Virus record (IMG/VR): IMGVR_UViG_3300034102_001457
Coordinates: 1 to 64,000 of that record
Strand: one strand, 5' to 3'
DNA length: 64,000 bases
Origin: a virus
Made by a program: the position numbers and the translations under genes. Numbering within the stretch: the first letter of the stretch is position 1; each line of letters starts with the position of its first letter. This document shows positions 1 through 64,000 of this stretch, in pieces. The notes beneath the pieces were generated by a model. It was not told the origin of the DNA, did not search any database, and was given only the letters and a program-made list of their open reading frames with translations.

Positions 1-47
1 TTGATTACTTTGCTTGTTGCTACCTTTACTGTGATTTGTCTGCTCAT
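1..47 (-). CDS. Small leftward early protein, N-terminal fragment
   Basis: The reading frame begins at ATG 47-45 on the minus strand and runs off the left edge; the visible product starts MSRQITVKVATSKVI. It sits about 22 bases downstream of the predicted start of transcription of a member of the repeated early promoter family and has the same GAAAGG ribosome-binding leader as the other genes of this region. The function cannot be told from 15 residues. The start is supported by the promoter and leader rather than by homology. Confidence 0.6.
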   Translation of the reverse strand, partial: MSRQITVKVATSKVI

Positions 48-75
48 TGTATTTCCTTTCGTTGGTTGGTTGATT

Positions 76-97
76 AGTATAGCAGGGGGGTCTGACA
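76..97 (-). promoter_or_regulatory. Early promoter P1 of the TGTCRG family
   Basis: On the minus strand TGTCAG (97-92) is followed after exactly 10 bases by TATACT (81-76), preceded by TGC (extended -10). The leader contains CAACGAAAGG before the ATG at 47. A hairpin CCACC-TTCG-GGTGG (114-101) directly abuts the upstream element and may end the transcript arriving from the right. No TGTGA-N6-TCACA box is seen upstream. Confidence 0.7.
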
Positions 98-179
98 TTT
101 CCACCCGAAGGTGGAGAGTTCTTACTTACGACATTGGACTAGAACACTCTCTAAACTGTCCCTGTTTCGTTATGCTTAT

Positions 180-338
180 TTAGTTAGCAGTTGCGCTTGT
201 CCAGCGTTCCTTGCCTTCTACATCAAGCAGAATACGATTTACTCCGCTAGGGTGGTTATCAACGGCTTTGATAACTCCTGTGATACCGCTTGTTGTTGTT
301 GTGTAGGTTTGACCTACTTCTAGTGTTGCGTTTGTCAT
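180..338 (-). CDS. Small early protein, 52 aa, unknown function
   Basis: ATG at 338-336, stop TAA at 182-180. The product starts MTNATLEVGQTYTTTTSGIT and ends in TSATAN. Threonine-rich N-terminal beta-like segments (GQTYTTTTSGITGVIKAV) suggest a small beta-barrel or SH3-like fold, which is only an impression. It is the first gene behind promoter P2, with CGAAAGGAAACAA just before the ATG. It has no recognised relative, but promoter, leader and start agree. Confidence 0.75.
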   Translation of the reverse strand: MTNATLEVGQTYTTTTSGITGVIKAVDNHPSGVNRILLDVEGKERWTSATAN

Positions 339-367
339 TTGTTTCCTTTCGTTTGGTTGGTAGTAGT

Positions 368-389
368 ATTATAGCGGATACCACCGACA
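368..389 (-). promoter_or_regulatory. Early promoter P2 of the TGTCRG family
   Basis: TGTCGG (389-384), 10 bases, TATAAT (373-368) on the minus strand. Predicted transcription start about 361. A hairpin of five C:G pairs (CCCCC...GGGGG, about 412-391) lies immediately upstream, as at P1. The CRP-like box 418-433 is centred at about -64.5. Confidence 0.8.
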
Positions 390-417
390 TTTCCCCCCAT
401 TTCTAGGGGGAGTGTCG

Positions 418-433
418 TGTGATACTAGTCACA
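418..433. promoter_or_regulatory. CRP/GlxR-type operator upstream of P2
   Basis: TGTGATACTAGTCACA, a perfect TGTGA-N6-TCACA inverted repeat. It overlaps the stop codon of the gene ending at 425 and is centred about 64.5 bases upstream of the predicted P2 start. The motif is that of the CRP/FNR family (GlxR in actinobacteria); binding here is inferred. Confidence 0.65.
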
Positions 434-694
434 CTCAGGTAGCCAAAATCCTAAGTGGTGTTGGTCAATAATAGCGGAGGCAGGTGCTGTATCTAATCCT
501 TTATAAGATACGCCTTCAGGCATCTTTATCTGTCGATCAAAATCCTCATCATAGTATGCGTCAATAGCATCTATGCAAGGTTGCACCATAGAAAGTGGAA
601 CGGGTGGGTAATGATTACCCTGTAAGTGATAGGCTAATTGTGTTTCTAAATCTAACACGCTATCCTGAATACCTAGTGCAGTTATGCTTCCCAT
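425..694 (-). CDS. Small early protein, 89 aa, unknown function
   Basis: Second gene of the P3 transcription unit, starting 2 bases after the stop of the 697-921 gene, so the two are probably translationally coupled. The product (MGSITALGIQDSVLDLETQL at its start) is acidic, without membrane segments or cysteine clusters, and contains a helical stretch followed by IDAIDAYYDEDFDRQIKMP. I do not recognise the family. Its stop codon lies inside the operator of the next promoter, P2. Confidence 0.75.
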   Translation of the reverse strand: MGSITALGIQDSVLDLETQLAYHLQGNHYPPVPLSMVQPCIDAIDAYYDEDFDRQIKMPEGVSYKGLDTAPASAIIDQHHLGFWLPECD

Positions 695-696
695 TG

Positions 697-921
697 TTAG
701 TTACCTTCCTTGATAGTCATTTCAGCCCAAGTGTTAAACTCATTAGCAGTTTTTAATACATTAGATTGAGCAAGGGCGTGTAGCGTTGCTTCCTTGCACA
801 TCTCTGTCATTGTTTTTTCATCAAGAGCAATTAAGCGTGGCAATAAGTTTGCAGGGATAGTATCAAGGTTAATGATAGCCTCGAAAGTTATTGTGTGTGG
901 AACTTTGATTAGATTAGACAT
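697..921 (-). CDS. Small early protein, 74 aa, unknown function
   Basis: First gene behind promoter P3; ATG at 921 preceded by CGAAAGGTAACAA. The product begins MSNLIKVPHTITFEAIINLD and is predicted to have a beta segment followed by two helices (LLPRLIALDEKTMTEMCKEA, then ATLHALAQSNVLKTA). It is probably a phage takeover or accessory protein, judged only from its place in the early region; no family is recognised. Confidence 0.75.
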   Translation of the reverse strand: MSNLIKVPHTITFEAIINLDTIPANLLPRLIALDEKTMTEMCKEATLHALAQSNVLKTANEFNTWAEMTIKEGN

Positions 922-950
922 TTGTTACCTTTCGTTGTTGGAATAAGAGT

Positions 951-972
951 ATTTTAGCATACCCCACTGACA
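951..972 (-). promoter_or_regulatory. Early promoter P3 of the TGTCRG family
   Basis: TGTCAG (972-967), 10 bases ending in TGC, TAAAAT (956-951) on the minus strand. Predicted start about 944. The CRP-like box 1001-1016 is centred at about -64.5, the same distance as at P2. Confidence 0.75.
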
Positions 973-1000
973 TTACCTAATCTATTCCCCGCATAAGCCT

Positions 1001-1016
1001 TGTGATAAATCTCACA
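1001..1016. promoter_or_regulatory. CRP/GlxR-type operator upstream of P3
   Basis: TGTGATAAATCTCACA, a perfect TGTGA-N6-TCACA repeat in the intergenic space right of P3, centred about 64.5 bases upstream of the predicted start. Confidence 0.65.
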
Positions 1017-1029
1017 AATTTCCAGGGTT

Positions 1030-1059
1030 TGTGGATAACTCCCGTAAACCTGTGGATAA
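1030..1059 (+). other. Pair of DnaA-box sequences
   Basis: TGTGGATAA occurs at 1030-1038 and again at 1051-1059, in the same orientation and 21 bases apart (two helical turns). Both match the bacterial DnaA-box consensus TTATNCACA on the other strand. They lie in the 124-base gap between P3's operator and the gene ending at 1081. They may mark a replication origin or a DnaA-responsive control site; neither is proven. Confidence 0.5.
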
Positions 1060-1060
1060 C

Positions 1061-1079
1061 CCCGTAGTATTGCGGGCCT
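1061..1079 (-). terminator. GCCCGCA-type 3' hairpin
   Basis: On the minus strand, right after the stop of the 1081-1203 gene, GGCCCGCA is followed by TACGGG, giving a short CCCG/CGGG stem. Similar GCCCGCA hairpins follow other leftward genes at 2043-2066 and 3499-3522. There is no T-run, so it may be an end-protecting or attenuating structure rather than a classical terminator. Confidence 0.35.
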
Positions 1080-1080
1080 T

Positions 1081-1203
1081 TTATTCCTCCTGGCCCCATA
1101 TGTCGGGATCTATTTCTGCTAAGTACTCTTTAGCAGCTTTTTTCTGATCTTGATCACCAACAACAGAATTTATTAATGCATTAAAATAATTAAGCTCCGC
1201 CAT
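1081..1203 (-). CDS. Small early protein, 40 aa
   Basis: ATG at 1203-1201, stop TAA 1083-1081. The product reads MAELNYFNALINSVVGDQDQ, then KKAAKEYLAEIDPDIWGQEE. A good ribosome-binding site, AAGGAGA, lies 5 bases before the ATG. It is the second gene behind P4, 12 bases after the GP88-family gene. It is acidic and helical, with no recognised family. Confidence 0.65.
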   Translation of the reverse strand: MAELNYFNALINSVVGDQDQKKAAKEYLAEIDPDIWGQEE

Positions 1204-1215
1204 TTTTATTTCTCC

Positions 1216-1935
1216 TTATTTTTTAGTTGCGCTAAATCTAATATCTGCTTTACCATAAACACATAACCCACACGATACACACGCAGAACCTGCATTGCTA
1301 ATTAGTGGAATTGATTTCATATTTTCAGGGCACTTAGCACCAGGCTTGCCCGTCAATTCTTTCATTGTGCTTTCGGTGACGGCGAATGTCTTCCCTAAAT
1401 ATGCAAGGCGAATTCCCTCATTTACTTTTAGTTCGTGGCCGATTTCTTTATTCTCATCGTCGGTAGAATAGTAAAGAGATAAATTAGATACATCCTTTAG
1501 AATAAGCGCTGCAGACTTTACACGTGTGTAAACCCAGAATTGAACATCGGTGTGCTCATTGATTACATTCTTCCAGGCATAAGTATAGAAATCATTGAAG
1601 AAATCTCCGTCCCAGTGGATACGGAATAGCATAGGAGCGTCTTTCTTTACACAATCAGCCTTGAAATCAATAATCATTTCATTTAGCAATTGATACATTG
1701 TTTCCATATCGGCATTGCGTAGCAATTCCCAATTGTGTAGCAGATTAGTTTTTACTCCCTTGAAGAGTTTTTCCAATTTGCCTGCATAGCAAACAGTCTC
1801 GCAGATAGACGTAGCGCCAGGACATGAGAAATCTTTTCCTGCGGGTAATCCGAACGTGTTAGCAATTGCGGCTTGCTTTCCATTTTTTGTGACAAGGTTA
1901 GCCACCTTTCTATCATTAGAGCGTTTCAATTTCAT
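1216..1935 (-). CDS. GP88-family cysteine-rich phage protein
   Basis: The product is 239 aa when started at ATG 1935-1933, which follows the leader CGAAAGGCCAACTA of promoter P4; the longer frame to 1998 would start upstream of the promoter and is rejected. Residues 38-51 hold CPGATSICETVCYA, the signature of the Gene-product-88 family of actinobacteriophages, and the C-terminus holds a second cluster, CVSCGLC (219-225). These cysteines could bind a metal or an iron-sulfur cluster; that is inference. The middle part (for example FRIHWDGDFF) is also conserved in the family as I remember it. The biochemical function of GP88 is not known to me. Confidence 0.75.
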   Translation of the reverse strand: MKLKRSNDRKVANLVTKNGKQAAIANTFGLPAGKDFSCPGATSICETVCYAGKLEKLFKGVKTNLLHNWELLRNADMETMYQLLNEMIIDFKADCVKKDAPMLFRIHWDGDFFNDFYTYAWKNVINEHTDVQFWVYTRVKSAALILKDVSNLSLYYSTDDENKEIGHELKVNEGIRLAYLGKTFAVTESTMKELTGKPGAKCPENMKSIPLISNAGSACVSCGLCVYGKADIRFSATKK

Positions 1936-1963
1936 TAGTTGGCCTTTCGTTGGTAAGGTTGTA

Positions 1964-1985
1964 AGTATAGCAGAATGGACCGACA
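1964..1985 (-). promoter_or_regulatory. Early promoter P4 of the TGTCRG family
   Basis: TGTCGG (1985-1980), 10 bases ending TGC, TATACT (1969-1964) on the minus strand; predicted start about 1957. Upstream, GGTGTTTTAGATCACA (2013-2028) keeps only the right half of the CRP-like box; its centre would be at about -63.5, in register with the perfect boxes of P2 and P3. Confidence 0.75.
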
Positions 1986-2028
1986 TTTTACGCAACACGC
2001 TGCAAATTCCAGGGTGTTTTAGATCACA

Positions 2029-2066
2029 GTCGTAACGACACGCCCGACTCCGCAGCTCTGCGGGCT
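2029..2066. repeat. Intergenic repeat with palindrome and hairpin, copy 1
   Basis: Starts with the palindrome GTCGTAACGAC (2029-2039), continues ACGCCCGACTCC, and ends with the perfect hairpin CCGCAG-CT-CTGCGG (2050-2063). The first 27 bases are identical to 3485-3511. On the minus strand it reads GCCCGCA... and follows the leftward gene ending at 2089, so it probably forms the 3' end of that transcript or a small structured RNA. Confidence 0.6.
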
Positions 2067-2088
2067 TTCGAACACCTGTTCTAATTAA

Positions 2089-2220
2089 TTATTGATCGAA
2101 TTTATTTTTATGTTTTATTTTGCGTGTGTATTTTTTTTTATTGCGAACAGGTTGCGCCGCATTACTGCGACGCAATTCCTGAATGCGTTTTACTTTATCT
2201 TGAAGAGAAGTTAGGAACAT
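2089..2220 (-). CDS. Very basic 43-aa early protein
   Basis: ATG 2220-2218, stop TAA 2091-2089; overlaps the end of the upstream gene by 26 bases. The product begins MFLTSLQDKVKRIQELRRSN and its C-terminal half is strongly basic (NKKKYTRKIKHKNKFDQ), suggesting nucleic-acid or ribosome binding, but no family is recognised. It is last in the P5 unit and followed by the palindrome/hairpin repeat. Its codon pattern is extremely AT-rich at the 3' end, so a chance frame cannot be fully excluded. Confidence 0.5.
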   Translation of the reverse strand: MFLTSLQDKVKRIQELRRSNAAQPVRNKKKYTRKIKHKNKFDQ

Positions 2221-2386
2221 TATACCCACTCGCTTCGTGAAATCGTTTTACATCAAATCGCTCATTATCTTTCGCAAACATTTCAGCGAAATCATTTACA
2301 ATTTTAGAAAATACAGCAGGGTGAGTTTTGTTGCTAGCATACTTTAGAATTTCTGCGGTTGCTATGTAGTCTTTTCTAGTCATCAT
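2195..2386 (-). CDS. Small conserved-looking phage protein, 63 aa
   Basis: The start is placed at ATG 2386-2384 because it overlaps the TGA of the upstream gene as ATGA, a coupling arrangement; GAGGT lies about 9 bases upstream. The product begins MMTRKDYIATAEILKYASNK. RKDY-x-A-x-A-E-I-L resembles the start of many short phage proteins of unknown function. The rest is mostly helical (IVNDFAEMFAKDNERFDVKR). There is no enzymatic motif. Confidence 0.7.
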   Translation of the reverse strand: MMTRKDYIATAEILKYASNKTHPAVFSKIVNDFAEMFAKDNERFDVKRFHEASGYNVPNFSSR

Positions 2387-2586
2387 TTTACTACGACCTC
2401 TCCTGTGCGATAAAATAGTTTTGTATAGCATTTGCCAGTTGGTGTAAATAAATTTACAGTTGAGTATTCATTAGCAGAACCCCAATCGGTAAAACGGAAA
2501 AAGTTTTCCCACGCACCAAATTCATTTTCGTATTCGGCAGACCAGTGGGGGGCGTTGCTATCATAGGCGCAAGTTAGTTTATACAT
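2383..2586 (-). CDS. Small early protein, 67 aa, aromatic-rich
   Basis: First gene behind promoter P5 (leader AACGAAAGGGAAACTA before ATG 2586). The product begins MYKLTCAYDSNAPHWSAEYE and is rich in Trp, Phe and Tyr with alternating beta-like pattern (ENFFRFTDWGS, KCYTKLFYRTGEVVVK). It has no recognised family. Its stop overlaps the next start by 4 bases. Confidence 0.75.
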   Translation of the reverse strand: MYKLTCAYDSNAPHWSAEYENEFGAWENFFRFTDWGSANEYSTVNLFTPTGKCYTKLFYRTGEVVVK

Positions 2587-2704
2587 TAGTTTCCCTTTCG
2601 TTAGTTATACATTTACATTGTGTTATTACTATTGTATCAGTTGCCACCGACACAATAGCGAGAGTATCGCAATTATCGCAAATCCACATTTCAGCAATTT
2701 TCAT
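2579..2704 (-). CDS. Mini zinc-ribbon-like protein, 41 aa, overlapping promoter P5
   Basis: ATG 2704-2702 follows GGAGAATAAATAA, a good ribosome-binding site and spacing; stop TAA 2581-2579. The product contains WICDNCDTLAIV and later QCKC, so four cysteines in CxxC and CxC pairs suggest metal binding. The frame reads through promoter P5 (2631-2652) and past the start codon of the next gene. Either promoter and gene share DNA, or the C-terminal half is a chance frame; the ribosome-binding site and cysteine pairs favour a real gene. Confidence 0.45.
   Translation of the reverse strand: MKIAEMWICDNCDTLAIVSVATDTIVITQCKCITNERETNV
2631..2652 (-). promoter_or_regulatory. Early promoter P5 of the TGTCRG family
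   Basis: TGTCGG (2652-2647), 10 bases, TACAAT (2636-2631) on the minus strand; predicted start about 2624. It is embedded in the 41-codon frame 2579-2704. No CRP-like box is seen upstream. Confidence 0.7.
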
Positions 2705-2851
2705 TTATTTATTCTCCTGAAAAAAACTGAGCGGATTACATTGGCAAGCCTCTACATCATAATTATTTTCATCTCCGTAGTATAGCCAGCCATTTCCGTA
2801 GCAGGTATCACACTCTAAAATCTGAGTGTATAATTCTTTCATTCTACCCAT
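2705..2851 (-). CDS. Mini zinc-finger-like protein, 48 aa
   Basis: ATG 2851-2849, stop TAA 2707-2705, one base before the next ATG. The product has CDTCYGNGWLYYGDE and then ACQC: a CxxCxGxGW turn as in DnaJ-type zinc fingers, paired with a CxC. Metal binding is likely; the partner is unknown. It follows promoter P6 with the leader AACGAAAGGGAAAACCTAA. Confidence 0.65.
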   Translation of the reverse strand: MGRMKELYTQILECDTCYGNGWLYYGDENNYDVEACQCNPLSFFQENK

Positions 2852-2969
2852 TTAGGTTTTCCCTTTCGTTTGTTGATTTTGTAATTGTAGCAGATAGCAC
2901 TGACAAGGCTTGCGCCTTGCTTGCCTCACGTTGTGCGATAACGTGTTGTTTGAATTCGTCTAAGTTCAT
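2844..2969 (-). CDS. Small early protein, 41 aa, overlapping promoter P6
   Basis: ATG 2969-2967 overlaps the upstream stop as ATGA; stop TAG 2846-2844. The product begins MNLDEFKQHVIAQREASKAQ, a charged helix, and ends STNERENLNG. Its last 20 codons are the DNA of promoter P6 and its leader, just as the 2579-2704 frame ends ITNERETNV over the leader of P5. The N-terminal helix looks real; the C-terminal part may be a by-product of the promoter. Confidence 0.5.
   Translation of the reverse strand: MNLDEFKQHVIAQREASKAQALSVLSATITKSTNERENLNG
2884..2905 (-). promoter_or_regulatory. Early promoter P6 of the TGTCRG family
   Basis: TGTCAG (2905-2900), 10 bases ending TGC, TACAAT (2889-2884) on the minus strand; predicted start about 2877. 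It is embedded in the frame 2844-2969, and no CRP-like box is seen upstream. Confidence 0.7.
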
Positions 2970-3091
2970 TCGAACGCACCTTCCTCTAATAATCCTAATT
3001 CGATGTTGAATAATTCATCGGGTGTTGCTTCGGATAAATCTACCCAGCCAGCACCCTCGTTGTCCATTCGGAAAATTTCGATGTATCCCAT
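2966..3091 (-). CDS. Small acidic early protein, 41 aa
   Basis: ATG 3091-3089, stop TGA 2968-2966, starting 2 bases after the stop of the 3094-3300 gene. The product begins MGYIEIFRMDNEGAGWVDLS and continues as an acidic helix (DELFNIELGLLEEGAFE). Unknown function. It is coupled to both neighbours (2-base gap upstream, ATGA overlap downstream). Confidence 0.65.
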   Translation of the reverse strand: MGYIEIFRMDNEGAGWVDLSEATPDELFNIELGLLEEGAFE

Positions 3092-3093
3092 TA

Positions 3094-3300
3094 TTATTCA
3101 CCAACCTTTACTGCGATTGTTGCGAATTTATTTCGCAGACCGCCCGCATTTATTTCGATTAGATACGCTTCAGTTTTTTCACCATACCAAATTTCTGGGC
3201 GGTGTTCGGCAGATACAATTTCGCCAGAAAAGTGGCGATTGCGTGAGCGATAGTTTTTCCCTACAAGTAGGCTTTCGATTGTGTATAGTTTGGTAGCCAT
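3094..3300 (-). CDS. Small early protein, 68 aa
   Basis: First gene behind promoter P7; the leader has AACGAAAGAAGGTCTGCCA before ATG 3300. The product begins MATKLYTIESLLVGKNYRSR and is basic in the middle, with beta-rich ends (EAYLIEINAGGL, FATIAVKVGE). It could be a small beta-barrel. Its family is not recognised. Confidence 0.75.
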   Translation of the reverse strand: MATKLYTIESLLVGKNYRSRNRHFSGEIVSAEHRPEIWYGEKTEAYLIEINAGGLRNKFATIAVKVGE

Positions 3301-3335
3301 TGGCAGACCTTCTTTCGTTTGTTGTTATGTATGGA

Positions 3336-3357
3336 ATTATACACGAACCCACTGACA
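3336..3357 (-). promoter_or_regulatory. Early promoter P7 of the TGTCRG family
   Basis: TGTCAG (3357-3352), 10 bases, TATAAT (3341-3336) on the minus strand; predicted start about 3329. The CRP-like box 3406-3421 is centred at about -84.5, 20 bases (two turns) further out than at P2 and P3. Confidence 0.8.
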
Positions 3358-3405
3358 TTTTCACATTACTAGCCAGTAAATCCAAATAGTGAGACGCTCA
3401 AGCCG

Positions 3406-3421
3406 TGTGATACTAATCACA
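3406..3421. promoter_or_regulatory. CRP/GlxR-type operator upstream of P7
   Basis: TGTGATACTAATCACA, a perfect TGTGA-N6-TCACA repeat, differing from the P2 box at one spacer base. Centre at about -84.5 from P7. Confidence 0.65.
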
Positions 3422-3431
3422 TCAAAATGTC

Positions 3432-3551
3432 CGATTTGTCTGTCAAATCGACACGCCGTAGAATTCAGGGATTTTTATAACAATGTCGTAACGACACGCC
3501 CGACTCCGCAGTAGTTGCGGGCCAGCTTGATTTTGTCAAGCCGACACGCCG
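3432..3551. repeat. Structured intergenic region with three palindrome-CGACACGCC modules
   Basis: Three hairpin-forming palindromes are each followed directly by (C)GACACGCC: GATTTG-TCTGT-CAAATC (3432-3448), GTCGTAACGAC (3485-3495, start of the 27-base repeat shared with 2029-2055) and GCTTGA-TTTTG-TCAAGC (3524-3540). Between the last two lies the hairpin CCGCA-GTAGT-TGCGG (3506-3520). The 3301-3559 gap has no gene; besides P7 and its operator it holds only this block. It lies just 3' of the leftward gene ending at 3560, so it could form a structured 3' end or a small RNA. Confidence 0.55.
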
Positions 3552-3559
3552 TTATTTAT

Positions 3560-3757
3560 TTATTCATTTTCTAATTCCGCTAAATAATCTTCGTGTTCTA
3601 CTAAACCAATCGCAAACGCAACGGGATCGCAACACTCTAAGATTTCGGCGGGTGTAAAAGTTGAGTAACCAATTTTTACAGTTGGATAAATGTCATTTAG
3701 TAAATCTATAAAACTTTCTTTGATTTCTAAATCTTTTTCTAATTGTGATTTACTCAT
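3560..3757 (-). CDS. Small acidic early protein, 65 aa
   Basis: ATG 3757, overlapping the end of the upstream gene by 8 bases. The product begins MSKSQLEKDLEIKESFIDLL and looks all-helical and acidic, ending EHEDYLAELENE; it has a CC pair (EILECCDP). It resembles generic short phage proteins but I cannot name a family. It is the last gene of the unit behind P8 or P9. Confidence 0.7.
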   Translation of the reverse strand: MSKSQLEKDLEIKESFIDLLNDIYPTVKIGYSTFTPAEILECCDPVAFAIGLVEHEDYLAELENE

Positions 3758-3863
3758 TTAGTCCCCCATTTTTTATGTCTTTGATTACTGCGATTAGTAG
3801 CGGGATAGTTACGCCCGCTAGTAGTAATTGGACGGCGGTAGTTAGTAAGCGATTAGTAGTCAT
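3750..3863 (-). CDS. Single-pass membrane mini-protein, 37 aa
   Basis: ATG 3863-3861, stop TAA 3752-3750, overlapping both neighbours. The product is MTTNRLLTTAVQ followed by a hydrophobic segment LLLAGVTIPLLIAVI and a polar tail KDIKNGGLNE: one membrane span with a short cytoplasmic tail. It may alter the host envelope early in infection; that is inferred from position only. Confidence 0.6.
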   Translation of the reverse strand: MTTNRLLTTAVQLLLAGVTIPLLIAVIKDIKNGGLNE

Positions 3864-4018
3864 TACTTATTCTTCTTTCTCTTGTAAATCTTATAGGCGA
3901 TTAGTAGGGCGGTAGTAATTAGGATAGTGTGCCAAGGTAAGTAGATAGCCCCTAAGAAACTATCAAACTCTAATCCGTAGTCGCTAGTTATGTATAACTC
4001 AAATCCGTTTATAGTCAT
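3863..4018 (-). CDS. Membrane mini-protein with basic tail, 51 aa
   Basis: ATG 4018-4016, stop TAA 3865-3863, overlapping the next ATG (TAATG). The N-terminal 28 residues are polar and acidic (MTINGFELYITSDYGLEFDS), followed by one membrane span (about 31-44, TILITTALLIAYKI) and a strongly basic end YKRKKNK, which predicts the C-terminus in the cytoplasm. Function unknown. Confidence 0.6.
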   Translation of the reverse strand: MTINGFELYITSDYGLEFDSFLGAIYLPWHTILITTALLIAYKIYKRKKNK

Positions 4019-4020
4019 TA

Positions 4021-4185
4021 TTAGTTATCCCAATCTAATGTTAGTGCGGACATTTCTTCTTCTTCGTATTCGCTAAGGCGCAAATCTAAGCCCTCTGCTA
4101 GTGCCTTGTTATAGGCTTCTTCTTCTTCTAGATAGACATAAGCGTCTGCTACATCTGCCTGAATAGTATCCCATTTAGTCATCAT
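4021..4185 (-). CDS. Very acidic early protein, 54 aa
   Basis: ATG 4185-4183 (a second ATG follows at once), stop TAA 4023-4021. The product begins MMTKWDTIQADVADAYVYLE and has two glutamate runs (YLEEEEAYN and YEEEEMSA). Strong negative charge recalls DNA-mimic or RNA-polymerase-binding phage proteins, but there is no sequence evidence for either. GAGGTAAAGTA precedes the start. Confidence 0.6.
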   Translation of the reverse strand: MMTKWDTIQADVADAYVYLEEEEAYNKALAEGLDLRLSEYEEEEMSALTLDWDN

Positions 4186-4337
4186 TACTTTACCTCTACT
4201 TCTCTAATGTTGTAAGTGAAACCCTTACCTAGTTTTTCTAATTCTTTTATTACGGCTAAGATTTCTTCGGGCTTGTTAGCCTTTTGATTTACGGCTAATA
4301 GTTGAGAGCCTTGCCATAGTGTATAAGTGATAGTCAT
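4185..4337 (-). CDS. Small early protein, 50 aa
   Basis: First gene behind promoter P8; ATG 4337-4335, stop TAA overlapping the next ATG (TAATG). The product begins MTITYTLWQGSQLLAVNQKA, then a charged helix (EEILAVIKELEKLGKG) and a beta-like end (FTYNIREVEVK): a small alpha/beta protein without recognised family. The leader carries AACGAAAGAAGAACAGATA. Confidence 0.65.
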   Translation of the reverse strand: MTITYTLWQGSQLLAVNQKANKPEEILAVIKELEKLGKGFTYNIREVEVK

Positions 4338-4372
4338 TATCTGTTCTTCTTTCGTTAGTAGTTATAGTAGGA

Positions 4373-4394
4373 ATTGTAGCGCATAGCGCCGACA
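4373..4394 (-). promoter_or_regulatory. Early promoter P8 of the TGTCRG family
   Basis: TGTCGG (4394-4389), 10 bases, TACAAT (4378-4373) on the minus strand; predicted start about 4366. The CRP-like box 4424-4439 is centred at about -65.5. A CGACACGCC element (4403-4411) and a CGCC-GTTA-GGCG hairpin lie in between. Confidence 0.75.
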
Positions 4395-4412
4395 TTGTAT
4401 AGCGACACGCCG

Positions 4413-4517
4413 TTAGGCGTTAGTGTGATTATGGTCACACACGGACTCGATTTCGTGTCCGAACTCCTCTACGAGTTCCTCGTAGATTTCGTCCATATAA
4501 TCAAGATAATCGTTCAT
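4413..4517 (-). CDS. Small acidic early protein, 34 aa
   Basis: ATG 4517-4515, stop TAA 4415-4413, 4 bases after the preceding gene's stop; GGGAG lies upstream. The product begins MNDYLDYMDEIYEELVEEFG and ends VCDHNHTNA. The last codons coincide with the CRP-like operator of P8, so the C-terminal residues may be dictated by the DNA site. Function unknown. Confidence 0.55.
   Translation of the reverse strand: MNDYLDYMDEIYEELVEEFGHEIESVCDHNHTNA
4424..4439. promoter_or_regulatory. CRP/GlxR-type operator upstream of P8
   Basis: TGTGATTATGGTCACA, a perfect TGTGA-N6-TCACA repeat inside the 3' end of the 4413-4517 gene; centre at about -65.5 from P8. Confidence 0.65.
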
Positions 4518-4521
4518 TAGA

Positions 4522-4728
4522 TTACTCCCAACTTCTAGTAGTAGCATAAACCTTGCGAGTGCTAGGCTTGTAATTTTCTAACTCTCTTAGATTAGTTTCT
4601 AAGATAGTGCCTCTTAGGGCTAGTAGGTCAAGATACTCATTAGCATCTTGTTCGGTATTCATTAGAACACCTAAGCAAGTAGAAAACTCGGTGTCCGAGT
4701 ATTGGACTTTATAACTTAGTGAAAACAT
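4522..4728 (-). CDS. Small early protein, 68 aa
   Basis: First gene behind promoter P9; leader GAAAGGAAAACAAA before ATG 4728. The product begins MFSLSYKVQYSDTEFSTCLG, followed by a long helix (EQDANEYLDLLALRGTILET) and a basic end. Leucine is written mainly CTA and the DNA is rich in CTAG, like the whole 3750-4728 stretch. Function unknown. Confidence 0.7.
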   Translation of the reverse strand: MFSLSYKVQYSDTEFSTCLGVLMNTEQDANEYLDLLALRGTILETNLRELENYKPSTRKVYATTRSWE

Positions 4729-4779
4729 TTTGTTTTCCTTTCTTTATCAAGAACCTTTCTTGATTTTCTTTATAGTATA

Positions 4780-4801
4780 ACTCTAGCAGGGGGGACTGAC
4801 A
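4780..4801 (-). promoter_or_regulatory. Early promoter P9 of the TGTCRG family
   Basis: TGTCAG (4801-4796), 10 bases ending TGC, TAGAGT (4785-4780) on the minus strand, the weakest -10 of the family; TATACT (4779-4774) six bases further is an alternative. With the in-register -10 the CRP-like box 4840-4855 is centred at about -74.5. Confidence 0.65.
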
Positions 4802-4839
4802 AAAAGGGGGGTTACTGGCAAGTATTCTCAAACTATTTT

Positions 4840-4855
4840 TGTGATTAGCATCACA
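4840..4855. promoter_or_regulatory. CRP/GlxR-type operator upstream of P9
   Basis: TGTGATTAGCATCACA, a perfect TGTGA-N6-TCACA repeat in the 239-base gap 4729-4967. The rest of that gap is AT-rich and shows no gene. Confidence 0.65.
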
Positions 4856-4967
4856 CTCACGCTCAAAGTTAGTAGCCTATGGGCGCACTAAATAGACAAA
4901 ACGGACATTTATTTATTCGTGATCATACATGATAAAAATATATTAACATTTTGTGAAATATGAAATG

Positions 4968-5318
4968 CTAGTCGACTGAGATTTTATTCCTAAGTTTTTT
5001 TCTATACGAAGTATCGACGGGTGCATACCTAGGATGTTTCTTTGGCTCATTTGTTCTATTACCTTTAGTAAGGTTGCAGATACCGTGAGAAGGCTTTACG
5101 TTTATAAGCTCGTCAGATCCTCCTTTGGTTAAAGGGATTACATGATCTAGCTGTAGTCCATACTTCCATCCAGGTACAAAAGCTTGGCGGGGTGCAGAGT
5201 AATCTATCTGCATACCACATATGTGACAATTACCCCCATGTATAATAAAAATTTCATAGAAGGAGTATAGGTGTGGATCCGTATATCTCTCTATGTTTGC
5301 TTTATTGTTTACTGGCAT
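4968..5318 (-). CDS. HNH endonuclease
   Basis: 116 aa. The core has CHICG (31-35), LDHVIPLTKGGSDELINV (57-74) with the HNH Asp-His pair (D58, H59) and the Asn, then HGICNLTKGNR (78-88) with the third motif. The paired cysteines make it a zinc-supported HNH nuclease that would nick or cut DNA. The gene stands alone, divergent from the next cluster. Its ATG follows TAATAT by 6 bases, so the mRNA is probably leaderless. It could be a free-standing homing-type nuclease or serve in packaging; no terminase is nearby to support the latter. Confidence 0.85.
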   Translation of the reverse strand: MPVNNKANIERYTDPHLYSFYEIFIIHGGNCHICGMQIDYSAPRQAFVPGWKYGLQLDHVIPLTKGGSDELINVKPSHGICNLTKGNRTNEPKKHPRYAPVDTSYRKKLRNKISVD

Positions 5319-5324
5319 AACAAA

Positions 5325-5353
5325 ATATTATCAAATAAAAAAAGTTTCGTCAA
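5325..5353 (-). promoter_or_regulatory. Leaderless promoter of the HNH gene
   Basis: On the minus strand TTGACG (5353-5348), 17 bases, TAATAT (5330-5325), then 6 bases to the ATG at 5318. A normal housekeeping-sigma promoter with transcription starting at or next to the start codon. Confidence 0.65.
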
Positions 5354-5392
5354 CCCCTTGACCTTAGAATATTTCAAATGTTATACTTCCAT

Positions 5393-5488
5393 AGGGGGGT
5401 CGGGGGGTCAGAAAATACAGAAAATACAAAAAATACAAAATATAAAACATATAACATATAACATATATAACATATATAACATATATAG
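5393..5488. repeat. G6-TC-G6 tract and AT-rich short tandem repeats
   Basis: 5393-5409 holds two G6 runs separated by TC. From 5411 the sequence is short tandem repeats: first AAAATACA-like units at 9-10 base steps, then ATAACATAT units repeated about five times to 5488. It fills the 205-base gap between the divergent HNH and zinc-finger genes. Easily melted DNA of this kind is common at origins and divergent promoters; no function is shown. Confidence 0.6.
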
Positions 5489-5517
5489 TTGACTAGAATG
5501 TATAGATAGTATATAAT
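5489..5517 (+). promoter_or_regulatory. Leaderless promoter of the mini zinc-finger gene
   Basis: TTGACT (5489-5494), 17 bases, TATAAT (5512-5517), then 6 bases to ATG 5524: a near-consensus housekeeping promoter with a leaderless transcript. Confidence 0.75.
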
Positions 5518-5523
5518 AAATTA

Positions 5524-5631
5524 ATGGCATCGTCAAGATTAGTAAAATGTGATAAATGTGGGCGGGAGATTGAAGTAAGATCTGGGTTTGCACATATGAC
5601 ACTTAATAATCATCAGAAAAGCTGTAAATAA
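5524..5631 (+). CDS. Mini zinc-finger protein, 35 aa
   Basis: The product begins MASSRLVKCDKCGREIEVRS and ends HMTLNNHQKSCK. CxxC followed by H-x5-H-x3-C gives a complete set of zinc ligands (CCHC/C2H2 type). The position directly behind a strong leaderless promoter supports expression. Likely a DNA- or protein-binding mini-finger; the target is unknown. Confidence 0.7.
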   Translation: MASSRLVKCDKCGREIEVRSGFAHMTLNNHQKSCK

Positions 5632-5677
5632 AATTTTATTAACATTTAATAGAATCCAAAAGTAGATTAGGCATAAA

Positions 5678-5827
5678 ATGACAATCAAAGCATTTATTTA
5701 TGACATTGCAATCAAGGTAGCTGTAATGGCTGAAACCGAAGAAGAAGCAAATGAAAAAATGGACCAGGGACAAGCTTCACAGATCTCAATGGAGAAGAAG
5801 CTGGTCAATACTGTAGATATTGCGTAA
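5678..5827 (+). CDS. Small phage protein, 49 aa
   Basis: ATG 5678, stop TAA 5825-5827. The product begins MTIKAFIYDIAIKVAVMAET and continues EEEANEKMDQGQ: a beta strand followed by a charged helix. Proteins of this pattern (strand IKAFVYDIxxKVxVxA then TEEEA) occur in other phages but have no assigned role that I know. It lies 8 bases before the next gene's start. Confidence 0.6.
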   Translation: MTIKAFIYDIAIKVAVMAETEEEANEKMDQGQASQISMEKKLVNTVDIA

Positions 5828-5835
5828 CCCATAGC

Positions 5836-6030
5836 ATGTCTGTCAAACCTTGGGATATGTTAAATCCTAATGAACCTAGAGCTAGCGAAGAGCTATTTCA
5901 GGAACGATGGGAGATATGCAAATTTTGTCCAGAATTAATTTCGCTCACTTCACAATGTAAAAAATGCGGGTGCGTAATGAACTGGAAAGCCAAGTTAGAA
6001 AAAGCCACATGCCCAATAGGCAAATGGTGA
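5836..6030 (+). CDS. DUF6171-like zinc-ribbon protein
   Basis: 64 aa, begins MSVKPWDMLNPNEPRASEEL. RWEICKFCPELISLTSQCKK, then CGCVM and CPIGKW form the cysteine ladder (CxxC, CxxCGC, CPIGKW) of the small DUF6171-type phage proteins (family name from memory). One or two zinc ions are probably bound. Function unknown; such genes occur widely near structural or regulatory genes in environmental phages. Confidence 0.7.
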   Translation: MSVKPWDMLNPNEPRASEELFQERWEICKFCPELISLTSQCKKCGCVMNWKAKLEKATCPIGKW

Positions 6031-6036
6031 TATAAT
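6031..6036 (+). promoter_or_regulatory. -10 box of a leaderless promoter
   Basis: TATAAT at 6031-6036, then exactly 6 bases to ATG 6043. No clear -35 is seen. The geometry is the same as at 5512-5517 and 59586-59591. Confidence 0.5.
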
Positions 6037-6042
6037 TAAATA

Positions 6043-6186
6043 ATGCACGATCATAACAATATGACATTGACCCCAGGTGGATCCATTGATGAGATGACTC
6101 TGATGTGGATCCTAATGGGCTTGATGGCTATTCACCATGCATGGATGTGGTGGAAGATGAAGAAGAAAAACTGTAGCTGTAAGTGA
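6043..6186 (+). CDS. His/Met-rich membrane mini-protein, 47 aa
   Basis: The product begins MHDHNNMTLTPGGSIDEMTL, then a membrane span (LMWILMGLMAIHHAWMWW) and a basic, cysteine-ending tail KMKKKNCSCK. The unusual density of His, Met and Cys on both sides of the span suggests copper or other soft-metal binding; this is inference from composition. The start is set by the TATAAT box 6 bases upstream. Confidence 0.6.
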   Translation: MHDHNNMTLTPGGSIDEMTLMWILMGLMAIHHAWMWWKMKKKNCSCK

Positions 6187-6260
6187 AACTTATTGCACTT
6201 ATCACTATAGTAATAGTTCTCACTTTCTTTGCTGGAATAATATTTCAAGTAATATCTTAG
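6183..6260 (+). CDS. Hydrophobic mini-peptide, 25 aa
   Basis: GTG start overlapping the upstream stop (GTGA). The product is MKLIALITIVIVLTFFAGII followed by FQVIS: a single membrane span. It is probably translated by coupling to the 6043-6186 gene. It is very short, so coding status is uncertain. Confidence 0.4.
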   Translation: MKLIALITIVIVLTFFAGIIFQVIS

Positions 6261-6275
6261 TCGACTGGGATTAAT

Positions 6276-6992
6276 ATGTATAATTTTGATGTATACGAAC
6301 TTCCAGGACCTACTGCAATTTTAGAACCTTTACCAACGAAAAGACAATGGGCTACAGATCTGCCTTATCCTCACGCATATAAATGTTTTCCAATGACCCT
6401 TGCTAATCAAATGGGTTATGGCATATCTTTTCCAGATGATATCATTCTTGAGTGGGACGGAAACATGAATGTGTTGCCATCTAGCGTTAAAGTAACTTCA
6501 GGACATAAATGGGTTAATATGGATAGAGGTTGGGGCACTGTTAGCTTTAACACAGGACTAGTATTTAAAACAGATGAAGATGTAAGTATGCTTTCATACC
6601 CAGTGCCAAACCTATTCGTAGAAGGATTTCAACTTTTTACAACACTGATATCTACTTCTTTCTTTGAAAGCCCTTGGCAAGTTGCAGGACAAATTACAAG
6701 ATCAAATTATAAGATAGTTCTACCAGCAAGAACTCCAGTATCTGCTGTTATGCCAATATCGCTTGGTCAGCTAAATGATTCTGTAGCAACCAAAAAGCCA
6801 TTTGAAGAATTAGAGTATAATAAGAATACAGGATATGAGTATCATAAATATAATGCTATGATGCAAAAGCTAGGCAAGACTACTGGTAATTACAGAAATG
6901 GTGTAAACCATAAAGGTGTAGTTTACGGTAAACATGAAGTTAAATCTATTAAGTTGAGGTATGATAATGGTAACTTACCACTGGATGAATAG
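6276..6992 (+). CDS. DUF6065-like protein
   Basis: 238 aa. The N-terminal part has PYPHAYKCFPMTLANQMGYG (about 50-69) followed by ILEWDG, the pattern I associate with DUF6065, a family of unknown function seen in bacteriophages and bacteria near oxygenases and glycosyltransferases. There is no catalytic motif I can name. It overlaps the luciferase-like gene, so the two are probably co-expressed and may act together. Confidence 0.6.
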   Translation: MYNFDVYELPGPTAILEPLPTKRQWATDLPYPHAYKCFPMTLANQMGYGISFPDDIILEWDGNMNVLPSSVKVTSGHKWVNMDRGWGTVSFNTGLVFKTDEDVSMLSYPVPNLFVEGFQLFTTLISTSFFESPWQVAGQITRSNYKIVLPARTPVSAVMPISLGQLNDSVATKKPFEELEYNKNTGYEYHKYNAMMQKLGKTTGNYRNGVNHKGVVYGKHEVKSIKLRYDNGNLPLDE

Positions 6993-7800
6993 AGCTGACG
7001 CAGCTTTAAGTATATTTACAATGAAAAGAATGTTTGCTCATAAAGAAAAGTTTGGGTATGACTCAATTCTTTTAACATCTAAAGGTAGCAACTCTGATAA
7101 CTGGATAAAAGCTGCTCACATTGTAGATCCCAGTAAAAAAATTAAATTTATGATAGCAGTTAGACCATATCAGCAGACTGCTCAAATTGTAAATCAAATG
7201 GCAGCAGCATTTGCTGAAATTGCTCCACATAGATTAATGCTTAATGTTGTTTCTGGAGAAATGGGTGGAAACGAAATTGGTCTTATCCCAGAAGGAAGCT
7301 ATGAAGTAAATACTGACATAACTACTCCACTGGGAAGACTTGAGTTTATTCCTGAATGGATGGAAAGACTTTCTAAAACATATGTAATGGGAAGAAAACC
7401 AATTATTCTACTAGGAACAAGAAATAAAGATGTAATCCTTAAGGCTGCTAAATATGCAGATATTGGGCTAGTAATGCTAGATGATTTTTTGGCAGATCCT
7501 GATCTATTTTTGTCAAATTATAAGAGGGTAATGGTTAGTGCTCAAATTGTTATAAGAAATACATATGAAGAAGCTCACTATGAATTAGAAAATAGTTTTT
7601 CTACACATATAAGAATCAAGAGATGGGCTATATATGGAAGTAGAGAAGATATAAAGAAAAAGTTATTAGAATTAGAAGCAATGGGAGTAACTGATATTTT
7701 ACTTAGCAACGGTACAGATGTTGTTAGTCAATCAGATGGTCCTGTAGATGAATTAGTTTGGGAAATAATTCAGGAAAGAAAAAATAAAGTAGTTGACTAA
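6967..7800 (+). CDS. Luciferase-like (flavin or F420) monooxygenase
   Basis: The 277-aa protein follows the LLM TIM barrel: GYDSILL, then NWIKAAHIVDPSKKIKFMIA, VRPYQQTAQIVNQMAAAFAE and APHRLMLNVVSGE, which correspond to the substrate/flavin face of alkanesulfonate-type monooxygenases. It is shorter than the usual 330-380 aa, mainly in the insertion regions, but keeps the C-terminal ELEAMGVTDILLS strand. Start: ATG 6967 suits the GAGG 8 bases upstream better than ATG 6961. As a phage auxiliary gene it could oxidise a small host metabolite or modify a phage molecule with its DUF6065 neighbour; substrate unknown. Confidence 0.8.
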   Translation: MVTYHWMNRADAALSIFTMKRMFAHKEKFGYDSILLTSKGSNSDNWIKAAHIVDPSKKIKFMIAVRPYQQTAQIVNQMAAAFAEIAPHRLMLNVVSGEMGGNEIGLIPEGSYEVNTDITTPLGRLEFIPEWMERLSKTYVMGRKPIILLGTRNKDVILKAAKYADIGLVMLDDFLADPDLFLSNYKRVMVSAQIVIRNTYEEAHYELENSFSTHIRIKRWAIYGSREDIKKKLLELEAMGVTDILLSNGTDVVSQSDGPVDELVWEIIQERKNKVVD

Positions 7801-7882
7801 GATATAAAAAAGCGGGATAGGCTAAGAAGCATTCTTTGCTACAATTAAGCCATAATGATCTATATCTCAGGCATTATCTAGC

Positions 7883-8164
7883 ATGAAGAGTGAAAAGCTC
7901 TCTATAGCCAAACAGAAGGCTCATTTGGCGCAATACATTAGAGACCTTAAAGAAGCATCCCCTTGTATGGACTGTAAGGAATATTATCCATACTATGTCA
8001 TGGACTTTGACCACGTACGTGGTAAGAAGCATGCAAATGTTATGGAACTTATTCCTACTCTGGATAAAAAGAAGATTGATTTAGAAATCGCTAAATGTGA
8101 AATAGTATGTTCTAATTGTCATCGTATTAGGACTCATATGAGACGTATAGCTAAAATTAAGTAG
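7883..8164 (+). CDS. HNH-type endonuclease, small
   Basis: 93 aa. CMDCKEYY (28-35), FDHVRGKK (42-49) and CEIVCSNCHRIRTH (72-85) give the zinc cysteines, the catalytic DH pair and the final His of a small HNH nuclease of the type often found in phages. A TACAAT box at about 7842-7847 precedes it, and an 8-codon ORF (MIYISGII) sits in the short leader. The role could be homing, degradation of host DNA or packaging; it is free-standing. Confidence 0.8.
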   Translation: MKSEKLSIAKQKAHLAQYIRDLKEASPCMDCKEYYPYYVMDFDHVRGKKHANVMELIPTLDKKKIDLEIAKCEIVCSNCHRIRTHMRRIAKIK

Positions 8165-8409
8165 CTCTTCTTCCGCCGACGCACTTTCGCTGCTATCTTC
8201 TAAATATAAACCAAAGCTTAAATCTAATAGACTGGATAATTCTCTCTATTTTCTGCTCGACTTTAATATCCTTCTGATTGTAGCTTTTAGGACTATTACT
8301 TAGATTAAAGAAGTGTCTGGGCATATAATAATTATATCTTATATTTGTATAAGGCTTCTAGTTCCGCCGCACTTTTTCGGGCGCACTTTTCAATTCGCAC
8401 TTTATTTAG
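8165..8409. repeat. Noncoding region with CGCACTTT repeats before the tRNAs
   Basis: No gene is seen in 8165-8423. CGCACTTT occurs at 8180, 8368, 8382 and 8396; the last three are exactly 14 bases apart and run straight into the TATAAT (8410-8415) of the tRNA promoter. CTTC-TTCCGCCG also occurs twice (about 8167 and 8357). The array may be an operator or enhancer of the tRNA promoter, or an iteron-like element. Confidence 0.6.
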
Positions 8410-8415
8410 TATAAT
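8410..8415 (+). promoter_or_regulatory. -10 box of the tRNA promoter
   Basis: TATAAT ends 9 bases before the first tRNA, so the transcript would start close to the mature 5' end. TTTCAA (8388-8393) 16 bases upstream is a weak -35. Confidence 0.5.
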
Positions 8416-8423
8416 AGAATTAT

Positions 8424-8496
8424 TGGACCATAGCTCAGTTGGCAGAGCGGGAAGCTGTTAACTTCTAGGTCCCTGGTTCGAGTCCAGGTGGTCCAG
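8424..8496 (+). tRNA. tRNA-Asn (GTT)
   Basis: Acceptor TGGACCA (8424-8430) pairs with TGGTCCA (8489-8495); anticodon stem GGAAG/CTTCT encloses CTGTTAA with anticodon GTT (8457-8459); TTCGAGTCC T-loop. Reads AAC/AAU. No CCA is encoded. Confidence 0.92.
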
Positions 8497-8500
8497 CGAT

Positions 8501-8571
8501 GCGAGTGTTACATAATGGTAGTGTCTCTGCCTTCCAAGCAGATAGTGCCAGTTCGATTCTGGTCACTCGCT
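8501..8571 (+). tRNA. tRNA-Gly (TCC)
   Basis: Acceptor GCGAGTG (8501-8507) pairs with CACTCGC (8564-8570); anticodon stem TCTGC/GCAGA encloses CTTCCAA, anticodon TCC. The DNA continues CCA (8572-8574), so the tail is encoded. Reads GGA, a favoured glycine codon in this phage. Confidence 0.92.
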
Positions 8572-8574
8572 CCA

Positions 8575-8648
8575 TATCTCTATAGCTCAGCGGAAGAGCA
8601 ACAGGTTTCTACCCTGTGTGTCGGGAGTTCGAATCTCTCTAGGGATAC
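8575..8648 (+). tRNA. tRNA-Arg (TCT)
   Basis: Acceptor TATCTCT (8575-8581) pairs with AGGGATA (8641-8647) with one G:U; anticodon stem ACAGG/CCTGT encloses TTTCTAC, anticodon TCT. Reads AGA, the commonest arginine codon in many structural genes here. It begins immediately after the CCA of tRNA-Gly. Confidence 0.9.
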
Positions 8649-8654
8649 AAAGAA

Positions 8655-8690
8655 AAAACCCCAATCAGAGGCGGATCCGATTGGGGTTTT
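8655..8690 (+). terminator. Intrinsic terminator after the tRNA array
   Basis: AAAACCCCAATC (8655-8666) pairs with GATTGGGGTTTT (8679-8690), a 12-base stem ending in T4. It works for both strands and separates the rightward tRNAs from the leftward lysozyme unit. The stretch 8691-8788 shows nothing further. Confidence 0.9.
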
Positions 8691-8788
8691 CTAGTGTATT
8701 GCTACACGTTATACTGGGAGCTTAATCTGTGGGATGCTACAACCAGTACTTATGAAGTATAAAATAGCTTAAATTATATGTCAAGGGT

Positions 8789-8989
8789 TTATTCCCAGAG
8801 AAGTTTCTTTCCTGGATCAAATAGCCACTCTTCTTCTTTGTACTTGTTGTCTTCTGTCATTTCGTAGAGTATATCCATAAGTACTTTGCAGTCTTCATGT
8901 TTCCAGGTTAAGTTACACCTGCCATCTTTTACATTTAAGCACTTATTTAAATAAGACTCTACAACATTAATGCTTTGAGGGCTATGCAT
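8789..8989 (-). CDS. Small phage protein, 66 aa
   Basis: The start is placed at ATG 8989-8987 (MHSPQSINVVESYLNKCLNV), overlapping the upstream stop by 8 bases; a longer frame to 9085 would overlap the upstream gene by over 100 bases and is unlikely. The rest is acidic and helical (HEDCKVLMDILYEMTEDNKY) with two scattered cysteines. Last gene of the leftward unit that begins with the lysozyme gene. Function unknown. Confidence 0.6.
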   Translation of the reverse strand: MHSPQSINVVESYLNKCLNVKDGRCNLTWKHEDCKVLMDILYEMTEDNKYKEEEWLFDPGKKLLWE

Positions 8990-9194
8990 TGTCTTCTTGT
9001 TCTCCAGGGCTAAATGATGGGGCAGGGCCCAATAGGTATCCCTGATCATGATATTCAACCATCTTAGATACATCTTCTGGGCCAACTAGCTTATTAGCAA
9101 TAAGTGTTAAAAGGTCATATATTCTATGTAGCATAATATAATTAACCATAGGCAGGTTATCTTCTAAATTTTGTGGCTTTTCATCCTCGATCAT
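8982..9194 (-). CDS. Small phage protein, 70 aa
   Basis: Begins MIEDEKPQNLEDNLPMVNYI, then MLHRIYDLLTLIANKLVGPE: an amphipathic helix typical of small actinophage proteins between lysis and tail genes, of unknown role. It overlaps the preceding gene by 14 and the following by 8 bases. The C-terminus is Gly/Pro-rich and disordered (YLLGPAPSFSPGEQ). Confidence 0.65.
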   Translation of the reverse strand: MIEDEKPQNLEDNLPMVNYIMLHRIYDLLTLIANKLVGPEDVSKMVEYHDQGYLLGPAPSFSPGEQEDNA

Positions 9195-9303
9195 TTGGTC
9201 GTCCTAAATCTTCCCAAAACTTTTCTCGACCCATTTGGTCTGTTTCTATTATTTGTCCGCCATCGGTATTAATTTGAATCGACGGCTCTTTTGAGTCTTT
9301 CAT
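9181..9303 (-). CDS. Small phage protein, 40 aa
   Basis: ATG 9303-9301, stop TGA 9183-9181. The product begins MKDSKEPSIQINTDGGQIIE and ends FWEDLGRPNDRG. It bridges two overlapping neighbours in the same direction without leaving a gap, which supports coding. No family is recognised. Confidence 0.55.
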   Translation of the reverse strand: MKDSKEPSIQINTDGGQIIETDQMGREKFWEDLGRPNDRG

Positions 9304-9475
9304 ACATCTCCAGCCCAATATTGTTTTTATACTGACAAGATAAGCAGTATAGATAAATTATACCCTCATTTGTTTCGTTGCACATTAAAGGGCCCTGATC
9401 CATGGGACATTCAAGTCTAGGAACAAGGCCCTTCTCTGCGAGTTGAAGGTACTTAGACACGTACTGTATCTTCAT
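9269..9475 (-). CDS. Zinc-ribbon-like phage protein, 68 aa
   Basis: Begins MKIQYVSKYLQLAEKGLVPR. ECPMDQGPLMCN and then YLYCLSCQYKNNIGLEMY give C-x7-C and CxxC, a plausible zinc ribbon; very similar patterns (RLECPMDQ... CLSC) recur in actinobacteriophage genomes as far as I recall. It follows the lysozyme gene by 12 bases and belongs to the same leftward unit. Function unknown. Confidence 0.7.
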   Translation of the reverse strand: MKIQYVSKYLQLAEKGLVPRLECPMDQGPLMCNETNEGIIYLYCLSCQYKNNIGLEMYERLKRAVDSN

Positions 9476-9487
9476 GTACCTTCCTCT

Positions 9488-10039
9488 CTAATCTTTGAAT
9501 TCGGTTAGGAACTCTTTGTATCTTGCCCCATTCAGGGAAGACCACGATGACCAATCATTACCGCCTTTAGTCATATAATACGTTATCTCTGCATTTATTA
9601 CGGGGTCAAACAATAAAATGTTTGACCTTAGATCAAATTTTTCTTTACGATCAATGCCGAGTTCACCCAACATATTAATCTGAAAAATTCCGTAGGAACT
9701 GTCTCCAGTTTTCCTGTTACCATTGTAAGCCAGAGGTCTTGAATTAGACTCTGCCTTAGCAATAGCCCAAGCCTGTTTAAGGGCTTTTCCTTCAAAACCA
9801 ACAGCTGATAGGAGTTCTTTTAGTTCTCCGTCTGTTAGCATCTCAGAAGGCTTGTACACAGTAGTGCTGTACTTCTCTAAGGTTTCTTTCTTTAGTTGTA
9901 CTGTTGATTTAGGTGTTTCCACCTGCAATGCTTGTGTAATTGTTGGTCCAGGCTGGACAGTAAATAAAAATAATGTTATCATTCCTATATACGACCAGTT
10001 ATGAGCAACATCACTCAAGCGCTGTTTTATATTCTCCAT
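9488..10039 (-). CDS. Membrane-anchored lysozyme / lytic transglycosylase
   Basis: 183 aa from ATG 10039, which is 8 bases after AGGAGG; the ATG two codons upstream is too close to it. A membrane or signal-anchor segment (about 14-33, IGMITLFLFTV) leads to a linker and then an SLT-type muramidase domain: AWAIAKAESNSRPLAYNG with the presumed catalytic Glu (E97), and SSYGIFQIN. This enzyme would cleave peptidoglycan glycan strands. Being N-terminally anchored, it could be a signal-arrest-release endolysin or a virion-associated lysin. Its unit runs opposite to the holin candidate at 13.2 kb. Confidence 0.85.
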   Translation of the reverse strand: MENIKQRLSDVAHNWSYIGMITLFLFTVQPGPTITQALQVETPKSTVQLKKETLEKYSTTVYKPSEMLTDGELKELLSAVGFEGKALKQAWAIAKAESNSRPLAYNGNRKTGDSSYGIFQINMLGELGIDRKEKFDLRSNILLFDPVINAEITYYMTKGGNDWSSWSSLNGARYKEFLTEFKD

Positions 10040-10073
10040 TGGCATTTCCTCCTTTAGAGATAACGAACTATAA

Positions 10074-10102
10074 TAATAACATTACTTGATAGTAGCTGTC
10101 AA
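10074..10102 (-). promoter_or_regulatory. Promoter of the lysozyme unit
   Basis: On the minus strand TTGACA (10102-10097), 17 bases, TTATTA (10079-10074), followed by an AGGAGG-containing leader. Perfect -35, moderate -10. Confidence 0.55.
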
Positions 10103-10125
10103 GTTAGTCAACCAGAAAGAAATAC

Positions 10126-11121
10126 ATGAACATATCTCTTTATACGCCAAGATCAGGATTAAATCCTGCTGTAGGCTTTGGATATGCTTCACAACATATA
10201 GTTAAATCATTACAACAATTAGGTCATACCGTAACTTGGTCAAATCCAAAAGCTCCAGTACAAATAAACTTTACTCAACCTCATTTATATAAATTACATA
10301 AGGGGCAATATCAAATTGGATATACTCCCTGGGAGTCTACTGGGATGCGACCAGACTGGGTAGATAGATTTAATTTATGCGACGAAGTTTGGGCAACATC
10401 AACTTGGAACTCAGAAGTATTTAAAGAAAACGGCGTTAATAAAGATATAAAGGTTTATCCTCATGGTATCGAAGATGTTTGGAAACCAAGGCGAAGAGTT
10501 GTTAAAGATGTCTTTAAATTTTTGCATATTGGAGAGCCTTCTCCCAGAAAAGACGGGCAATTAGTTTTAGATACTTTTATTAAAATGTTTGGCAATGATC
10601 CAAAATATCATTTAACCATTAAAGCTCATTTAACAACTTCAATTAGAATTTATGATAAAGTTGGAAACCTTGTTTCTCCATCATCTGTTTATAATAACAT
10701 TACTATAATTACAGACGAATATAACATAAATGAATTGGTAAGCCTTTATCATAGACACCACGTTCTTATCTATCCTACTTGGGGAGAAGGCTTTGGATTT
10801 ATTCCGCTACAGGCACTTGCATCAGGCATGCCAACAATAACAACTTATCCATGGGCGGAGTATAAAGAGTTTATCGGACCCCTTGCATTAAAGTCTAGAC
10901 TTACAGATGAGACTCTTCCAAAAGCAGTAGGTGATCCGCATATTGGTAAAATGTTTAAACCAGATGCAAAACATTTAGAGGATTTAATGTATGATTCAGT
11001 TATAAACTTTAAAGCATATTCAGGTTACTATTTTGCTCAGTCGACTAGGATACATGAAAAGTATAACTGGATTAAGTTGACCAAGAATGCTTTTAGCGAT
11101 TTAGATAAAAAATTTTCTTAG
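10126..11121 (+). CDS. GT-B glycosyltransferase (GT4-like)
   Basis: 331 aa. The N-terminal Rossmann-type half begins MNISLYTPRSGLNPAVGFGY; the C-terminal half contains the donor-binding FLHIGEPSPRKDGQLVLDTF and the E-x7-E-like motif WGEGFGFIPLQALASGMPTI. This is the family-4-like fold that moves sugar from a nucleotide-sugar to an acceptor. In a phage it may glycosylate virion proteins or modified DNA bases, or alter host surface sugar. It stands between the lysozyme and RNR genes, transcribed rightward. Possible substrates include hydroxylated fibre residues (see findings). Confidence 0.85.
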   Translation: MNISLYTPRSGLNPAVGFGYASQHIVKSLQQLGHTVTWSNPKAPVQINFTQPHLYKLHKGQYQIGYTPWESTGMRPDWVDRFNLCDEVWATSTWNSEVFKENGVNKDIKVYPHGIEDVWKPRRRVVKDVFKFLHIGEPSPRKDGQLVLDTFIKMFGNDPKYHLTIKAHLTTSIRIYDKVGNLVSPSSVYNNITIITDEYNINELVSLYHRHHVLIYPTWGEGFGFIPLQALASGMPTITTYPWAEYKEFIGPLALKSRLTDETLPKAVGDPHIGKMFKPDAKHLEDLMYDSVINFKAYSGYYFAQSTRIHEKYNWIKLTKNAFSDLDKKFS

Positions 11122-11209
11122 CCCTTCCCCTTTTAATTAAACTTTGGTAGAATTGAGCTTCAACTAAAAAATCATATACCGCAAGGCGGAGAAAAGGTGT
11201 CATTTAAAA

Positions 11210-13144
11210 ATGTCAAAAACTATTGAAAACCCATACGAAAACTTTATTGCTTTATCTAGATATGCACGATGGATTCCAGAGGATAACCGTCGTGAGACAT
11301 GGGGAGAGACAGTAGATAGATACTTTGATTTTATGCTGAATCACCTTTTTAAAGAATACTCATATGAGCCAGAATCAAAACTAGTTGAAGAACTAAAGTC
11401 TGCTGTGTTCAATAGAAATGTAATGCCATCAATGAGATCCGTAATGACTGCAGGTGCTGCCCTAGACAGAGATAATGTTGCAGGATACAATTGTTCATTT
11501 GTACCAGTAGACAATCCAAGATCATTTGATGAAACAATGTATATTCTTATGTGTGGCACAGGTGTTGGCTTTTCTGTTGAGTACAAGTATGTTAATAAAC
11601 TTCCCGCAGTGCCAGAATCATTTGAAAAGTCTGATACAGTAATAGTTGTAGAAGATTCTAAGCAAGGTTGGGCAAAGTCATACCGTGAACTACTTGCATT
11701 GCTTTGGTCTGGACAAATTCCAGCAATTGATGTATCTAAAGTTCGTCCCGCAGGCGCAAGACTTAAAACAATGGGTGGCAGATCATCTGGTCCACAACCA
11801 TTAGTTAATTTATTTGATTTTACTATTGCAAAGTTTAAGTCAGCAGCAGGACGCCAGTTAAAGCCTATTGAAGCGCATGACATTATGTGCAAGATTGGCG
11901 AAGTAGTTGTAGTCGGAGGAGTTCGTCGCTCAGCAATGATTTCTCTTTCTAATATTAATGATATTGAAATGGCTGCAGCAAAGTCTGGTAATTGGTGGGA
12001 GAATAACACACAACGTGCATTATCAAATAATTCTGTTGCGTATTCACGCAAGCCAGATATGGAGCAGTTTATTGCAGAATGGAAATCTTTGTATGACTCA
12101 AAGTCAGGAGAACGAGGTATATACAACGTGGCCGCAGCTCAGGCCCAAGCAGCCAAGTATGGAAGAAGAGATCCAGATATTCACTACGGAACTAACCCGT
12201 GCTCAGAGATTATTCTACGTCCTTACCAGTTTTGTAATCTTTCAGAAGTCGTATTACGTGAAAATGATACAAAGAAAGATATCGAACGTAAGGTTCAATT
12301 AGCTACAATCCTTGGAACATGGCAGTCTACTCTTACAGACTTTAAGTACCTACGTAAAATCTGGAAAGATAACACAGAAGAAGAGCGTCTGCTAGGAGTA
12401 TCTTTAACTGGACAATTTGGACATAAGTTTATGTCAGGCAAAGAAGATTTGGTTTCCCTAGAAGAATTCTTGATGACTCTTAGAGAATCAGCAAGAGCAA
12501 AGAATAAAGATGAGGCTGGGAAAATTGGGATTCCTGAGTCTGCCGCTATTACTTGTGTAAAGCCATCTGGAACAGTATCTCAATTGGTCGGGGTATCTTC
12601 AGGAATGCATGCATGGCATTCTCCATATTACATTCGTACAGTACGTGGTTCAAAGGGAGATCCTATTTCTACATTTTTGAAAGAAGTTGGAATTCCAGTA
12701 GAAGACGACGTAATGAAGCCAAACGAGACTTACGTATTTTCGTTTCCAGTAAAGGCACCAGAAGGTGCAATTGTTAGAAATGATTTAACAGCTATCGAAC
12801 ACCTAAACATTTGGTTAGTTTATCAACGTGCATGGTGTGAGCATAAGCCATCTATTACAGTTTCTGTAAAAGAAGATGAGTGGATGGAAGTTGGAGCATG
12901 GGTCTATAAGCATTTTGACGAAGTCTCTGGAATTTCATTCCTGCCACATTCTGACCACTCATACAAGCAGGCTCCATACCAAGAAGTTAGCAAAGAAGAT
13001 TACGAGGCACTTGTTGCAAAGATGCCAAAAGAAATTCGCTGGGAAGATTTGTCTTTTTATGAAACAGAGGATGGAACTTCTACAAATGCTACGCTTGCCT
13101 GCAGTTCAGACGGTAATTGCGAGCTTGTAGACATTTCTGCCTAA
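11210..13144 (+). CDS. nrdJ: Class II (adenosylcobalamin) ribonucleotide reductase
   Basis: 644 aa; reduces ribonucleotides to deoxyribonucleotides with a cobalamin-derived radical, supplying DNA precursors. Key residues are in place: C95 (GYNCSF), C331 in NPCSEIIL as the thiyl-radical cysteine with E333, C342 (FCNLSE) as redox partner 11 residues on, the PSGTVSQLVGVSSGMHAWHS loop, and a C-terminal ACSSDGNC pair (C631, C637) for re-reduction. It lacks some allosteric N-terminal extension of longer bacterial enzymes, as phage versions do. No cobalamin riboswitch is present; the 87-base leader has only a small CCGC-AAG-GCGG hairpin. Activity depends on host B12. Confidence 0.95.
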   Translation: MSKTIENPYENFIALSRYARWIPEDNRRETWGETVDRYFDFMLNHLFKEYSYEPESKLVEELKSAVFNRNVMPSMRSVMTAGAALDRDNVAGYNCSFVPVDNPRSFDETMYILMCGTGVGFSVEYKYVNKLPAVPESFEKSDTVIVVEDSKQGWAKSYRELLALLWSGQIPAIDVSKVRPAGARLKTMGGRSSGPQPLVNLFDFTIAKFKSAAGRQLKPIEAHDIMCKIGEVVVVGGVRRSAMISLSNINDIEMAAAKSGNWWENNTQRALSNNSVAYSRKPDMEQFIAEWKSLYDSKSGERGIYNVAAAQAQAAKYGRRDPDIHYGTNPCSEIILRPYQFCNLSEVVLRENDTKKDIERKVQLATILGTWQSTLTDFKYLRKIWKDNTEEERLLGVSLTGQFGHKFMSGKEDLVSLEEFLMTLRESARAKNKDEAGKIGIPESAAITCVKPSGTVSQLVGVSSGMHAWHSPYYIRTVRGSKGDPISTFLKEVGIPVEDDVMKPNETYVFSFPVKAPEGAIVRNDLTAIEHLNIWLVYQRAWCEHKPSITVSVKEDEWMEVGAWVYKHFDEVSGISFLPHSDHSYKQAPYQEVSKEDYEALVAKMPKEIRWEDLSFYETEDGTSTNATLACSSDGNCELVDISA

Positions 13145-13156
13145 ACGGTATATAAT
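13128..13156 (+). promoter_or_regulatory. Promoter of the holin/fibre region
   Basis: TAGACA (13128-13133), 17 bases, TATAAT (13151-13156); overlaps the end of the RNR gene. Confidence 0.6.
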
Positions 13157-13161
13157 AAATA

Positions 13162-13199
13162 TTGGGGGAAACCCCAAAATTCCTGGGCACAATGCCCAG
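13162..13199 (+). promoter_or_regulatory. Double-hairpin 5' leader
   Basis: TTGGGG-GAAA-CCCCAA (13162-13177, GNRA loop) and CTGGGCA-CAA-TGCCCAG (13183-13199) stand at the very start of the transcript, just before AGGAGG (13203-13208). They may protect the mRNA end or tune translation of the holin candidate. Confidence 0.6.
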
Positions 13200-13214
13200 A
13201 AATAGGAGGATCTA

Positions 13215-13439
13215 ATGAAACAAGATCTAAACAATGATGGAAAGGTAACCATGCAAGAGAAAATTCTAGCAGCGTTAGCAAGTTATGGTCGTCACTTTTT
13301 GGGTGCAGCCATTGCTCTTTACATGACTGGAAATACTGACCCAGGAGACTTAATCAAGGGTGGTATTGCGGCTTGTCTACCAGTTATTTTGAAGGCACTT
13401 AATCCAAATGAAAGCTCATTTGGCTTTACAAAGAAGTAA
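13215..13439 (+). CDS. Holin candidate with EF-hand-like start
   Basis: 74 aa. The N-terminus, MKQDLNNDGKVTMQEKILAA, has an EF-hand/dockerin-like calcium loop (D-L-N-N-D-G-K-V). Two weakly hydrophobic segments follow (FLGAAIALYMTGN, then IKGGIAACLPVILKAL) and a charged tail. Small phage proteins with this plan are annotated as holins in related phages as I recall; a virion or membrane protein remains possible. It starts 5-6 bases after AGGAGG behind the double-hairpin leader. Confidence 0.6.
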   Translation: MKQDLNNDGKVTMQEKILAALASYGRHFLGAAIALYMTGNTDPGDLIKGGIAACLPVILKALNPNESSFGFTKK

Positions 13440-13507
13440 AATTAAGAAAGTAATTAGGACGGCTCCTGTGCTAAAATAAGCATAGGAGTCTTCCTATTAG
13501 GAGAGAA

Positions 13508-13855
13508 ATGTCAGCCCAAAAAAACTTTCAAGTTGATCAAAACACAACCTTCAGGTTTGTTGTTGAATATAAAGATAGCCAAGACAATCCTATTAATCTG
13601 ACTGGATCTTCTGCAAAAATGCAGGTAAGAGATGGAACATCTGCTTCTAAGCTAGCAGCAACTCTAACATCACCATTGGGTGGAATTGTGATAGACCCTC
13701 TTCTGGGCAAGATAACAGTCACGATGACGCCAACTCAAACAAATAAATTATTTTATCCAAAGTCTGCTTACGATTTAATCTTGGTAGACAGCAATTCAAA
13801 CAGAATAAAAATTATTGAGGGATTTTTAACCCTTAATAAAACGGTGACCATCTAA
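13508..13855 (+). CDS. Fibre/baseplate-associated small protein (BppU-like domain)
   Basis: 115 aa. KNFQVDQNTTFRFVVEYKDS, then NPINLTGSSAKMQVRDG and a C-terminal SAYDLILVDSNSNRIKIIEG, matches the beta-sandwich pattern (Q-x2-T-F-x6-D-x3-P-x-DLTG-x-x-A-x-MQIR) found in N-terminal domains of fibre and receptor-binding subunits. It opens the fibre block and overlaps the next start by one base. RBS: AGGAGAGAA. Confidence 0.65.
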   Translation: MSAQKNFQVDQNTTFRFVVEYKDSQDNPINLTGSSAKMQVRDGTSASKLAATLTSPLGGIVIDPLLGKITVTMTPTQTNKLFYPKSAYDLILVDSNSNRIKIIEGFLTLNKTVTI

Positions 13856-14304
13856 TGCCAACTAATAATAGTAATAACATCGTAGTAACCGAAGAAGTTC
13901 ACAAGGTCGTAGTTCCTAATGTTGGAATTCAAGGACCTAGAGGAAAGAGCATACTCAACGGTCTTGGAGAGCCCGCAGCCAATTTTGGTGTCGAAGGAGA
14001 TTTCTACTACGACAAAAATACAACAAGATTCTATGGCCCAAAGCCAAACGATCTTTCTTGGGCGGGAGCAACAAATTACCTTTTAAGCACAGCAACCCTA
14101 ACTTACCCATTTTCAATAAGTCAGGTCATAGATCAAGGATCTTATTGGGCGCTTGAAATAACTCACAACATGGGATACAACCCAAATGTCACTGTTAAAA
14201 ATAGCGCAGGAGACATATTAGAAACAGGAATAGACTATAATAGTAACATGAAGATTACGCTGACAATGGCTCAACCATTCGGCGGGACAGCATACCTGTC
14301 TTAA
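13855..14304 (+). CDS. Short fibre protein
   Basis: 149 aa. A very short collagen-like piece (GIQGPRGKS) is followed by the FYYDKNTTRFYGPKP motif and a C-terminal domain, ITHNMGYNPNVTVKNSAGDI, ending MAQPFGGTAYLS. That last domain (HNLG-x-x-P-x-VxV-x-x-x-x-G to a GTAYLN end) is a common capping domain of phage fibres. Probably trimeric, on the tail tip. Confidence 0.7.
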   Translation: MPTNNSNNIVVTEEVHKVVVPNVGIQGPRGKSILNGLGEPAANFGVEGDFYYDKNTTRFYGPKPNDLSWAGATNYLLSTATLTYPFSISQVIDQGSYWALEITHNMGYNPNVTVKNSAGDILETGIDYNSNMKITLTMAQPFGGTAYLS

Positions 14305-14317
14305 AGGAGAATAGAAA

Positions 14318-15703
14318 ATGGCAAGATTATTTGTAACTGATATCAATCTGAATAAGAATGAACTTCAGAATGCCAGAATTCAGGGGCTTACAGCAAATCC
14401 ATCAGCTCCTGTAACTGGACAGATTTACTACAACACAGTAGAAAATGTAATGTACTACTACAATGGACTTGCATCACCTAATGGTCCATGGATGCCAATG
14501 TCTGGCTCCCAAGAAGTCATTCAAGATGTTATCGGTTCATCAGTTCTTGGCGGAACAGCATTAACTGCTACATATAACGATACAGCAGGAACAACAACTC
14601 TTAAACTTAATGATACTACAGTAACACCAGGATCATATGGATCACAAACACAGATTCCTACTTTTACAGTAGATGCACAAGGTCGCTTAACAGCAGCAGG
14701 AACAGTAGATGTTGCAACAACACTTACAGTTTCAGGCGATGGAGCAGATTCAACATCAATCAATTTATTGACAGAAACACTAGAGGTTAACGGCGGAGAA
14801 GGAATTGATGTTCTTGTAACAGATAACACAATTACAATATCAGCAGAAGATGCAACCTCATCAAATAAGGGTGTTGCAAGCTTTGACGCAACAGACTTTA
14901 CAGTAACATCAGGCGCAGTAACATTAAATGCTGAGCGTGTACAAGATATTGTTGGCGGACAAATTGTTGCAGGCGAAGGCATCGATGTAACATACGATGA
15001 TGCAGCAGGAACCCTAACAGTAGATGCAGAAATTGCAACAACTACAAACCGTGGTGTTGCTTCTTTTGCTACAGCAGATTTTACCGTAACAGATGGCGCA
15101 GTATCTGTTAAGAACGTAAACCTTGGAACACAAACCACTGGTGATTACGTTGCAAATATCACAGGAACAGCTAACGAAGTAACAGTTAGCCCTACATCTG
15201 GAGAAGGAACCACAGTAACAATTGGTTTACCAGATGATGTAACAATTACCAACAACTTAAATGTTGGCGGAAACCTTAATGTAACTGGAACAATTAACTC
15301 AGTAAATACCACTCAGGTAAATATTGTTGATAATAAGATTAACCTTAATACTGACTTTACTGGAACTCCAACAGCAGATGCTGGAATTCGTGTAGAGCGT
15401 GGCGAAGGTGCAGATGTAGAAATTCTATGGAACGAGTCTGATGATCGCTGGACCCTTACAAATAATGGTACAAATTATCACGCAATTACAAGAAAGTTTT
15501 CAGGAACAATTGGAAACGGTGTTTTAACACAGATACCTGTAACCCACAACCTTGGAGCAAGAGATGTCTCTGTTCAAGTTTATGATTCTAATACATACGA
15601 AACCGTAGAGTGCGATGTAGTTAGAACTTCTACAAGTGTTGTAACACTAGGATTCACAGTAGCACCAGCCGCTGGAGCATATACGGTAGTAATCGTAGGA
15701 TAA
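14318..15703 (+). CDS. Long tail fibre protein
   Basis: 461 aa. The N-terminal region includes TGQIYYNTVENVMYYYNG (fibre motif for particle attachment), then many repeated beta-strand units such as TTTNRGVASFATADFTVTDG with near copies (SSNKGVASFDATDFTVTSG), typical of trimeric beta-helix shafts. The C-terminus IPVTHNLGARDVSVQVYDSN to AYTVVIVG is the same HNLG capping domain as in the preceding gene. Low-complexity Thr/Ala/Val/Asp composition. RBS AAAGGAGAA. Confidence 0.8.
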   Translation: MARLFVTDINLNKNELQNARIQGLTANPSAPVTGQIYYNTVENVMYYYNGLASPNGPWMPMSGSQEVIQDVIGSSVLGGTALTATYNDTAGTTTLKLNDTTVTPGSYGSQTQIPTFTVDAQGRLTAAGTVDVATTLTVSGDGADSTSINLLTETLEVNGGEGIDVLVTDNTITISAEDATSSNKGVASFDATDFTVTSGAVTLNAERVQDIVGGQIVAGEGIDVTYDDAAGTLTVDAEIATTTNRGVASFATADFTVTDGAVSVKNVNLGTQTTGDYVANITGTANEVTVSPTSGEGTTVTIGLPDDVTITNNLNVGGNLNVTGTINSVNTTQVNIVDNKINLNTDFTGTPTADAGIRVERGEGADVEILWNESDDRWTLTNNGTNYHAITRKFSGTIGNGVLTQIPVTHNLGARDVSVQVYDSNTYETVECDVVRTSTSVVTLGFTVAPAAGAYTVVIVG

Positions 15704-15714
15704 GGGGGCATTAA

Positions 15715-16017
15715 GTGTCTGTAAAAAGATTAGTCCCTTTACATGCAGTAGCATTAGAATCAGATCCAGTTGTAGGTAGAATTGGTGATCTTTATTATAA
15801 TGTAACAGAATCAGAGCTAAGATACTATGATGGTACCACCTGGAATCCAATCGGTGGCGGAGCAATTACTGGCTTATTAGACCATGTTCATACTTACGAC
15901 GGAAATGTTTTTTCTGTTTCGGAATCTACAGTTGCATCAACTGGAACCTTAGATGGAGGAAATCCATTTTCAGAGTTTGGAAACTTACCAGGAAATCTTG
16001 ATGCAGGTGAAGCGTAA
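15715..16017 (+). CDS. Small fibre-associated protein, 100 aa
   Basis: GTG start 15715 behind AGGGGGCA. The product contains [20 protein letters not shown] followed by TTWNPIGGG, the attachment motif shared with the neighbouring fibres, and a Gly/Asp-rich disordered end. The stop overlaps the next ATG. Likely a short fibre or connector. Confidence 0.65.
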
Positions 16018-16973
16018 TGGCTATTGTACAAATAAGACGTGGCACTACATCTCAATGGTCTCAATCTACTAAAATATTAAAAGTAGGCGAGCTTGGAATA
16101 GATACAACTCTTAATAGATTAAAAATTGGTAACGGTACAAGTCTTTGGAGTAACCTTCCTTTTATTATAGGAGATAGAGGTGCAGATAGTACAGTTCCAG
16201 GTCCAAAGGGCGATACTGGAGATCAGGGCCCAGTTGGCCCAACAGGTGCAGCAAGTACTGTGCCTGGACCACAAGGTCCAGCAGGGCCGCAAGGGCCACA
16301 AGGACTAAAAGGCGATACAGGATTAACAGGACCAAAAGGCGATACAGGATTAACTGGCGCAGCAGGTGCACAAGGAATTCAAGGTTTAACAGGTCCACAA
16401 GGTTTAAGAGGAGAAACAGGTTTAACAGGTGCAGCAGGTGCAGCAAGCACCGTACCTGGGCCACAGGGTTTAAAGGGAGATACTGGTGACACAGGACCAC
16501 AAGGTCCACAAGGATTAAAGGGCGATACTGGAGATCAGGGCCCAGCAGGCGCAGCAACTTTTAATGGACAAACAGATGTAACAAACGCTGGTCTTACAAT
16601 TGATAAAATTGCTTATCCTGCAATTACTAGGTTAGATGTAACAAATAGTGGATCTTCAGCATATCTATTTATGAATCAATATGGCGGAAGCAATCCAACA
16701 ATATATGCAATTTCAGGTACAACCATAGCATTTAATTTAAATGTTTCTGGACACCCATTTTTGATTAGATTTTCTGGAGCAAATTACAACACAGGGCTGA
16801 TTCACGTTTCAACAACAGGAGTCATATCTACTGGTACCGATGCTCAAGGCAAAACTAGCGGAACCCTATATTGGCAAATTCCTCAAGGTATAAACGGAAA
16901 TTACGGATACCTTTGCTCGTTTCATAGTGGAATGACTGGTACCATAACTATTAAGGATATAGCAACAATATGA
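16017..16973 (+). CDS. Collagen-like fibre with cupredoxin-like tip
   Basis: 318 aa. Residues 1-50 ([11 protein letters not shown]..., [15 protein letters not shown]) are the Mtd-N-like attachment domain. Residues about 61-180 are Gly-X-Y collagen repeats with two STVP breaks; Pro is nearly always at X, while Lys occurs at Y (GLK, GPK). Residues about 230-315 form a beta domain with GHPF (H246) and [11 protein letters not shown] (C300, H303, M306), the four type-1 copper ligands in the spacing C-x2-H-x2-M of amicyanin. Copper binding is predicted, not shown. A receptor-binding or oxidation-related role is open. Confidence 0.8.
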
Positions 16974-17200
16974 CAATAGAGACCGTAGGTAATTGGGAAT
17001 GGGAAGTAGAGGAAAGCGATACAGCGCCTCTGCTTAATTTGACTATCAAAAATATTTCTGAAAATAAAACAGTAAAACTACTTAATATTAATTGGGCTAC
17101 TGGAAGAGAAGACTTTTTAGAGCACTCTTACAATATGGCAATTGAAACTCTGAGCGGAGGAGACAACTGCTGTCTTGAAGGAAAGGTTGTGATGATATAA
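16970..17200 (+). CDS. Small protein between two fibres, 76 aa
   Basis: Begins [20 protein letters not shown]; overlaps the previous stop (ATGA) and ends directly before the next ATG. It contains a CC pair ([12 protein letters not shown]) and an acidic N-terminus. It may be a fibre chaperone or decoration protein; no family recognised. Confidence 0.65.
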
Positions 17201-18673
17201 ATGGCATCTAGAATAAGAATAAGAAGAGGCACAACAACTCAATGGAACTCTTCTACCAAAATTTTGGAGTCTGGCGAACTTGGTATTGACACAACTTTAA
17301 ACAAGGTAAAAGCAGGAAACGGAATTAATATCTGGTCAGCCTTGCCTTATCTAACACCACCAGTTGCAGAAGTACAAGAAATGGCACAAGATGGAGTAGC
17401 CGCAGCTTTATCTGCTGGAACGCATTCAAATATAGTTGTATCTTACAGTGATGAGAATAACAGCATAAGTCTTTCAACTGGTCCAGATGTAGTAACAACA
17501 ACTAGTCTTTCAACAACTTTAACAGATTCAACAACTGGATATGTTCCATACGGAGATATTGGTCAGCCAGATGGAGTGGCTTCACTAGATTCAAGTGGTA
17601 AGATTCCAGACTCAGAAATTCCAGCCACTATTGCTAGAGATACAGAAATTCCATCATCAACATCTTCTCTATCAGAAGGAACAAATCTTTATTTTACAGA
17701 TGAGAGAGCACAAGATGCGGTAGGTAACAGCCTTGGATCTGGATTATCATACAATGATACAACTGGTGCAATATCTGTAGATACTTCAATTATATCTACT
17801 AAGACATATGCTGAGACAACAGCTACTACAGCAGCTACTACAGTATTTAATAATATATTGGATTCTGCTCCGACAGCTTTAAATACTTTAAATGAACTTG
17901 CAGCAGCAATAAATGATGATCAAAACTTTGCAACCACTATTACAACAGCATTAGGAACAAAATTAAATACAGCAACGGCAGCTTCTGACTATTTAAAGAT
18001 AACTGATGCTGCTTCTACATATTTATCACAAACAGCAGCTACAACAACCTACCTAGCTAAAACTCAGCCAGCTTTAGACTATCAGATTTTTAATAGTGGA
18101 ACAGGTGGATACGTAGTAAATGGAACTATAAATGGACCAATTACTTTAATTCCTGGAAAGCCTGCCAGAATTTCTATACAAGCACCAGGACATCCGTTTT
18201 GGTTTCAAACTTCATATGGAGCATACAATCAAGCAAATGTTTATGAGACTGGTATAGCAGGATCTGGAACAGCTACTGGACAAATAGAAATTTTACTTCC
18301 ACTAGATGCTCCACAGCTTTACTATGCATGTCAATTCCATGAGCCAATGAAGGGTGTTGTTTTATTTGAAAAAGATAGCAGCCTTCAAACATTTGCCGCC
18401 AAGACTGGGTCTTATACTGCAGTTTTAATGGATATGGGAAAGATTATTGAAATGTCAGGTGGCGGAACCTTTACAATAACAGATTCAACATCATTCCCAG
18501 TAGGAACAACATTTGAAGTTCTTCAAACTGGATCTTCTCAGGTAACAATAGCTGGAGATGGTTTTACTATTAATGCTACACCAGGTTTAAAGCTCAGAAC
18601 ACAGTGGTCTGCCGCAACTATAATCAAAAGAGGCACGAATAGCTGGGTCGCTTTTGGAGACTTGGTAGCTTGA
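17201..18673 (+). CDS. Long fibre with Mtd-N domain and cupredoxin-like domain
   Basis: 490 aa. Residues 1-50 repeat the attachment domain of the collagen-like fibre (RIRRGTTTQWNSSTKILESG). A long shaft follows, including LDSAPTALNTLNELAAAIND, a unit common in phage fibres. Residues about 295-390 carry GHPFWFQ (H331) and YYACQFHEPMKGVV (C377, H380, M383), again the full type-1 copper ligand set. The C-terminal 95 residues form another beta domain (VLMDMGKIIEMSGGGTFTIT). Two neighbouring fibres sharing the first and third domain indicates duplication. Confidence 0.8.
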   Translation: MASRIRIRRGTTTQWNSSTKILESGELGIDTTLNKVKAGNGINIWSALPYLTPPVAEVQEMAQDGVAAALSAGTHSNIVVSYSDENNSISLSTGPDVVTTTSLSTTLTDSTTGYVPYGDIGQPDGVASLDSSGKIPDSEIPATIARDTEIPSSTSSLSEGTNLYFTDERAQDAVGNSLGSGLSYNDTTGAISVDTSIISTKTYAETTATTAATTVFNNILDSAPTALNTLNELAAAINDDQNFATTITTALGTKLNTATAASDYLKITDAASTYLSQTAATTTYLAKTQPALDYQIFNSGTGGYVVNGTINGPITLIPGKPARISIQAPGHPFWFQTSYGAYNQANVYETGIAGSGTATGQIEILLPLDAPQLYYACQFHEPMKGVVLFEKDSSLQTFAAKTGSYTAVLMDMGKIIEMSGGGTFTITDSTSFPVGTTFEVLQTGSSQVTIAGDGFTINATPGLKLRTQWSAATIIKRGTNSWVAFGDLVA

Positions 18674-18676
18674 TAA

Positions 18677-19759
18677 ATGTCAAGACTCAATAAAAAATTT
18701 TTTAGCCGATTAGGTATCAGAAAAGTAGATGTACCCAACCTATCTGGATTAAATAGAGACCAGGCAATAGCTGTATTAAATGCCGTTGGCTTAGTGCCAG
18801 TAGATACTCCAACAAATACAGAAAATATTAATTTAAATCTAGGAATTGTTTCTCAATCGCAAGCTGCAGGATCTACGGTTTTAATTGGTTCACAAGTTTC
18901 TTTTAATTATTATAATTATGTAGCTCCACCAAACTTTAACCCAGGATTTAACCCAGGATTCAACCCAGGATTTGCTAACCCAGGATTTAACCCAGGATTT
19001 GGTGTTGTTTGTGATTATGTTGATGCACCAACTTACTGTACTGGTGTAGACTCTCAAGGCTACGGAGATGCTTATCAGCGGTCATGGACAGCTGGATGTC
19101 CAGATGTTTATTTAGGAAGAAGTTTCTGTGGTGTTCCTAACCCAGGATTTAACCCAGGATTCAACGAACCAGCATTCAACGAACCAGCATTCAACGAACC
19201 AGCATTTGACACACCGCTCTTTGGAGGATCTGGAGATCTGACTAATCTTGATCTTAGCGCACTATTTAGTTTTGGTGGCAAAAGCGTTGGCATTACAACT
19301 TTAGTTAGAACTACCGATGGTCTTGTTAAAGCAGGAGATTTACGAGTCGGAGACACTCTTTTATCTGCAAATATTGAAGGATTCCCTTATGAAGGAGATG
19401 AAGGAATAACTGCTCAAGCGATTGCTTGGTCAGATAATAATCCTAGCATAATCCCAGAAGTTACAACTATAGCTAATATCTATAAAACACAATCTGCATA
19501 TGCGGTTGTAATTAATGAAGATATATTTTCTCAATACCACTATATTTTAATTAAAAGAAATGGCGTATCTAAGTTTGAAACTTCAGTAAATATAGTTAAA
19601 GAAACTGATTTGGTTTATTCATATGACACTAGCAGCTGGGAGCCTATTTATCTTTATGAAATAGTTCAGGCTCCACACGATATTATTTCTATCAACTGTG
19701 AGCCATACGATATGTTTTTTACAGAAAGGATGTTAACTCATGATTCAAGCGCAATATAA
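18677..19759 (+). CDS. PASTA - NPGF repeat - Hint domain protein
   Basis: 360 aa. Residues 18-78 are a PASTA domain (VPNLSGLNRDQAIAVLNAVG to GSTVLIGSQVSFNY), the peptidoglycan-binding type of actinobacterial kinases and penicillin-binding proteins. Residues 86-108 and 155-178 are NPGF then NEPAF repeats flanking a four-cysteine segment (C112, C121, C141, C151). Residues 203-358 form a Hint (hedgehog/intein) domain: SVGITTLVRTTDGLVKAGDL with Ser203 in place of the usual Cys, GDTLLS, and a final FFTERMLTHDSS where HN is HD. Self-cleavage at Ser203 is possible but the active site is atypical. Probably a virion surface protein that meets the cell wall. Confidence 0.8.
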   Translation: MSRLNKKFFSRLGIRKVDVPNLSGLNRDQAIAVLNAVGLVPVDTPTNTENINLNLGIVSQSQAAGSTVLIGSQVSFNYYNYVAPPNFNPGFNPGFNPGFANPGFNPGFGVVCDYVDAPTYCTGVDSQGYGDAYQRSWTAGCPDVYLGRSFCGVPNPGFNPGFNEPAFNEPAFNEPAFDTPLFGGSGDLTNLDLSALFSFGGKSVGITTLVRTTDGLVKAGDLRVGDTLLSANIEGFPYEGDEGITAQAIAWSDNNPSIIPEVTTIANIYKTQSAYAVVINEDIFSQYHYILIKRNGVSKFETSVNIVKETDLVYSYDTSSWEPIYLYEIVQAPHDIISINCEPYDMFFTERMLTHDSSAI

Positions 19760-20285
19760 TATTATAGAGATGAAAATGGTCGGAGAAAACCTTGTGCCCG
19801 TATTTTCTGCAATGCCTAATGAACTAAAGGGCTCCTGGATACATGTTACAAAATTAAACCATTCATCTATAAAATATGTAAGCGCAATTTATTTTAATGA
19901 TGTGCATCCCGAAAACACTGTCGTTATTTCAGATTATTTTCCTACAGAATACCCAGACTTGTATTGCACCGTTAATAAAAATGGAAGAAATGAAAGAGTT
20001 TATGTAAATCCAAAATATAGAAAAATGGGGTTGCTGGGAGTTTCTGGATTAGTTGCTAGAGCAATATTTAATGATTATTTAAATATAATTATGGATGTGC
20101 CTTTAGATAGAAGCGAAAAAACTGAAAAAGCTACTAAATTAGTTAAAGATGTATGGCAAGAAAAAATAGAAAGCATTCCTCTAGAACAAAAATCATCAAT
20201 ATCAGTATTTGATATTGACCCGCCAAGAGATCCAGCTTATCCAGATGTTTGGCATGGCCACAGACCAGGAGGAAAAAATGGTTAA
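19740..20285 (+). CDS. GNAT-like acyltransferase candidate
   Basis: 181 aa; overlaps the Hint gene by 20 bases. The segment RVYVNPKYRKMGLLGVSGLV followed by ARAIF recalls motif A of GNAT acetyltransferases (V-x-P-x-Y-R-x-x-G-x-G), though the R/Q-x-x-G-x-G/A loop is altered (RKMGLLG). Upstream strands (VSAIYFNDVHPENTVVISDY) fit the fold. The C-terminus, YPDVWHGHRPGGKNG, is unusual. If real, it could acylate a virion or host component; moderate confidence. Confidence 0.5.
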   Translation: MIQAQYNIIEMKMVGENLVPVFSAMPNELKGSWIHVTKLNHSSIKYVSAIYFNDVHPENTVVISDYFPTEYPDLYCTVNKNGRNERVYVNPKYRKMGLLGVSGLVARAIFNDYLNIIMDVPLDRSEKTEKATKLVKDVWQEKIESIPLEQKSSISVFDIDPPRDPAYPDVWHGHRPGGKNG

Positions 20286-20808
20286 TAAAATATTTTCAGA
20301 ACAGGATATAAGTGTTTACAGTTTTTCATATATAAGAGACACAGAGCTTCAAGTTATGCTTTCAAGCTTTGAAGAGATTTCATGGATAGAAAGAGTAAAT
20401 GGTTTTAAAGAAGGAATAATTAAAACAACAAACTTTAAAAATTTAAATTTAGAAAATAGGAGGCTATATATTAGCTATATTTCTGAAATAAATTCTTATC
20501 TTCATGACAGATCCCTTGCATTTGTTTATCCAATAGAGAATGTGTTTTTAAAAATAATTCCAGAAACATCATACATGCAAGAGTTTTTAAACCCAGGACT
20601 AATAGATACCATATCAATTATTTATATAGTAAATAGCAATCACACGGGATCTAATATTACATTCTTAAACAAAGATATTTCTATACCACTATCAAAAGGT
20701 AATTTAATAATTTTCCCATCTTCAGAAGAATATAGGTATAAGATTTCTGAAGTTTCTTCTGGAGAAATGATTGTTGGAGTTTCTTACGTAGAGGTTAAGA
20801 ATGATTAA
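20278..20808 (+). CDS. 2OG-oxygenase-fold protein lacking metal ligands
   Basis: 176 aa from ATG 20278, 5 bases after AGGAGG. The C-terminal half, TISIIYIVNSNHTGSNITFL and then KGNLIIFPSSEEYRYKISEV with VSSGEM, lines up with the double-stranded beta helix of the prolyl-hydroxylase-like protein at 21408 (YLNSDYEGGELYFPH, GDIVLFPSSYLFSHAALPV). The H-x-D pair and the distal His are replaced, so it should not bind iron. It may be a structural partner or a degenerated duplicate. Confidence 0.55.
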   Translation: MVNKIFSEQDISVYSFSYIRDTELQVMLSSFEEISWIERVNGFKEGIIKTTNFKNLNLENRRLYISYISEINSYLHDRSLAFVYPIENVFLKIIPETSYMQEFLNPGLIDTISIIYIVNSNHTGSNITFLNKDISIPLSKGNLIIFPSSEEYRYKISEVSSGEMIVGVSYVEVKND

Positions 20809-21391
20809 TACAGAAAGTCAAAATAAAAACGAAAACGTTATATACAGAGAAAAAAGAAAAACAATCTCAGTTAAAGATAAATTTGATACACTGGGCCTAT
20901 ATGAAAAAATAATAAATGAATTAGATAAATCTGAAAAATTCTATGATTTCCCACATTCTAATGAAAAAGATATCAAGGTATACGATAAAAATAATTACAA
21001 TCCATTTTTTATGCATGACGAACAAATGTATTTTCTTTTTCAAAAAGTATCTCTATTAATAAAAAATGCATGTGAAAAATATCAATTTAGCTACTTAAAA
21101 AATAAATATTTTATTTACTCTTCATTAATTGAAGACCAGGACCCGTCTTTATGGTATGATGCTGGTGGTACATCAAGACCCTCAATGTTTGGAATAATTT
21201 CTCTAGACTCAGAAAAAACAAGATTACTAATTAATGAAGAAGAGTTTGAGATAGAGCCTGGAGAAATTATTGTTTCGGAAGCGGGCAATAAAATTGTTTA
21301 TTCTAATAGATTTAAATCAATAGTGTTTTATGTAAGCCCATTATCAGAAATAAAAAATCAGTATTCACAAAAGTGGATACCTTTAGTCTAA
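20801..21391 (+). CDS. Second degenerate 2OG-oxygenase-fold protein
   Basis: 196 aa, overlapping the previous gene by 8 bases. After a charged N-terminal half, the segment SMFGIISLDSEKTRLLINEE, then EFEIEPGEIIVSEAGNKIVY and SIVFYVSPL, follows the same beta-helix order of strands as its neighbours. Position LWYDAGGTSRP replaces the H-x-D loop. No intact iron site is visible. It is lysine- and asparagine-rich, with strongly AT-rich codons compared with the fibres. Confidence 0.5.
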   Translation: MINTESQNKNENVIYREKRKTISVKDKFDTLGLYEKIINELDKSEKFYDFPHSNEKDIKVYDKNNYNPFFMHDEQMYFLFQKVSLLIKNACEKYQFSYLKNKYFIYSSLIEDQDPSLWYDAGGTSRPSMFGIISLDSEKTRLLINEEEFEIEPGEIIVSEAGNKIVYSNRFKSIVFYVSPLSEIKNQYSQKWIPLV

Positions 21392-21407
21392 AATAAAAGG
21401 AGATATT

Positions 21408-22058
21408 ATGATAATTGACACCCCAGCAATTGGAATAAAAATATATAGAAACGCTTTGCCAGAAGCAATGAACATTCCAGCAAGGCTAGAAAAGGTCTTA
21501 AGTTCAGGTAAAAGCTCAATGTTTAAGTGGTCGATTGCCACAGTTGGAGACCACGTACAAAAATTAGATTACAGAGATTGTGTCGATTTTAAAATCAAAA
21601 GAGATTCTTTGAGGCCAGGGAATGAACTATCTGACGAAATAATATCTGTTCATGATCAAATAACAGAAAAGCTTCAAGAGTGTTTAAAGGATTACATGAG
21701 AGCATACAATACGAACACACTGCACTACATGGAAGCTATAAACTTTGTTCGTTATGGAGAAGGACAGCATTTTAAAACACACCCAGACAGCGGCCCAAGC
21801 TATTCATGCGACGTATCTACTGTTATGTATTTAAATAGCGACTATGAGGGTGGAGAGCTGTACTTCCCCCATTTTGACTATACCTATGTTCCTCAATATG
21901 GCGACATTGTGCTATTCCCATCTAGCTATCTTTTTTCACATGCCGCCTTACCAGTAAAGTCTGGAATAAAGTATTCTGCAGTAACTATGTTTTCATATAA
22001 CGATAGAAACCATCAAGATCATGGTAGGTATCAGGGCCAGGTTTCTAAAGTTCTATAG
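21408..22058 (+). CDS. 2OG-Fe(II) oxygenase, prolyl 4-hydroxylase-like
   Basis: 216 aa. The active-site set is visible: H125 and D127 in HFKTHPDSGP, distal H178 in FPSSYLFSHAALPV, and a basic residue for 2-oxoglutarate, K188 (SGIKYS), where P4H enzymes have Lys or Arg. VMYLNSDYEGGELYFPHFDY is the diagnostic strand pair. Such enzymes hydroxylate proline, lysine or other residues with 2-oxoglutarate and O2. It stands third in a row of related folds and between two collagen-like fibre genes, so fibre hydroxylation is a reasonable hypothesis; other substrates are possible. Confidence 0.88.
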   Translation: MIIDTPAIGIKIYRNALPEAMNIPARLEKVLSSGKSSMFKWSIATVGDHVQKLDYRDCVDFKIKRDSLRPGNELSDEIISVHDQITEKLQECLKDYMRAYNTNTLHYMEAINFVRYGEGQHFKTHPDSGPSYSCDVSTVMYLNSDYEGGELYFPHFDYTYVPQYGDIVLFPSSYLFSHAALPVKSGIKYSAVTMFSYNDRNHQDHGRYQGQVSKVL

Positions 22059-22106
22059 ATAGGTAAAGAAACATTTAAGGTATAATTAGGGAAGAGGTGT
22101 AAGCAA

Positions 22107-23873
22107 ATGGCAACAAATTTCCCAGCGTCTTTAGACGTTCTAGTTAACCCACAGCCGAATGATTCGGTTGAGGAAGTTTCCCATTCCGCCCAACATGCAA
22201 ATGCCAACGATGCAATTGAGGCATTGGAGTCTAAGGTCGGTGCCAATAACTCTACCGACCCAAACTCTTTAGACTATAAGGTCAAAACACTTGAAACAAA
22301 TATCCTAGATATTGAAGAGGTGGAAGATCTTGTCGGCGGCTTGCTTACCACTGGAACCCATAACAATATTACAGTAGCATACGACGATGTTGCTAGAAAA
22401 ATAAATTTAACTGCTACCTATGACGATGAAGAGGTCATGGATGCAATTGCTACTTCTTTGACAGCAGGCAACGGAATAACAAAAACTTATGATGATGTTG
22501 CAAACACAATAACTTTAGCGGTAGATACCTCAGTTATGGCAGATAAGACCTACGTAAATACCGCAATATCAAACCTTGTAGATTCAGCACCAGGACTGCT
22601 AGACACTCTAAATGAAATTGCGGCAGCAATAGGAGACGATGCAAATTTTGCAACAACAATAACATCCGCTCTAGCAACAAAGTTAAATATTACAACAGCA
22701 GCAAGCACATACCTTTCAATAGCTGATGCCCCAGAGACAATATCAGATACAACAGGAGCAATGTTTGCACATAATGGGCATACAAATGTAGTTGCAACTT
22801 ATGATGATACAACTAATAGGGTAAACCTTTCAGTAATTGCTCAATTAACACAAGAACAGGCTCAAGACTATATCGCTCCTCTTTTTGTACATAATTTAAA
22901 TCCAAACATTACAGCAACCTATGATGATGAAGCAAACAAGCTAATACTAGAAACAATAATCCCTCCGTCTAAAGCTATTATGTCAGCTTCTGCCCCATCA
23001 TCTCCGTCAGACGGTCAATTCTGGCTGGACACTGATGAATTTAGAAGTGGCACAACTAGAGCCCTCAAAGTATGGAATGCTTTAACTTCAACTTGGGAAT
23101 ACATAAGCTCAGACCTATCTCTTTCTACTACAAATACCTGGACCTCAAAGAATACTTATACAAACGGTATTATTATTGGTTTAGATGCCGCACCAACTAC
23201 TCCAGTACACGGACAAATTTACTACAATAAAATTCTTAACAAGCTAAATGTTTGGGACGGCTTATTGTGGAAGGAAGTATCTGGTTCTGGCGGTGGTGGA
23301 GGCGGACTCACATTAATTCCAACAGATGCTTCTGCACCAGCAAGTACATTTTTCGTAGGTCTTATCGAGCCACCAGCGGGAGCAACAACTCTAGGAGATT
23401 TGTGGATAGACGTTGATGATGATGCTGGCGCAACAGAATTTATTTATGCTGGACCAGAAGCCCCAGCAAATTATAATACAGATACTCTTTGGATTGACAC
23501 AGATGAACCGATAACAGAATTAATATATAGTGCAAATGAGCCAGCAACCCCTTCTTACACAGGAGAGCTTTGGATAGACTTAGATGATACTTCAGGACAG
23601 TCTATTGTCTCCTCTTTGACCCCTCCAACGCCTGCAGAAACAGATCTTTGGATAGACCTAGCAAACGAAGAGGGATACTTAGAGTATAAAGATTTATTTA
23701 AAAATGGAGCAGCGTCAGTTCAAGCTTTTTCAAATTTGCCTACTGCTTCTCTTTATCCAGGGGCAATGATATACGTAGTTTCACAAAAAACAATATATGT
23801 ATCTGTTGATAATCAATGGAAAAAGATGTACCCAAACTCAGATTCAGAAGTCCTGTCTTGGATAGGATTTTGA
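22107..23873 (+). CDS. Tail fibre with repeated display motifs
   Basis: 588 aa. The N-terminus (MATNFPASLDVLVNPQPNDS, then VSHSAQHANANDAIEALESK) is the classic start of actinophage minor tail/fibre proteins. It shares the LDTLNEIAAAIGDDANFATT shaft unit with the fibre at 17201. After 330 come several copies of a D-x-x-LWID-D-D-x pattern (GDLWIDVDDDAG, DTLWIDTDEP, GELWIDLDDTS, TDLWIDLANEEG). A TATAAT box (22081-22086) and a GAGGTG site precede it. Confidence 0.8.
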   Translation: MATNFPASLDVLVNPQPNDSVEEVSHSAQHANANDAIEALESKVGANNSTDPNSLDYKVKTLETNILDIEEVEDLVGGLLTTGTHNNITVAYDDVARKINLTATYDDEEVMDAIATSLTAGNGITKTYDDVANTITLAVDTSVMADKTYVNTAISNLVDSAPGLLDTLNEIAAAIGDDANFATTITSALATKLNITTAASTYLSIADAPETISDTTGAMFAHNGHTNVVATYDDTTNRVNLSVIAQLTQEQAQDYIAPLFVHNLNPNITATYDDEANKLILETIIPPSKAIMSASAPSSPSDGQFWLDTDEFRSGTTRALKVWNALTSTWEYISSDLSLSTTNTWTSKNTYTNGIIIGLDAAPTTPVHGQIYYNKILNKLNVWDGLLWKEVSGSGGGGGGLTLIPTDASAPASTFFVGLIEPPAGATTLGDLWIDVDDDAGATEFIYAGPEAPANYNTDTLWIDTDEPITELIYSANEPATPSYTGELWIDLDDTSGQSIVSSLTPPTPAETDLWIDLANEEGYLEYKDLFKNGAASVQAFSNLPTASLYPGAMIYVVSQKTIYVSVDNQWKKMYPNSDSEVLSWIGF

Positions 23874-23912
23874 ACAAATTTATAGTATAATGACACTTGG
23901 AGGAATTATAAT

Positions 23913-24533
23913 ATGTCACTAAAGCGTTGGAATGGAACGGCCTGGGTTGTAGTAGCAGGATCACGACCAGGAGCACAAGGTCCTCAAGGTTTACCTGGAC
24001 AAGCAGCAACAATATCTGTAGGCGCAGTAAACACATTACCTTCAGGATCAGCACCGACTGTTACAAATAGCGGAACATCTTCAGCGGCAATATTAAATTT
24101 TAGTCTTCCTACTGGAACGCAGGGCCCAGCGGGTGCTGCAGGTGCAGCGGGACCTCAAGGAACAGCTGGACAAAGAGGTTCATATAATTTCACTGGAATT
24201 GCAGATCCAACAGCACAAAACCCAGCAAACAAATTAGGTTTAGATAATTATTTAAATACAACAACGGGCGATTGGTTCCAATATAATTCAACTACATCGA
24301 CATGGACATTACAGGGAAATATTAGAGGCCCACAAGGACAGCAGGGATTAACTGGAGCAACAGGTGCAGTTGGACCTTCTGGTAATGAACTAGCTAATGA
24401 TATACTTAAGGAAACAACGGTAGCTAGGGTAGATGCAATGCTAAACCTAGGTCTATATTATCCAAAGTATACAAGTACTTTGACTCAAACAGAGTTGAAC
24501 AGTAAATTTGCAGCAACAAGTTATTTATTTTAG
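23913..24533 (+). CDS. Collagen-like fibre, short
   Basis: 206 aa. Begins MSLKRWNGTAWVVVAGSRPG (fibre attachment), then broken Gly-X-Y blocks: GAQGPQGLPGQA, GTQGPAGAAGAAGPQGTAGQ and RGPQGQQGLTGATGAVGPSG, separated by beta segments. One unit, GLPG, has Pro at Y. The C-terminus is a helical/beta cap. Promoter-like TATAAT at about 23885 and GGAGG before the ATG. Confidence 0.75.
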   Translation: MSLKRWNGTAWVVVAGSRPGAQGPQGLPGQAATISVGAVNTLPSGSAPTVTNSGTSSAAILNFSLPTGTQGPAGAAGAAGPQGTAGQRGSYNFTGIADPTAQNPANKLGLDNYLNTTTGDWFQYNSTTSTWTLQGNIRGPQGQQGLTGATGAVGPSGNELANDILKETTVARVDAMLNLGLYYPKYTSTLTQTELNSKFAATSYLF

Positions 24534-24542
24534 GAGAATATA

Positions 24543-27500
24543 ATGTCAAGAAGACAAATAGAACACGCATACTACGTATTTAAGCCAGAATTAGATCAGA
24601 TTATTATTCCAAGAATAGTAAGACAAGATCGATTGATGCTTATCACAAATACGACACAAGGTAAGGTCATCTACAACTTCTCCGATCCTAATTTAACTGC
24701 AATATCTTTTTCAGTAGACAATGAAGTTGGCTATGAGCCAAAGACAATTATTACTCTTAAGTACAACTGTGCATCAATGGCTGCTACCGATCAACTTGCA
24801 ATCATTGTTGACGAGCCAGCAGAAACAGTAACATTTACAGAGCCGCTTATGGATGCGGTAAATAAACTTAGAGTCGCCCCACCACAATCTTTAATGGATA
24901 CAGACTTTGAATATGGTATTCAGAGCTCTAAGTGGGAAGCCTTGGTATTAACATCAAATTACCCATCATTCTTTTCTAGAGCAACAGGCGGAAACTCATT
25001 TGACGTAGTAAGCGTAACTGGCGATGGCGCAGCGCCAAGATCTACAGTTACTGTAGTTGTTTCTAGCCCAGCAACAGAACTTGTTGCAGGAGATGTTGTT
25101 TCACTTCAAGATACAAAAAATCCTTTAGCTGAAGGAACTTTCCCAGTTGAAACAGTAAGCGCAGACGGATTTACATTTACATATTTAGCAAGCGGAATTG
25201 TTTCTGGATCAATTTCAGATGGAAGCCTTACATCAGTTACTGGTGGAGGAATCTTCGATAACGCACACATTCCAGGCGGAAACGATTCTCTCGGACTTCA
25301 AGGATGGTCTGCAAACTCAGACGGAGCAGCACAATCTACAATTACAATTACAACAAGCACAGCTCATGGACTTCTTCCAGGAACACCAATTCTAATCGGA
25401 AGCCAGAATGCAAATTGCTCAATCAAGGGATCTTGGAGAATATTTAACGTCTCAAGTCCAAATCAAATGAAGTTTAAAATGGATTCACAGGTTTCTAACC
25501 CAATTGTCACAAATGGCGTAGGACTTTATGCAAAGCCAAATGGTTATGTTCAGCACAGACCACACGATGGAGGAGTTATTCTTTCAACAACAGACAATGT
25601 CTGTGGAGTAAGAGTTATTCGTCAAACACGTCGTCACTTTAGATATCAGTCAGGAAAGTCAATTCAGTTCTCAACTGGTGTAAAGTTTACCCCTACGTTT
25701 GACGTAGATCAGATATCTGTAGCTGGAGTTTTGATTGGAAATCAGGTTGTAACAGTCCGTACAATTCAAGATCACGGAATGCAACCAGGAGCAAAAATTA
25801 AGGTAGACGGAGTTCAAACAGCAGGAACTTACAACCCATGGAATGGCAAGTTTACGGTTACAAATGTTTTAGGAACAAATGAGTTCCAATATATAATGCC
25901 TATTACACAAAATTTAACTGCTACTGATCAGTTCCCAGGAGGAGTTGACGTAACAATTACTGTTTACAAGTGGGAAGGTGCTGCAACAAGAACTGGTATG
26001 TACAATGACCAAAACGGATTCTTCCTTGAATACGATGGCACATACCTATATGCGGTTAGAAGATTCTCTAAGAAAGATCTTTTTGGTAAAATTGCTGCAA
26101 CTAAGTTTTCAAACACAATTACTGGTATAAATACAAGATTCAGAAAGCAGTTGCTGGTCGGAGACCAGATTGTTATTAAGGGAGCAAACTACACAGTTAT
26201 TGAAATTGCATCAGACACTAATATGAAGGTTAGCCCTGCATATAAGGGAGATTCTCTAACAAACTCATCTTATGTTATAACTCAAGAAATTAGAGTTCCT
26301 CAGACCGAGTGGAACGTAGACAAGCTAGATGGTAAGGGACCTTCAGGATACACATTGGACCCAGCATTGATGCAGATGGCCTACATTGACTACACATGGT
26401 ATGGTGCGGGATTTATTAGATTCGGATTTAGAGGCACAGAAGGAAATATTGTTTATTGCCACAAGATGCCTAACAACAATAGAAACACAGAAGCTTACAT
26501 GCGTTCTGGAAACCTTCCAGCAAGATATGAAGCTATTAACTCACCATTCTTTAGCACAAAGCTAAAGGCGGGATCATCAGGAATTGTTGGATCTCCATTA
26601 TCCCCAACAATGATTGTTATGTATGTTGATAGTGTTAAATTCTGGCCAGACCAAGGATTCTTGGTTATAAAAGACGACACCAATTTTGAAATTTGTTCTT
26701 ATACAATTACTAATAGAGAATATAATGCAATTGCACAAGGATATCCTGTTAATATTAACAGAAGACAGCCAATGACCTCTTATCTACAGGGTCAGGCAGT
26801 TCAGCTATCAGGATCTTCTAGCAATGCAACATATCTTCCAGATAATACTATTACAAATGGAACTGGAACTGCACAAGTTTCTGTTCAAACAATTACAAAT
26901 ACCTGTGCTCCAGTAATTAGCCACTGGGGATCATCTGTTATCATGGACGGTAAGTTTGATGATGATAAGAACTTTATCTTTACCGCTGGTATGCAGAGAT
27001 TCGTAAACGTTGCAGGTTCTGGTGAAGTTATTGCAAAGATTGCTTCAAAGTCTGCTACATCAGGTGTTGCAACAGTAACAACTGCTGCACCGCACCAGTT
27101 GCAGGTTGGATATCCAATTAGAATTTCTGACGTAAATACTTCAGCATCAATAACAAGTATTGTAAGAACTTCTGCATCTACAATAAGAGTTACAACTCAG
27201 GGTTCTCACAACTTTGTTCAAGACCAAAACGTAACTATATCAAATTCAGTTCTTTCTAGAAACCTTCAAAATGGACAGATTCAAACTACCGCAATAGTTG
27301 GTGTCTTGAACGGGATTAGAACAATATCTGCAGTGCCATCGTCAAACCAGTTCGATGTAATCCTTGCAGGTGTATATGGATACACTGCTCAGCCTCAAAC
27401 AAATTCAAGCGCTGTAGAAAGTTCAACATTTAATGGAACATTTACAGTAAGCGCAGTAACAAGCAATACAATTCAGTACACGATACCATTTGGAACTACA

Positions 27501-28103
27501 ATTCCAACAAGTATTGTTACCCCTCAAGGATCCGCTTCACAGAGCTTTGGTTCTTCAGCAATTGCAAGACCACTTCTTTCAATCAGAATTGCTCCTTCAG
27601 CAGATAATGGAATTGGAAGAAATTACGGTAAGAGAGAAACTCTTAACACTATGCAGCTAGCACTAAGTTCGCTTGGTATTCTTGCTCAGGGAGCATTCTT
27701 GATTCAGGGTATATATAACCCATCAGCTTTCCCTACTGGAGTAAACCTTCCAGGCGATTGGGAAACTATTAGAATCCCTGGTGGATCTCTAGCACAGGTT
27801 ATCTACCATGATAATACTGGTAGAACAGGTTCTACTGTAACCAACCCTATAACAACAATCAGAGGTGGAGATCAGGCGTTTGCTTTCTACACCGACGGTA
27901 CTGGTGGTACAAACTACTCAGCTACAACATTTGATTTGTCAAAGGTTAAGGATCTTGGAACATCAATTCTTTCTGGTGATGGAAACTTTAAAGCACCAGG
28001 ATTCCCAAATGGTCCAGATATTTTAACAATCGTCGCAACAAACCTAGGATTAACATCTGGAGATATTTCAGCCCGTTTATCTTGGACAGAAGCTCAGGCA
28101 TAA
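24543..28103 (+). CDS. Very large virion structural protein
   Basis: 1186 aa. Repeating beta domains rich in Thr, Ser, Gly and Val; a core with FEYGIQSSKWEALVLTSNYP (about 120-140) and RRHFRYQSGKSIQFSTGVKF (about 365-385) resembles large structural proteins of environmental tailed phages. Segments such as TITTSTAHGLLPGTPILIGS and VTTAAPHQLQVGYPIRISDV repeat a small beta unit (A-H-x-L-x-x-G-x-P-I-x-I) several times. Likely part of the tail-tip or fibre network; no enzyme motif seen. Confidence 0.75.
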   Translation: MSRRQIEHAYYVFKPELDQIIIPRIVRQDRLMLITNTTQGKVIYNFSDPNLTAISFSVDNEVGYEPKTIITLKYNCASMAATDQLAIIVDEPAETVTFTEPLMDAVNKLRVAPPQSLMDTDFEYGIQSSKWEALVLTSNYPSFFSRATGGNSFDVVSVTGDGAAPRSTVTVVVSSPATELVAGDVVSLQDTKNPLAEGTFPVETVSADGFTFTYLASGIVSGSISDGSLTSVTGGGIFDNAHIPGGNDSLGLQGWSANSDGAAQSTITITTSTAHGLLPGTPILIGSQNANCSIKGSWRIFNVSSPNQMKFKMDSQVSNPIVTNGVGLYAKPNGYVQHRPHDGGVILSTTDNVCGVRVIRQTRRHFRYQSGKSIQFSTGVKFTPTFDVDQISVAGVLIGNQVVTVRTIQDHGMQPGAKIKVDGVQTAGTYNPWNGKFTVTNVLGTNEFQYIMPITQNLTATDQFPGGVDVTITVYKWEGAATRTGMYNDQNGFFLEYDGTYLYAVRRFSKKDLFGKIAATKFSNTITGINTRFRKQLLVGDQIVIKGANYTVIEIASDTNMKVSPAYKGDSLTNSSYVITQEIRVPQTEWNVDKLDGKGPSGYTLDPALMQMAYIDYTWYGAGFIRFGFRGTEGNIVYCHKMPNNNRNTEAYMRSGNLPARYEAINSPFFSTKLKAGSSGIVGSPLSPTMIVMYVDSVKFWPDQGFLVIKDDTNFEICSYTITNREYNAIAQGYPVNINRRQPMTSYLQGQAVQLSGSSSNATYLPDNTITNGTGTAQVSVQTITNTCAPVISHWGSSVIMDGKFDDDKNFIFTAGMQRFVNVAGSGEVIAKIASKSATSGVATVTTAAPHQLQVGYPIRISDVNTSASITSIVRTSASTIRVTTQGSHNFVQDQNVTISNSVLSRNLQNGQIQTTAIVGVLNGIRTISAVPSSNQFDVILAGVYGYTAQPQTNSSAVESSTFNGTFTVSAVTSNTIQYTIPFGTTIPTSIVTPQGSASQSFGSSAIARPLLSIRIAPSADNGIGRNYGKRETLNTMQLALSSLGILAQGAFLIQGIYNPSAFPTGVNLPGDWETIRIPGGSLAQVIYHDNTGRTGSTVTNPITTIRGGDQAFAFYTDGTGGTNYSATTFDLSKVKDLGTSILSGDGNFKAPGFPNGPDILTIVATNLGLTSGDISARLSWTEAQA

Positions 28104-28115
28104 AAGGAGTATAAA

Positions 28116-30767
28116 ATGGCAGTATCAGATGTCCCAATAATTGGCACGGCTACCAAAACTGGATCGACAACAGCAACAGTAGCATTTGCGGCACCACTTA
28201 ATGATGGTGGCTCTACAATTACTAACTATACTGCCTTATCAACTCCTGGCAGTATAACTGCATCATCGGCAACATCTCCAATTACAGTCACAGGATTAAA
28301 CCCTGGAACAGAATATACTTTTACTGTAACGGCTACAAATGGAGATGGCGTATCTGGTCCTTCTGCTCCAAGTAATAGCATTACAACAGATGCTGTTGTT
28401 CCTGATGCTCCAACTGTTGGAACAGCTACAAAAACTGGAACAACAACTGCAACTTTAGCATTTCTCCCACCAACTTCTAATGGTGGTAGGCCAGTTACTA
28501 GTTATACAGTAACTTCTCTTCCTGGTAGCATTACAGCTACTGGAACATCTTCTCCAGTTTCAATTACGGGACTGACTTCAGGAACACAATATACATTTAC
28601 GGTAACAGCTACAAACTCTATTGGTACCTCTAGCCCCTCACAGGCAAGTAATGCTGTAACTACAGATTACGTAAATCCTAACAGCCCAGGTGCACCAACA
28701 ATTGGAACTGCTGCAAAGACTGGTTCAACAACAGCAAATGTTCCATTCACAGCGCCAGCATCAGATGGCGGATATGCAATTACTACATACACTGCCATAT
28801 CAACTCCTGGTGGTATTACTGGAACACTTTCTCAAGCAGGCAGCGGAACAGTTCCCGTTACTGGACTAACCCCTGGAACAGATTATACATTCGTAGTATT
28901 TGCAACAAACTCACAAGGCGCTGGTAGTAACTCATCTGCAAGTAATACAATTACAACAGATGCAGCAGCACCTAGCGCCCCTTTAAATCCTGTAGCTACT
29001 AAATTAAGCTCAACAACTGCAAGAGTTACGTTTAATGAGCCAGCTACAAGCAATGGAGCAGCAGTAACTACTTACACAGTTACATCAACTCCTGGAAATG
29101 TCACTGCCACTGGATCAGGATCTCCTATTACAGTTACAGGACTAACTGCTGCAACAGCCTATTCATTTACAGTAACAGCTACAAACTCCGCTGGCACATC
29201 TGTTGCCTCAGCGCCAAGTAATCAGATTGTTTCAGATGCCACAGTTCCTGGAGTACCAACTGTTGGTACAGCAGTAAAGCTAACATCAACATCAGCACGG
29301 ATTCCATTTACGCCACCAGCTTCAAATGGTGGAGCAGCAATTTCTAACTACACAGTTACATCAACTCCTGGCAACATCGTTGCCTCATCAACAACATCAC
29401 CTATTACTATTACAGGATTAACTCCTGCGACATCATACACATTTACCGTAAAGGCAACTAACTTTGTTGGAGACGGAAACGCTTCCGCTTCAAGTAACAG
29501 CATAACAACAGACGCAGCAGACGTATTTGCACCAGATGCCCCAACAATAGGAACAGCAACAAAAACAGGATCTACAACAGCAACTGCTGCGTTTACTGCT
29601 CCAGCTTCAAATGGTGGCGCAGCAATCATTGGATACATTGGTACATCAACCCCTGGTGGCATTATTGCTTCATCAACAACATCGCCAATGACTTTCACAG
29701 GATTAACTCCTGCTACACACTATACATTTAAGGTAAGAGCAGTTAACTCTGTTGGCACTGGACCTGAATCAGCTGCAAGTAATATTGTAAATACAGACAG
29801 TGCTCCTCCTGGACCACCAACTGTTGGAATTGCTTCAAAAACTGGAGCAACAACTGCAGTACTTGCATTTACTCCACCAACCGTAACTAACGGTCAGACA
29901 ATTACTGGATACACTGTTTCATCAACCCCAATCGGTGGATCAGGTGCAGGAGCCACATCCCCAATACTTGTGACAGGTCTTACTCCAGCAACAGCCTACA
30001 CCTTTAAGGTTAGAGCGATTACAAGCTCTTCTGAGGGTGAGCAATCAAATTCAAGTAATATTATTACAACTGACTTTGGAAGCTCAGCTAACTACGCTAC
30101 ATTGTCAAATCAAATTGAGACAATCAAGACAAAAATTAATGCTTTAACATCTACAAACTTAAATGCAGAGCAGATTTTGTATGTGTCAAAGTCTTTAGTT
30201 ACTTTATCTGAGGCACTAGGCGTAGAAGATGTTGTTGAAGCCACCGCAAATGCAATTGAAAGAATTGATGATGCTGGAGCGGCAGCAATTACGCTTGTTA
30301 GCGGAACAGCTAATGGGGCAGCAGTTGCAAATCTAAGCAATAAGTATACTGCACTACAGGCAACATATGACAATATTAATCCTAGAGTAACCTCTCTTGA
30401 AGGAGTGATTACAAATCAAGAATCAAATATTGCATCAGCATCAGCCCTAGCAGTAAGCGCTGGATATAATCCATGGCAAATTTTAACAGCTAACAAGCTT
30501 CTAGTAAATAGAGATAGAGTTTTTGTTAACACACCAGCACTTGGCGGTGGAGTAGGTGGATTAACATTAACACTTCCAGCAGGACCTGCAATAGGACATG
30601 TTGTAGAGATAGTAGATATTTCTGGAAATGCATCAACAAACTTCTTTACTATAGCTAGAAATGGCGAAAGAATTCAAGGAGTAGAGGAAGACCTTATCTT
30701 CAACGTAAACAATAAGGCTATGAAATTAATATATTCAAATACTGCAAAAGGATGGAGAATCGCATAA
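28116..30767 (+). CDS. Seven-FN3 adhesin with fibre-type C-terminus
   Basis: 883 aa. Residues 1 to about 650 are seven fibronectin type III domains of about 90 residues each, with the units SNGGAAISNYTVTSTPG and GLTPATSYTFTVKATN repeating closely. The remaining 230 residues (from SSANYATLSNQIETIKTKIN) are a helical neck, related to the small protein at 32117, and a beta cap with TLPAGPAIGHVVEIVDISGN. FN3 repeats on phage tails are thought to give weak binding to cell-surface carbohydrate. Overlaps the next gene as TAATG. Confidence 0.85.
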   Translation: MAVSDVPIIGTATKTGSTTATVAFAAPLNDGGSTITNYTALSTPGSITASSATSPITVTGLNPGTEYTFTVTATNGDGVSGPSAPSNSITTDAVVPDAPTVGTATKTGTTTATLAFLPPTSNGGRPVTSYTVTSLPGSITATGTSSPVSITGLTSGTQYTFTVTATNSIGTSSPSQASNAVTTDYVNPNSPGAPTIGTAAKTGSTTANVPFTAPASDGGYAITTYTAISTPGGITGTLSQAGSGTVPVTGLTPGTDYTFVVFATNSQGAGSNSSASNTITTDAAAPSAPLNPVATKLSSTTARVTFNEPATSNGAAVTTYTVTSTPGNVTATGSGSPITVTGLTAATAYSFTVTATNSAGTSVASAPSNQIVSDATVPGVPTVGTAVKLTSTSARIPFTPPASNGGAAISNYTVTSTPGNIVASSTTSPITITGLTPATSYTFTVKATNFVGDGNASASSNSITTDAADVFAPDAPTIGTATKTGSTTATAAFTAPASNGGAAIIGYIGTSTPGGIIASSTTSPMTFTGLTPATHYTFKVRAVNSVGTGPESAASNIVNTDSAPPGPPTVGIASKTGATTAVLAFTPPTVTNGQTITGYTVSSTPIGGSGAGATSPILVTGLTPATAYTFKVRAITSSSEGEQSNSSNIITTDFGSSANYATLSNQIETIKTKINALTSTNLNAEQILYVSKSLVTLSEALGVEDVVEATANAIERIDDAGAAAITLVSGTANGAAVANLSNKYTALQATYDNINPRVTSLEGVITNQESNIASASALAVSAGYNPWQILTANKLLVNRDRVFVNTPALGGGVGGLTLTLPAGPAIGHVVEIVDISGNASTNFFTIARNGERIQGVEEDLIFNVNNKAMKLIYSNTAKGWRIA

Positions 30768-31702
30768 TGGCATCATTAGACACGCTTTTAACATTATCGT
30801 CAGGACTTAAAGCGTCCGAACTAGCAACTCTAGGAGTAACTGGAGCATCGCTAGGAATTACTCCAGCATCTCTTGGAGTGGTAGATGCAGAATCAAGAAT
30901 GAATAGAGAAGTAACTGACGGCACACGTCGTCCTTACATGATCCCTACAATTACAACAGTAAATGAAAGAAACCAGTCATGGTGGCAAATTTGGTCATCT
31001 GGAGACCCATGGACAGGCTACTACAATTATTTAACTGGAACAACGCAGGCGGATTGCGAAAGAGCATTCTGGTTCTCTCTTGGAACAAATACTAGACAGA
31101 ATACCGTAGGCTATGCTACAAGCTCATTTGACAACAATAGATTAATCTATGCAAAGAACTCTGTAGTAGGAAATGACGATGTTCATATTGCTCACGGAAG
31201 AAACTCCGCATACTCACCATTTAGACTAAGAACTATGTTCCTTAGAAATCATCATCCAACCCTACAAAAGACAGTATCGATGTGGGGAAGCTATTCAAAT
31301 TACTGGGCATCTGGTCATGATGGCTCAGGAGTTTGTATTGGAACACCTAATACAAGCGGTAATTATAATACCGTTACTGATATTAGCTGGTCAGTTCCAG
31401 TAAATAGAACTGGTGGAAACTCATACTACCAGTGGTCATGGAACGTAACAATTCCAGCCAAGACAACTGTAGTTGTTGTACAAACTAATACAATGTACTA
31501 CTGGCAGTCAGGGTATGTTCACTGGTACCTAGATCAAAATATGTTCTATGATTTGCATACTACATTTTCTGATTTCTGGATTCAGCCAGATCTTAAAATG
31601 ACTCAAGCAGCACTTCAATATAATGATCAATTAAATGAATTTAACGTAAAAAGCTCCTGGCGCATTTGGGCCAGAACAGCAGAAATGTTTGGTAACCGAT
31701 AA
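30767..31702 (+). CDS. Tryptophan/tyrosine-rich adhesin
   Basis: 311 aa from the ATG overlapping the previous stop. The N-terminal 45 residues repeat a short unit (ELATLGVTGASLGITPASLG). The body is remarkably rich in Trp and Tyr (SWWQIWSSGDPWTGYYNYLT, SYYQWSWNVTIP, MYYWQSGYVHWYLDQ), suggesting a carbohydrate-binding beta domain. No family recognised; receptor-binding tip protein by context. Confidence 0.65.
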   Translation: MASLDTLLTLSSGLKASELATLGVTGASLGITPASLGVVDAESRMNREVTDGTRRPYMIPTITTVNERNQSWWQIWSSGDPWTGYYNYLTGTTQADCERAFWFSLGTNTRQNTVGYATSSFDNNRLIYAKNSVVGNDDVHIAHGRNSAYSPFRLRTMFLRNHHPTLQKTVSMWGSYSNYWASGHDGSGVCIGTPNTSGNYNTVTDISWSVPVNRTGGNSYYQWSWNVTIPAKTTVVVVQTNTMYYWQSGYVHWYLDQNMFYDLHTTFSDFWIQPDLKMTQAALQYNDQLNEFNVKSSWRIWARTAEMFGNR

Positions 31703-32079
31703 TGTACTACATTAAATTTGACGCAAATAATATTCAAGAGCAGATGATTCTTTCCGAAGAAAATCCAGGTGCTGGATGGCACGGAGTCGGAGAAGATATT
31801 GATGGCAAGATGTTTAAATTAGTATCTGGAGCACCCATTGCTATGACAGACGAAGAGAAAGATGAATATTATCTTTCACTAAAAACTACATATTCATATG
31901 CTGCTCTAAGGGCAGATAGAAATGAAATGCTAATGAGATCAGACTGGACTCAATTACCAAATTCTGGTTTATCAGAAGCAAAAAGAGCAGAATGGGAAAC
32001 CTATAGACAAGCGCTTAGGGACCTCCCAGAAACAATGACGGAAGACCTTGAATATACTCTTCCAGAGGTTCCAGCATAA
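31702..32079 (+). CDS. Tail fibre assembly chaperone-like protein (Phage_tail_APC type)
   Basis: 125 aa. The C-terminal half has RADRNEMLMRSDWTQLPNSG followed by SEAKRAEWETYRQALRDLPE, the signature of the phage tail assembly chaperone-like family (R-x2-R-x2-L-L-x2-S-D-W-T, then W-x2-Y-R-Q-A-L-R-D). It overlaps the adhesin gene (TAATG), fitting a role in folding that fibre. Confidence 0.8.
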   Translation: MYYIKFDANNIQEQMILSEENPGAGWHGVGEDIDGKMFKLVSGAPIAMTDEEKDEYYLSLKTTYSYAALRADRNEMLMRSDWTQLPNSGLSEAKRAEWETYRQALRDLPETMTEDLEYTLPEVPA

Positions 32080-32116
32080 TGAATTTTATGATACAATATT
32101 CTAGAGGAGTAACAAA

Positions 32117-32440
32117 ATGACAACACTTACCGCACAAATTGAGCTAGCAAAGACAAAGATCAATGCTTTGTCAGCAGCTACACTTACATCACAAGACATC
32201 GTATTCTTGGCTAAATCCCTTGAGTCCCTTGGATCACTCCTAGGAGTTAATGACATTGTGGCAGTAACAAATACAAAAATTTCAGAGATAACAAATGCAT
32301 CTAGCGGACAGGTTCAAACAATTACTAATGCTGGGTCTTCTCAGGTAAATGCTGTGGTTACTTCTGGAAATCAACAAATCGCATTAGTACAATCAGCAGT
32401 AGATAACTACAATCTATTCGTAAACATGGGAGTAATATAA
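32117..32440 (+). CDS. Helical fibre-neck protein, 107 aa
   Basis: Begins MTTLTAQIELAKTKINALSA. It closely resembles the helical neck of the FN3 protein (IETIKTKINALTSTNLNAEQ, then SKSLVTLSEALGVEDVVEAT there; AKSLESLGSLLGVNDIVAVT here), so it is either a separated neck module or a small trimeric coiled coil. RBS GAGGAG. Confidence 0.65.
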   Translation: MTTLTAQIELAKTKINALSAATLTSQDIVFLAKSLESLGSLLGVNDIVAVTNTKISEITNASSGQVQTITNAGSSQVNAVVTSGNQQIALVQSAVDNYNLFVNMGVI

Positions 32441-32441
32441 A

Positions 32442-32759
32442 ATGGCACAAATTAGTTTACCAGCAAGAATATTCGGTGGAACAGTTCCAGTAACTGAATC
32501 TCAGGTGTATACAGTTCCAGCGGGAGAGACAGATGTAATTACATCTATTACCCTATGTAACACTACCGATGTTGCACAACAGTCAAGCGCAAAGTTTGCA
32601 GGAATTTTCTTTTACAAGAACATTGACCTAGCACCTCGTCAGATCACAGTTATAGATGTTAAGCAGGTTCTAAATGCAGGAGATGCAATTATTCTCAGTG
32701 CAGGTTTAGCAAACTCTGTTAACGTCTTTATCTCTGGCGTCAAAATAACAACAATTTAA
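32442..32759 (+). CDS. Small beta fibre protein, 105 aa
   Basis: Begins MAQISLPARIFGGTVPVTES and contains VITSITLCNTTD, LAPRQITVIDVKQVLNAGDA and SVNVFISGVKI. The same plan (strand, D-x-x-x-V-L-x-x-G-D-x-I-x-x-x, ISGV end) recurs at 37633, so the two are paralogues. Probably a fibre knob or decoration subunit. Confidence 0.65.
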   Translation: MAQISLPARIFGGTVPVTESQVYTVPAGETDVITSITLCNTTDVAQQSSAKFAGIFFYKNIDLAPRQITVIDVKQVLNAGDAIILSAGLANSVNVFISGVKITTI

Positions 32760-32785
32760 TTAAAAATATTTAGGAGAAATAAAAA

Positions 32786-34297
32786 ATGGCAGTTGCAAAT
32801 ACAGTTACGCAAATTGTTCTACCTGGCATAGACAAGGTAGTTCAAGATCAGACCACGGCAGCACTGGCTTCAAACCCAACAGTCGCAGCGATCATATCAA
32901 ATCTTGCACAGTCTGGAAGCACAGCGCAACTAAATGCAGCAATTGCAAACGCAAATGCCGTAGTTACAGAGCTTCCTTCTGTAAACGCTCTGCCTACATT
33001 TGCAACGTATTCATGCCGAGACAACAGACCGTTTTGGAATATTTACAACAGTAGATTCAGACCAATCGATGCAGGAAGCCAACACACTGACTCAGAACTT
33101 TGGGCACCATGGGCTGGATGGAACTATACAAACTCACTTATTGGCTCAAGCACAGTAACCACATCTTGGAGTCAAGCAACACCATTTCAGCAGGCAGACG
33201 GACACTGGATGATGAGACTTATGGCGGGTAACAGAACTTATACCGCAGTAAATCCTGATGTTATGCAGTCATACATGCCTTACTTTGGAGTTGTTATTGG
33301 AAAGCGTGGAATCAGACAGAACTTCTCTTTATTTAGCTCAAACAACACATTAAGAATTATGGAACGTGGAATTGCTGAAGGATATTACGAAACTATAAAT
33401 CTTAACCAATCAATATATTCTACATGGACTGGACAGGGAGTAACCTATGGTTCAGCTGGCTACAACGATAGAACTAGAACGCTTGTAGTTATTCAAACAA
33501 TAGATGCAAATAATAACTACAGAATGCACATCTGGAAGAACGAAGGAACAGATAGATCTTTAAATAGCGACAATTACTACCCAGGAACACTGGCTGCTTT
33601 CTTAAGAGAAGCAAAAACAGGCCTACTTGATGCAGGTCAAGGCGCTGGAGCGGTTAGCTATGCATTTAGAGATTTCCAGTGGCAAGCAAGCAACTCTCAG
33701 AGCTATGATGAATCAAGATATCGTATGCGTGTGGTAGTTGGAGATAATGGAATTATTGGAATGGCAAGAATGGTTCCTTCAAATCAAAGTCAATATGCAA
33801 CATATAATCCAGCAACTTCACAACTGGTAACATCTTTTAATGCAATTGGACTTACAACTTCATATGGTATTGAGCAGGGTCAAAGATACGGAATGAGACA
33901 TCAAATATCTTGGGACAATAACTGGGTGGCAGCGTATAACTGCTACTACTACTATGGCTCAGGCATGAATGTTTATTTCATTGATACAAGAGATCCTAGA
34001 AATTACTTTATTGGCCAACATGGAACTACAAGCCACGGATGCCAAATAGTTCCTTACCAAGAAGATAAATTCTTGTTTAACGATTCTACTCACAACGTTG
34101 ACAACAACTACGGGCTAAGACTCTTTATTCAGGAGCCGCAAGCGGCGCTAGAAGGAAGAACTACGTCTTCAACTATAGCTAATGGTGGTAACTTAGGTTT
34201 AGTAAACAATCCACAGTGGGGTCTGTTTGATACAGACTACACAAGCACAAATTACCCAGGGCTCCAATCAATGGCGCACTGGACAAGAAGAGTATAA
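32786..34297 (+). CDS. Adhesin A of a duplicated pair
   Basis: 503 aa. After a helical N-terminus the body is rich in Tyr, Trp and Asn, with RDFQWQASNSQSYDESRYRM, GDNGIIGMARMVPSNQSQYA and TSYGIEQGQRYGMRHQISWD followed by NNWVAAYNCYYYYGSG. All these blocks recur in the protein at 35050, so the two come from a duplication. The function is probably receptor recognition with two specificities. No named family. Confidence 0.75.
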   Translation: MAVANTVTQIVLPGIDKVVQDQTTAALASNPTVAAIISNLAQSGSTAQLNAAIANANAVVTELPSVNALPTFATYSCRDNRPFWNIYNSRFRPIDAGSQHTDSELWAPWAGWNYTNSLIGSSTVTTSWSQATPFQQADGHWMMRLMAGNRTYTAVNPDVMQSYMPYFGVVIGKRGIRQNFSLFSSNNTLRIMERGIAEGYYETINLNQSIYSTWTGQGVTYGSAGYNDRTRTLVVIQTIDANNNYRMHIWKNEGTDRSLNSDNYYPGTLAAFLREAKTGLLDAGQGAGAVSYAFRDFQWQASNSQSYDESRYRMRVVVGDNGIIGMARMVPSNQSQYATYNPATSQLVTSFNAIGLTTSYGIEQGQRYGMRHQISWDNNWVAAYNCYYYYGSGMNVYFIDTRDPRNYFIGQHGTTSHGCQIVPYQEDKFLFNDSTHNVDNNYGLRLFIQEPQAALEGRTTSSTIANGGNLGLVNNPQWGLFDTDYTSTNYPGLQSMAHWTRRV

Positions 34298-34307
34298 GGG
34301 GAAAAAA

Positions 34308-34592
34308 ATGAAATTTAATTACTATGATGGAGTCGCATCCTTCAATGAAAACGGCGAATACGAGACAGACATTGTCACATCTTTGCCACATAGACTATCA
34401 GTTGTTGACGGAGTTGTTGTTGACAAATATCCAGGAATGACAGATAATGAAGTAAGGATTGCAGACCACGAAGCAGCACTTGAGCGTTTAGCACAAGATA
34501 GAGCTGAGTGGGATGAGTTGGATGACGAAATTAAAGCAAAAGTAGAGCGCCCAGCAGATTTGCCTGAGCTAGATCTACCAGAAGAGGAATAA
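34308..34592 (+). CDS. Small fibre-partner protein, 94 aa
   Basis: The start is placed at ATG 34308 after AAGGGGAAAAAA, 11 bases past the adhesin stop. Begins MKFNYYDGVASFNENGEYET; the C-terminal half is a long acidic helix (DHEAALERLAQDRAEWDELD, ending LPELDLPEEE). Position directly after an adhesin and the fold suggest a chaperone, as for the genes at 31702 and 36605. Confidence 0.6.
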   Translation: MKFNYYDGVASFNENGEYETDIVTSLPHRLSVVDGVVVDKYPGMTDNEVRIADHEAALERLAQDRAEWDELDDEIKAKVERPADLPELDLPEEE

Positions 34593-34593
34593 A

Positions 34594-35031
34594 ATGCCAA
34601 TTACACAGACCCCTAATTCAGTAGTACCAGCACTTTGGACTTACACATATCTCCAGGCTCCAATCAATGGACAAGGAAAGCCATATTTTAATATCCCAGC
34701 TCAGTTTGTTGATCTAGGAACCAAGTCAAGCGGAACCCTTACCCTAGACTTAGCGGCTTCAAATGTTTTTAGAGTAATTGCTGGAGGTAACTTTACAGTA
34801 GCCTTTTCAAACATTGCAAATACAGCAAGCGTAGCACAATTCTGGCAGATGGAAATAAAGTCTGGCGGAAGCTATACTATCAACTGGCCAGCAGGAATTG
34901 TATGGGATGGTGGCGGTGCTTCAAACATTCAGCCAGTACTATCACTAGATACAACAGTTTTAAATTTTTACACTAGAAATAATGGAACAACAATCTTCGG
35001 ATCATACGCATTCTCAGATTTGAAAATCTAA
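34594..35031 (+). CDS. Fibre cap protein, 145 aa
   Basis: Contains GTLTLDLAASNVFRVIAGGN, then FTVAFSNI, YTINWPAGIVWDGGGAS and LNFYTRNNGTTIFGSYAFSD. This W-P-x-G-V-x-W-x-G-G and L-x-FYT-x-D/N-G-G-T-T pattern is a widespread phage fibre capping domain. It stands between the two paralogous adhesins. Confidence 0.75.
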   Translation: MPITQTPNSVVPALWTYTYLQAPINGQGKPYFNIPAQFVDLGTKSSGTLTLDLAASNVFRVIAGGNFTVAFSNIANTASVAQFWQMEIKSGGSYTINWPAGIVWDGGGASNIQPVLSLDTTVLNFYTRNNGTTIFGSYAFSDLKI

Positions 35032-35049
35032 CATAAATAGGAGAACAAA

Positions 35050-36603
35050 GTGGCAATATCAACAATAGCATCAAACAGTACCTCGGTAGCATTACCAGAC
35101 TTAGACGTATCGGTTTTTAGCAATCTAAATGCTGGATTGAACACAAGCCCTCAGATGCTGTCTATCCTACTGTCATCTACAGCAGCAGTTAGCTTAAGCG
35201 CTTCTATTGCACAGGTAGACTTAATTGATGATAATATTAAAAATAATGCTGTTACAAAAAACCCACCACTTCCTACATGGGCTACCTATACAAATAGATC
35301 TAACGAGCCAGCATTTGTTACTTACGGCAGCAACATGCAGCCTATGTTTGGCGGATACTTAAGAGATGATACAGAAGGTCAAGACTGGCCTGATAGAGGT
35401 GCAAGATATACAAATACATCTCAAGGATCTAGAAGCACTGGACACTCTTCAGTAAAAGGAACTAACTTCCAGCAAGATGAAGGTAACTGGCTTGTACGTC
35501 TACCAGGACACGCCCCTGCTTCAGGTTCTGACGGTCAATTCTCACACTCAGTTTGGTACAACATGGTTAATGAGTACTGGCCATTCTTTGGAACAATGAT
35601 TCAAAAATCAGGAGTTCGTCCAAGAAATTCAATTTATTACAGAAACAACAACTTAGGAATATATCCTAGAAGCGGAGTTTCTCCACTAGAGCATGTTCCT
35701 ATGAGCAGCACATACGCATCATGGACCAACACTAATACTGGATACACAGCTATTTCTTACAACGTTAGAACTAATACTCTAGCAGTTTTAGAGCCTAGAG
35801 ATAACTCAAACAACTACAGACTTCATGTATGGAAAAACGCAAACCCTAATAGAGATTTAGATTCAGAAAACTATACAGCTGGAACTATGCACAGATTTTT
35901 GTTAGAAGCAAAAACTGCGGGAACACCAACAGCATTGACACAAACAGCTTATTACTACTACAACGATTTTCAGTGGCAAGCTAGCTCATCTCAAAACTAT
36001 GATGAGTCAAGAAGAAAAGCATACATTGTTATGGGAGATAACAACCTTGTTGGAATAGCAAGATTTGTTCCTTCAAACATAACTCACTATGCAACATTCC
36101 AGCCTAACTTTGCTACAACTTCTGGAACCCTAACTACCTTGAATGGTATTGGAAATACAACATCATACGGAATTGAGCAAGGCACTTACTTCGGTATGCG
36201 CTACATGCAGACTTGGGACAATAACTGGTTTGCAGCTTATGCGCCATATTACTACTATCAGTCAGGATTCAACTGTATTTGGTTTAACTCGCAAGACCCT
36301 TCAAAGTATTACATTTCACAATGGGGAAGCACCGACTGGGGAGCACAAATTGTTCCTTTCAAGAAGGATAAATTCCTTTTCCACGCAGGATCTTCTAACA
36401 ACGACGGAAACGTAGGTATGAGACTATACGTTGTTGATTTAGGTGGACTTCTAAAATATGGACGGGACTCTGACGGAACAGCGCAGGCGAATGGTTCAAA
36501 CATCAGCCTTTTCAAGTCAACCTTCACATACTCATTTGATACAAGATATCAGTCTACAAATTATCCACTGATTGTTCCAATGGCTGAATGGACACACGGC
36601 TAA
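35050..36603 (+). CDS. Adhesin B of a duplicated pair
   Basis: 517 aa, GTG start 35050 after AGGAGAACAAA. It shares with the 32786 protein the blocks NDFQWQASSSQNYDESRRKA, GDNNLVGIARFVPSNITHYA, TSYGIEQGTYFGMRYMQTWD and NNWFAAYAPYYYYQSGFN, while the N-terminal 70 residues and loops differ. Conserved core with changed loops is what receptor-driven divergence would give. Confidence 0.75.
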   Translation: MAISTIASNSTSVALPDLDVSVFSNLNAGLNTSPQMLSILLSSTAAVSLSASIAQVDLIDDNIKNNAVTKNPPLPTWATYTNRSNEPAFVTYGSNMQPMFGGYLRDDTEGQDWPDRGARYTNTSQGSRSTGHSSVKGTNFQQDEGNWLVRLPGHAPASGSDGQFSHSVWYNMVNEYWPFFGTMIQKSGVRPRNSIYYRNNNLGIYPRSGVSPLEHVPMSSTYASWTNTNTGYTAISYNVRTNTLAVLEPRDNSNNYRLHVWKNANPNRDLDSENYTAGTMHRFLLEAKTAGTPTALTQTAYYYYNDFQWQASSSQNYDESRRKAYIVMGDNNLVGIARFVPSNITHYATFQPNFATTSGTLTTLNGIGNTTSYGIEQGTYFGMRYMQTWDNNWFAAYAPYYYYQSGFNCIWFNSQDPSKYYISQWGSTDWGAQIVPFKKDKFLFHAGSSNNDGNVGMRLYVVDLGGLLKYGRDSDGTAQANGSNISLFKSTFTYSFDTRYQSTNYPLIVPMAEWTHG

Positions 36604-36604
36604 A

Positions 36605-36901
36605 ATGTATTATGCGATACTTGACGGAGAAACTGTAAAGAGATCTGGAACACTAAACACTTTATTTCCAAATTCCTCTTTTCCACTTTCAGGTCCTAAT
36701 GACGACTTTAAAGAAGAGAATGATCTAGTTGAGGTTTTAGAATATTTAGAGCATGACTCAGAAACACAGAAAATGATATTCTGCGACCCATACTTTTTAG
36801 ATGGATCTGTTTATAGAGTTGAGCTTGTAGATTTTACTTCAGAAGAGCTAGAATCAAATCTGGCTGGTATTGAAGAATTTGAATCCTTACAGGGGGAATA
36901 A
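36605..36901 (+). CDS. Small fibre-partner protein, 98 aa
   Basis: The start is at ATG 36605, right after the adhesin stop, not at the upstream in-frame ATG inside that gene. Begins MYYAILDGETVKRSGTLNTL; acidic throughout (DDFKEENDLVEVLEYLEHDS). Its stop overlaps the next ATG by one base. Possibly a chaperone of the neighbouring adhesin or lectin. Confidence 0.6.
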   Translation: MYYAILDGETVKRSGTLNTLFPNSSFPLSGPNDDFKEENDLVEVLEYLEHDSETQKMIFCDPYFLDGSVYRVELVDFTSEELESNLAGIEEFESLQGE

Positions 36902-37623
36902 TGTTAGTAAACCAGAGATCAGTATTTAAGAGATCAAGATACAGCCAGTTTGGCTTACAGCTATGGCTAGACGGCACAGCTGTTGATAACTTTGAAGTAA
37001 CTCCTGTTACAAACAAATGCTTCCTAGCAAAAGAAAGATCTCAGTATCTAAGAAATTTTGTGCAGGCAACTCCAGCAAATCAGCCTACTTACGTAATAGC
37101 AGCAATTAACTCATTGCCAGCACTAAGATTTGATGGCGTAAACCAATTCATGACATTCTCAGACCCTACACTATCATGGCTTGCAAATACATCTTTTACA
37201 TTTTTTTATGTTGCAACCAAAACAGCAAAGACTGGCAGCTCATTTGTTATCGGAGGACAAGGAGTGGCAACAAGATCTAACCTAGCTTTTGGTTATACTA
37301 TTCCTACTTCATCCAGAGCTGTTTTTGGAAATGATGATATCAATGCTATTGTTCCAGCGGTAACTCCTGGACAACCAGAGCTTTATGCTATAAGATACGA
37401 TAACACAAATAATAGAAGAGAAGTTAGAAGAAACGGTGTAACTGTAGCCCTTGGAGCCTCAGACGGAGCCCCATCTAACATGACAGGGCAGACAATCGGA
37501 CGATACCTTTCTACATACGGACAGTTTGACCTAGGCGAAATACTTATTTACAACAGAGCAATAAGTGATTATGAAATGGGTCAGGTTGAAAGAGACCTTA
37601 TTTCTAAGTGGACAATCGTCTAA
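36901..37623 (+). CDS. LamG/concanavalin-like lectin fibre
   Basis: 240 aa. LQLWLDGTAVDNFEVTPV near the start, then LPALRFDGVNQFMTFSD, SFTFFYVATKT, YAIRYDNTNNRREVRRNGVT and GEILIYNRAISDYEMGQVER: the strand order and closing helix of LamG/ConA-like lectins used on tail fibres. Predicted to bind carbohydrate on the host cell surface. Confidence 0.8.
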   Translation: MLVNQRSVFKRSRYSQFGLQLWLDGTAVDNFEVTPVTNKCFLAKERSQYLRNFVQATPANQPTYVIAAINSLPALRFDGVNQFMTFSDPTLSWLANTSFTFFYVATKTAKTGSSFVIGGQGVATRSNLAFGYTIPTSSRAVFGNDDINAIVPAVTPGQPELYAIRYDNTNNRREVRRNGVTVALGASDGAPSNMTGQTIGRYLSTYGQFDLGEILIYNRAISDYEMGQVERDLISKWTIV

Positions 37624-37632
37624 GGATAAAAA

Positions 37633-37965
37633 ATGGCATATGAACCCCAAAGATTTGTTGGCCCTTTAATACTAACTCAATTAGCAACTACCCCACTAGA
37701 GACCTTTGCTAACAAAGCAATTATAAAAAACATTATTGTTTCAAACATTTATAATGGAACATTAAAGTATTCTATCTATGTAGCCCCTGCTGGTGAAGAC
37801 GCTCAAAATTATAACAAGGTTTTCCCAGACATGACAGCCCCAGAAAAATCTATTATCTCTCACGATGTTACAATAGTAGTAAATCCAGGAGACAGAATAT
37901 TTGCTCAGGCTAGCATTCCAGGCGGTATCCTTCTTACCATTTCTGGCGTAGAAGTCATTCCTTAA
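37633..37965 (+). CDS. Small beta fibre protein, 110 aa
   Basis: Begins MAYEPQRFVGPLILTQLATT and contains KNIIVSNIYNGTLKYSIYVA, then SHDVTIVVNPGDRIFAQASI and LLTISGVEVIP. Same plan as the protein at 32442. Fibre subunit by context. Confidence 0.65.
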   Translation: MAYEPQRFVGPLILTQLATTPLETFANKAIIKNIIVSNIYNGTLKYSIYVAPAGEDAQNYNKVFPDMTAPEKSIISHDVTIVVNPGDRIFAQASIPGGILLTISGVEVIP

Positions 37966-37985
37966 ACACTTCTTTGTAAGTGTAG

Positions 37986-37991
37986 TATAAT
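37986..37991 (+). promoter_or_regulatory. -10 box of a leaderless promoter
   Basis: TATAAT, then exactly 6 bases to ATG 37998. TTAAAC (37962-37967) 18 bases upstream is a weak -35. Confidence 0.5.
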
Positions 37992-37997
37992 ATAATT

Positions 37998-39743
37998 ATG
38001 AGTTATGAACTGAAGGTAATCAAAGATTATCCGATTGGCTTTTGGCCTCTGGATGAGTCTTCGGGTACCACTGCCGCAGATATCTCTGGATGTGGAAATA
38101 ACGCTACTTATGTAGGGTCTCCTGCATCTAATATGCTGCCAATTATTCCAGGCGGCGGGTCAGGAACAAAGATAACCAATACTGCTTATATAACAGTACC
38201 AACATCAAAAGACTTCTATGGTTCATCTGTTTCAAATGGGCTAGGCAACAAATATTCTTCAGACAATGACTTTACATTAGAGCTATGGGTAAGTCCATCT
38301 ATTCAGTCATCTAACCTAACAACCTTATTTGCAGACACTACAGATAAAATTGGTTTGTATTGGGAAAAGGGAGATGTCGTATTTAAGGTTACCGACACAG
38401 AACAAATTAGGTGGGCTACAACTTATACCAAAAAGGCAATGCATATTGTAGGCATATATTCCGTAAGCTCTATTTCTTTATATATCGACGGAACTCAAGT
38501 AGCAAATAAAACCATAGACTCTAATTTTAAATTTACAAATACATCGCTAGATCTACAGATAGGACCAACTTCAGATGCGGGAGACTACCTTGTAGTAGAT
38601 GCTCCAGCAGTTTATCGATATGGACTAAACGAGGCATCTATTAAAAGACATTATAACGATGCTAATTATTACATTCAGCCAATACATGTTGTTAACCCAG
38701 AAGAAGGAGTTTTATTTTCTTGCTCTGACAGAACAAATAGAATAGATTTTAGTTACACCTATGGGGTCGATACCGAATGGGATAGCCTTATAGATTCAAA
38801 TACTTATTATGACGACAAAGGAAAGTATATTGGATTTATCCCAACCTCTACCCCCCAATCAAAATCATATGTAATTGATGACTTTATTTTCATTCCAATG
38901 GAGTCAGGTTTTGTAAATTCTAAAATTGAATGGCGTAATGAATTAGGTATATCCGTTCAGACTAGCACTGATGGGGTAAGCTACCTAAACTGTGTAAATG
39001 GAGAAGCGGTGCCTCAGTATAGAAAGGGAAACTTTAATACAAGCGGTCTTCTATATATTAAAATAACTATGTCTACCACAGACGCCAGCAAGTTCTTGCC
39101 AAGATTATCGTTTTTTTCAATTAAGTTTTATAGCCAGTCTAAAATTTATGCTGATAATTTTAATAGTTATATTGAATCTAGCAATCAATTTGCCATAGGG
39201 TCCTTAAACTACTCTCCCCTGATGAGACATTATAATAATGGGATTAGGCCAAATTCAGGATATGGATTTGATATAAGTCCTAATTCAATTATAAATACAG
39301 TAGAGATGTTTTTTACTCCTAAAACAAATGGAGCCAATACTTTATTCTATGATCCAATAACTGGCACCAAGTATGCCTGGAATGGGTCTGGCGTGGTCTC
39401 TAAGGCCTCTATAAGCAAAGTTTATATCAATGGGGTAGATAAGACCTCACAGACCAATATAAGCAATTTCCTGGTCGCTGGAGAGCCTCACCACGTAGTT
39501 CTTGTATTTGATGGGGCTGTAAATGGACCCATTCAGTTTAATTATGAAAATACAGGCGGCCCAGATAATTTATACAACAACATATCGCTATATAATAGAG
39601 AGCTTACTCAGTCAGACGTTACTACCCATTTTGATTTATATTGCGGAAGACCTGCTTCTACAATAATAGATCCAGTAATGAGCCTGACAGAATTGCCTGC
39701 TGAATACTATGACAATGACTGGGTTGTGGTTCAAAGCGTATAA
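37998..39743 (+). CDS. Large LamG-containing fibre protein
   Basis: 581 aa. GFWPLDESSGTTAADISGCG at residues 14-33, then DFTLELWVSP, SLYIDGTQVANKTID and PAVYRYGLNEASIKRHYND form a complete LamG domain (about 10-220). A second lectin-like domain is seen near the end (VEMFFTPKTNGANTLFYDPI, HHVVLVFDGA, NISLYNRELTQSDVTTHFDL). Last fibre gene before the head genes. Confidence 0.8.
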   Translation: MSYELKVIKDYPIGFWPLDESSGTTAADISGCGNNATYVGSPASNMLPIIPGGGSGTKITNTAYITVPTSKDFYGSSVSNGLGNKYSSDNDFTLELWVSPSIQSSNLTTLFADTTDKIGLYWEKGDVVFKVTDTEQIRWATTYTKKAMHIVGIYSVSSISLYIDGTQVANKTIDSNFKFTNTSLDLQIGPTSDAGDYLVVDAPAVYRYGLNEASIKRHYNDANYYIQPIHVVNPEEGVLFSCSDRTNRIDFSYTYGVDTEWDSLIDSNTYYDDKGKYIGFIPTSTPQSKSYVIDDFIFIPMESGFVNSKIEWRNELGISVQTSTDGVSYLNCVNGEAVPQYRKGNFNTSGLLYIKITMSTTDASKFLPRLSFFSIKFYSQSKIYADNFNSYIESSNQFAIGSLNYSPLMRHYNNGIRPNSGYGFDISPNSIINTVEMFFTPKTNGANTLFYDPITGTKYAWNGSGVVSKASISKVYINGVDKTSQTNISNFLVAGEPHHVVLVFDGAVNGPIQFNYENTGGPDNLYNNISLYNRELTQSDVTTHFDLYCGRPASTIIDPVMSLTELPAEYYDNDWVVVQSV

Positions 39744-39744
39744 A

Positions 39745-39765
39745 TTTGTCACATTGAGTGACAAA
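39745..39765. terminator. Hairpin between fibre block and head genes
   Basis: TTTGTCAC-ATTGA-GTGACAAA, 8-base stem, just after the stop of the LamG protein. No strong T-run follows on either strand, so termination is uncertain. Confidence 0.5.
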
Positions 39766-39805
39766 AAGCTGGACTTAGACAGTAAATAATGGTAAAATAA
39801 AACTT

Positions 39806-40144
39806 ATGGAAATGAATAACATACGTCGTCAAGTAATAGAAGAATCACCACTTGGGATATATGTGTGGGAAATGCCTGATGGCAGATGGATTGGAGATGA
39901 CGATGGGAACTTTCTTTCAGTCACGGCCAAAAAAGGAAATAGATCCCTCATCGATGCTTTGGCTAGAGAAGTTCGCTCATATGGCATATATGAAGGCGGG
40001 CCTAAGTTTCTTTCCGCTAGGCGCAAAATTAACGACGAAGAATTTGCAGAACAAAAGCAAAGACTTGAATGGGGACTAGTTCCAGATCCATTTGATATTG
40101 GAAACTATAAAGACGAAATTAAAAAGTTAGGTAAATTGAAATGA
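39806..40144 (+). CDS. Conserved small protein before the portal gene, 112 aa
   Basis: Begins MEMNNIRRQVIEESPLGIYV; WEMPDGRWIGDDDGNFLSV is the most striking part, and the C-terminus is charged (EEFAEQKQRLEWGLVPDPFD). Its stop overlaps the portal start (ATGA). TAAAAT (39793-39798) ends 7 bases before its ATG, so the head transcript seems leaderless. Unknown function, possibly in head assembly. Confidence 0.65.
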   Translation: MEMNNIRRQVIEESPLGIYVWEMPDGRWIGDDDGNFLSVTAKKGNRSLIDALAREVRSYGIYEGGPKFLSARRKINDEEFAEQKQRLEWGLVPDPFDIGNYKDEIKKLGKLK

Positions 40145-41724
40145 CAAAGTATGTAGAAGATGATGACTCTCAGGATATTGTAGTTTCAAACGTAGCGGAC
40201 TGGATGAAGTTTAATACTCCAAGAGAAGAAACAACTACAGATTTATTTAAAGTAAGTGGAGAAGAGCTTACAAAGATTTCAGGGCTTAGCCCAGCATTTC
40301 GTCGCAAGATGAATAGAGACCTTCAAAAAAGATTCCAGGGTATTGATGGAACAGAAACTCAGCAGAACTTATTGCAGCAAGCAGTTACTGGCTACGCAAT
40401 GTTTGATCTTGTTGAGCCTCCATACAACCTAGACTACCTATCAACTATTTACGAAATTTCCCCATACAACTATTCAGCAATTAATGCTAAGGTTTCAAAT
40501 ATTGTGGGTCTTGGACACGACTTTATTGAAACACGTAAGACGCAAGAAGCTTTTGATAATATTACAGATGATAAGTCATTAGAACGTGCCCGTCGTAAAT
40601 TAAATCGTCTTCGCCAAGATCTTTATGACTGGCTAGAAGAATGTAATGAAGAAGAAACATTTACTGAAACTTTAATTAAGGCTTACACAGATGTTGAAGC
40701 AACAGGCAATGGCTACATTGAAATCGGAAGAACGTCAGCAGGTAAGATTGGATATATTGGACATATCCCAGCAAAGACAATGCGTGTGCGCCGCCTACGT
40801 GATGGCTTTATTCAATTGCTTTATGGCAAGGCAGTTTTCTTCCGCACATTTGGAGATCAAGAAACAGAGAATCCAATTGCAGGCGGGCTAGATAGACCGA
40901 ATGAAATTATTCACCTAAAGAAGTATACGCCTACAAATAACTATTACGGTATCCCAGACATTGTGGCCTCATCAAATGCTATGGCAGGAAATGAATTTGC
41001 TGGAAAGTATAACCTAGATTACTTTGAAAACAAAGCAGTCCCTCGCTATATTATTACAGTAAAAGGAGCAAAGCTTTCTACGGAGTCTGAGCGTAAGCTA
41101 CTTGAGTTTTTCCAGGTTGGGTTAAGAGGAAAGAATCACAGATCCCTTTATATTCCGCTTCCACCAGATTCCCCAGATTCTAAAACTGAATTTAAGATGG
41201 AGCCAATTGAGGCAGGAACTCAAGAGTCTTCATTTAACGTATATCGTAAATCAAATAGAGACGAAATCCTTCTATCCCACCGTGTGCCAATTAATAAAAT
41301 TGGAACCCCAGAAGGAGTTAACTTGGCGGTGGCAAGAGATGCCGATAAGACATTTAGAGAGCAAGTATGTCGTCCAGCACAAATGAATTTGGAAAAGAAA
41401 TTAAATAAGATCATTGAAGAGATGACAGATGCCCTTATTCTTAAATTTAATGAGCTTACCCTGACAGATGAAGACACTCAATCTAAAATTGATGAGCGTT
41501 ATTTAAGAATGCAGGTAGTGACTCCTAATGAAATAAGAATTAGAATGGGCATGGTTCCACTTGAGGGTGGAGATAAAGTTGTTGAATTAAAGCCACAGGC
41601 ACAGGCAGAGACCAGAGCACAGGCAGGCAAAACCAGAACTAGAGATTCTGAAAGGTCTGCAAATTCCCCCGATATTTCTGGAGAGGGAAGAAATGCTCAA
41701 GGAGATGGAAGACAAGTCGACTAA
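40141..41724 (+). CDS. Portal protein
   Basis: 527 aa, the usual size. Helical N-terminus, then the portal wing/stem with VEATGNGYIEIGRTSAGKIG, the motif NNYYGIPDIVASSNAMAGNE and the loop LLSHRVPINKIGTPEG that are typical of PBSX/HK97-type portals; a disordered Gln/Arg-rich end (from ELKPQAQAETRAQAGKTRT). Forms the dodecameric ring through which DNA is packaged. No terminase gene precedes it. Confidence 0.88.
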   Translation: MTKYVEDDDSQDIVVSNVADWMKFNTPREETTTDLFKVSGEELTKISGLSPAFRRKMNRDLQKRFQGIDGTETQQNLLQQAVTGYAMFDLVEPPYNLDYLSTIYEISPYNYSAINAKVSNIVGLGHDFIETRKTQEAFDNITDDKSLERARRKLNRLRQDLYDWLEECNEEETFTETLIKAYTDVEATGNGYIEIGRTSAGKIGYIGHIPAKTMRVRRLRDGFIQLLYGKAVFFRTFGDQETENPIAGGLDRPNEIIHLKKYTPTNNYYGIPDIVASSNAMAGNEFAGKYNLDYFENKAVPRYIITVKGAKLSTESERKLLEFFQVGLRGKNHRSLYIPLPPDSPDSKTEFKMEPIEAGTQESSFNVYRKSNRDEILLSHRVPINKIGTPEGVNLAVARDADKTFREQVCRPAQMNLEKKLNKIIEEMTDALILKFNELTLTDEDTQSKIDERYLRMQVVTPNEIRIRMGMVPLEGGDKVVELKPQAQAETRAQAGKTRTRDSERSANSPDISGEGRNAQGDGRQVD

Positions 41725-41777
41725 CCCTGCTCAACCATTATTTGCCTTATATACGATAACGTTATAAAATTAAGCAT

Positions 41778-43076
41778 ATGAACATTGAAAAATCCTTATG
41801 GTCTTCCAATGGCGATCAGATAGTTTTATCGGTCCCATTTACAAAAGTCAACCGTGAAAAGCGTACTGTCTCGGGCTTTGCAACACTAGACAACGTTGAT
41901 CAGACAGGTGACGTAGTTACCATGGAAGCAAGCATTAAAGCTTTTGAAAATTTCCGTGGAAACATTCGTGAGATGCACAGCTCAAACGCAGTAGGCAAAA
42001 TGATTTCATTTAAGCCAGAAACATACTATGATGCAAAGTCACAAGAATTTTACAACGGAGTTTATGTAGATGCATATGTTTCAAAAGGCGCTCAGGATAC
42101 CTGGGAAAAAGTTCTAGACGGAACACTAACAGGATTTTCAATCGGCGGAAAGATCATTGAATCAGACAACGAAGTTAACAAGTCAACTGGCAAGACTACA
42201 AGATTTATCAAAGATTACTCATTGATGGAACTTTCAATTGTCGACTCTCCAGCAAACGAACTTTGCAACATCTTGTCTATATCTAAGATGAATGGCGAAC
42301 TAATATTTAAAGGAATAGCAACTGAGGTTAAAGCAGAAAACATTTTTTATTGTGCAGACTCAGACTCAGTATTTATTTCAACAGAAGCATCATACGATTC
42401 CCCAGTTACAGGAAAACCTGCAACACTAATTGGATGGGTAGAGTCAAACGATGTTAACAAAGCAAAAGAAATAAACAAGATTCTTGATTTACATAAAAAA
42501 TCAAGATTGTCCACGCCTGAAACACAAATTGCAAAACAGGCAGACATAGAAGGAGGTAATGAAGTGTCAGAGAATACAGAAAACACAACAGTCGAAGAGA
42601 CTGTAGTAGCAGAAGCACCAGTTGTTGCTGAAGAAGCACCAGCAGTTGAAGAAGCACCAGTAGAAGACGCTCCTGCCGAAACTCTAGAAAAAGCAGCCGA
42701 TGTATCAGAAGTTATGGTTGATGAACCTGATTTTGCTAAAATGCTTGGCGACCTTAAGGGATTTTTCTCAGAGACATTGAATAAAGCTACAGAAGCAAAT
42801 GCAGTACAGGTTTCAACAATTAAAGATACAGTTGAAGCGTTCAGCAAGAGCGTAGATAGCCGAATTTCAGAGTTGGCAGAACAACACACAGCACTCTCAA
42901 CTGCTGTTGAAAATATCAAGAACACGATTGATGGTGTACAGAAGCGTGTCGATGCAGTAGAATCAGAGACTGCAATTAAGAAGTCCTCTGACCTTGGCGG
43001 GTCTCAGGAAGTAATGATCAAAAAATCAAAGTGGAACGGTTCTTTCCTTGGTTCCGTGAACGAAATTTTTAACTAA
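41778..43076 (+). CDS. XkdF-like prohead protease with scaffold-like C-terminus
   Basis: 432 aa. Protease domain residues 1-165: H67 in REMHSSNAVGKM, S121 in LTGFSIGGKI and MELSIVDSPANE (150-161), as in the XkdF/HK97 serine-protease family. Residues about 265-310 are Glu/Ala/Pro-rich (EAPVVAEEAPAVEEAPVEDA) and 315-410 a helical coiled coil, as expected of a scaffold fused to its protease. Starts 7 bases after TAAAAT (41765-41770), so a separate leaderless promoter is likely. Confidence 0.85.
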   Translation: MNIEKSLWSSNGDQIVLSVPFTKVNREKRTVSGFATLDNVDQTGDVVTMEASIKAFENFRGNIREMHSSNAVGKMISFKPETYYDAKSQEFYNGVYVDAYVSKGAQDTWEKVLDGTLTGFSIGGKIIESDNEVNKSTGKTTRFIKDYSLMELSIVDSPANELCNILSISKMNGELIFKGIATEVKAENIFYCADSDSVFISTEASYDSPVTGKPATLIGWVESNDVNKAKEINKILDLHKKSRLSTPETQIAKQADIEGGNEVSENTENTTVEETVVAEAPVVAEEAPAVEEAPVEDAPAETLEKAADVSEVMVDEPDFAKMLGDLKGFFSETLNKATEANAVQVSTIKDTVEAFSKSVDSRISELAEQHTALSTAVENIKNTIDGVQKRVDAVESETAIKKSSDLGGSQEVMIKKSKWNGSFLGSVNEIFN

Positions 43077-43100
43077 AATAAAGGTAGGTGAAAATATAAA

Positions 43101-44150
43101 ATGAGTAATGAAAACTTAGAAAAAGCTATCGCTGCAGGTACAACTGCAACAGGTACTTTTGCAGGAGTTACAGGTGTCGGCGGTCAGCATAAAGCTGGCG
43201 AGTCAGGCAATGCTGGTCTCCTAAACGCAGAACAATCAGCTCGCTTCCTGGACTACATGTTCGACGCTACCGTAATTGGTAAGGTCGCCCGTACAGTTCG
43301 TATGAAGGCAGACACATCTGAGATTGATCGTATGTCCGTTGGTGAGAAGCTTATGAAGCTTGCAACCGAAGGTGACAATACAGCCGTAAATGGCGCAGTA
43401 ACTTTCTCAAAAATCTCTTTGACAACAAAGAAACTCCGCATGGATTGGGAGCTTTCAACAGAGTCTCTAGAAGATAACATCGAAGGTGCAGATCTTGAAG
43501 ATCATATTGCACGTTTGATGGCAACACAGGCAGGTAATGACATTGAAGATGTAATCCTCAATGGAGATACTGCACTAACAGGCGATGCCCTATACAAGTC
43601 ATTTGATGGCGTTGTAAAGAAGGCAAAGGCTAATGCACACGTAGTAGATGCTCTTGGAGCAGGCGTAAGCCGTGAGTTGTTTAACAAGGCACTCAAGGCA
43701 ATGCCACGTAAGTACAAGCAACGTCGTGCAGACCTTCGCTTCCTAGCAGGATCAAACCTGATTCAGGATTTCCTATATGCTAACAGCATTGGAACAAACC
43801 AAACAATTCCACAAGATATCGCATCAAGCGTAATCCGTGGTGGAACTGCACCTCTAGGTGGACCAGCAGGATATGTGGCACCATTCGCATTCGGTATTCC
43901 GATTGTTGAAGTACCACTTCTTAATGAGACACAGACAGGTTCATACACATCTCCATCAGGAGTACACGGCGACGTCCACTTGACATTCCCAAATAACGTA
44001 GTTATTGGTATCAAGCGTGATGTAACAGTTTACCGCTTCTTCGAGCCACGTAAGGACTCAATCGAGTACACATTGTATACTCGTGTTGGCGTTCAAATCG
44101 AGCAGGCAGACGCCTGGGTAGTTGTTCGCAACGTTAAGGTTGCTTCCTAA
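43101..44150 (+). CDS. Major capsid protein (HK97 fold)
   Basis: 349 aa. LLNAEQSARFLDYMFDATVI near the start, the E-loop/spine region VTFSKISLTTKKLRMDWELS, IEDVILNGDTAL, MPRKYKQRRADLRFLAGSNL and the P-domain/A-domain end NNVVIGIKRDVTVYRFFEPR, then GVQIEQADAWVVVRNV: a typical HK97-fold capsid protein. It follows the protease/scaffold gene and ends at a strong terminator. Its codon use is tuned (more C-ending codons) relative to neighbours, as in highly expressed genes. Confidence 0.9.
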   Translation: MSNENLEKAIAAGTTATGTFAGVTGVGGQHKAGESGNAGLLNAEQSARFLDYMFDATVIGKVARTVRMKADTSEIDRMSVGEKLMKLATEGDNTAVNGAVTFSKISLTTKKLRMDWELSTESLEDNIEGADLEDHIARLMATQAGNDIEDVILNGDTALTGDALYKSFDGVVKKAKANAHVVDALGAGVSRELFNKALKAMPRKYKQRRADLRFLAGSNLIQDFLYANSIGTNQTIPQDIASSVIRGGTAPLGGPAGYVAPFAFGIPIVEVPLLNETQTGSYTSPSGVHGDVHLTFPNNVVIGIKRDVTVYRFFEPRKDSIEYTLYTRVGVQIEQADAWVVVRNVKVAS

Positions 44151-44177
44151 TTAATTAGGATTTAACCAGCTGGAAAG

Positions 44178-44203
44178 GCCCCCAATTAATTTTGGGGGCT
44201 TTT
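44178..44203 (+). terminator. Intrinsic terminator after the capsid gene
   Basis: GCCCCCAA (44178-44185) pairs with TTGGGGGC (44192-44199), followed by TTTTCATTTT. Confidence 0.9.
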
Positions 44204-44255
44204 CATTTTAATTTAACAATGCTATAATTGCTTTAAGTAGAAATAGGAGATTTGC

Positions 44256-44657
44256 ATGTCATTTGAGACATTAAAGATATCAGAGCTAAAAAAGATTGCA
44301 GAAGACTTTGCAGTCGATGCCGACGGCCTAAAGACTAAAGCCGACATTGTTGCCGCTCTTGCAGAAGAGGGCGTTACTTGGTCTGTATATAACAGCACTA
44401 TTAAAAAGATAGAAGAAGAGTCAGAAGATATGTCAGTAGAAATATTGCCAAAGTTTGATCCAAAAGCAGCACAGCCAGAAAACACAGTATTAGTAAGAAT
44501 GACAAGAGAGAACTTTAGATTTGATATTATGGGAGTCACCTTCACAAAAGAACACCCATTCGTAGCAGTATCTGAAGATGTAGCACAAGAAATTTTTGAT
44601 AAGGAGGAGGGCTTTAGATTAGCGTCTCCCAGAGAAGTACAGGAGTACTACAGTTAA
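44256..44657 (+). CDS. SAP/HeH-domain protein after the capsid gene
   Basis: 133 aa. The N-terminal 45 residues (LKISELKKIAEDFAVDADGL, then KTKADIVAALAEEG) form a small helix-extended-helix (SAP/Rho-N-like) domain; the C-terminal half is beta-rich (TVLVRMTRENFRFDIMGVTF). Genes with this plan often follow phage capsid genes; a role in head completion or DNA contact is possible. TATAAT at 44223-44228 and TAGGAGA precede it. Confidence 0.7.
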   Translation: MSFETLKISELKKIAEDFAVDADGLKTKADIVAALAEEGVTWSVYNSTIKKIEEESEDMSVEILPKFDPKAAQPENTVLVRMTRENFRFDIMGVTFTKEHPFVAVSEDVAQEIFDKEEGFRLASPREVQEYYS

Positions 44658-44671
44658 TCTAAGCCTATAAA

Positions 44672-45652
44672 ATGGCAGAGATATTAATTAATTCACAATC
44701 ACCGATTGTCCATCAGATCTTTTGGAATGGTGACATTGCAGTTGCTGACGCTTTACCTGTTGTAAAAATATATGACGTAACGCTAGATGCAAGAGTTAGC
44801 CCTGCCGTACTCCCAACAACCGTACTTGCAACAATAACCTCTACACTAGACGAAAATAATCCTGGAACGTATGTGGTTAACGTGCCCTATGCTCTTACAA
44901 ATAGAAACAAAACATTAAAGGTAAATTGGGAATACTCCGTAGGAGGGGTGGCGGTAGTAAGATCAGATGATGTACAGGTAGTAACTCCATACATAGACTT
45001 CAACTATATTCAAGATCTTGGATATAGCACAGATTCTTCAGACCCGTCATATAAGTCTTACAAAGAATTAATTAGAGCAGAAAGATATGCTCGTAAACAA
45101 ATAGAAGAATATACAGGTCAGAAGTTTTATCTCTATGACGAGACTTTGACGGTATATGGGTATGAGTATGATACTCTTCCATTGCCAGCTAAAATTTATC
45201 AACTTCACACATTGTCTGTAAACGACATACTTCTCAGAGACAATATTAATAATATTGATAATTGGAACTTCCCAGTTCAAATTTCTGAGAGCGGATATTC
45301 AATTAGAATCAATAGAGCAGGAATGGTAGACAATACCGTATATACTGCTAACGGAATGGTTCCTCCAAGTATTCACGATTATTCAGGAGTGTTTCACTCT
45401 GGAGTTCCTTACAAAGTATTTGCAAGATTTGGCTGGGAGAAAGTTCCTGAGAACGTAGAATTAGCAACAGCTGAATTGATGAAAGATTATTTTTCTAAGG
45501 ATACTATCTGGCGCAACAAGTACGTAAAGTCTATATCTACATTCGATTGGGATTTTGAGTACACTGGAGATGCCTACACTGGCACAGGAAACGCCCTAGC
45601 AGATAATCTTTTAGCCGACTATGTCTTAACAATTAAAGCAGAGATTATATAA
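44672..45652 (+). CDS. Head-tail connector (adaptor) with extra N-terminal beta domain
   Basis: 326 aa. Residues 1-110 form an Ig-like or beta-sandwich domain (IVHQIFWNGDIAVADALPVV). The rest has IRAERYARKQIEEYTGQKFY and LATAELMKDYFSKDTIWRNK, the helices of gp6-like connector proteins that sit under the portal. The fused beta domain may decorate the neck. Overlaps the next gene by one base. Confidence 0.75.
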   Translation: MAEILINSQSPIVHQIFWNGDIAVADALPVVKIYDVTLDARVSPAVLPTTVLATITSTLDENNPGTYVVNVPYALTNRNKTLKVNWEYSVGGVAVVRSDDVQVVTPYIDFNYIQDLGYSTDSSDPSYKSYKELIRAERYARKQIEEYTGQKFYLYDETLTVYGYEYDTLPLPAKIYQLHTLSVNDILLRDNINNIDNWNFPVQISESGYSIRINRAGMVDNTVYTANGMVPPSIHDYSGVFHSGVPYKVFARFGWEKVPENVELATAELMKDYFSKDTIWRNKYVKSISTFDWDFEYTGDAYTGTGNALADNLLADYVLTIKAEII

Positions 45653-46080
45653 TGAGTAGCATCGTAGACTCTGTCTTGTCTATGAATTTAGATGTTTATA
45701 GACAGTTTGAAACTCAGGATCCAGATACTGGAGCAATCGTAAAAGAGTGGAATTACTATAAAACAATTGCATGTCACGCAAAGGGTGTAATTAGCAACTC
45801 TGCAACTACCAGATCTAGCGATAAACAAATTTTTTCAAATAAGTATTTAAATGATCAAGTTATTCAAGTAAGAACTTCTGAAAAATTAACAATCAGAGAA
45901 AAGGTAACTAACGTAAGAGATGTCGAGGGGAATACAATTTGGAATGAAATTAACTATCCAAACGAGACCCCAACAGTATTTGAAGTAATGGGAACAACAC
46001 CAATAACAGATCCATTTGGAAGAGTGATTGCTTATAACTCATCCCTAAAGAGATCGGAGAATCAGCAAATTGGACAATAG
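45652..46080 (+). CDS. Head closure protein
   Basis: 142 aa. LDVYRQFETQDPDTGAIVKE at the start and a beta-barrel body (KLTIREKVTNVRDVEGNTIW) with FEVMGTTPITDPFGRVIAYN fit the gp16/SPP1-type head closure family in both size and position, between adaptor and neck genes. Confidence 0.65.
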   Translation: MSSIVDSVLSMNLDVYRQFETQDPDTGAIVKEWNYYKTIACHAKGVISNSATTRSSDKQIFSNKYLNDQVIQVRTSEKLTIREKVTNVRDVEGNTIWNEINYPNETPTVFEVMGTTPITDPFGRVIAYNSSLKRSENQQIGQ

Positions 46081-46852
46081 CGGAATGCTGATTCAAGCAG
46101 CAAGCGGACTTGAAAGAATGATGTACTCTAATCAAAACGGACCATTAAAAGATAGTACAGTAGCTCAAATATCAGCATACGTATATTATGAGGCAGCAGT
46201 TATATCTAAGCTAACCACCAATAGAGCATTTCAAAATTCATTTGGCAAGCTAATGTTTGATCAGATAAATCTTGATTTTGGAAACTATATAGATGCATTG
46301 GCTAGAAGTAAGCCTAAGTCATTACACCACGTTTACGAATGGAAGAAGACGGGCAACAAGTCAGCCAGACTATTTAAATTAAACAAGGGCGTACAGGTAG
46401 GATTATCATTTAGCATCAACTATCAGTTTTTGCCATCCAGAACAATAGTCCCATCATCCAATGGTAAAAGAAGACATATGTTTATTGGCAAGGCTTCAGT
46501 CATGGAAAGAGGAGAGCCTTTGGTAATTAGGCCAAAGAACGCAGAGCGACTTGTTTTTGAGATAGATGGCGAAACGGTATTTATGCCAAAAGGAGCTTCG
46601 GTTACAGTTAAAAGACCTGGAGGCTCAGCGGCACGTAATCAATTTACACTAGCTCATTCAAGATTTTTTAGTGGCAATTTAATAAATGATTCAATCAAAA
46701 GATCTGGCTTTCAAAGACTATTCAACTCAAGCATAACAAAAGCACTAGGAGTACCATCAAACATTAAAAGAGTTCAGTATTCATTTTCAGCAAATACTAT
46801 TAGATCTCAGGCTGACGAAGCCTTGACCCTAGCATTCGGAGGTGCAATGTGA
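46070..46852 (+). CDS. Neck / HK97-gp10-like protein
   Basis: 260 aa with a TTG start 46070, 9 bases after GGAGA; ATG 46085 is an alternative. Contains LMFDQINLDFGNYIDALARS, HHVYEWKKTG and a basic region (IVPSSNGKRRHMFIGKASVM). The position between head closure and tail terminator and the general plan suit a tail-completion/gp10-like protein. Confidence 0.6.
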   Translation: MDNSGMLIQAASGLERMMYSNQNGPLKDSTVAQISAYVYYEAAVISKLTTNRAFQNSFGKLMFDQINLDFGNYIDALARSKPKSLHHVYEWKKTGNKSARLFKLNKGVQVGLSFSINYQFLPSRTIVPSSNGKRRHMFIGKASVMERGEPLVIRPKNAERLVFEIDGETVFMPKGASVTVKRPGGSAARNQFTLAHSRFFSGNLINDSIKRSGFQRLFNSSITKALGVPSNIKRVQYSFSANTIRSQADEALTLAFGGAM

Positions 46853-47379
46853 CGGCTAACTACAAGTTGGATGCAATGCTAGAATTAAGAAAGTATCTAT
46901 GGGAAGAGTTATCCAGCAGAGAGATATTTGACGCAGATGATTACTGGAGCGATAACCTAAACGAGAATATTGTCCCAATTATTCCAGTTCAGCAGGCTCC
47001 AGAATTAAATCAATTTATGAGCGGAAAGAAGCATATTGTCTATGACAAGATCGGGATGTCCTACGATGATAACTGGCTAATATGCTGTGAGCAGATTCTG
47101 TTTACCGTATATTCAACTGCGGTGGCAGAGATAAATGAGATTAGAAATTACATGACAGATGAGTTTAGAAGAATGGACGAGTCGGCTAGAGATATAAACA
47201 GATGGGCAGGACTTTCAGATAAGTTTAAATTCCATAGCGTACATATAGCCGACATATCCCCAACGGCGCCATCTGAAGAGCTTCAGGGATTCTTCTCTTC
47301 TGAGATTATCCTAGAGATAAAGTACTCAAGAGACACAGATACAAATGGGGCTTCAAGCACACTGGGCAGATTCCTCTAA
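46849..47379 (+). CDS. Tail terminator protein
   Basis: 176 aa; GTG start overlapping the previous stop. YKLDAMLELRKYLWEELSSR begins an alpha/beta protein with CCEQILFTVYSTAVAEINEI and EEIILEIKYSR-like strands near the end (SEIILEIKYSRDTD), the plan of minor capsid/tail terminator proteins placed just before the major tail gene. Confidence 0.65.
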   Translation: MTANYKLDAMLELRKYLWEELSSREIFDADDYWSDNLNENIVPIIPVQQAPELNQFMSGKKHIVYDKIGMSYDDNWLICCEQILFTVYSTAVAEINEIRNYMTDEFRRMDESARDINRWAGLSDKFKFHSVHIADISPTAPSEELQGFFSSEIILEIKYSRDTDTNGASSTLGRFL

Positions 47380-47492
47380 GGTTTGCGTTTTTACCCATAC
47401 TAATATAAACTTGGCTTAAGAGGAAAGAAGCCTAGCCAGCTTGAATTTAAGATTTAAATATATATATATTGAAATATAGGAGGAAAAAAACT

Positions 47493-48203
47493 ATGGCACA
47501 ATCCGTAGGTAATGCTAGAAATATTCTAGTCGGTGCATCACCACTGTTCTTGTCAACTATTGACGTTAACGACGCTGATTACATCGAAAACGCAGAAGCA
47601 GGCGTTGCTATTGCAGCAGGCACTAAGACTGTCGGCGTACCAGCATTTGCATCAGGCGTATCATACGCTAACACACTAAATGCCGTCGATCAGACAGCAG
47701 GAAAGTTTGGATACCGTAACGTTGGTTTTACTAACAATGGTCTTCAAATCACATACAACCCAACATTCGACTCAGTAACTGTAGATCAGTTGCTTGATAC
47801 AGCTAAGCTGTTCAAGTCAGCGATGGAAGTTATGATTGCAACAGAAATGTCAGAAGGTACTCTTGAGAACATTGCAACAGTATTCGGACAACCAGCATCA
47901 ACTCTTTCAGACAATGGTTTGGCTGGGGCACAAAATAAGAAGGAACTCGGTCTTGAGGCAGGTGCACTTGGTGCAGCTCCAACAGAGCGTCAGTTAATTG
48001 CAGTTGGACTAGCTCCAACAGCATCTTCAACAGCATCAGAGCGTGTATACTATGCTCGTAGAGTATTGTCTGTACAACAGTCACAATTCTCACTTGCTCG
48101 TACAACACCAACAACATTCCCAGTAACTTTCCGTTTACTCCCAGATGCTAGCTACGCTGGCTCAGAGTACGGCAAGATTATTGACCGTGTTCTAGTAGCA
48201 TAA
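47493..48203 (+). CDS. Major tail (tube) protein
   Basis: 236 aa from ATG 47493, 7 bases after AGGAGG. Begins MAQSVGNARNILVGASPLFL; conserved features are NAVDQTAGKFGYRNVGFTNN, GLQITYNPTFDSVTVDQLLD and FPVTFRLLPD: the beta-sandwich tube plan of siphovirus major tail proteins. High-expression-type codons and its own flanking leader and terminator fit the role. The 113-base leader 47380-47492 has AT repeats but no further gene. Confidence 0.8.
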   Translation: MAQSVGNARNILVGASPLFLSTIDVNDADYIENAEAGVAIAAGTKTVGVPAFASGVSYANTLNAVDQTAGKFGYRNVGFTNNGLQITYNPTFDSVTVDQLLDTAKLFKSAMEVMIATEMSEGTLENIATVFGQPASTLSDNGLAGAQNKKELGLEAGALGAAPTERQLIAVGLAPTASSTASERVYYARRVLSVQQSQFSLARTTPTTFPVTFRLLPDASYAGSEYGKIIDRVLVA

Positions 48204-48233
48204 TAAATTTAATTTATTAACTATACTACAGAG

Positions 48234-48257
48234 GCCCCTAAGAAATTAGGGGCTTTT
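48234..48257 (+). terminator. Intrinsic terminator after the major tail gene
   Basis: GCCCCTAA (48234-48241), GAAA loop, TTAGGGGC (48246-48253), then TTTT. Confidence 0.9.
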
Positions 48258-48261
48258 GTGG

Positions 48262-48290
48262 TTGTATTAGGATATTTCTTTTAGTATAAT
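48262..48290 (+). promoter_or_regulatory. Promoter of the tail-assembly genes
   Basis: TTGTAT (48262-48267), 17 bases, TATAAT (48285-48290). Confidence 0.5.
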
Positions 48291-48320
48291 GTTTATGAGT
48301 AGATCCTAGGAGGACCTAAA

Positions 48321-48653
48321 TTGGCAACAACAGTATATAGCGTAGAAGAGGTACAGCTTCAAAACGGTCAGACCGTAAAGCTAAAGCCACTATCAATAGC
48401 AGAGCTTCGTAAGTTTATGCTAGCAGTTAAGAGAACAGCAGAATCAGAAACAGAAGATGAGACCCTAAACATCTTGATCGATGCCTGTGCAATTGCAATA
48501 GAAAGACAACTTCCAGAACTAGTAGCAGATAGAGAAGCATTTGAGAACGCCTTAGATGTTCCAACTATGAATCGCATCCTAGAAGTTTGCGGAGGGATTA
48601 AGCTTGACGACCCAAACCTACTAGCGGCAGCGGTTCTGGCTGGTCAGAACTAG
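48321..48653 (+). CDS. Tail assembly chaperone G (unshifted product)
   Basis: 110 aa, TTG start 48321 after AGGAGG. KLKPLSIAELRKFMLAVKRT, then MNRILEVCGGIKLDDPNLLA, is the pattern of the first tail chaperone. The gene lies between the major tail gene and the tape measure, and its 3' end holds the slippery heptamer CCCAAAC. Confidence 0.85.
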   Translation: MATTVYSVEEVQLQNGQTVKLKPLSIAELRKFMLAVKRTAESETEDETLNILIDACAIAIERQLPELVADREAFENALDVPTMNRILEVCGGIKLDDPNLLAAAVLAGQN

Positions 48654-48982
48654 ACTTAGCCGCTTTAGAGGGGGAAGTTTTTTTACTAGGACATTGGAAG
48701 AATTACCAGGAACTAGAAGAAAATCTTTCAATGCCAGAACTTGTAAATACTTTAAAGGCTTTAAAGAAAAAGGATTACGACAGTAAAAAGTTTCAGGCTT
48801 CTTTAGCTGGAGTAGATATAGGCGAATACGAAGAAGAAAAGAAAACTTCTAGTTTCGACGAGATACAGTTGAGAGCTGCAGGCATAACTGCTAGCGCAGA
48901 CGATGTTGTATCACTTCAAGGAAGATTCGCAGCAGATGCTGGTTTCGGAATTGGAGCAGGACTAGGATACGTTAAGGAGTAA
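48321..48982 (+). CDS. Tail assembly chaperone GT (-1 frameshift product)
   Basis: The in-frame heptamer C CCA AAC (48611-48617) allows a -1 shift; reading continues from 48617 in the second frame without stop to TAA 48980-48982. The shifted part begins PTSGSGSGWSELDLAALEGE and continues VFLLGHWKNYQELEENLSMP, exactly the kind of T-domain sequence seen in actinophages. The fusion would be 220 aa (99 + 121). The internal ATG at 48731 is therefore not the main start. Such G/GT pairs coat the tape measure during tail assembly. Confidence 0.85.
48611..48617 (+). promoter_or_regulatory. Programmed -1 ribosomal frameshift site
   Basis: CCCAAAC, a perfect X-XXY-YYZ heptamer in the zero frame (CCA at 48612, AAC at 48615), 33 bases before the zero-frame stop. 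Confidence 0.85.
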
Positions 48983-48993
48983 TCTGAATACAA

Positions 48994-51900
48994 ATGGCTG
49001 ACGAAACAATCAGTACCAAGATAGTCGCTAATGCCGACTTTTCAGGTCTTATCGCCGATGTGCATAAGGTTACAGCCAGCCTATCAAAACTTCAGGAAAA
49101 ATTAGCTAGCTCTAATAAGATGATGGCAAATCAAATTGCCGTCATGAACAGATCATTTTCTGACACACTAAGAAGTACAGGTCAGTTCTCCACACACTTT
49201 GTAAGTTTAACTTCAGATGTAGAAAAGTTTGGAAAAAATCTAGATAGCGGAAAGTTAAAGTTAAATCAATACTTTAATGCTTTTAGAGATCAGACTAAAA
49301 CATCTGGTGGTCTTATTAGAGATCTAGCAAAACAACAGGTAGCATTACAAAACTCAGTTCTTCAGCCACTTGGAAGAAATGCACAAGGTCTTATGCAGTT
49401 CAATGTTCAGGTTCCAAGAGGACTTGATACAGTAAAGAACGCTGCAGCGCTAGCAAGAACAGAACTTCAAATTATGAATAAGGTTGTCCAGGATGGTGCT
49501 GGTCAGATTATTAACTTTGGTAAAAATACTCAGTGGACAGGTCGTCAGTTAACAGTCGGACTTACCGTACCGCTAGTAGCATTTGGCAACGCCGCTGCAA
49601 AAGCTTTTAGAGAAGCAGATCAAGAATTAGTAAGATTAACAAAGGTTTACGGTGATGTTGCAGGAACTTCTGCAGTAGAGCTTGGCAAAGTAAGAGATGA
49701 TGTTGTTCAGACATCAAAAGAAATTTCACAGGCTATGGGAGTTTCCTTTAAAGAAACAATTGCATTAGCGGCAGATATTGCAGCAACTGGAAAAACTGGA
49801 GACGATCTTTTAGGATCAGTAAGGGAAACAACCAGGCTAGCAGTGCTTGGTGAAGTAGACCGTCAAGAAGCAATGAAAGCAACACTCGCTATTCAATCAG
49901 CTTTTAAGCAAAATACAGATGAGCTTTCAGAATCTATTAACTTCCTTAACGCAGTTGAAAACCAAACTTCAACAACTCTAAATGACCTCGTAGAAGCTAT
50001 TCCAAAAGCAGGTCCAGTTATTCAAGGATTGGGAGGAAGCGTACAAGACTTAGCTCTTTACTTAACTGCTATGCGTGAAGGTGGCATTAATGCATCAGAA
50101 GGTGCAAACGCATTAAAGTCAGCACTAGCGTCTTTGATTAACCCAACAGATGTAGCTGTTAAAAAGTTTCAAGGACTCGGCATAGATTTACTCGGTGTAG
50201 TAAATAACAATGCTGGAAATCTTACTGGCACACTAATGGCATTACAAGGAGCTTTAGATAGTTTAGATCCACTGCAGAAGCAGCAAGCGATTGAACAACT
50301 ATTTGGAAAGTTTCAATTTTCAAGACTAAATGCTCTTTTTGAAAACTTAGGAAGACAAGGAAGTCAGACCTTACAGGTTTTGGATTTAATGAATCAGTCT
50401 ACTGCAGGATTAGCTCAGGTGGCTGATCGAGAATTAACAGCAGTAACAGAGTCAGCATCTGGTAAATATAGAAGAGCTCTAGAAGGGCTAAAGGCTTCTC
50501 TAGCCGAAGTAGGAGAACAATTTTTACAAATTAATACTGTTTTAATTACAGTAATAGATAAGATAGTTCAGTTTGCTATGAACTTGCCTGGCCCAGTTAA
50601 GCAGATACTAGCCCTACTTGGTGGAGTTACAGCAATAGCTGGCCCACTTATTATGTTAACTGGTCTTCTTGCAAACTTCTTTGGTAACATGGCAAAGGGT
50701 GTATTCCATATAAAGGCTTTCCTAAAAGGTGGAGAAGGCTTTAAATATTTAACCCCAGAAATGCTAGCAGCGGAAAAAGCTGGCAAGCTAGTAGAACAAT
50801 CTTTTTATAGTGATGCTAAAGCAGCAGCAGTACTACAACAAGCGCTAAGAAATTTATTAGATGAATTCTCTCTACTAGAAGCAAAGGCAAAATCTGGATC
50901 AATAGCTGTAAATCCAGCAGTCAGCACAATGGCTGGGAATCTTGTTATGGCAAGCGGAAGAGTTGTTAACCCAGCACATCCTCTAGTTGGCGCAATGGGA
51001 TCTCGTGCAAGCACTCATATGGTTCCTAGATCTGGAATGACAGAGACTGAAAGACTTCAGCAAACAATATTTGGAATGGTTCCAGGATCAATCCCAGTAA
51101 ATCAAAAAATTGGTCAAAACCCTCAAATATATATGAATGATAATTTGCCAGATGTTCCTGGACTTACTAAAATAGGTGGAACATCAACTGGAATTGTTGC
51201 AGGCGAAGCTGCAAAGCACCACGCAATGATGGCAACACTTGCAATGCAATCTAAAGCAGAAATAGACGAGCTTAAGAAGCAAATGGTTGCAACTGGATTA
51301 TTAAGTAAAGACTTTATGAATCAATTTGATGACATATTGCCAATTGTTTCAAAGCTAACAGATAACGCTGCAAGAGAGTCTGCGCTAATTGTTTCTGAAT
51401 TACGTGCAGGTAAACTAAACGTTGAGCAAGCTAGAGCAAAAATTATAGCATTAAATCTAGAAACTGAAAGAATGATTTCTTCATCCATGCAGGCTCATGC
51501 AGTTTCAATGGGAAGAACTATAAACCCAACAATGGTTCCTACATTAAACCAGCCTGTAGTAGATGCTACTGGCAAATCTAATATGAGAGAGCTATTCAAA
51601 AAAGGAAAGACTAGAGACTTTATTAATAAAGTAGCTGGAGCCCTAGGAGTGAGAACTTCAGGAGCAGGATATAATATTGAAACAACAGTTCCAAAAAGAT
51701 TAAATAGAGGAAACATTGTTCCAGGAACTGGCAATACAGATACAGTTCCAGCAATGCTTACCCCAGGAGAATTTGTTGTAAATAAAGAAGCAACCGCAGA
51801 AAATCTTCCTTTATTGCATGCAATCAATCAAGGCAACTTCGGAGGATCGGTATCTTCTGAAACTAGAAATTATGGTCCTATAAATCCAGCTCTTATGGCA

Positions 51901-54900
51901 AGTGTTGGAAAGATGTTTTCTAGAACTGGAAGTTTTGCTAGAAGATGGTTCTGGGATACAAGCACAGGATCAAGCCTTGCTGGACAAAGAAGTTCTTTAA
52001 TTAGATCTATTTCTAAAAGACCTATTTTAAATAGAAATGGAGTTCCTTACACAGAAGCAGAATTAAGAAAAGCGCCAAAAGAAGAAATACAATCCTTATG
52101 GGCTAATTATGATAGAGGTCACGTAGCCCCACACAGATCAATCAGCGGAAGCGACAGTTACTTTGCGCCAGGAATACTCATGCCTATGTTTAGGGGCTCT
52201 AATAGATCTATGATTAGCGGTGGAGATCCTGTAGCAATTGCAAAAAGTTTAGAAACCCAATCAATTCATCCAACAGTATTTTTAGATGAAGCGGCAGAAG
52301 CATTTGGATATACGGCTGGTGCAAGAACAGATGCTGCTTATAATGCACTTGTAAAAGCTTTATATGGCAGAGGTAATAAAAAGTTTGATCCAAAGTCTGG
52401 GGACTCTTTTGAAAAATTTGCATTTGACACAATCTCTCCATTTTTAAAAAATATTAAAAACGGTAGTGGCGCAAATCTTCTAGATGATCTTTCAAGAATT
52501 GGAACATTAAGAGGAACTCAATCTAATAGATCTTCTACTGGATCTGGAATAGGTTCTATAGGACCGTATGCAATTGCAGATGATTACTTTAATCTTAAAA
52601 TGAATTCTGGTGGAATGGTTCCAGGTTACAACGCAGGCGGAGTTATAGGAAATGTATTAAAGAGCACTGCATTTAAAAACCTAGGAGCAAAATTTGGTAA
52701 GATAGGAGATAGTTGGGGAGCCACTTCTCTATCTCTTGGCATGGGAAAGAAATTATTTGGAAGTTCAGGGCTTACTCCTAAAGCACAAAACTTAATGTAT
52801 GGAAAGCTCATCAGCAATCTTGAAAAAGAAAGACCGTATGGATATGTGACAAATGCTCAAGGACATCTTCAAAGAGCTTTAGAGCCAGATATTGTAGACA
52901 TACTTCTTAAATCATCAGCTAGCGATGTACTTAGTTCGGGCGGGAAAAGCTTAAGTAAAATTGATAGAGAAATATTGCGAACTAAATATGCAAACTGGGA
53001 CTCAAAATCATGGACTCCATCAACGTCTAAAATAAGAAAACAAATGTTTGGAATGAACAAGGGTGGAATGGTGCCAGGAGTTCAATACCTTAATGAAGGC
53101 GGAATGGTACAGGGCACCCAATATCTGGAAGATGGAGGAGAAGTTGCTCCCCGTAGAGGTGGAATGATAAGAGGTCTAATTGCTGGATCAGCAGTTGGCC
53201 TAGGCGGACAAATGCTTGGATCAAAGGTTGGCGGACCAATTGGAACTGCTATACAAATAGCATCTATGATTGCAAGCATGGGAATGGGCTTTGGCGCAGG
53301 CGGAGGTACAAAAGGTGGCGGGATGGTATCTAGACAAATGGATAAAATTCCTACTCAGTTAAAGCAACCAATAGGTCCATTAAATGGATTGGCACAGGCA
53401 GCAGCAAAAACTGGAGGAAGTCTTTCAGGAATACTAAGAGTATTTGGTCCGCTTCTTAAGGGATTCTCAACATTACTTAAGTTAACTAGTCCTTTAGGAT
53501 TAGCAATTACTGGACTGACCGCAGGCATAGGTTTATTTGTTAAGATAAAAAGAGAACAAGCAAAGGCTTTAGAGACAGGAAGACTTGCATACGGTATGGA
53601 TGCAGAGGCTGCTGAAAAGGCAGGCTTTAAATATACTGACTATAACGCTAAAATTAAAACAGCCATTGAAGATGCAAAAGCATTAAAAGAAAAAAATATA
53701 ATGGTTTATGAAAGCATGACAAGAGCTAACGTTCCAATGACTATGACAATTGAGCAATACAAAAAGCTTAAGGAACAAGTAAAGTCAACAATGGGAAGCT
53801 ATATAGATCTATTTAGCCAAACAGATAGAAAAGATGTTGGCACAGTAGCTGTTCAATTAAAGGCACAGTTTATGGCAGCAGGAGATTCTGCAGAAACTGC
53901 TACAGCTAAAATATTTACAATGATTAAGCAGTCTGAAAATGCTAACATGGCTGCACAGGCAATTAGCACTAATGCCTTCCAAAGCATTCAAAATATGGAG
54001 CAGGCTTCGGCACAGACAGTAAAAACTTTTGAGGCTGCAATGAAAACTGGAGATGCTGAATCGCAAGCCAGAGCATTGCACAGTGTATTCCAAGCAATGG
54101 ATGCAAGCCTACAGTCAACTGTCGATGAGCAAAAGAAGTTGGGAGATACTGGAGAAGATACTGCAAATAGAGTTGCTTCAGCGGTTGAAAATAAGTTAAA
54201 TAAAATCAACCAGCTATTTGGCACTCAGGCAAATCTATCTGAGGATGTTATTAACGAAATAGGAAAGACAGACCCACTTTTGGCTGAGATGCTCAATGAC
54301 ACAGATACACTAAATAGCGCATGGGCTAAGTATAGATTAACTATTAGCGGAGTTGCTATGAATTTCCAATTCATGAGTGGCGAAGCAGCAATTGCCGCAA
54401 ATCAATTAAATGAAATAGTAAAGGCCCAGGTTCAGCTTAATCCTGCTGTTGTAGCCGCAAACAAAACATATAAGGGCATGACTGATGAGATTGCAAGACT
54501 TGAAAAAGCCCAAAAGGGACAATCTGTAAAAGCTCAATATAATGCTAAAGAAGAAACCGATAGATTACAAAAACAAATTGCAGCAATTAAAAAAGCTGCT
54601 CAAGATAAAATTGAAGGAATTCGCAAAGCAACTGATGCAGAAAATACTCAGTTAGAAATTCAGAAGGCTCAGCTAAGAGCTCAACAGCAATTAATCCAAG
54701 GCAATATGTCTGCATATGCTGAAGAGCAAATGACTATTGAGCAGTTAATGAATGAGTCTAATCGTAAAGATGCAGAGGAAGCAATTCTTGCTAAGGCCGA
54801 CATTGACATTAAGCCTCTTCAGGATAAGCTAGATGCTATGGCAGACAAGCAAGAAGCCATGGCCAAGAAGGCGGCTCTTGCTGGGGAAAGCCTAACTGGA

Positions 54901-55797
54901 CTAAGATCTAAAGCTGATACATATAATTCTGGATTAACAGAGTACACAACTAATCTTAATAACCTAATGCTAAAGCTCCAGATAGAGGGAGATAAGTTTA
55001 AGATGACTGATGAGTTTAAGACAACCATGACTGCCCTTGAAAAGCTAGGAACATCTTTAGGCATAAAGACCACACCTCAACAAGTATTAGATCAAATTGG
55101 TGCAGCACTTTCTAAAAATCAAATTTTAGCACAAGAGGTTAATATATTAACTGGTAAGATTAGAGATGGAAGCATAACTGGATCTGGAACATTTAAAGAC
55201 CCATTTAGCTTAGGTGCACAAGGCATTGGAACCAAGGGAGATATTCAGGGTGCAAGCCTTAAGAATTATGGAAACGTATTAAAAGACTTTGGTGAAATAG
55301 GAATTAGCCAGAAGCTTAAGAACTTTGCTTACAAGCAAGGCTTAGTAATGGGAGATTATTTTTCAGCAGAAGACGAAAAGGGACTTGTTTCTGTGTTTAA
55401 GGTAAAAGATGAAGACGGAAATATTGAAAGAGTAAAAAATCCTTATGTAAAGAAATGGGGCGGCGGACCAGTAGTTAAAGGACAAACATATGCTACAAAT
55501 GATAAGCTTAATGCTCTAGGATATCAGCAAGAAGGCTTTATACCGTTTACTCCACAAGTGAGTGGAACTATTTATCCAAATATTGCCACTATGCCGAGAT
55601 ACGATATTGGCTCTAATACTAAAATGACTGGGGTTAATATTAGCAATAGCCCAAGCAGCAACAACGTTTATAATATTGATATAGCGCTAAATGGTACAAC
55701 CGTTACTGCAGAAGATGTAATGCGTAGCTTTAAGAGAGAGCTTGCGTTAGTCAATGCAAAAGAAGGAATTGACAGAAGATTTGGAGGAAGCCACTAA
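48994..55797 (+). CDS. Tail tape measure protein
   Basis: 2267 aa; sets tail length and occupies the tube lumen. N-terminal coiled coils are followed by the TP901/PhageMin_Tail core (FKETIALAADIAATGKTGDD, LVEAIPKAGPVIQGLGGSVQ, about 250-380), hydrophobic membrane-active segments (about 528-565, AMNLPGPVKQILALLGGVTA), the actinophage motif GTGNTDTVPAMLTPGEFVVN (about 908-927), further GGMVPG motifs (about 1205 and 1357) and C-terminal coiled coils. Two uncharacterised segments lie between the VPG motifs (about 940-1190 and 1215-1350). The length is at the large end of the family and would fit a tail of several hundred nanometres. Confidence 0.9.
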   Translation: MADETISTKIVANADFSGLIADVHKVTASLSKLQEKLASSNKMMANQIAVMNRSFSDTLRSTGQFSTHFVSLTSDVEKFGKNLDSGKLKLNQYFNAFRDQTKTSGGLIRDLAKQQVALQNSVLQPLGRNAQGLMQFNVQVPRGLDTVKNAAALARTELQIMNKVVQDGAGQIINFGKNTQWTGRQLTVGLTVPLVAFGNAAAKAFREADQELVRLTKVYGDVAGTSAVELGKVRDDVVQTSKEISQAMGVSFKETIALAADIAATGKTGDDLLGSVRETTRLAVLGEVDRQEAMKATLAIQSAFKQNTDELSESINFLNAVENQTSTTLNDLVEAIPKAGPVIQGLGGSVQDLALYLTAMREGGINASEGANALKSALASLINPTDVAVKKFQGLGIDLLGVVNNNAGNLTGTLMALQGALDSLDPLQKQQAIEQLFGKFQFSRLNALFENLGRQGSQTLQVLDLMNQSTAGLAQVADRELTAVTESASGKYRRALEGLKASLAEVGEQFLQINTVLITVIDKIVQFAMNLPGPVKQILALLGGVTAIAGPLIMLTGLLANFFGNMAKGVFHIKAFLKGGEGFKYLTPEMLAAEKAGKLVEQSFYSDAKAAAVLQQALRNLLDEFSLLEAKAKSGSIAVNPAVSTMAGNLVMASGRVVNPAHPLVGAMGSRASTHMVPRSGMTETERLQQTIFGMVPGSIPVNQKIGQNPQIYMNDNLPDVPGLTKIGGTSTGIVAGEAAKHHAMMATLAMQSKAEIDELKKQMVATGLLSKDFMNQFDDILPIVSKLTDNAARESALIVSELRAGKLNVEQARAKIIALNLETERMISSSMQAHAVSMGRTINPTMVPTLNQPVVDATGKSNMRELFKKGKTRDFINKVAGALGVRTSGAGYNIETTVPKRLNRGNIVPGTGNTDTVPAMLTPGEFVVNKEATAENLPLLHAINQGNFGGSVSSETRNYGPINPALMASVGKMFSRTGSFARRWFWDTSTGSSLAGQRSSLIRSISKRPILNRNGVPYTEAELRKAPKEEIQSLWANYDRGHVAPHRSISGSDSYFAPGILMPMFRGSNRSMISGGDPVAIAKSLETQSIHPTVFLDEAAEAFGYTAGARTDAAYNALVKALYGRGNKKFDPKSGDSFEKFAFDTISPFLKNIKNGSGANLLDDLSRIGTLRGTQSNRSSTGSGIGSIGPYAIADDYFNLKMNSGGMVPGYNAGGVIGNVLKSTAFKNLGAKFGKIGDSWGATSLSLGMGKKLFGSSGLTPKAQNLMYGKLISNLEKERPYGYVTNAQGHLQRALEPDIVDILLKSSASDVLSSGGKSLSKIDREILRTKYANWDSKSWTPSTSKIRKQMFGMNKGGMVPGVQYLNEGGMVQGTQYLEDGGEVAPRRGGMIRGLIAGSAVGLGGQMLGSKVGGPIGTAIQIASMIASMGMGFGAGGGTKGGGMVSRQMDKIPTQLKQPIGPLNGLAQAAAKTGGSLSGILRVFGPLLKGFSTLLKLTSPLGLAITGLTAGIGLFVKIKREQAKALETGRLAYGMDAEAAEKAGFKYTDYNAKIKTAIEDAKALKEKNIMVYESMTRANVPMTMTIEQYKKLKEQVKSTMGSYIDLFSQTDRKDVGTVAVQLKAQFMAAGDSAETATAKIFTMIKQSENANMAAQAISTNAFQSIQNMEQASAQTVKTFEAAMKTGDAESQARALHSVFQAMDASLQSTVDEQKKLGDTGEDTANRVASAVENKLNKINQLFGTQANLSEDVINEIGKTDPLLAEMLNDTDTLNSAWAKYRLTISGVAMNFQFMSGEAAIAANQLNEIVKAQVQLNPAVVAANKTYKGMTDEIARLEKAQKGQSVKAQYNAKEETDRLQKQIAAIKKAAQDKIEGIRKATDAENTQLEIQKAQLRAQQQLIQGNMSAYAEEQMTIEQLMNESNRKDAEEAILAKADIDIKPLQDKLDAMADKQEAMAKKAALAGESLTGLRSKADTYNSGLTEYTTNLNNLMLKLQIEGDKFKMTDEFKTTMTALEKLGTSLGIKTTPQQVLDQIGAALSKNQILAQEVNILTGKIRDGSITGSGTFKDPFSLGAQGIGTKGDIQGASLKNYGNVLKDFGEIGISQKLKNFAYKQGLVMGDYFSAEDEKGLVSVFKVKDEDGNIERVKNPYVKKWGGGPVVKGQTYATNDKLNALGYQQEGFIPFTPQVSGTIYPNIATMPRYDIGSNTKMTGVNISNSPSSNNVYNIDIALNGTTVTAEDVMRSFKRELALVNAKEGIDRRFGGSH

Positions 55798-56300
55798 TGC
55801 CTATGATTTTACCTAGAGGTTCGGTTTTGAGTATAGAGGCAAAAGACCTTCTAGCAACTCCAGAAGGAACTACTAAAATTTGGAATAAGATTACTGAGCA
55901 CAACAGATCAGACATTGGCATGTCCATAGAAAGAATTGAAAAGGTTGTAAGAACTTCTAACGGAACTTTAAGAAAGAACTATATTGCAGACAAAAGAAGG
56001 TTCTCTATGTCTTGGACAATGCTTCCATCTTATCGCACATTAACAGTTGACGGTGCATGGGGAGCAGAAGATTTAAGATCATTCTATTTAAGCGATGACG
56101 GCAAAAAAGAATTTAATATAAGACTTAACCTGGCAAAGGGTGGGGCAGATACATCTTCTTCAGGTGCCCTATATACGCCAAACATGGCAAAGACATCATC
56201 AGAGCTTTATACGGTGGTATTTGGAGGCTGTAATTTTTCAGTTGTAAAACGTGGTCTACAGCCACACTGGAATGTTTCTATTGAACTGGAAGAGGTATAA
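55797..56300 (+). CDS. Distal-tail-like protein, 167 aa
   Basis: Begins MPMILPRGSVLSIEAKDLLA, overlapping the tape-measure stop. KRRFSMSWTMLPSYRTLTVD and a beta-rich end (PHWNVSIELEEV) fit the minor tail protein that usually follows the tape measure (Dit-like, first ring of the tail tip), although shorter than the usual 220-300 aa. Confidence 0.65.
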   Translation: MPMILPRGSVLSIEAKDLLATPEGTTKIWNKITEHNRSDIGMSIERIEKVVRTSNGTLRKNYIADKRRFSMSWTMLPSYRTLTVDGAWGAEDLRSFYLSDDGKKEFNIRLNLAKGGADTSSSGALYTPNMAKTSSELYTVVFGGCNFSVVKRGLQPHWNVSIELEEV

Positions 56301-59300
56301 TGATTTCGTCTCCTGCAGTTAAAACATTAATAGAAGAAAATACTACAATCCAAACTAATATTGGTTGTACAATTGAATATAATATGAATTCAATGGTAGA
56401 CAATATTTCAGTTGTTGGAACTGATTATGTTAGAGCAGATGGGGCCAAGCCTTATCAAAAGCTATTTCCAGCATCTTCTGTTGTCAAGGCTTTCAGACCA
56501 CTTGGGGCTGGAATCAAGTACGGTGTATTTGGAGACGTAGCTCTTAATACGTGGAAAGATCCTAAAAAGGTAGAGTACCCTTTAAACTTTAGAACTTATT
56601 ACCCTGGGCTAGATACATACTATAAATACTGGCTATCTCAAAAAGGCGTTGGGGCGAACATAGAGATTACATATAATGGACAAACAATACTAACGAATAA
56701 AATTGTTGTTAGATTTGAGATATCTCATTCTATTCCTGCAACATGGTCTGTGTATAAACAGGGCAACAGTCTTCTTGCAGAAGGAACAAGCGCTGCAATA
56801 AAGCCTTTCCCAACTGGTTCTGCAAAGAGCTATGATGCTGGAACATTAACTCTTTATTATAACGGAACGGCATGGGTAACCACAGAGCCTGCTACTATAT
56901 CCGCACCAGTATCTATTACAGGATTAAAGCTAGTAACGCCAGGTGTTACTAATGCTCACATAGGAGTAATTGAAGTTTCTCCTAGATGGGTTGCCGATAT
57001 AACAGATCACATTGTTGGATTTAGCACAAGCCAAGAATCTTCTACTAGTGCAGATGATATTCTTCCAGTTGGAAAAGTTTCTGCAAATTCATTATCTCTT
57101 GACTTAGTTTCATATGAAGCAGCCAGAAAAATTATTACTTATGATAAGGGTACTGCCTTTAGTTCTTCTAACCTATACATGTATAAGTCCGCAGAATTAA
57201 AACCATACATAAAGGTATATTATTCAGGAGCACCCTATACTGATTCAAAGGGTGCTTACGAGAAGGTAAAGCAAGGAACATACTATATTGATAACTGGAG
57301 CACCTCAGAGTTTGGAGATATTTCTTTAGACGCACTTGATGGAGCAAAGTTTCTTCAAGACATTTCCTGCCCTGGAATGGTTTCTAAAGATACTACTGCA
57401 GTAGGAATTATTAGAAGACTCTTGGACAACGTTGGATTTACAAACTATAACATAAACTATAAAACAGATTCTGCTGGAAAAATAACAGACACCTCTATCC
57501 TCAGCCCGTTCTATTGGTGGACAGACGACGGAGAAACTGTATGGAATGCTATTCAGGAATTATGTAGAGATTCTCAAATGGTAGCGACATTTGATGAAAA
57601 TAATGTTCTGCAATTTTACACAAGAGACTATTTGTTTTCGAGAACAGATGCTCATTGGAATTTTAAATATTCAAAAGATGGCAACATCCTTCCTAATATT
57701 ATTTCTTTTGAAAAGAAAGATTTGCCAGCAGTTAATCAGGTAAAAGTTTTATGGAGCCCAGTAACATCTAGTCAGCTTATTGGAGACGGACAGCCTCTAT
57801 GGAAGTCTGGATCTGCATACCTAGGCGCATATTCTTTATCAACAGATATTCCCGCTAGCACAAGCGGAGGCGGAGCTGGAACGGAAATTAGCCTAGTCCC
57901 TATAACAGTCAATCAAGACCTTAAGCAAATCATATATAACTTCGCTGGCTACTTGGTTATAGATTCTGAAATCATAGAGTATGATGCAATTGAATATCAA
58001 TACATAAATACTACACTGGGTAGAACAAAGGCATGGATAACTCAGATATCTGATTTGCAAAAAATAGCTAATGACATAACTACTACCATTGCAGCAAATA
58101 AAGCAATTGGGCAAACTGGAAAGATTAGGATCAAATCTAGAGGAGCGTTTGGGACAAGTGCTGTAGCTCATGCAAAAACTGGCTCAGTTACTGGATGGAC
58201 TGGATTTGATAATACATTTAGAACTAGTTCTGAAAATACGCAAGGGTCAAGCACTCCTTCAAGCATTTCTCAGGTTACTGCCACAATTCCAGACATAAAT
58301 ATTACTCCTTCAGAATCAGAAGAGGTAGAAGTATCTCCAGTTAAATTAATTCAAAAATCTTTATTCCAGATAACATCTAGCGGGTCGGCTGACAAACAAA
58401 ATAAATATTCTGTTTCTGTAAAAGATATGGAAATAGCAGATACTGGAAACTTCTATAATTTTGGAACAGGTTTATTTTTTAAAGGGGCTAAAAACGATAC
58501 AAAGGGATCTGGCGGTATAGGATTTTTTACAAGCTCAAATGGACTTGATGGATATTATGTTAAATTAGAAACAACAAGTAATCTTCCAGAAAGTGGATCA
58601 GATAGGCCTTTATCTATTTTTAAAGTAAAAAATGGAGTAATCACTCCTCTAAAAGATACTCAAGAAAAGGGAAGCAATAAATCTCTAGCCTATTTAGCTC
58701 AGGGAGTTTCTTATAAGGTTGATATTCGTGTAAAAGTTGAAAGTTCAATTGTTGCAATAGATGTTTTTATTAATAACTTTAAGGTAACAGCAGTTGACTC
58801 AGCAGATATAATTTCTCCAACAAGTAACGTGGCCCTATTCTCAAATGCCAACTCAACATTTTTTGATTATGTTTATTCTATTCCTCTTAACGAAACTCAA
58901 TACAAGGACGGAGTAATTGGAAACCAATACTCTGGAAGATTTGGGTCCACAACCCTAGACTTTTTATATGGGGATAAGCTTTCAAGCGGATTTGATAATA
59001 GTGGAATATCTGGGGGAGCCATAGATGAATTTGGAACTGTAGCCAGAGAACTTTTAAAAGTAAACATTAAATATGATTCTAGACCAGCCTTCCCAATCAT
59101 CACCAGTCTTGGCTTAAATAAGTTTGTAGAGCTTTTAGGATACAGGTTAAACTCCTTTGGCGCTGAGGTTTATGTTCTAAATAATGCTGGTACCTTTATT
59201 CCGCTAGACGATTCGAAGTTTGCCTCATTTAGCATAATTGGAAATACACTAGTTCAGTCTGGTCAAAATGAATACGTTGACAAAACAATAAACGAGTTTA

Positions 59301-59581
59301 CCGTTCCAGAGCAGGTTACATTTGAGTCGGTTTGGATTCAAAAAGAGTCTGATGCCAAGAGCCTTTCAGACTGGATAAAAGCTCAGTGGTCAAAGAAGCA
59401 GTCTGTTTGCGAACTAGAAGTTTTCTCAAACCCCTTGATTTCTGTAGGAGATATTGTTACAATTAACTATCCAGCCAATGGACTAAATGGCACACAAAAA
59501 TTTATAGTATCAAATATTAACAATTCATTTGACGGGGGGCTAAGTACCAGAATAACAACTAGATCTATTTATAGTTCATAA
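56300..59581 (+). CDS. Tail-tip hub protein (Tal-like), 1093 aa
   Basis: Starts one base inside the previous stop. Contains VADITDHIVGFSTSQESSTS, then YYIDNWSTSEFGDISLDALD and GIIRRLLDNVGFTNYNINYK, resembling hub/baseplate proteins of siphoviruses, a lectin-like beta domain (about 690-850) and the closing WIKAQWSKKQSVCELEVFSN, then GDIVTINYPANGLNGTQKFI, a common hub C-terminus. Large, probably trimeric; may carry tail-tip adsorption. Confidence 0.75.
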   Translation: MISSPAVKTLIEENTTIQTNIGCTIEYNMNSMVDNISVVGTDYVRADGAKPYQKLFPASSVVKAFRPLGAGIKYGVFGDVALNTWKDPKKVEYPLNFRTYYPGLDTYYKYWLSQKGVGANIEITYNGQTILTNKIVVRFEISHSIPATWSVYKQGNSLLAEGTSAAIKPFPTGSAKSYDAGTLTLYYNGTAWVTTEPATISAPVSITGLKLVTPGVTNAHIGVIEVSPRWVADITDHIVGFSTSQESSTSADDILPVGKVSANSLSLDLVSYEAARKIITYDKGTAFSSSNLYMYKSAELKPYIKVYYSGAPYTDSKGAYEKVKQGTYYIDNWSTSEFGDISLDALDGAKFLQDISCPGMVSKDTTAVGIIRRLLDNVGFTNYNINYKTDSAGKITDTSILSPFYWWTDDGETVWNAIQELCRDSQMVATFDENNVLQFYTRDYLFSRTDAHWNFKYSKDGNILPNIISFEKKDLPAVNQVKVLWSPVTSSQLIGDGQPLWKSGSAYLGAYSLSTDIPASTSGGGAGTEISLVPITVNQDLKQIIYNFAGYLVIDSEIIEYDAIEYQYINTTLGRTKAWITQISDLQKIANDITTTIAANKAIGQTGKIRIKSRGAFGTSAVAHAKTGSVTGWTGFDNTFRTSSENTQGSSTPSSISQVTATIPDINITPSESEEVEVSPVKLIQKSLFQITSSGSADKQNKYSVSVKDMEIADTGNFYNFGTGLFFKGAKNDTKGSGGIGFFTSSNGLDGYYVKLETTSNLPESGSDRPLSIFKVKNGVITPLKDTQEKGSNKSLAYLAQGVSYKVDIRVKVESSIVAIDVFINNFKVTAVDSADIISPTSNVALFSNANSTFFDYVYSIPLNETQYKDGVIGNQYSGRFGSTTLDFLYGDKLSSGFDNSGISGGAIDEFGTVARELLKVNIKYDSRPAFPIITSLGLNKFVELLGYRLNSFGAEVYVLNNAGTFIPLDDSKFASFSIIGNTLVQSGQNEYVDKTINEFTVPEQVTFESVWIQKESDAKSLSDWIKAQWSKKQSVCELEVFSNPLISVGDIVTINYPANGLNGTQKFIVSNINNSFDGGLSTRITTRSIYSS

Positions 59582-59585
59582 ATGG

Positions 59586-59591
59586 TATAAT
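59586..59591 (+). promoter_or_regulatory. -10 box of a leaderless promoter
   Basis: TATAAT, then AAAAAA (exactly 6 bases) and ATG 59598. Confidence 0.5.
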
Positions 59592-59597
59592 AAAAAA

Positions 59598-60014
59598 ATG
59601 GTATCCTCAAATAAGAAAAAGCCTTCAGTAAGCGGACAGCCGAACACGGCTGCCCTAGTTACCGTTGAGGGATCAGAGCTTGATTTTTATACAAATAAAA
59701 ACTATCTAGCCTATCAGTTAGCTCAATATGCAGCGGCACAAAGAGACGGCAAATTTGCTAATGATAAGATTGGCGACGATGTCCCAGGCGATGAAGAAGA
59801 AGAAGAGACGGGTGAAGGAGAAGAGACTGAAGAGGGAGAAGAAGGCTCAGAAGGAGAAGGAAAAGGGAGACCAAGTCTTTCTGATATTGAAATAGTTTCA
59901 AACGAAGTTGTTCTAGGCGTAGGAGATATCCCTAGTGCAAAAATAGTATTTAAGGTTAAGAACAGTAGTGGGGTAGAATTAAAAGCAATAAATGTAAGAG
60001 TGGAGAAAAAATGA
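59598..60014 (+). CDS. Acidic tail-tip protein, 138 aa
   Basis: N-terminal basic start MVSSNKKKPSVSG, a central helix (NYLAYQLAQYAAAQRDGKFA), a very acidic linker (EEEEETGEGEETEEGEEGSE, about 70-95) and a C-terminal beta segment (VSNEVVLGVGDIPSAKIVFK). Lies between hub and fibre-base genes; overlaps the next start. Unknown role. Confidence 0.65.
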   Translation: MVSSNKKKPSVSGQPNTAALVTVEGSELDFYTNKNYLAYQLAQYAAAQRDGKFANDKIGDDVPGDEEEEETGEGEETEEGEEGSEGEGKGRPSLSDIEIVSNEVVLGVGDIPSAKIVFKVKNSSGVELKAINVRVEKK

Positions 60015-60937
60015 TAACTAAATTTGGAAAAAGATTTTTGACAAGTTACCTTTCTGGTGGCAATGACTTTGCCTCAAAGGAATTAGCTCTAGGGATTGGG
60101 TCATCGACCCCTAATGCAAAAGGCAATGACACAAAATTAGATTTCGAGTTTTATCGTTTGCCAGTAGAACTATCTGGTTTTAATATTTTACAGTCTGGAG
60201 TAGACGTAGACGGAGACCCAGTGTACAGCTATTTTGTAACATACAAGTCTACAATACCACAAGATGTCTCTGGGGTAGTTTCTGAGGTAGGACTATATCC
60301 TGAAGGCAGACAATCCTTTAATAATTTTGATAGCAAATTTATTACATCCTTCACAAATGAGTTTAACTGGTTTAGTGGATCTGATAATCCTACATCACAG
60401 GGTAACACTCAAGACGCTAGCGGCAATTATACATTTTTATCAAAGGTTAGCGATAGCATGATAAAGGTTGATGTTGCTTCAGGACAAACAAAAGAATACA
60501 TAAACTCTTTTATTTCTGATGATATATCTGGATACAGTATAAACGACACCATATCTATTGCGTATAAAAAAGCAGACAATAATTTATCTAAGATTAGAGT
60601 AAAATTTTACAGTTCTGATTTAGCATATTATTATGTAGACTTTACACCACTGTCTGGAACTGGAGATCGGATACAGACGCTTACGCTAAACAATCTTTTT
60701 GCAAACTATACAGCTGCACCTAACTTGCCAGACCCATCTTCAATTATAAAAATTGGTGTGGCGACAACTGCATCAGGAGGCAACACAACCGTGTACTTTG
60801 ATGCGATAAGAATAAATGACGAAGATACATTTGACCCAGGGTACGGCTTAATCAGCAGATCTGTTCTGTCAACACCATTAATTAAAAAAGCTGGTAGACC
60901 AGTAGATATTGAATATAAGCTGCAGTTGGATTTCTAA
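60011..60937 (+). CDS. Minor tail protein, 308 aa
   Basis: MITKFGKRFLTSYLSGGNDF, then FASKELALGIGSSTPNAKGN and YKSTIPQDVSGVVSEVGLYP, match the fibre-base/J-like minor tail proteins of actinophages; the C-terminal part (YYYVDFTPLSGTGDRIQTLT) is a carbohydrate-binding-like beta sandwich. Directly followed by the large fibre gene. Confidence 0.65.
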   Translation: MITKFGKRFLTSYLSGGNDFASKELALGIGSSTPNAKGNDTKLDFEFYRLPVELSGFNILQSGVDVDGDPVYSYFVTYKSTIPQDVSGVVSEVGLYPEGRQSFNNFDSKFITSFTNEFNWFSGSDNPTSQGNTQDASGNYTFLSKVSDSMIKVDVASGQTKEYINSFISDDISGYSINDTISIAYKKADNNLSKIRVKFYSSDLAYYYVDFTPLSGTGDRIQTLTLNNLFANYTAAPNLPDPSSIIKIGVATTASGGNTTVYFDAIRINDEDTFDPGYGLISRSVLSTPLIKKAGRPVDIEYKLQLDF

Positions 60938-63898
60938 ATGAGCAAAGACGCACAATACGATGCAAAGAACTTTCCATCTGACTTAAACAAAAACAATAAA
61001 GTCAAAACTGGACAAGACTACTTTACAATACCTGTTGTAGATTTAAACATCGGGCAAACGTATTCTTTTAATTTTCAGTGGGTGTACCCAAATGGCAAAG
61101 TAAGCCCTTGGTCAGACGGATATTCAGTAACAGCAGCATCTTATGTTTCTAAATTAACTAAGCCCACAATTACGGTTACCCCAGCATCACTGGGCTATAC
61201 AGTTTCTTACACTAAACAAACTGATAAAAATTTTGACAACGCTATTATTGAAGAGGCAATCTCTACATCAAATACAGCCCCAACAACTGGATATCAAGAA
61301 GTTGGAGTAACATCTTCAAACCCAATAACAATAACAGTTGGAGATGTTTTAAAAAGATGGGTAAGATTAAAGCTTACAGATAAAATTGCTGGCAACACAG
61401 CCTACTCAGATCCAGTATCAGTTACCCCTATAGACCCAGTAGCAGCATCTCTAGACTCTACTCCTCCCGCATCAGCAAGCAGCGTTGTGGCAATATGGTC
61501 TGGTAACAATATATTAATTACAGCAACAGTTGACGCTGACTCAAAAAAGTTTATTATAAAACTTACAAATGGAGTTAATGATGGTTTCTTTACTAAATTC
61601 CCATCAACATCTGGAACTTCACAATCAATATTAATTACACAATCCGAGCTGTTCAATACTTTTGGAGAGTACTATACTTCATTTACAGGTTTATTTATTT
61701 CAGCAGACTCTTTTGACAATCGTGATTCTGGAGCGTCATTTGTAGTAGGTACAAAAACAAATCCTTTATTGAACGTAGTTCCTTCATTTACACTAACTGG
61801 AATTACAAATGGTTACACTGCAACATGGACATTGCCACCAGGTGCTTCTTATGCAAAAGTTTACGAGTCTGGAACATCCTGGGGCGCAGGAGATCCCTCA
61901 GAATCTGATTTAGTATTTAGTGGTTCAAGCCCCGCAATTATAAAGAAAACTGTTTACACTCAAAGATTTGTTAAGATAAGATTTGTAACTGACGATGGAT
62001 TCACATCATCTTGGTCTGCTCAGCAGACGGTTACCCCTATTGACGCAATTGCAGCAGATGTAAATGCTCCAGATGCCCCAGCAACAATATCTGCTACGGC
62101 TGGAACAGATAATACTGGAACAGTAGGATTTAATGGTTTTGTTAATATAAGTTGGTCGGCAGTATCTGATTCAACTCTTCGTGGATATAGAATTAGATTT
62201 AGGCCATACAAAGCATCAGCCCCATTTGAAAATTATTCTTATGTAGATTCTCCAGGAACAGGAACAACCTACAGACTTGCAGGATTAGCTCTAGGTACTA
62301 CTTATGAAGTAGGTATTGCTTCTTATGATGAATTTAATAACACTTCTTCTGCATACACTGCTCTTTCTCCAAATATTCAGGTGGCTGGAGCACCATTTAT
62401 TGGTACAAACGTTTCGACTACTGGATATTTTGAGGCTGGAGTAAGTGGAACAGATACTGGAACATTTAAGTTTGGTTACGGAGTAGATACGGGTAAGCGA
62501 GGCCTTGTTTTAAATGCAAGCAACTACTGGTACATTGACTCTGCCCAGTCTGCATTATTTAAAATAGGTGGAGCATTAAACAACTTTGTTTCCTGGAATG
62601 GAACTAAGTTATCTATTGATGGAGATTTAGGAGTTGCAGGCGGAACAACTATTGGTGGCAATATTTCTATGGGAGCATCTGGTGCCTCTATTTTTCAAGG
62701 AACATTAAATGGGTCTGGGAATTTAACTAGCGACGGATTTTTGTTAAATAGTGGCGGGCTTGTAATTAAAAAGGGTTCTGTTCAATTAAGACTTGATACT
62801 TCAGACGGTGGAATCTATGCACAATACGGACAAATTGCTGGATGGACAATTGACTCATCTAAACTTGAAAGAGGATCTACTGGAACATACACTGGAATAA
62901 GTTCTTCTGGAACATATGCAATTTGGGCTGGCTCTGATGTATCTGCTGGAAACGCAACGGCTAATTTTTCAGTAACTCCAGCTGGTGCTGTAATAGCAAA
63001 AAATATAACAATTACTGGCGGATCTTTAACAGTAGGAGCTTCTTCAATTGCAGCATCTACTGGAAAGCTTATATCAACAGATGCAGAAATTACTGGTAAG
63101 ATTACGGCAAGCACTGGAAAAATTGGTAATATAAATATTGATAGTGGTGGACTTTATATATCAGATGCAACTCCACCAACATCAAGTACTGGGAATAGAG
63201 TTGTTTTTGCTGGCGGTGGAATCGCTGCATATGCAAGCGGAAGCGGTACTCCAAAATTCCAACTAGCATCGGACGGAACTGCAGTCGTTGGTGGATGGAC
63301 AATCAACGCTACGTCCTTGTCGGCATCGGGAATGACATTAGATTCTGGTTCTCAAACTATAAGCTTTACAAGCGGGTTCATAATAGATAATGATAATTTT
63401 ACATACAATGTAGCTGGCAGCACTCAAGAATCATCTACATATTACGCATCAGATGTAACAAATACAGATGGATCAGTACAGGATTCTTTTGTCTCATCTC
63501 CACCAGGAACAGCTATAGGAAGCTCAATTAGAATCAAGCCTTCTAGTAACTTTAGTGCAACAACATCTCCCGCACTAGTAATGTCAAAAGATGGAACTAG
63601 TTACTCAACACTGCAGGCTGGAGGATCTTATATTAGCTTAAGCAGCACAGGAGTTGTTATTAATACTAATACAACTGGTGGCATTGTGCTTAAAGGATTT
63701 GCAAGCGCATATCACAGAATGTATGATGCCACCAAAGAAGCAGGAGCAGTTTTGCAAATTTTTAGCGATGGAAGAGTTACTGCTGGTAGAGCATTCTATA
63801 GATCTGGTGCTTCAGAAAATTCTATTACAAACATAAATCATAGTACCTGGCCCTACGTTGGGCTCATAGGCGACGTTATATTTAGTACGGCGGATTAA
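60938..63898 (+). CDS. Large tail fibre/central spike protein with FN3 domains
   Basis: 986 aa. At least two FN3-like domains (IGQTYSFNFQWVYPNGKVSP, and NISWSAVSDSTLRGYRIRFR with AGLALGTTYEVGIASYD), then a long repetitive beta shaft (SVQLRLDTSDGGIYAQYGQI, AGWTIDSSKLERGSTGTYTG, repeated as GWTINATSLSASG) and a C-terminal cap (YHRMYDATKEAGAVLQIFSD). Typical of a central fibre protein with repeated G-W-x-I-x-x-S-x-L units. Confidence 0.8.
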   Translation: MSKDAQYDAKNFPSDLNKNNKVKTGQDYFTIPVVDLNIGQTYSFNFQWVYPNGKVSPWSDGYSVTAASYVSKLTKPTITVTPASLGYTVSYTKQTDKNFDNAIIEEAISTSNTAPTTGYQEVGVTSSNPITITVGDVLKRWVRLKLTDKIAGNTAYSDPVSVTPIDPVAASLDSTPPASASSVVAIWSGNNILITATVDADSKKFIIKLTNGVNDGFFTKFPSTSGTSQSILITQSELFNTFGEYYTSFTGLFISADSFDNRDSGASFVVGTKTNPLLNVVPSFTLTGITNGYTATWTLPPGASYAKVYESGTSWGAGDPSESDLVFSGSSPAIIKKTVYTQRFVKIRFVTDDGFTSSWSAQQTVTPIDAIAADVNAPDAPATISATAGTDNTGTVGFNGFVNISWSAVSDSTLRGYRIRFRPYKASAPFENYSYVDSPGTGTTYRLAGLALGTTYEVGIASYDEFNNTSSAYTALSPNIQVAGAPFIGTNVSTTGYFEAGVSGTDTGTFKFGYGVDTGKRGLVLNASNYWYIDSAQSALFKIGGALNNFVSWNGTKLSIDGDLGVAGGTTIGGNISMGASGASIFQGTLNGSGNLTSDGFLLNSGGLVIKKGSVQLRLDTSDGGIYAQYGQIAGWTIDSSKLERGSTGTYTGISSSGTYAIWAGSDVSAGNATANFSVTPAGAVIAKNITITGGSLTVGASSIAASTGKLISTDAEITGKITASTGKIGNINIDSGGLYISDATPPTSSTGNRVVFAGGGIAAYASGSGTPKFQLASDGTAVVGGWTINATSLSASGMTLDSGSQTISFTSGFIIDNDNFTYNVAGSTQESSTYYASDVTNTDGSVQDSFVSSPPGTAIGSSIRIKPSSNFSATTSPALVMSKDGTSYSTLQAGGSYISLSSTGVVINTNTTGGIVLKGFASAYHRMYDATKEAGAVLQIFSDGRVTAGRAFYRSGASENSITNINHSTWPYVGLIGDVIFSTAD

Positions 63899-63900
63899 TA

Positions 63901-64000
63901 ATGGCAGGTAAGTCATATATAAAAGTTGGTGCCTACGATTGGGACCGAATAAAAAAAATGTATGTAAAAACTGGTGGACAAACATGGTCTGCAATTAGAA
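63901..64000 (+). CDS. Fibre-associated protein, N-terminal fragment
   Basis: ATG 63901 directly follows the previous stop codons and runs off the right edge. The visible product begins MAGKSYIKVGAYDWDRIKKM and continues YVKTGGQTWSAIR, the W-x-x-I-K-K-x-Y-V-K-x-G-G-x-W start seen in many phage tail-tip and fibre proteins. Confidence 0.7.
   Translation, partial: MAGKSYIKVGAYDWDRIKKMYVKTGGQTWSAIR

What the first reader, a model, noticed from the sequence alone, without database searches (positions are those of the whole stretch)
418..4855. Five perfect CRP/GlxR-type boxes at helically phased positions upstream of the early promoters
TGTGA-N6-TCACA occurs perfectly at 418-433, 1001-1016, 3406-3421, 4424-4439 and 4840-4855; P4 keeps a half site (2013-2028). 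Relative to predicted starts the centres lie at about -64.5, -64.5, -84.5, -65.5 and -74.5 (and -63.5 for the half site), i.e. steps of about 10 bases. Class I CRP activation uses just such phased positions. A 10-base exact motif is expected about once per million positions, so five in 5 kb is not chance. The phage early genes may thus be wired to the host cAMP-CRP/GlxR regulator, or to a phage-encoded relative not in this window. That would make infection respond to host carbon status.
Basis: partly seen in the sequence, partly recalled or inferred. Interest (0 to 1): 0.8.

Follow-up and report, generated by a model that had tools for sequence, protein, structure and literature searches.

The report
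Crp-type boxes phased upstream of phage promoters
A family of freshwater phages that probably infect actinobacteria carries near-perfect binding sites for the host's master regulator Crp at fixed helical distances upstream of a block of its promoters, which suggests that these viruses borrow that host regulator to switch on their genes.

Summary
In detail: five perfect TGTGA-N6-TCACA boxes at the stated coordinates (0.10 expected), the only ones in the 79,857-base record. Relatives strengthen it. All 80 retrieved viral loci carry perfect boxes (410 in 1.21 Mb). Of 279 distinct boxes, 276 are followed within 250 bp by a phage core promoter, TGTCR-N11-TAnnnT (no conserved -35). In 725 promoter units, positions centred 42.5/52.5/62.5/72.5 bp (±1) before the -10 hold 212 perfect boxes; half-turn positions 37.5/47.5/67.5/77.5 (±1) hold 1. 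A secondary cluster at 57.5 (47 boxes) breaks the ladder and is unexplained. Single mismatches mostly spare the GTG/CAC core. No Crp-type HTH was found in 47 phage records. The inferred host order carries a Crp-type protein (58 of 61 genomes), and the box is enriched about 14-fold in other genomes of the class. Best reading: host Crp recruits polymerase in a class-I-like way. The carbon-status part is not supported: in the inferred, unproven host order no adenylate cyclase of two families was found and boxes are not enriched. The ladder sits about 3 bp from the E. coli optimum. Nothing has been tested at the bench.

The parts
418..433 (-). perfect Crp-type box, 52.5 bp before the -10 of the promoter at 368-389
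368..389 (-). core promoter TGTCGGTGGTATCCGCTATAAT
1001..1016 (-). perfect Crp-type box, 52.5 bp before the -10 of the promoter at 951-972; in the matching cluster of relatives 27 of 31 units have 57.5
951..972 (-). core promoter TGTCAGTGGGGTATGCTAAAAT before the 74-aa ORF 697-921
2013..2028 (-). imperfect box (8 of 10), 51.5 bp before the -10 of the promoter at 1964-1985
1964..1985 (-). core promoter before the GP88-family gene (likely start 1935, end 1216)
3406..3421 (-). perfect Crp-type box, 72.5 bp before the -10 of the promoter at 3336-3357
3336..3357 (-). core promoter before the 68-aa ORF 3094-3300
4424..4439 (-). perfect Crp-type box, 53.5 bp before the -10 of the promoter at 4373-4394
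4373..4394 (-). core promoter TGTCGGCGCTATGCGCTACAAT
4840..4855 (-). perfect Crp-type box, 62.5 bp before the -10 of the promoter at 4780-4801
4780..4801 (-). core promoter before the 68-aa ORF 4522-4728
2631..2652 (-). core promoter of the same type without a box
2884..2905 (-). core promoter of the same type without a box
76..97 (-). core promoter of the same type without a box

Best explanation
The boxes are operators for the host's own Crp/GlxR-type regulator. A Crp dimer bound at one of a ladder of positions (centres about 10 bp apart, 42 to 73 bp upstream of the -10) lies on one face of the helix and recruits host RNA polymerase to phage promoters that lack a conserved -35 element and mostly have an extended -10, as in class I activation. 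Shown here: the boxes, their recurrence across the family, their tie to promoters, the phasing, the lack of a detectable phage Crp-type HTH, and a Crp-type protein with the GlxR-like recognition helix in the inferred host order. Inferred: that host Crp binds, that binding activates, that the genes are early, and which host it is. Whether cAMP is needed is open, and in the inferred host it may not be.
For: Expected 0.10 per window, 5 seen. 410 boxes in 80 of 80 loci of relatives; 73 boxes against 0 for the reversed pattern in 11 large records. 276 of 279 distinct boxes are followed within 250 bp by the core promoter. In 725 promoter units: 212 perfect and 137 one-mismatch boxes in 8,700 in-phase positions, against 1 and 2 in 8,700 half-turn positions, 57.5 being counted in neither. 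One vote for each of 74 spacer groups: R = 0.66 at period 10, none of 5,000 uniform draws as high. A collection-wide pattern scan that did not ask for a -10: 216 of 236 distinct matches have TAnnnT at exactly N10, gaps mainly 27-28, 33-34, 37-38 and 47-48; the reversed box gives 5 of 108 and no such clustering; some of these contigs are also among the 80. Single mismatches lie outside the GTG/CAC core in 143 of 167. 722 perfect boxes against 53 controls in 181 genomes of the host class not among those drawn for the order. Crp of the order has SRETVNKALADF in the seven read, and the one searched is closest in the PDB to actinobacterial Crp/Fnr-family entries. C. glutamicum GlxR is tabulated as binding TGTGA-N6-TCACA-like sites (PMC5449483, passages seen).
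Against: The ladder is about 3 bp further out than the E. coli optima (-61.5, -71.5, -81.5/-82.5; cooperativity factor about 6 at -64.5 against 763 at -61.5; PMC6301791, passages seen), unless starts are nearer the -10 or the polymerase geometry differs. A half-turn cluster at 57.5 bp (47 perfect boxes in 725 units; 8 of 74 spacer groups) does not fit. 308 of 725 promoter units have no box with 9 or more matches. In the inferred host order boxes are not enriched (9 perfect boxes against 19 controls in 61 genomes, one of the 9 having the sequence of the box on the phage contig L095; with one mismatch 710 against 697 in 41 genomes), and no adenylate cyclase of two families was found. The Streptomyces relative Annadreamy has no perfect box. 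Host identity is inferred. No binding or expression data.
Confidence: 0.74

Rival explanations
1. The boxes bind a Crp-family regulator encoded by the phage itself (or brought in by the virion).
For: The core promoter element is phage-specific (2 hits in 61 genomes of the inferred host order), so a phage factor may act at these promoters.
Against: No HTH_Crp_2 (PF13545) match in 47 phage records, among them seven over 100 kb; the same model rings in all 14 control genomes. Several of the records are fragments, and only this one model was tried.
Confidence: 0.04
2. Host Crp binds but represses or delays the promoters, or acts as a timing switch.
For: The half-turn cluster at 57.5 could mark a different mode; Crp represses at some promoters (recalled).
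Against: Most boxes lie well upstream of the core promoter, where they cannot block polymerase directly; the phasing and the lack of a conserved -35 fit recruitment.
Confidence: 0.09
3. The boxes are decoys that titrate host Crp during genome replication.
For: 4 to 11 perfect boxes in each of 11 large phage records against 0 or 1 in each of 61 genomes of the inferred host order.
Against: A sponge needs neither promoters nor phasing; boxes are tied to both.
Confidence: 0.04
4. Another host or phage regulator that reads the same palindrome, not Crp, uses the boxes.
For: In the inferred host order the box is not enriched, so host Crp might not use it there.
Against: The motif, its mismatch pattern and its enrichment in other genomes of the class are those expected of Crp, and Crp of the order keeps the recognition helix of its solved actinobacterial relatives.
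Confidence: 0.09

Closest known systems
NtcA boxes in T4-like cyanophages (PMC3037559, passages seen)
   Same: Phages of a dominant aquatic bacterium carry several predicted sites for a host global regulator (NtcA, recalled as a member of the CRP/FNR family) before phage genes; 1-16 sites per genome in all 16 genomes there.
   Different: GTA-N8-TAC sites, T4-like myoviruses, nitrogen signal, no helical ladder in the passages seen. Here TGTGA-N6-TCACA, distant relatives of a Streptomyces phage (Stanwilliamsviridae), a ladder and a phage-specific core promoter.
Class I CRP-dependent promoters of E. coli (PMC6301791, passages seen)
   Same: Crp-type box upstream of the promoter at positions about 10 bp apart, with few or none at most half-turn positions.
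   Different: Ladder about 3 bp further from the -10; additional cluster at a half-turn; no conserved -35 and an extra TGTCRG element 10 bp before the -10.
GlxR/Crp operators of actinobacteria (PMC5449483 and PMC3917453, passages seen)
   Same: Same consensus, and a Crp of the same type in the inferred host order.
   Different: Sites sit in a phage genome, many of them perfect, while the inferred host order shows no enrichment of them.
Asymmetric operators of mycobacteriophage L1/L5 (PMC1934351, passages seen)
   Same: Their TGTCA core resembles the TGTCRG element in the phage core promoter, and one overlaps an early promoter.
   Different: 13-base GGTGG(A/C)TGTCAAG repressor sites; here the element sits at a fixed 10 bp from the -10 in hundreds of promoters. 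A resemblance only.

Membership tests
Crp/GlxR operator | TGTGA-N6-TCACA palindrome with conserved GTG...CAC core | tested here: met
   Perfect in five window boxes; in relatives 143 of 167 single mismatches lie outside GTG/CAC.
Crp/GlxR operator | Cognate regulator present in the host | tested here: inconclusive
   A Crp-type protein in 58 of 61 genomes of the inferred host order, with SRETVNKALADF in the seven read, but the host is inferred, not shown.
Crp/GlxR operator | Bound by Crp | not testable with these tools
   No binding data.
Class I CRP-dependent promoter | Site upstream of the promoter at positions about one helical turn apart | tested here: met
   212 perfect boxes in phase against 1 at four half-turn positions; the 57.5 cluster is an exception.
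Class I CRP-dependent promoter | Positions -61.5, -71.5, -82.5 as in E. coli | tested here: not met
   Nominal -54.5, -64.5, -74.5, -84.5 if the -10 starts at -12; starts are not mapped, so the offset may be partly due to the assumed start.
Class I CRP-dependent promoter | Activation through the polymerase alpha C-terminal domain | not testable with these tools
   Needs in vitro transcription.
Phage promoters wired to a host CRP-family regulator (cyanophage NtcA kind) | Several sites per genome upstream of phage promoters, recurring across the group | tested here: met
Phage promoters wired to a host CRP-family regulator (cyanophage NtcA kind) | The regulator is the host's, not the phage's | tested here: inconclusive
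   No HTH_Crp_2 in 47 phage records, some of them fragments; binding by host Crp not shown.

The most novel reading that the evidence does not exclude
In streamlined freshwater actinobacteria that keep Crp but lack the adenylate cyclase families looked for and show no excess of perfect Crp boxes, a whole phage family has turned Crp into a near-constitutive landing platform: a composite phage promoter (phased Crp box, phage-specific TGTCRG element, extended -10) lets the virus outcompete host promoters for polymerase, independent of cAMP, with a second geometry at a half-turn.
Probability: 0.2. Interest if true: 0.78.

Novelty: new variant of a known kind. Interest (0 to 1): 0.62.

Why it matters
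If right, phages of abundant lake bacteria depend on one host regulator to start transcription, so whatever controls Crp in the host would set infection efficiency, and crp would be a host factor for a large virus family. The family also offers hundreds of natural variants of one activator-promoter geometry, including an offset and a half-turn class that the E. coli class I rules do not predict, and it raises the question what Crp does in an order where no adenylate cyclase of two families was found.

Tried and rejected
Phage-encoded Crp relative: rejected for lack of any PF13545 match in 47 records. Chance: rejected. Idea that the off-phase boxes were constrained by a coding sequence: the class whose box overlaps the end of an apparent coding frame proved to be in phase (52.5), while the 57.5 class belongs to other promoters; the 57.5 class stays unexplained. 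WhiA (GACAC, recalled) as reader of the TGTCRG element: not pursued, since the letter before TGTC is A or T in 96% and G in 3%; phage WhiB as its reader is untested. A first grouping by spacer similarity with single linkage merged 486 of 495 units and was replaced by a greedy grouping. Single linkage of downstream sequence also left one large mixed cluster of 218 units, so the differences within the other clusters are only suggestive: 10-bp shifts are common, but so are shifts of 4 to 6 bp. Which half site mutates more: no consistent bias (one-mismatch boxes 77 upstream, 60 downstream; two-mismatch boxes 38 and 64). Host boxes with one mismatch: no enrichment. Streptomyces relative Annadreamy: no perfect box, three one-mismatch boxes against six in the reversed control, no core promoter on its plus strand and three matches on the minus strand; PMC5449483 tabulates Streptomyces coelicolor Crp as lacking this consensus (passages seen), so its absence there says little. 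Paper searches on phage promoters and Crp listed no report of this wiring in actinophages; only the listed top rows were seen (one search matched 10,118 papers), and the library holds open-licence papers only, so this is weak evidence. A CTX-phi paper came up; the passages seen concern Crp acting on a host small-RNA promoter. Recalled without a call: that NtcA and Crp share a family, and that Crp can repress.
Full report
What is there. The window belongs to a virus record of 79,857 bases. It holds exactly five perfect TGTGA-N6-TCACA boxes, all in the first 4.9 kb, where 0.10 are expected in 64 kb. One mismatch adds none. Each lies upstream of a leftward core promoter. The core pattern TGTCR-N11-TAnnnT has 12 matches in the record: nine on the minus strand in the first 4.8 kb, and three others (two plus, one minus) that lie elsewhere and look like chance. 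Five of the nine have a perfect box, one has an 8-of-10 box, three have none.

Relatives. The gene at 1216-1998 (Pfam GP88, PF17338; PHROG 1392) found 209 relatives in IMG/VR, of which the best 80 loci were kept. All 80 carry at least one perfect box, 410 in 1,206,952 bases. In 11 larger records (85.6 to 115.5 kb) there are 73 perfect boxes and none of the reversed pattern; in 9 of the 11 they lie within one block of 4 to 8 kb, in the other two at both ends of the record. Identical or near-identical contigs are among the 80, so later counts use distinct sequences.

The promoter. Of 279 distinct boxes with enough flank, 276 are followed within 250 bp by TGTCR-N11-TAnnnT. The logo of the plus-strand cores is about AAATGTCAGT(G/C)(G/C)....TGnTATAAT, with no conserved -35 element. 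In the 80 loci there were 1,079 plus-strand and 48 minus-strand matches, against 133 for the reversed sequences on both strands. Extended -10 promoters without a -35 are known, for example galP1 (PMC2613000, passages seen).

Phasing. Let d be the distance from box centre to the first base of the -10. In 725 distinct promoter units (TGTCRG-N10-TAnnnT, plus strand of 81 loci), d = 42.5, 52.5, 62.5 or 72.5 (each ±1; 8,700 positions) holds 212 perfect and 137 one-mismatch boxes; d = 37.5, 47.5, 67.5 or 77.5 (each ±1; 8,700 positions) holds 1 and 2. These half-turn values leave out 57.5, where 47 perfect and 2 one-mismatch boxes lie within ±1. At 69.5-70.5 there are 18 one-mismatch boxes, at 94.5 six perfect ones. 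417 of the 725 units have a box with at least 9 of 10 matches at d 30-110, 308 have none. Units are related by descent, so I grouped 495 units (window, the 81 loci and the stretches) by the sequence between box and core: 74 groups, one vote (the commonest d) each, give 58 in phase (±1), 8 at 57.5-58.5 and 8 elsewhere; mean vector 0.66 at period 10, and none of 5,000 uniform draws reached it.

A second scan. In the 119 stretches read, 216 of 236 distinct matches have TAnnnT exactly 10 bases after TGTCAG, with gaps mainly at 27-28, 33-34, 37-38 and 47-48; in 120 control stretches 5 of 108 do, without clustering. 25 of the 119 stretches had no match with a -10 and look like chance. The scan is not fully independent: at least five of the 80 contigs it listed are among the 80 loci.

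Who binds. No HTH_Crp_2 domain was found in 47 phage records, own record included; some are fragments. WhiB, described as exclusive to Actinobacteriota and used to recognise their phages (PMC10202952, text part 1 of 2 seen), was found in 11 of 17 records searched (16 viral records and the genome bin that holds L086), including all eight viral records over 95 kb but not the window's own. The GP88 gene's relatives among deposited phages are in Mycobacterium (270) and Streptomyces (99) phages, with 3 others, of 372. A glycosyltransferase followed by a ribonucleotide reductase recurs in Streptomyces phage Annadreamy; that the right end carries helicase, primase, DnaE- and RecA-like genes as there is my reading of the translations. 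So the host is very probably an actinobacterium. One 4.7-kb contig in an actinobacterial genome bin (L095, one of 12 loci) pointed to an order of 1.2-2.2 Mb genomes, which I take to be Nanopelagicales from genome size, habitat and GC; no tool named it. Two other near relatives sat in bins of a cyanobacterium and a Phycisphaerae bacterium. Tetranucleotide usage was closest to low-GC members of that order among 15 genomes compared, but one genome drawn from the class ranked third and some members of the order ranked low. In that order 58 of 61 genomes carry a short cNMP-binding protein (open frame 229-281 aa in 57, 157 in one). Of 15 such loci fetched, the script read one strand and showed seven, all with SRETVNKALADF; the one searched against the PDB is closest to actinobacterial Crp/Fnr-family entries.

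Does the host use the box? In 181 genomes of the class not among those drawn for the order there are 722 perfect boxes against 53 reversed controls (some of the 181 may still belong to the order). In the order itself there is no enrichment: 9 perfect boxes against 19 controls in 61 genomes, one of the 9 with the sequence of the box on the phage contig L095, and 710 against 697 with one mismatch in 41 genomes. Class III adenylate cyclase domains were found in 0 of 41 and CYTH domains in 0 of 21; other cyclase classes were not searched. The phage core promoter is absent there too (2 hits in 61 genomes, controls 4). Either Crp in this order works without cAMP and on degenerate sites, or the true host is another actinobacterium. 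The carbon-status reading cannot be upheld at present.

Mechanism. The most economical account is recruitment of host polymerase by host Crp at extended -10 promoters without a -35. In E. coli the class I optima are -61.5, -71.5 and -81.5/-82.5, and -66.5 is inert (PMC6301791, passages seen); the phage ladder is nominally -54.5, -64.5, -74.5, -84.5. The 3-bp offset may reflect the assumed start, actinobacterial polymerase geometry, or contact with a factor at TGTCRG. The 57.5 cluster fits none of these yet.

Place among known things. Host-regulator sites in phage promoters are known from cyanophages (NtcA; PMC3037559, passages seen). This case differs in regulator, phage lineage, phasing and composite core, hence a new variant of a known kind.

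Noticed in passing
core promoters, e.g. 368-389, 951-972, 3336-3357, 4780-4801: A phage-specific element TGTCRG sits exactly 10 bp before the -10 in hundreds of promoters of the family and is practically absent from the inferred host order. Its reader is unknown.
   Followed up: partly
1001-1016 and relatives (clusters 2 and 5): A secondary class of boxes at 57.5 bp, half a turn off the main ladder, commonest at the promoter that follows the GP88 gene (27 of 31 units of that cluster) and in one other cluster (16 of 26); nearly all of these boxes are perfect.
   Followed up: partly
order of G047: A Crp-type protein is conserved in the inferred host order although no class III adenylate cyclase or CYTH domain was found and near-perfect boxes are not enriched.
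   Followed up: partly
1216-1998: The GP88-family ORF is listed from a GTG at 1998, but it probably starts at the ATG at 1935 (residue 22, where unbroken conservation begins); the stretch before it is the promoter itself, whose letters mimic a conserved N-terminus.
   Followed up: partly
L028 6134/6157, L062 8393/8416, L071 7275/7298 and others: Several relatives have two perfect boxes 23 bp apart before one promoter.
   Followed up: no
G041 (record of L079): Three boxes at 448, 1159 and 2371 recur at 109190, 109901 and 111113 with the same spacing, which suggests a terminal repeat of a few kilobases.
   Followed up: no
G087:C23:4420-4435: One of the few perfect boxes in the inferred host order lies about 1.5 kb from that genome's crp-type gene (G087:C23:2722-2964).
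   Followed up: no
about 2029-2065 and 3484-3520: A repeated stretch with CGTAACGACACGCCCGACTCCGCAG, followed by a G+C-rich inverted repeat, lies between transcription units; it may be a terminator (read).
   Followed up: no
4968-5318: HNH endonuclease gene at the right end of this promoter block.
   Followed up: no
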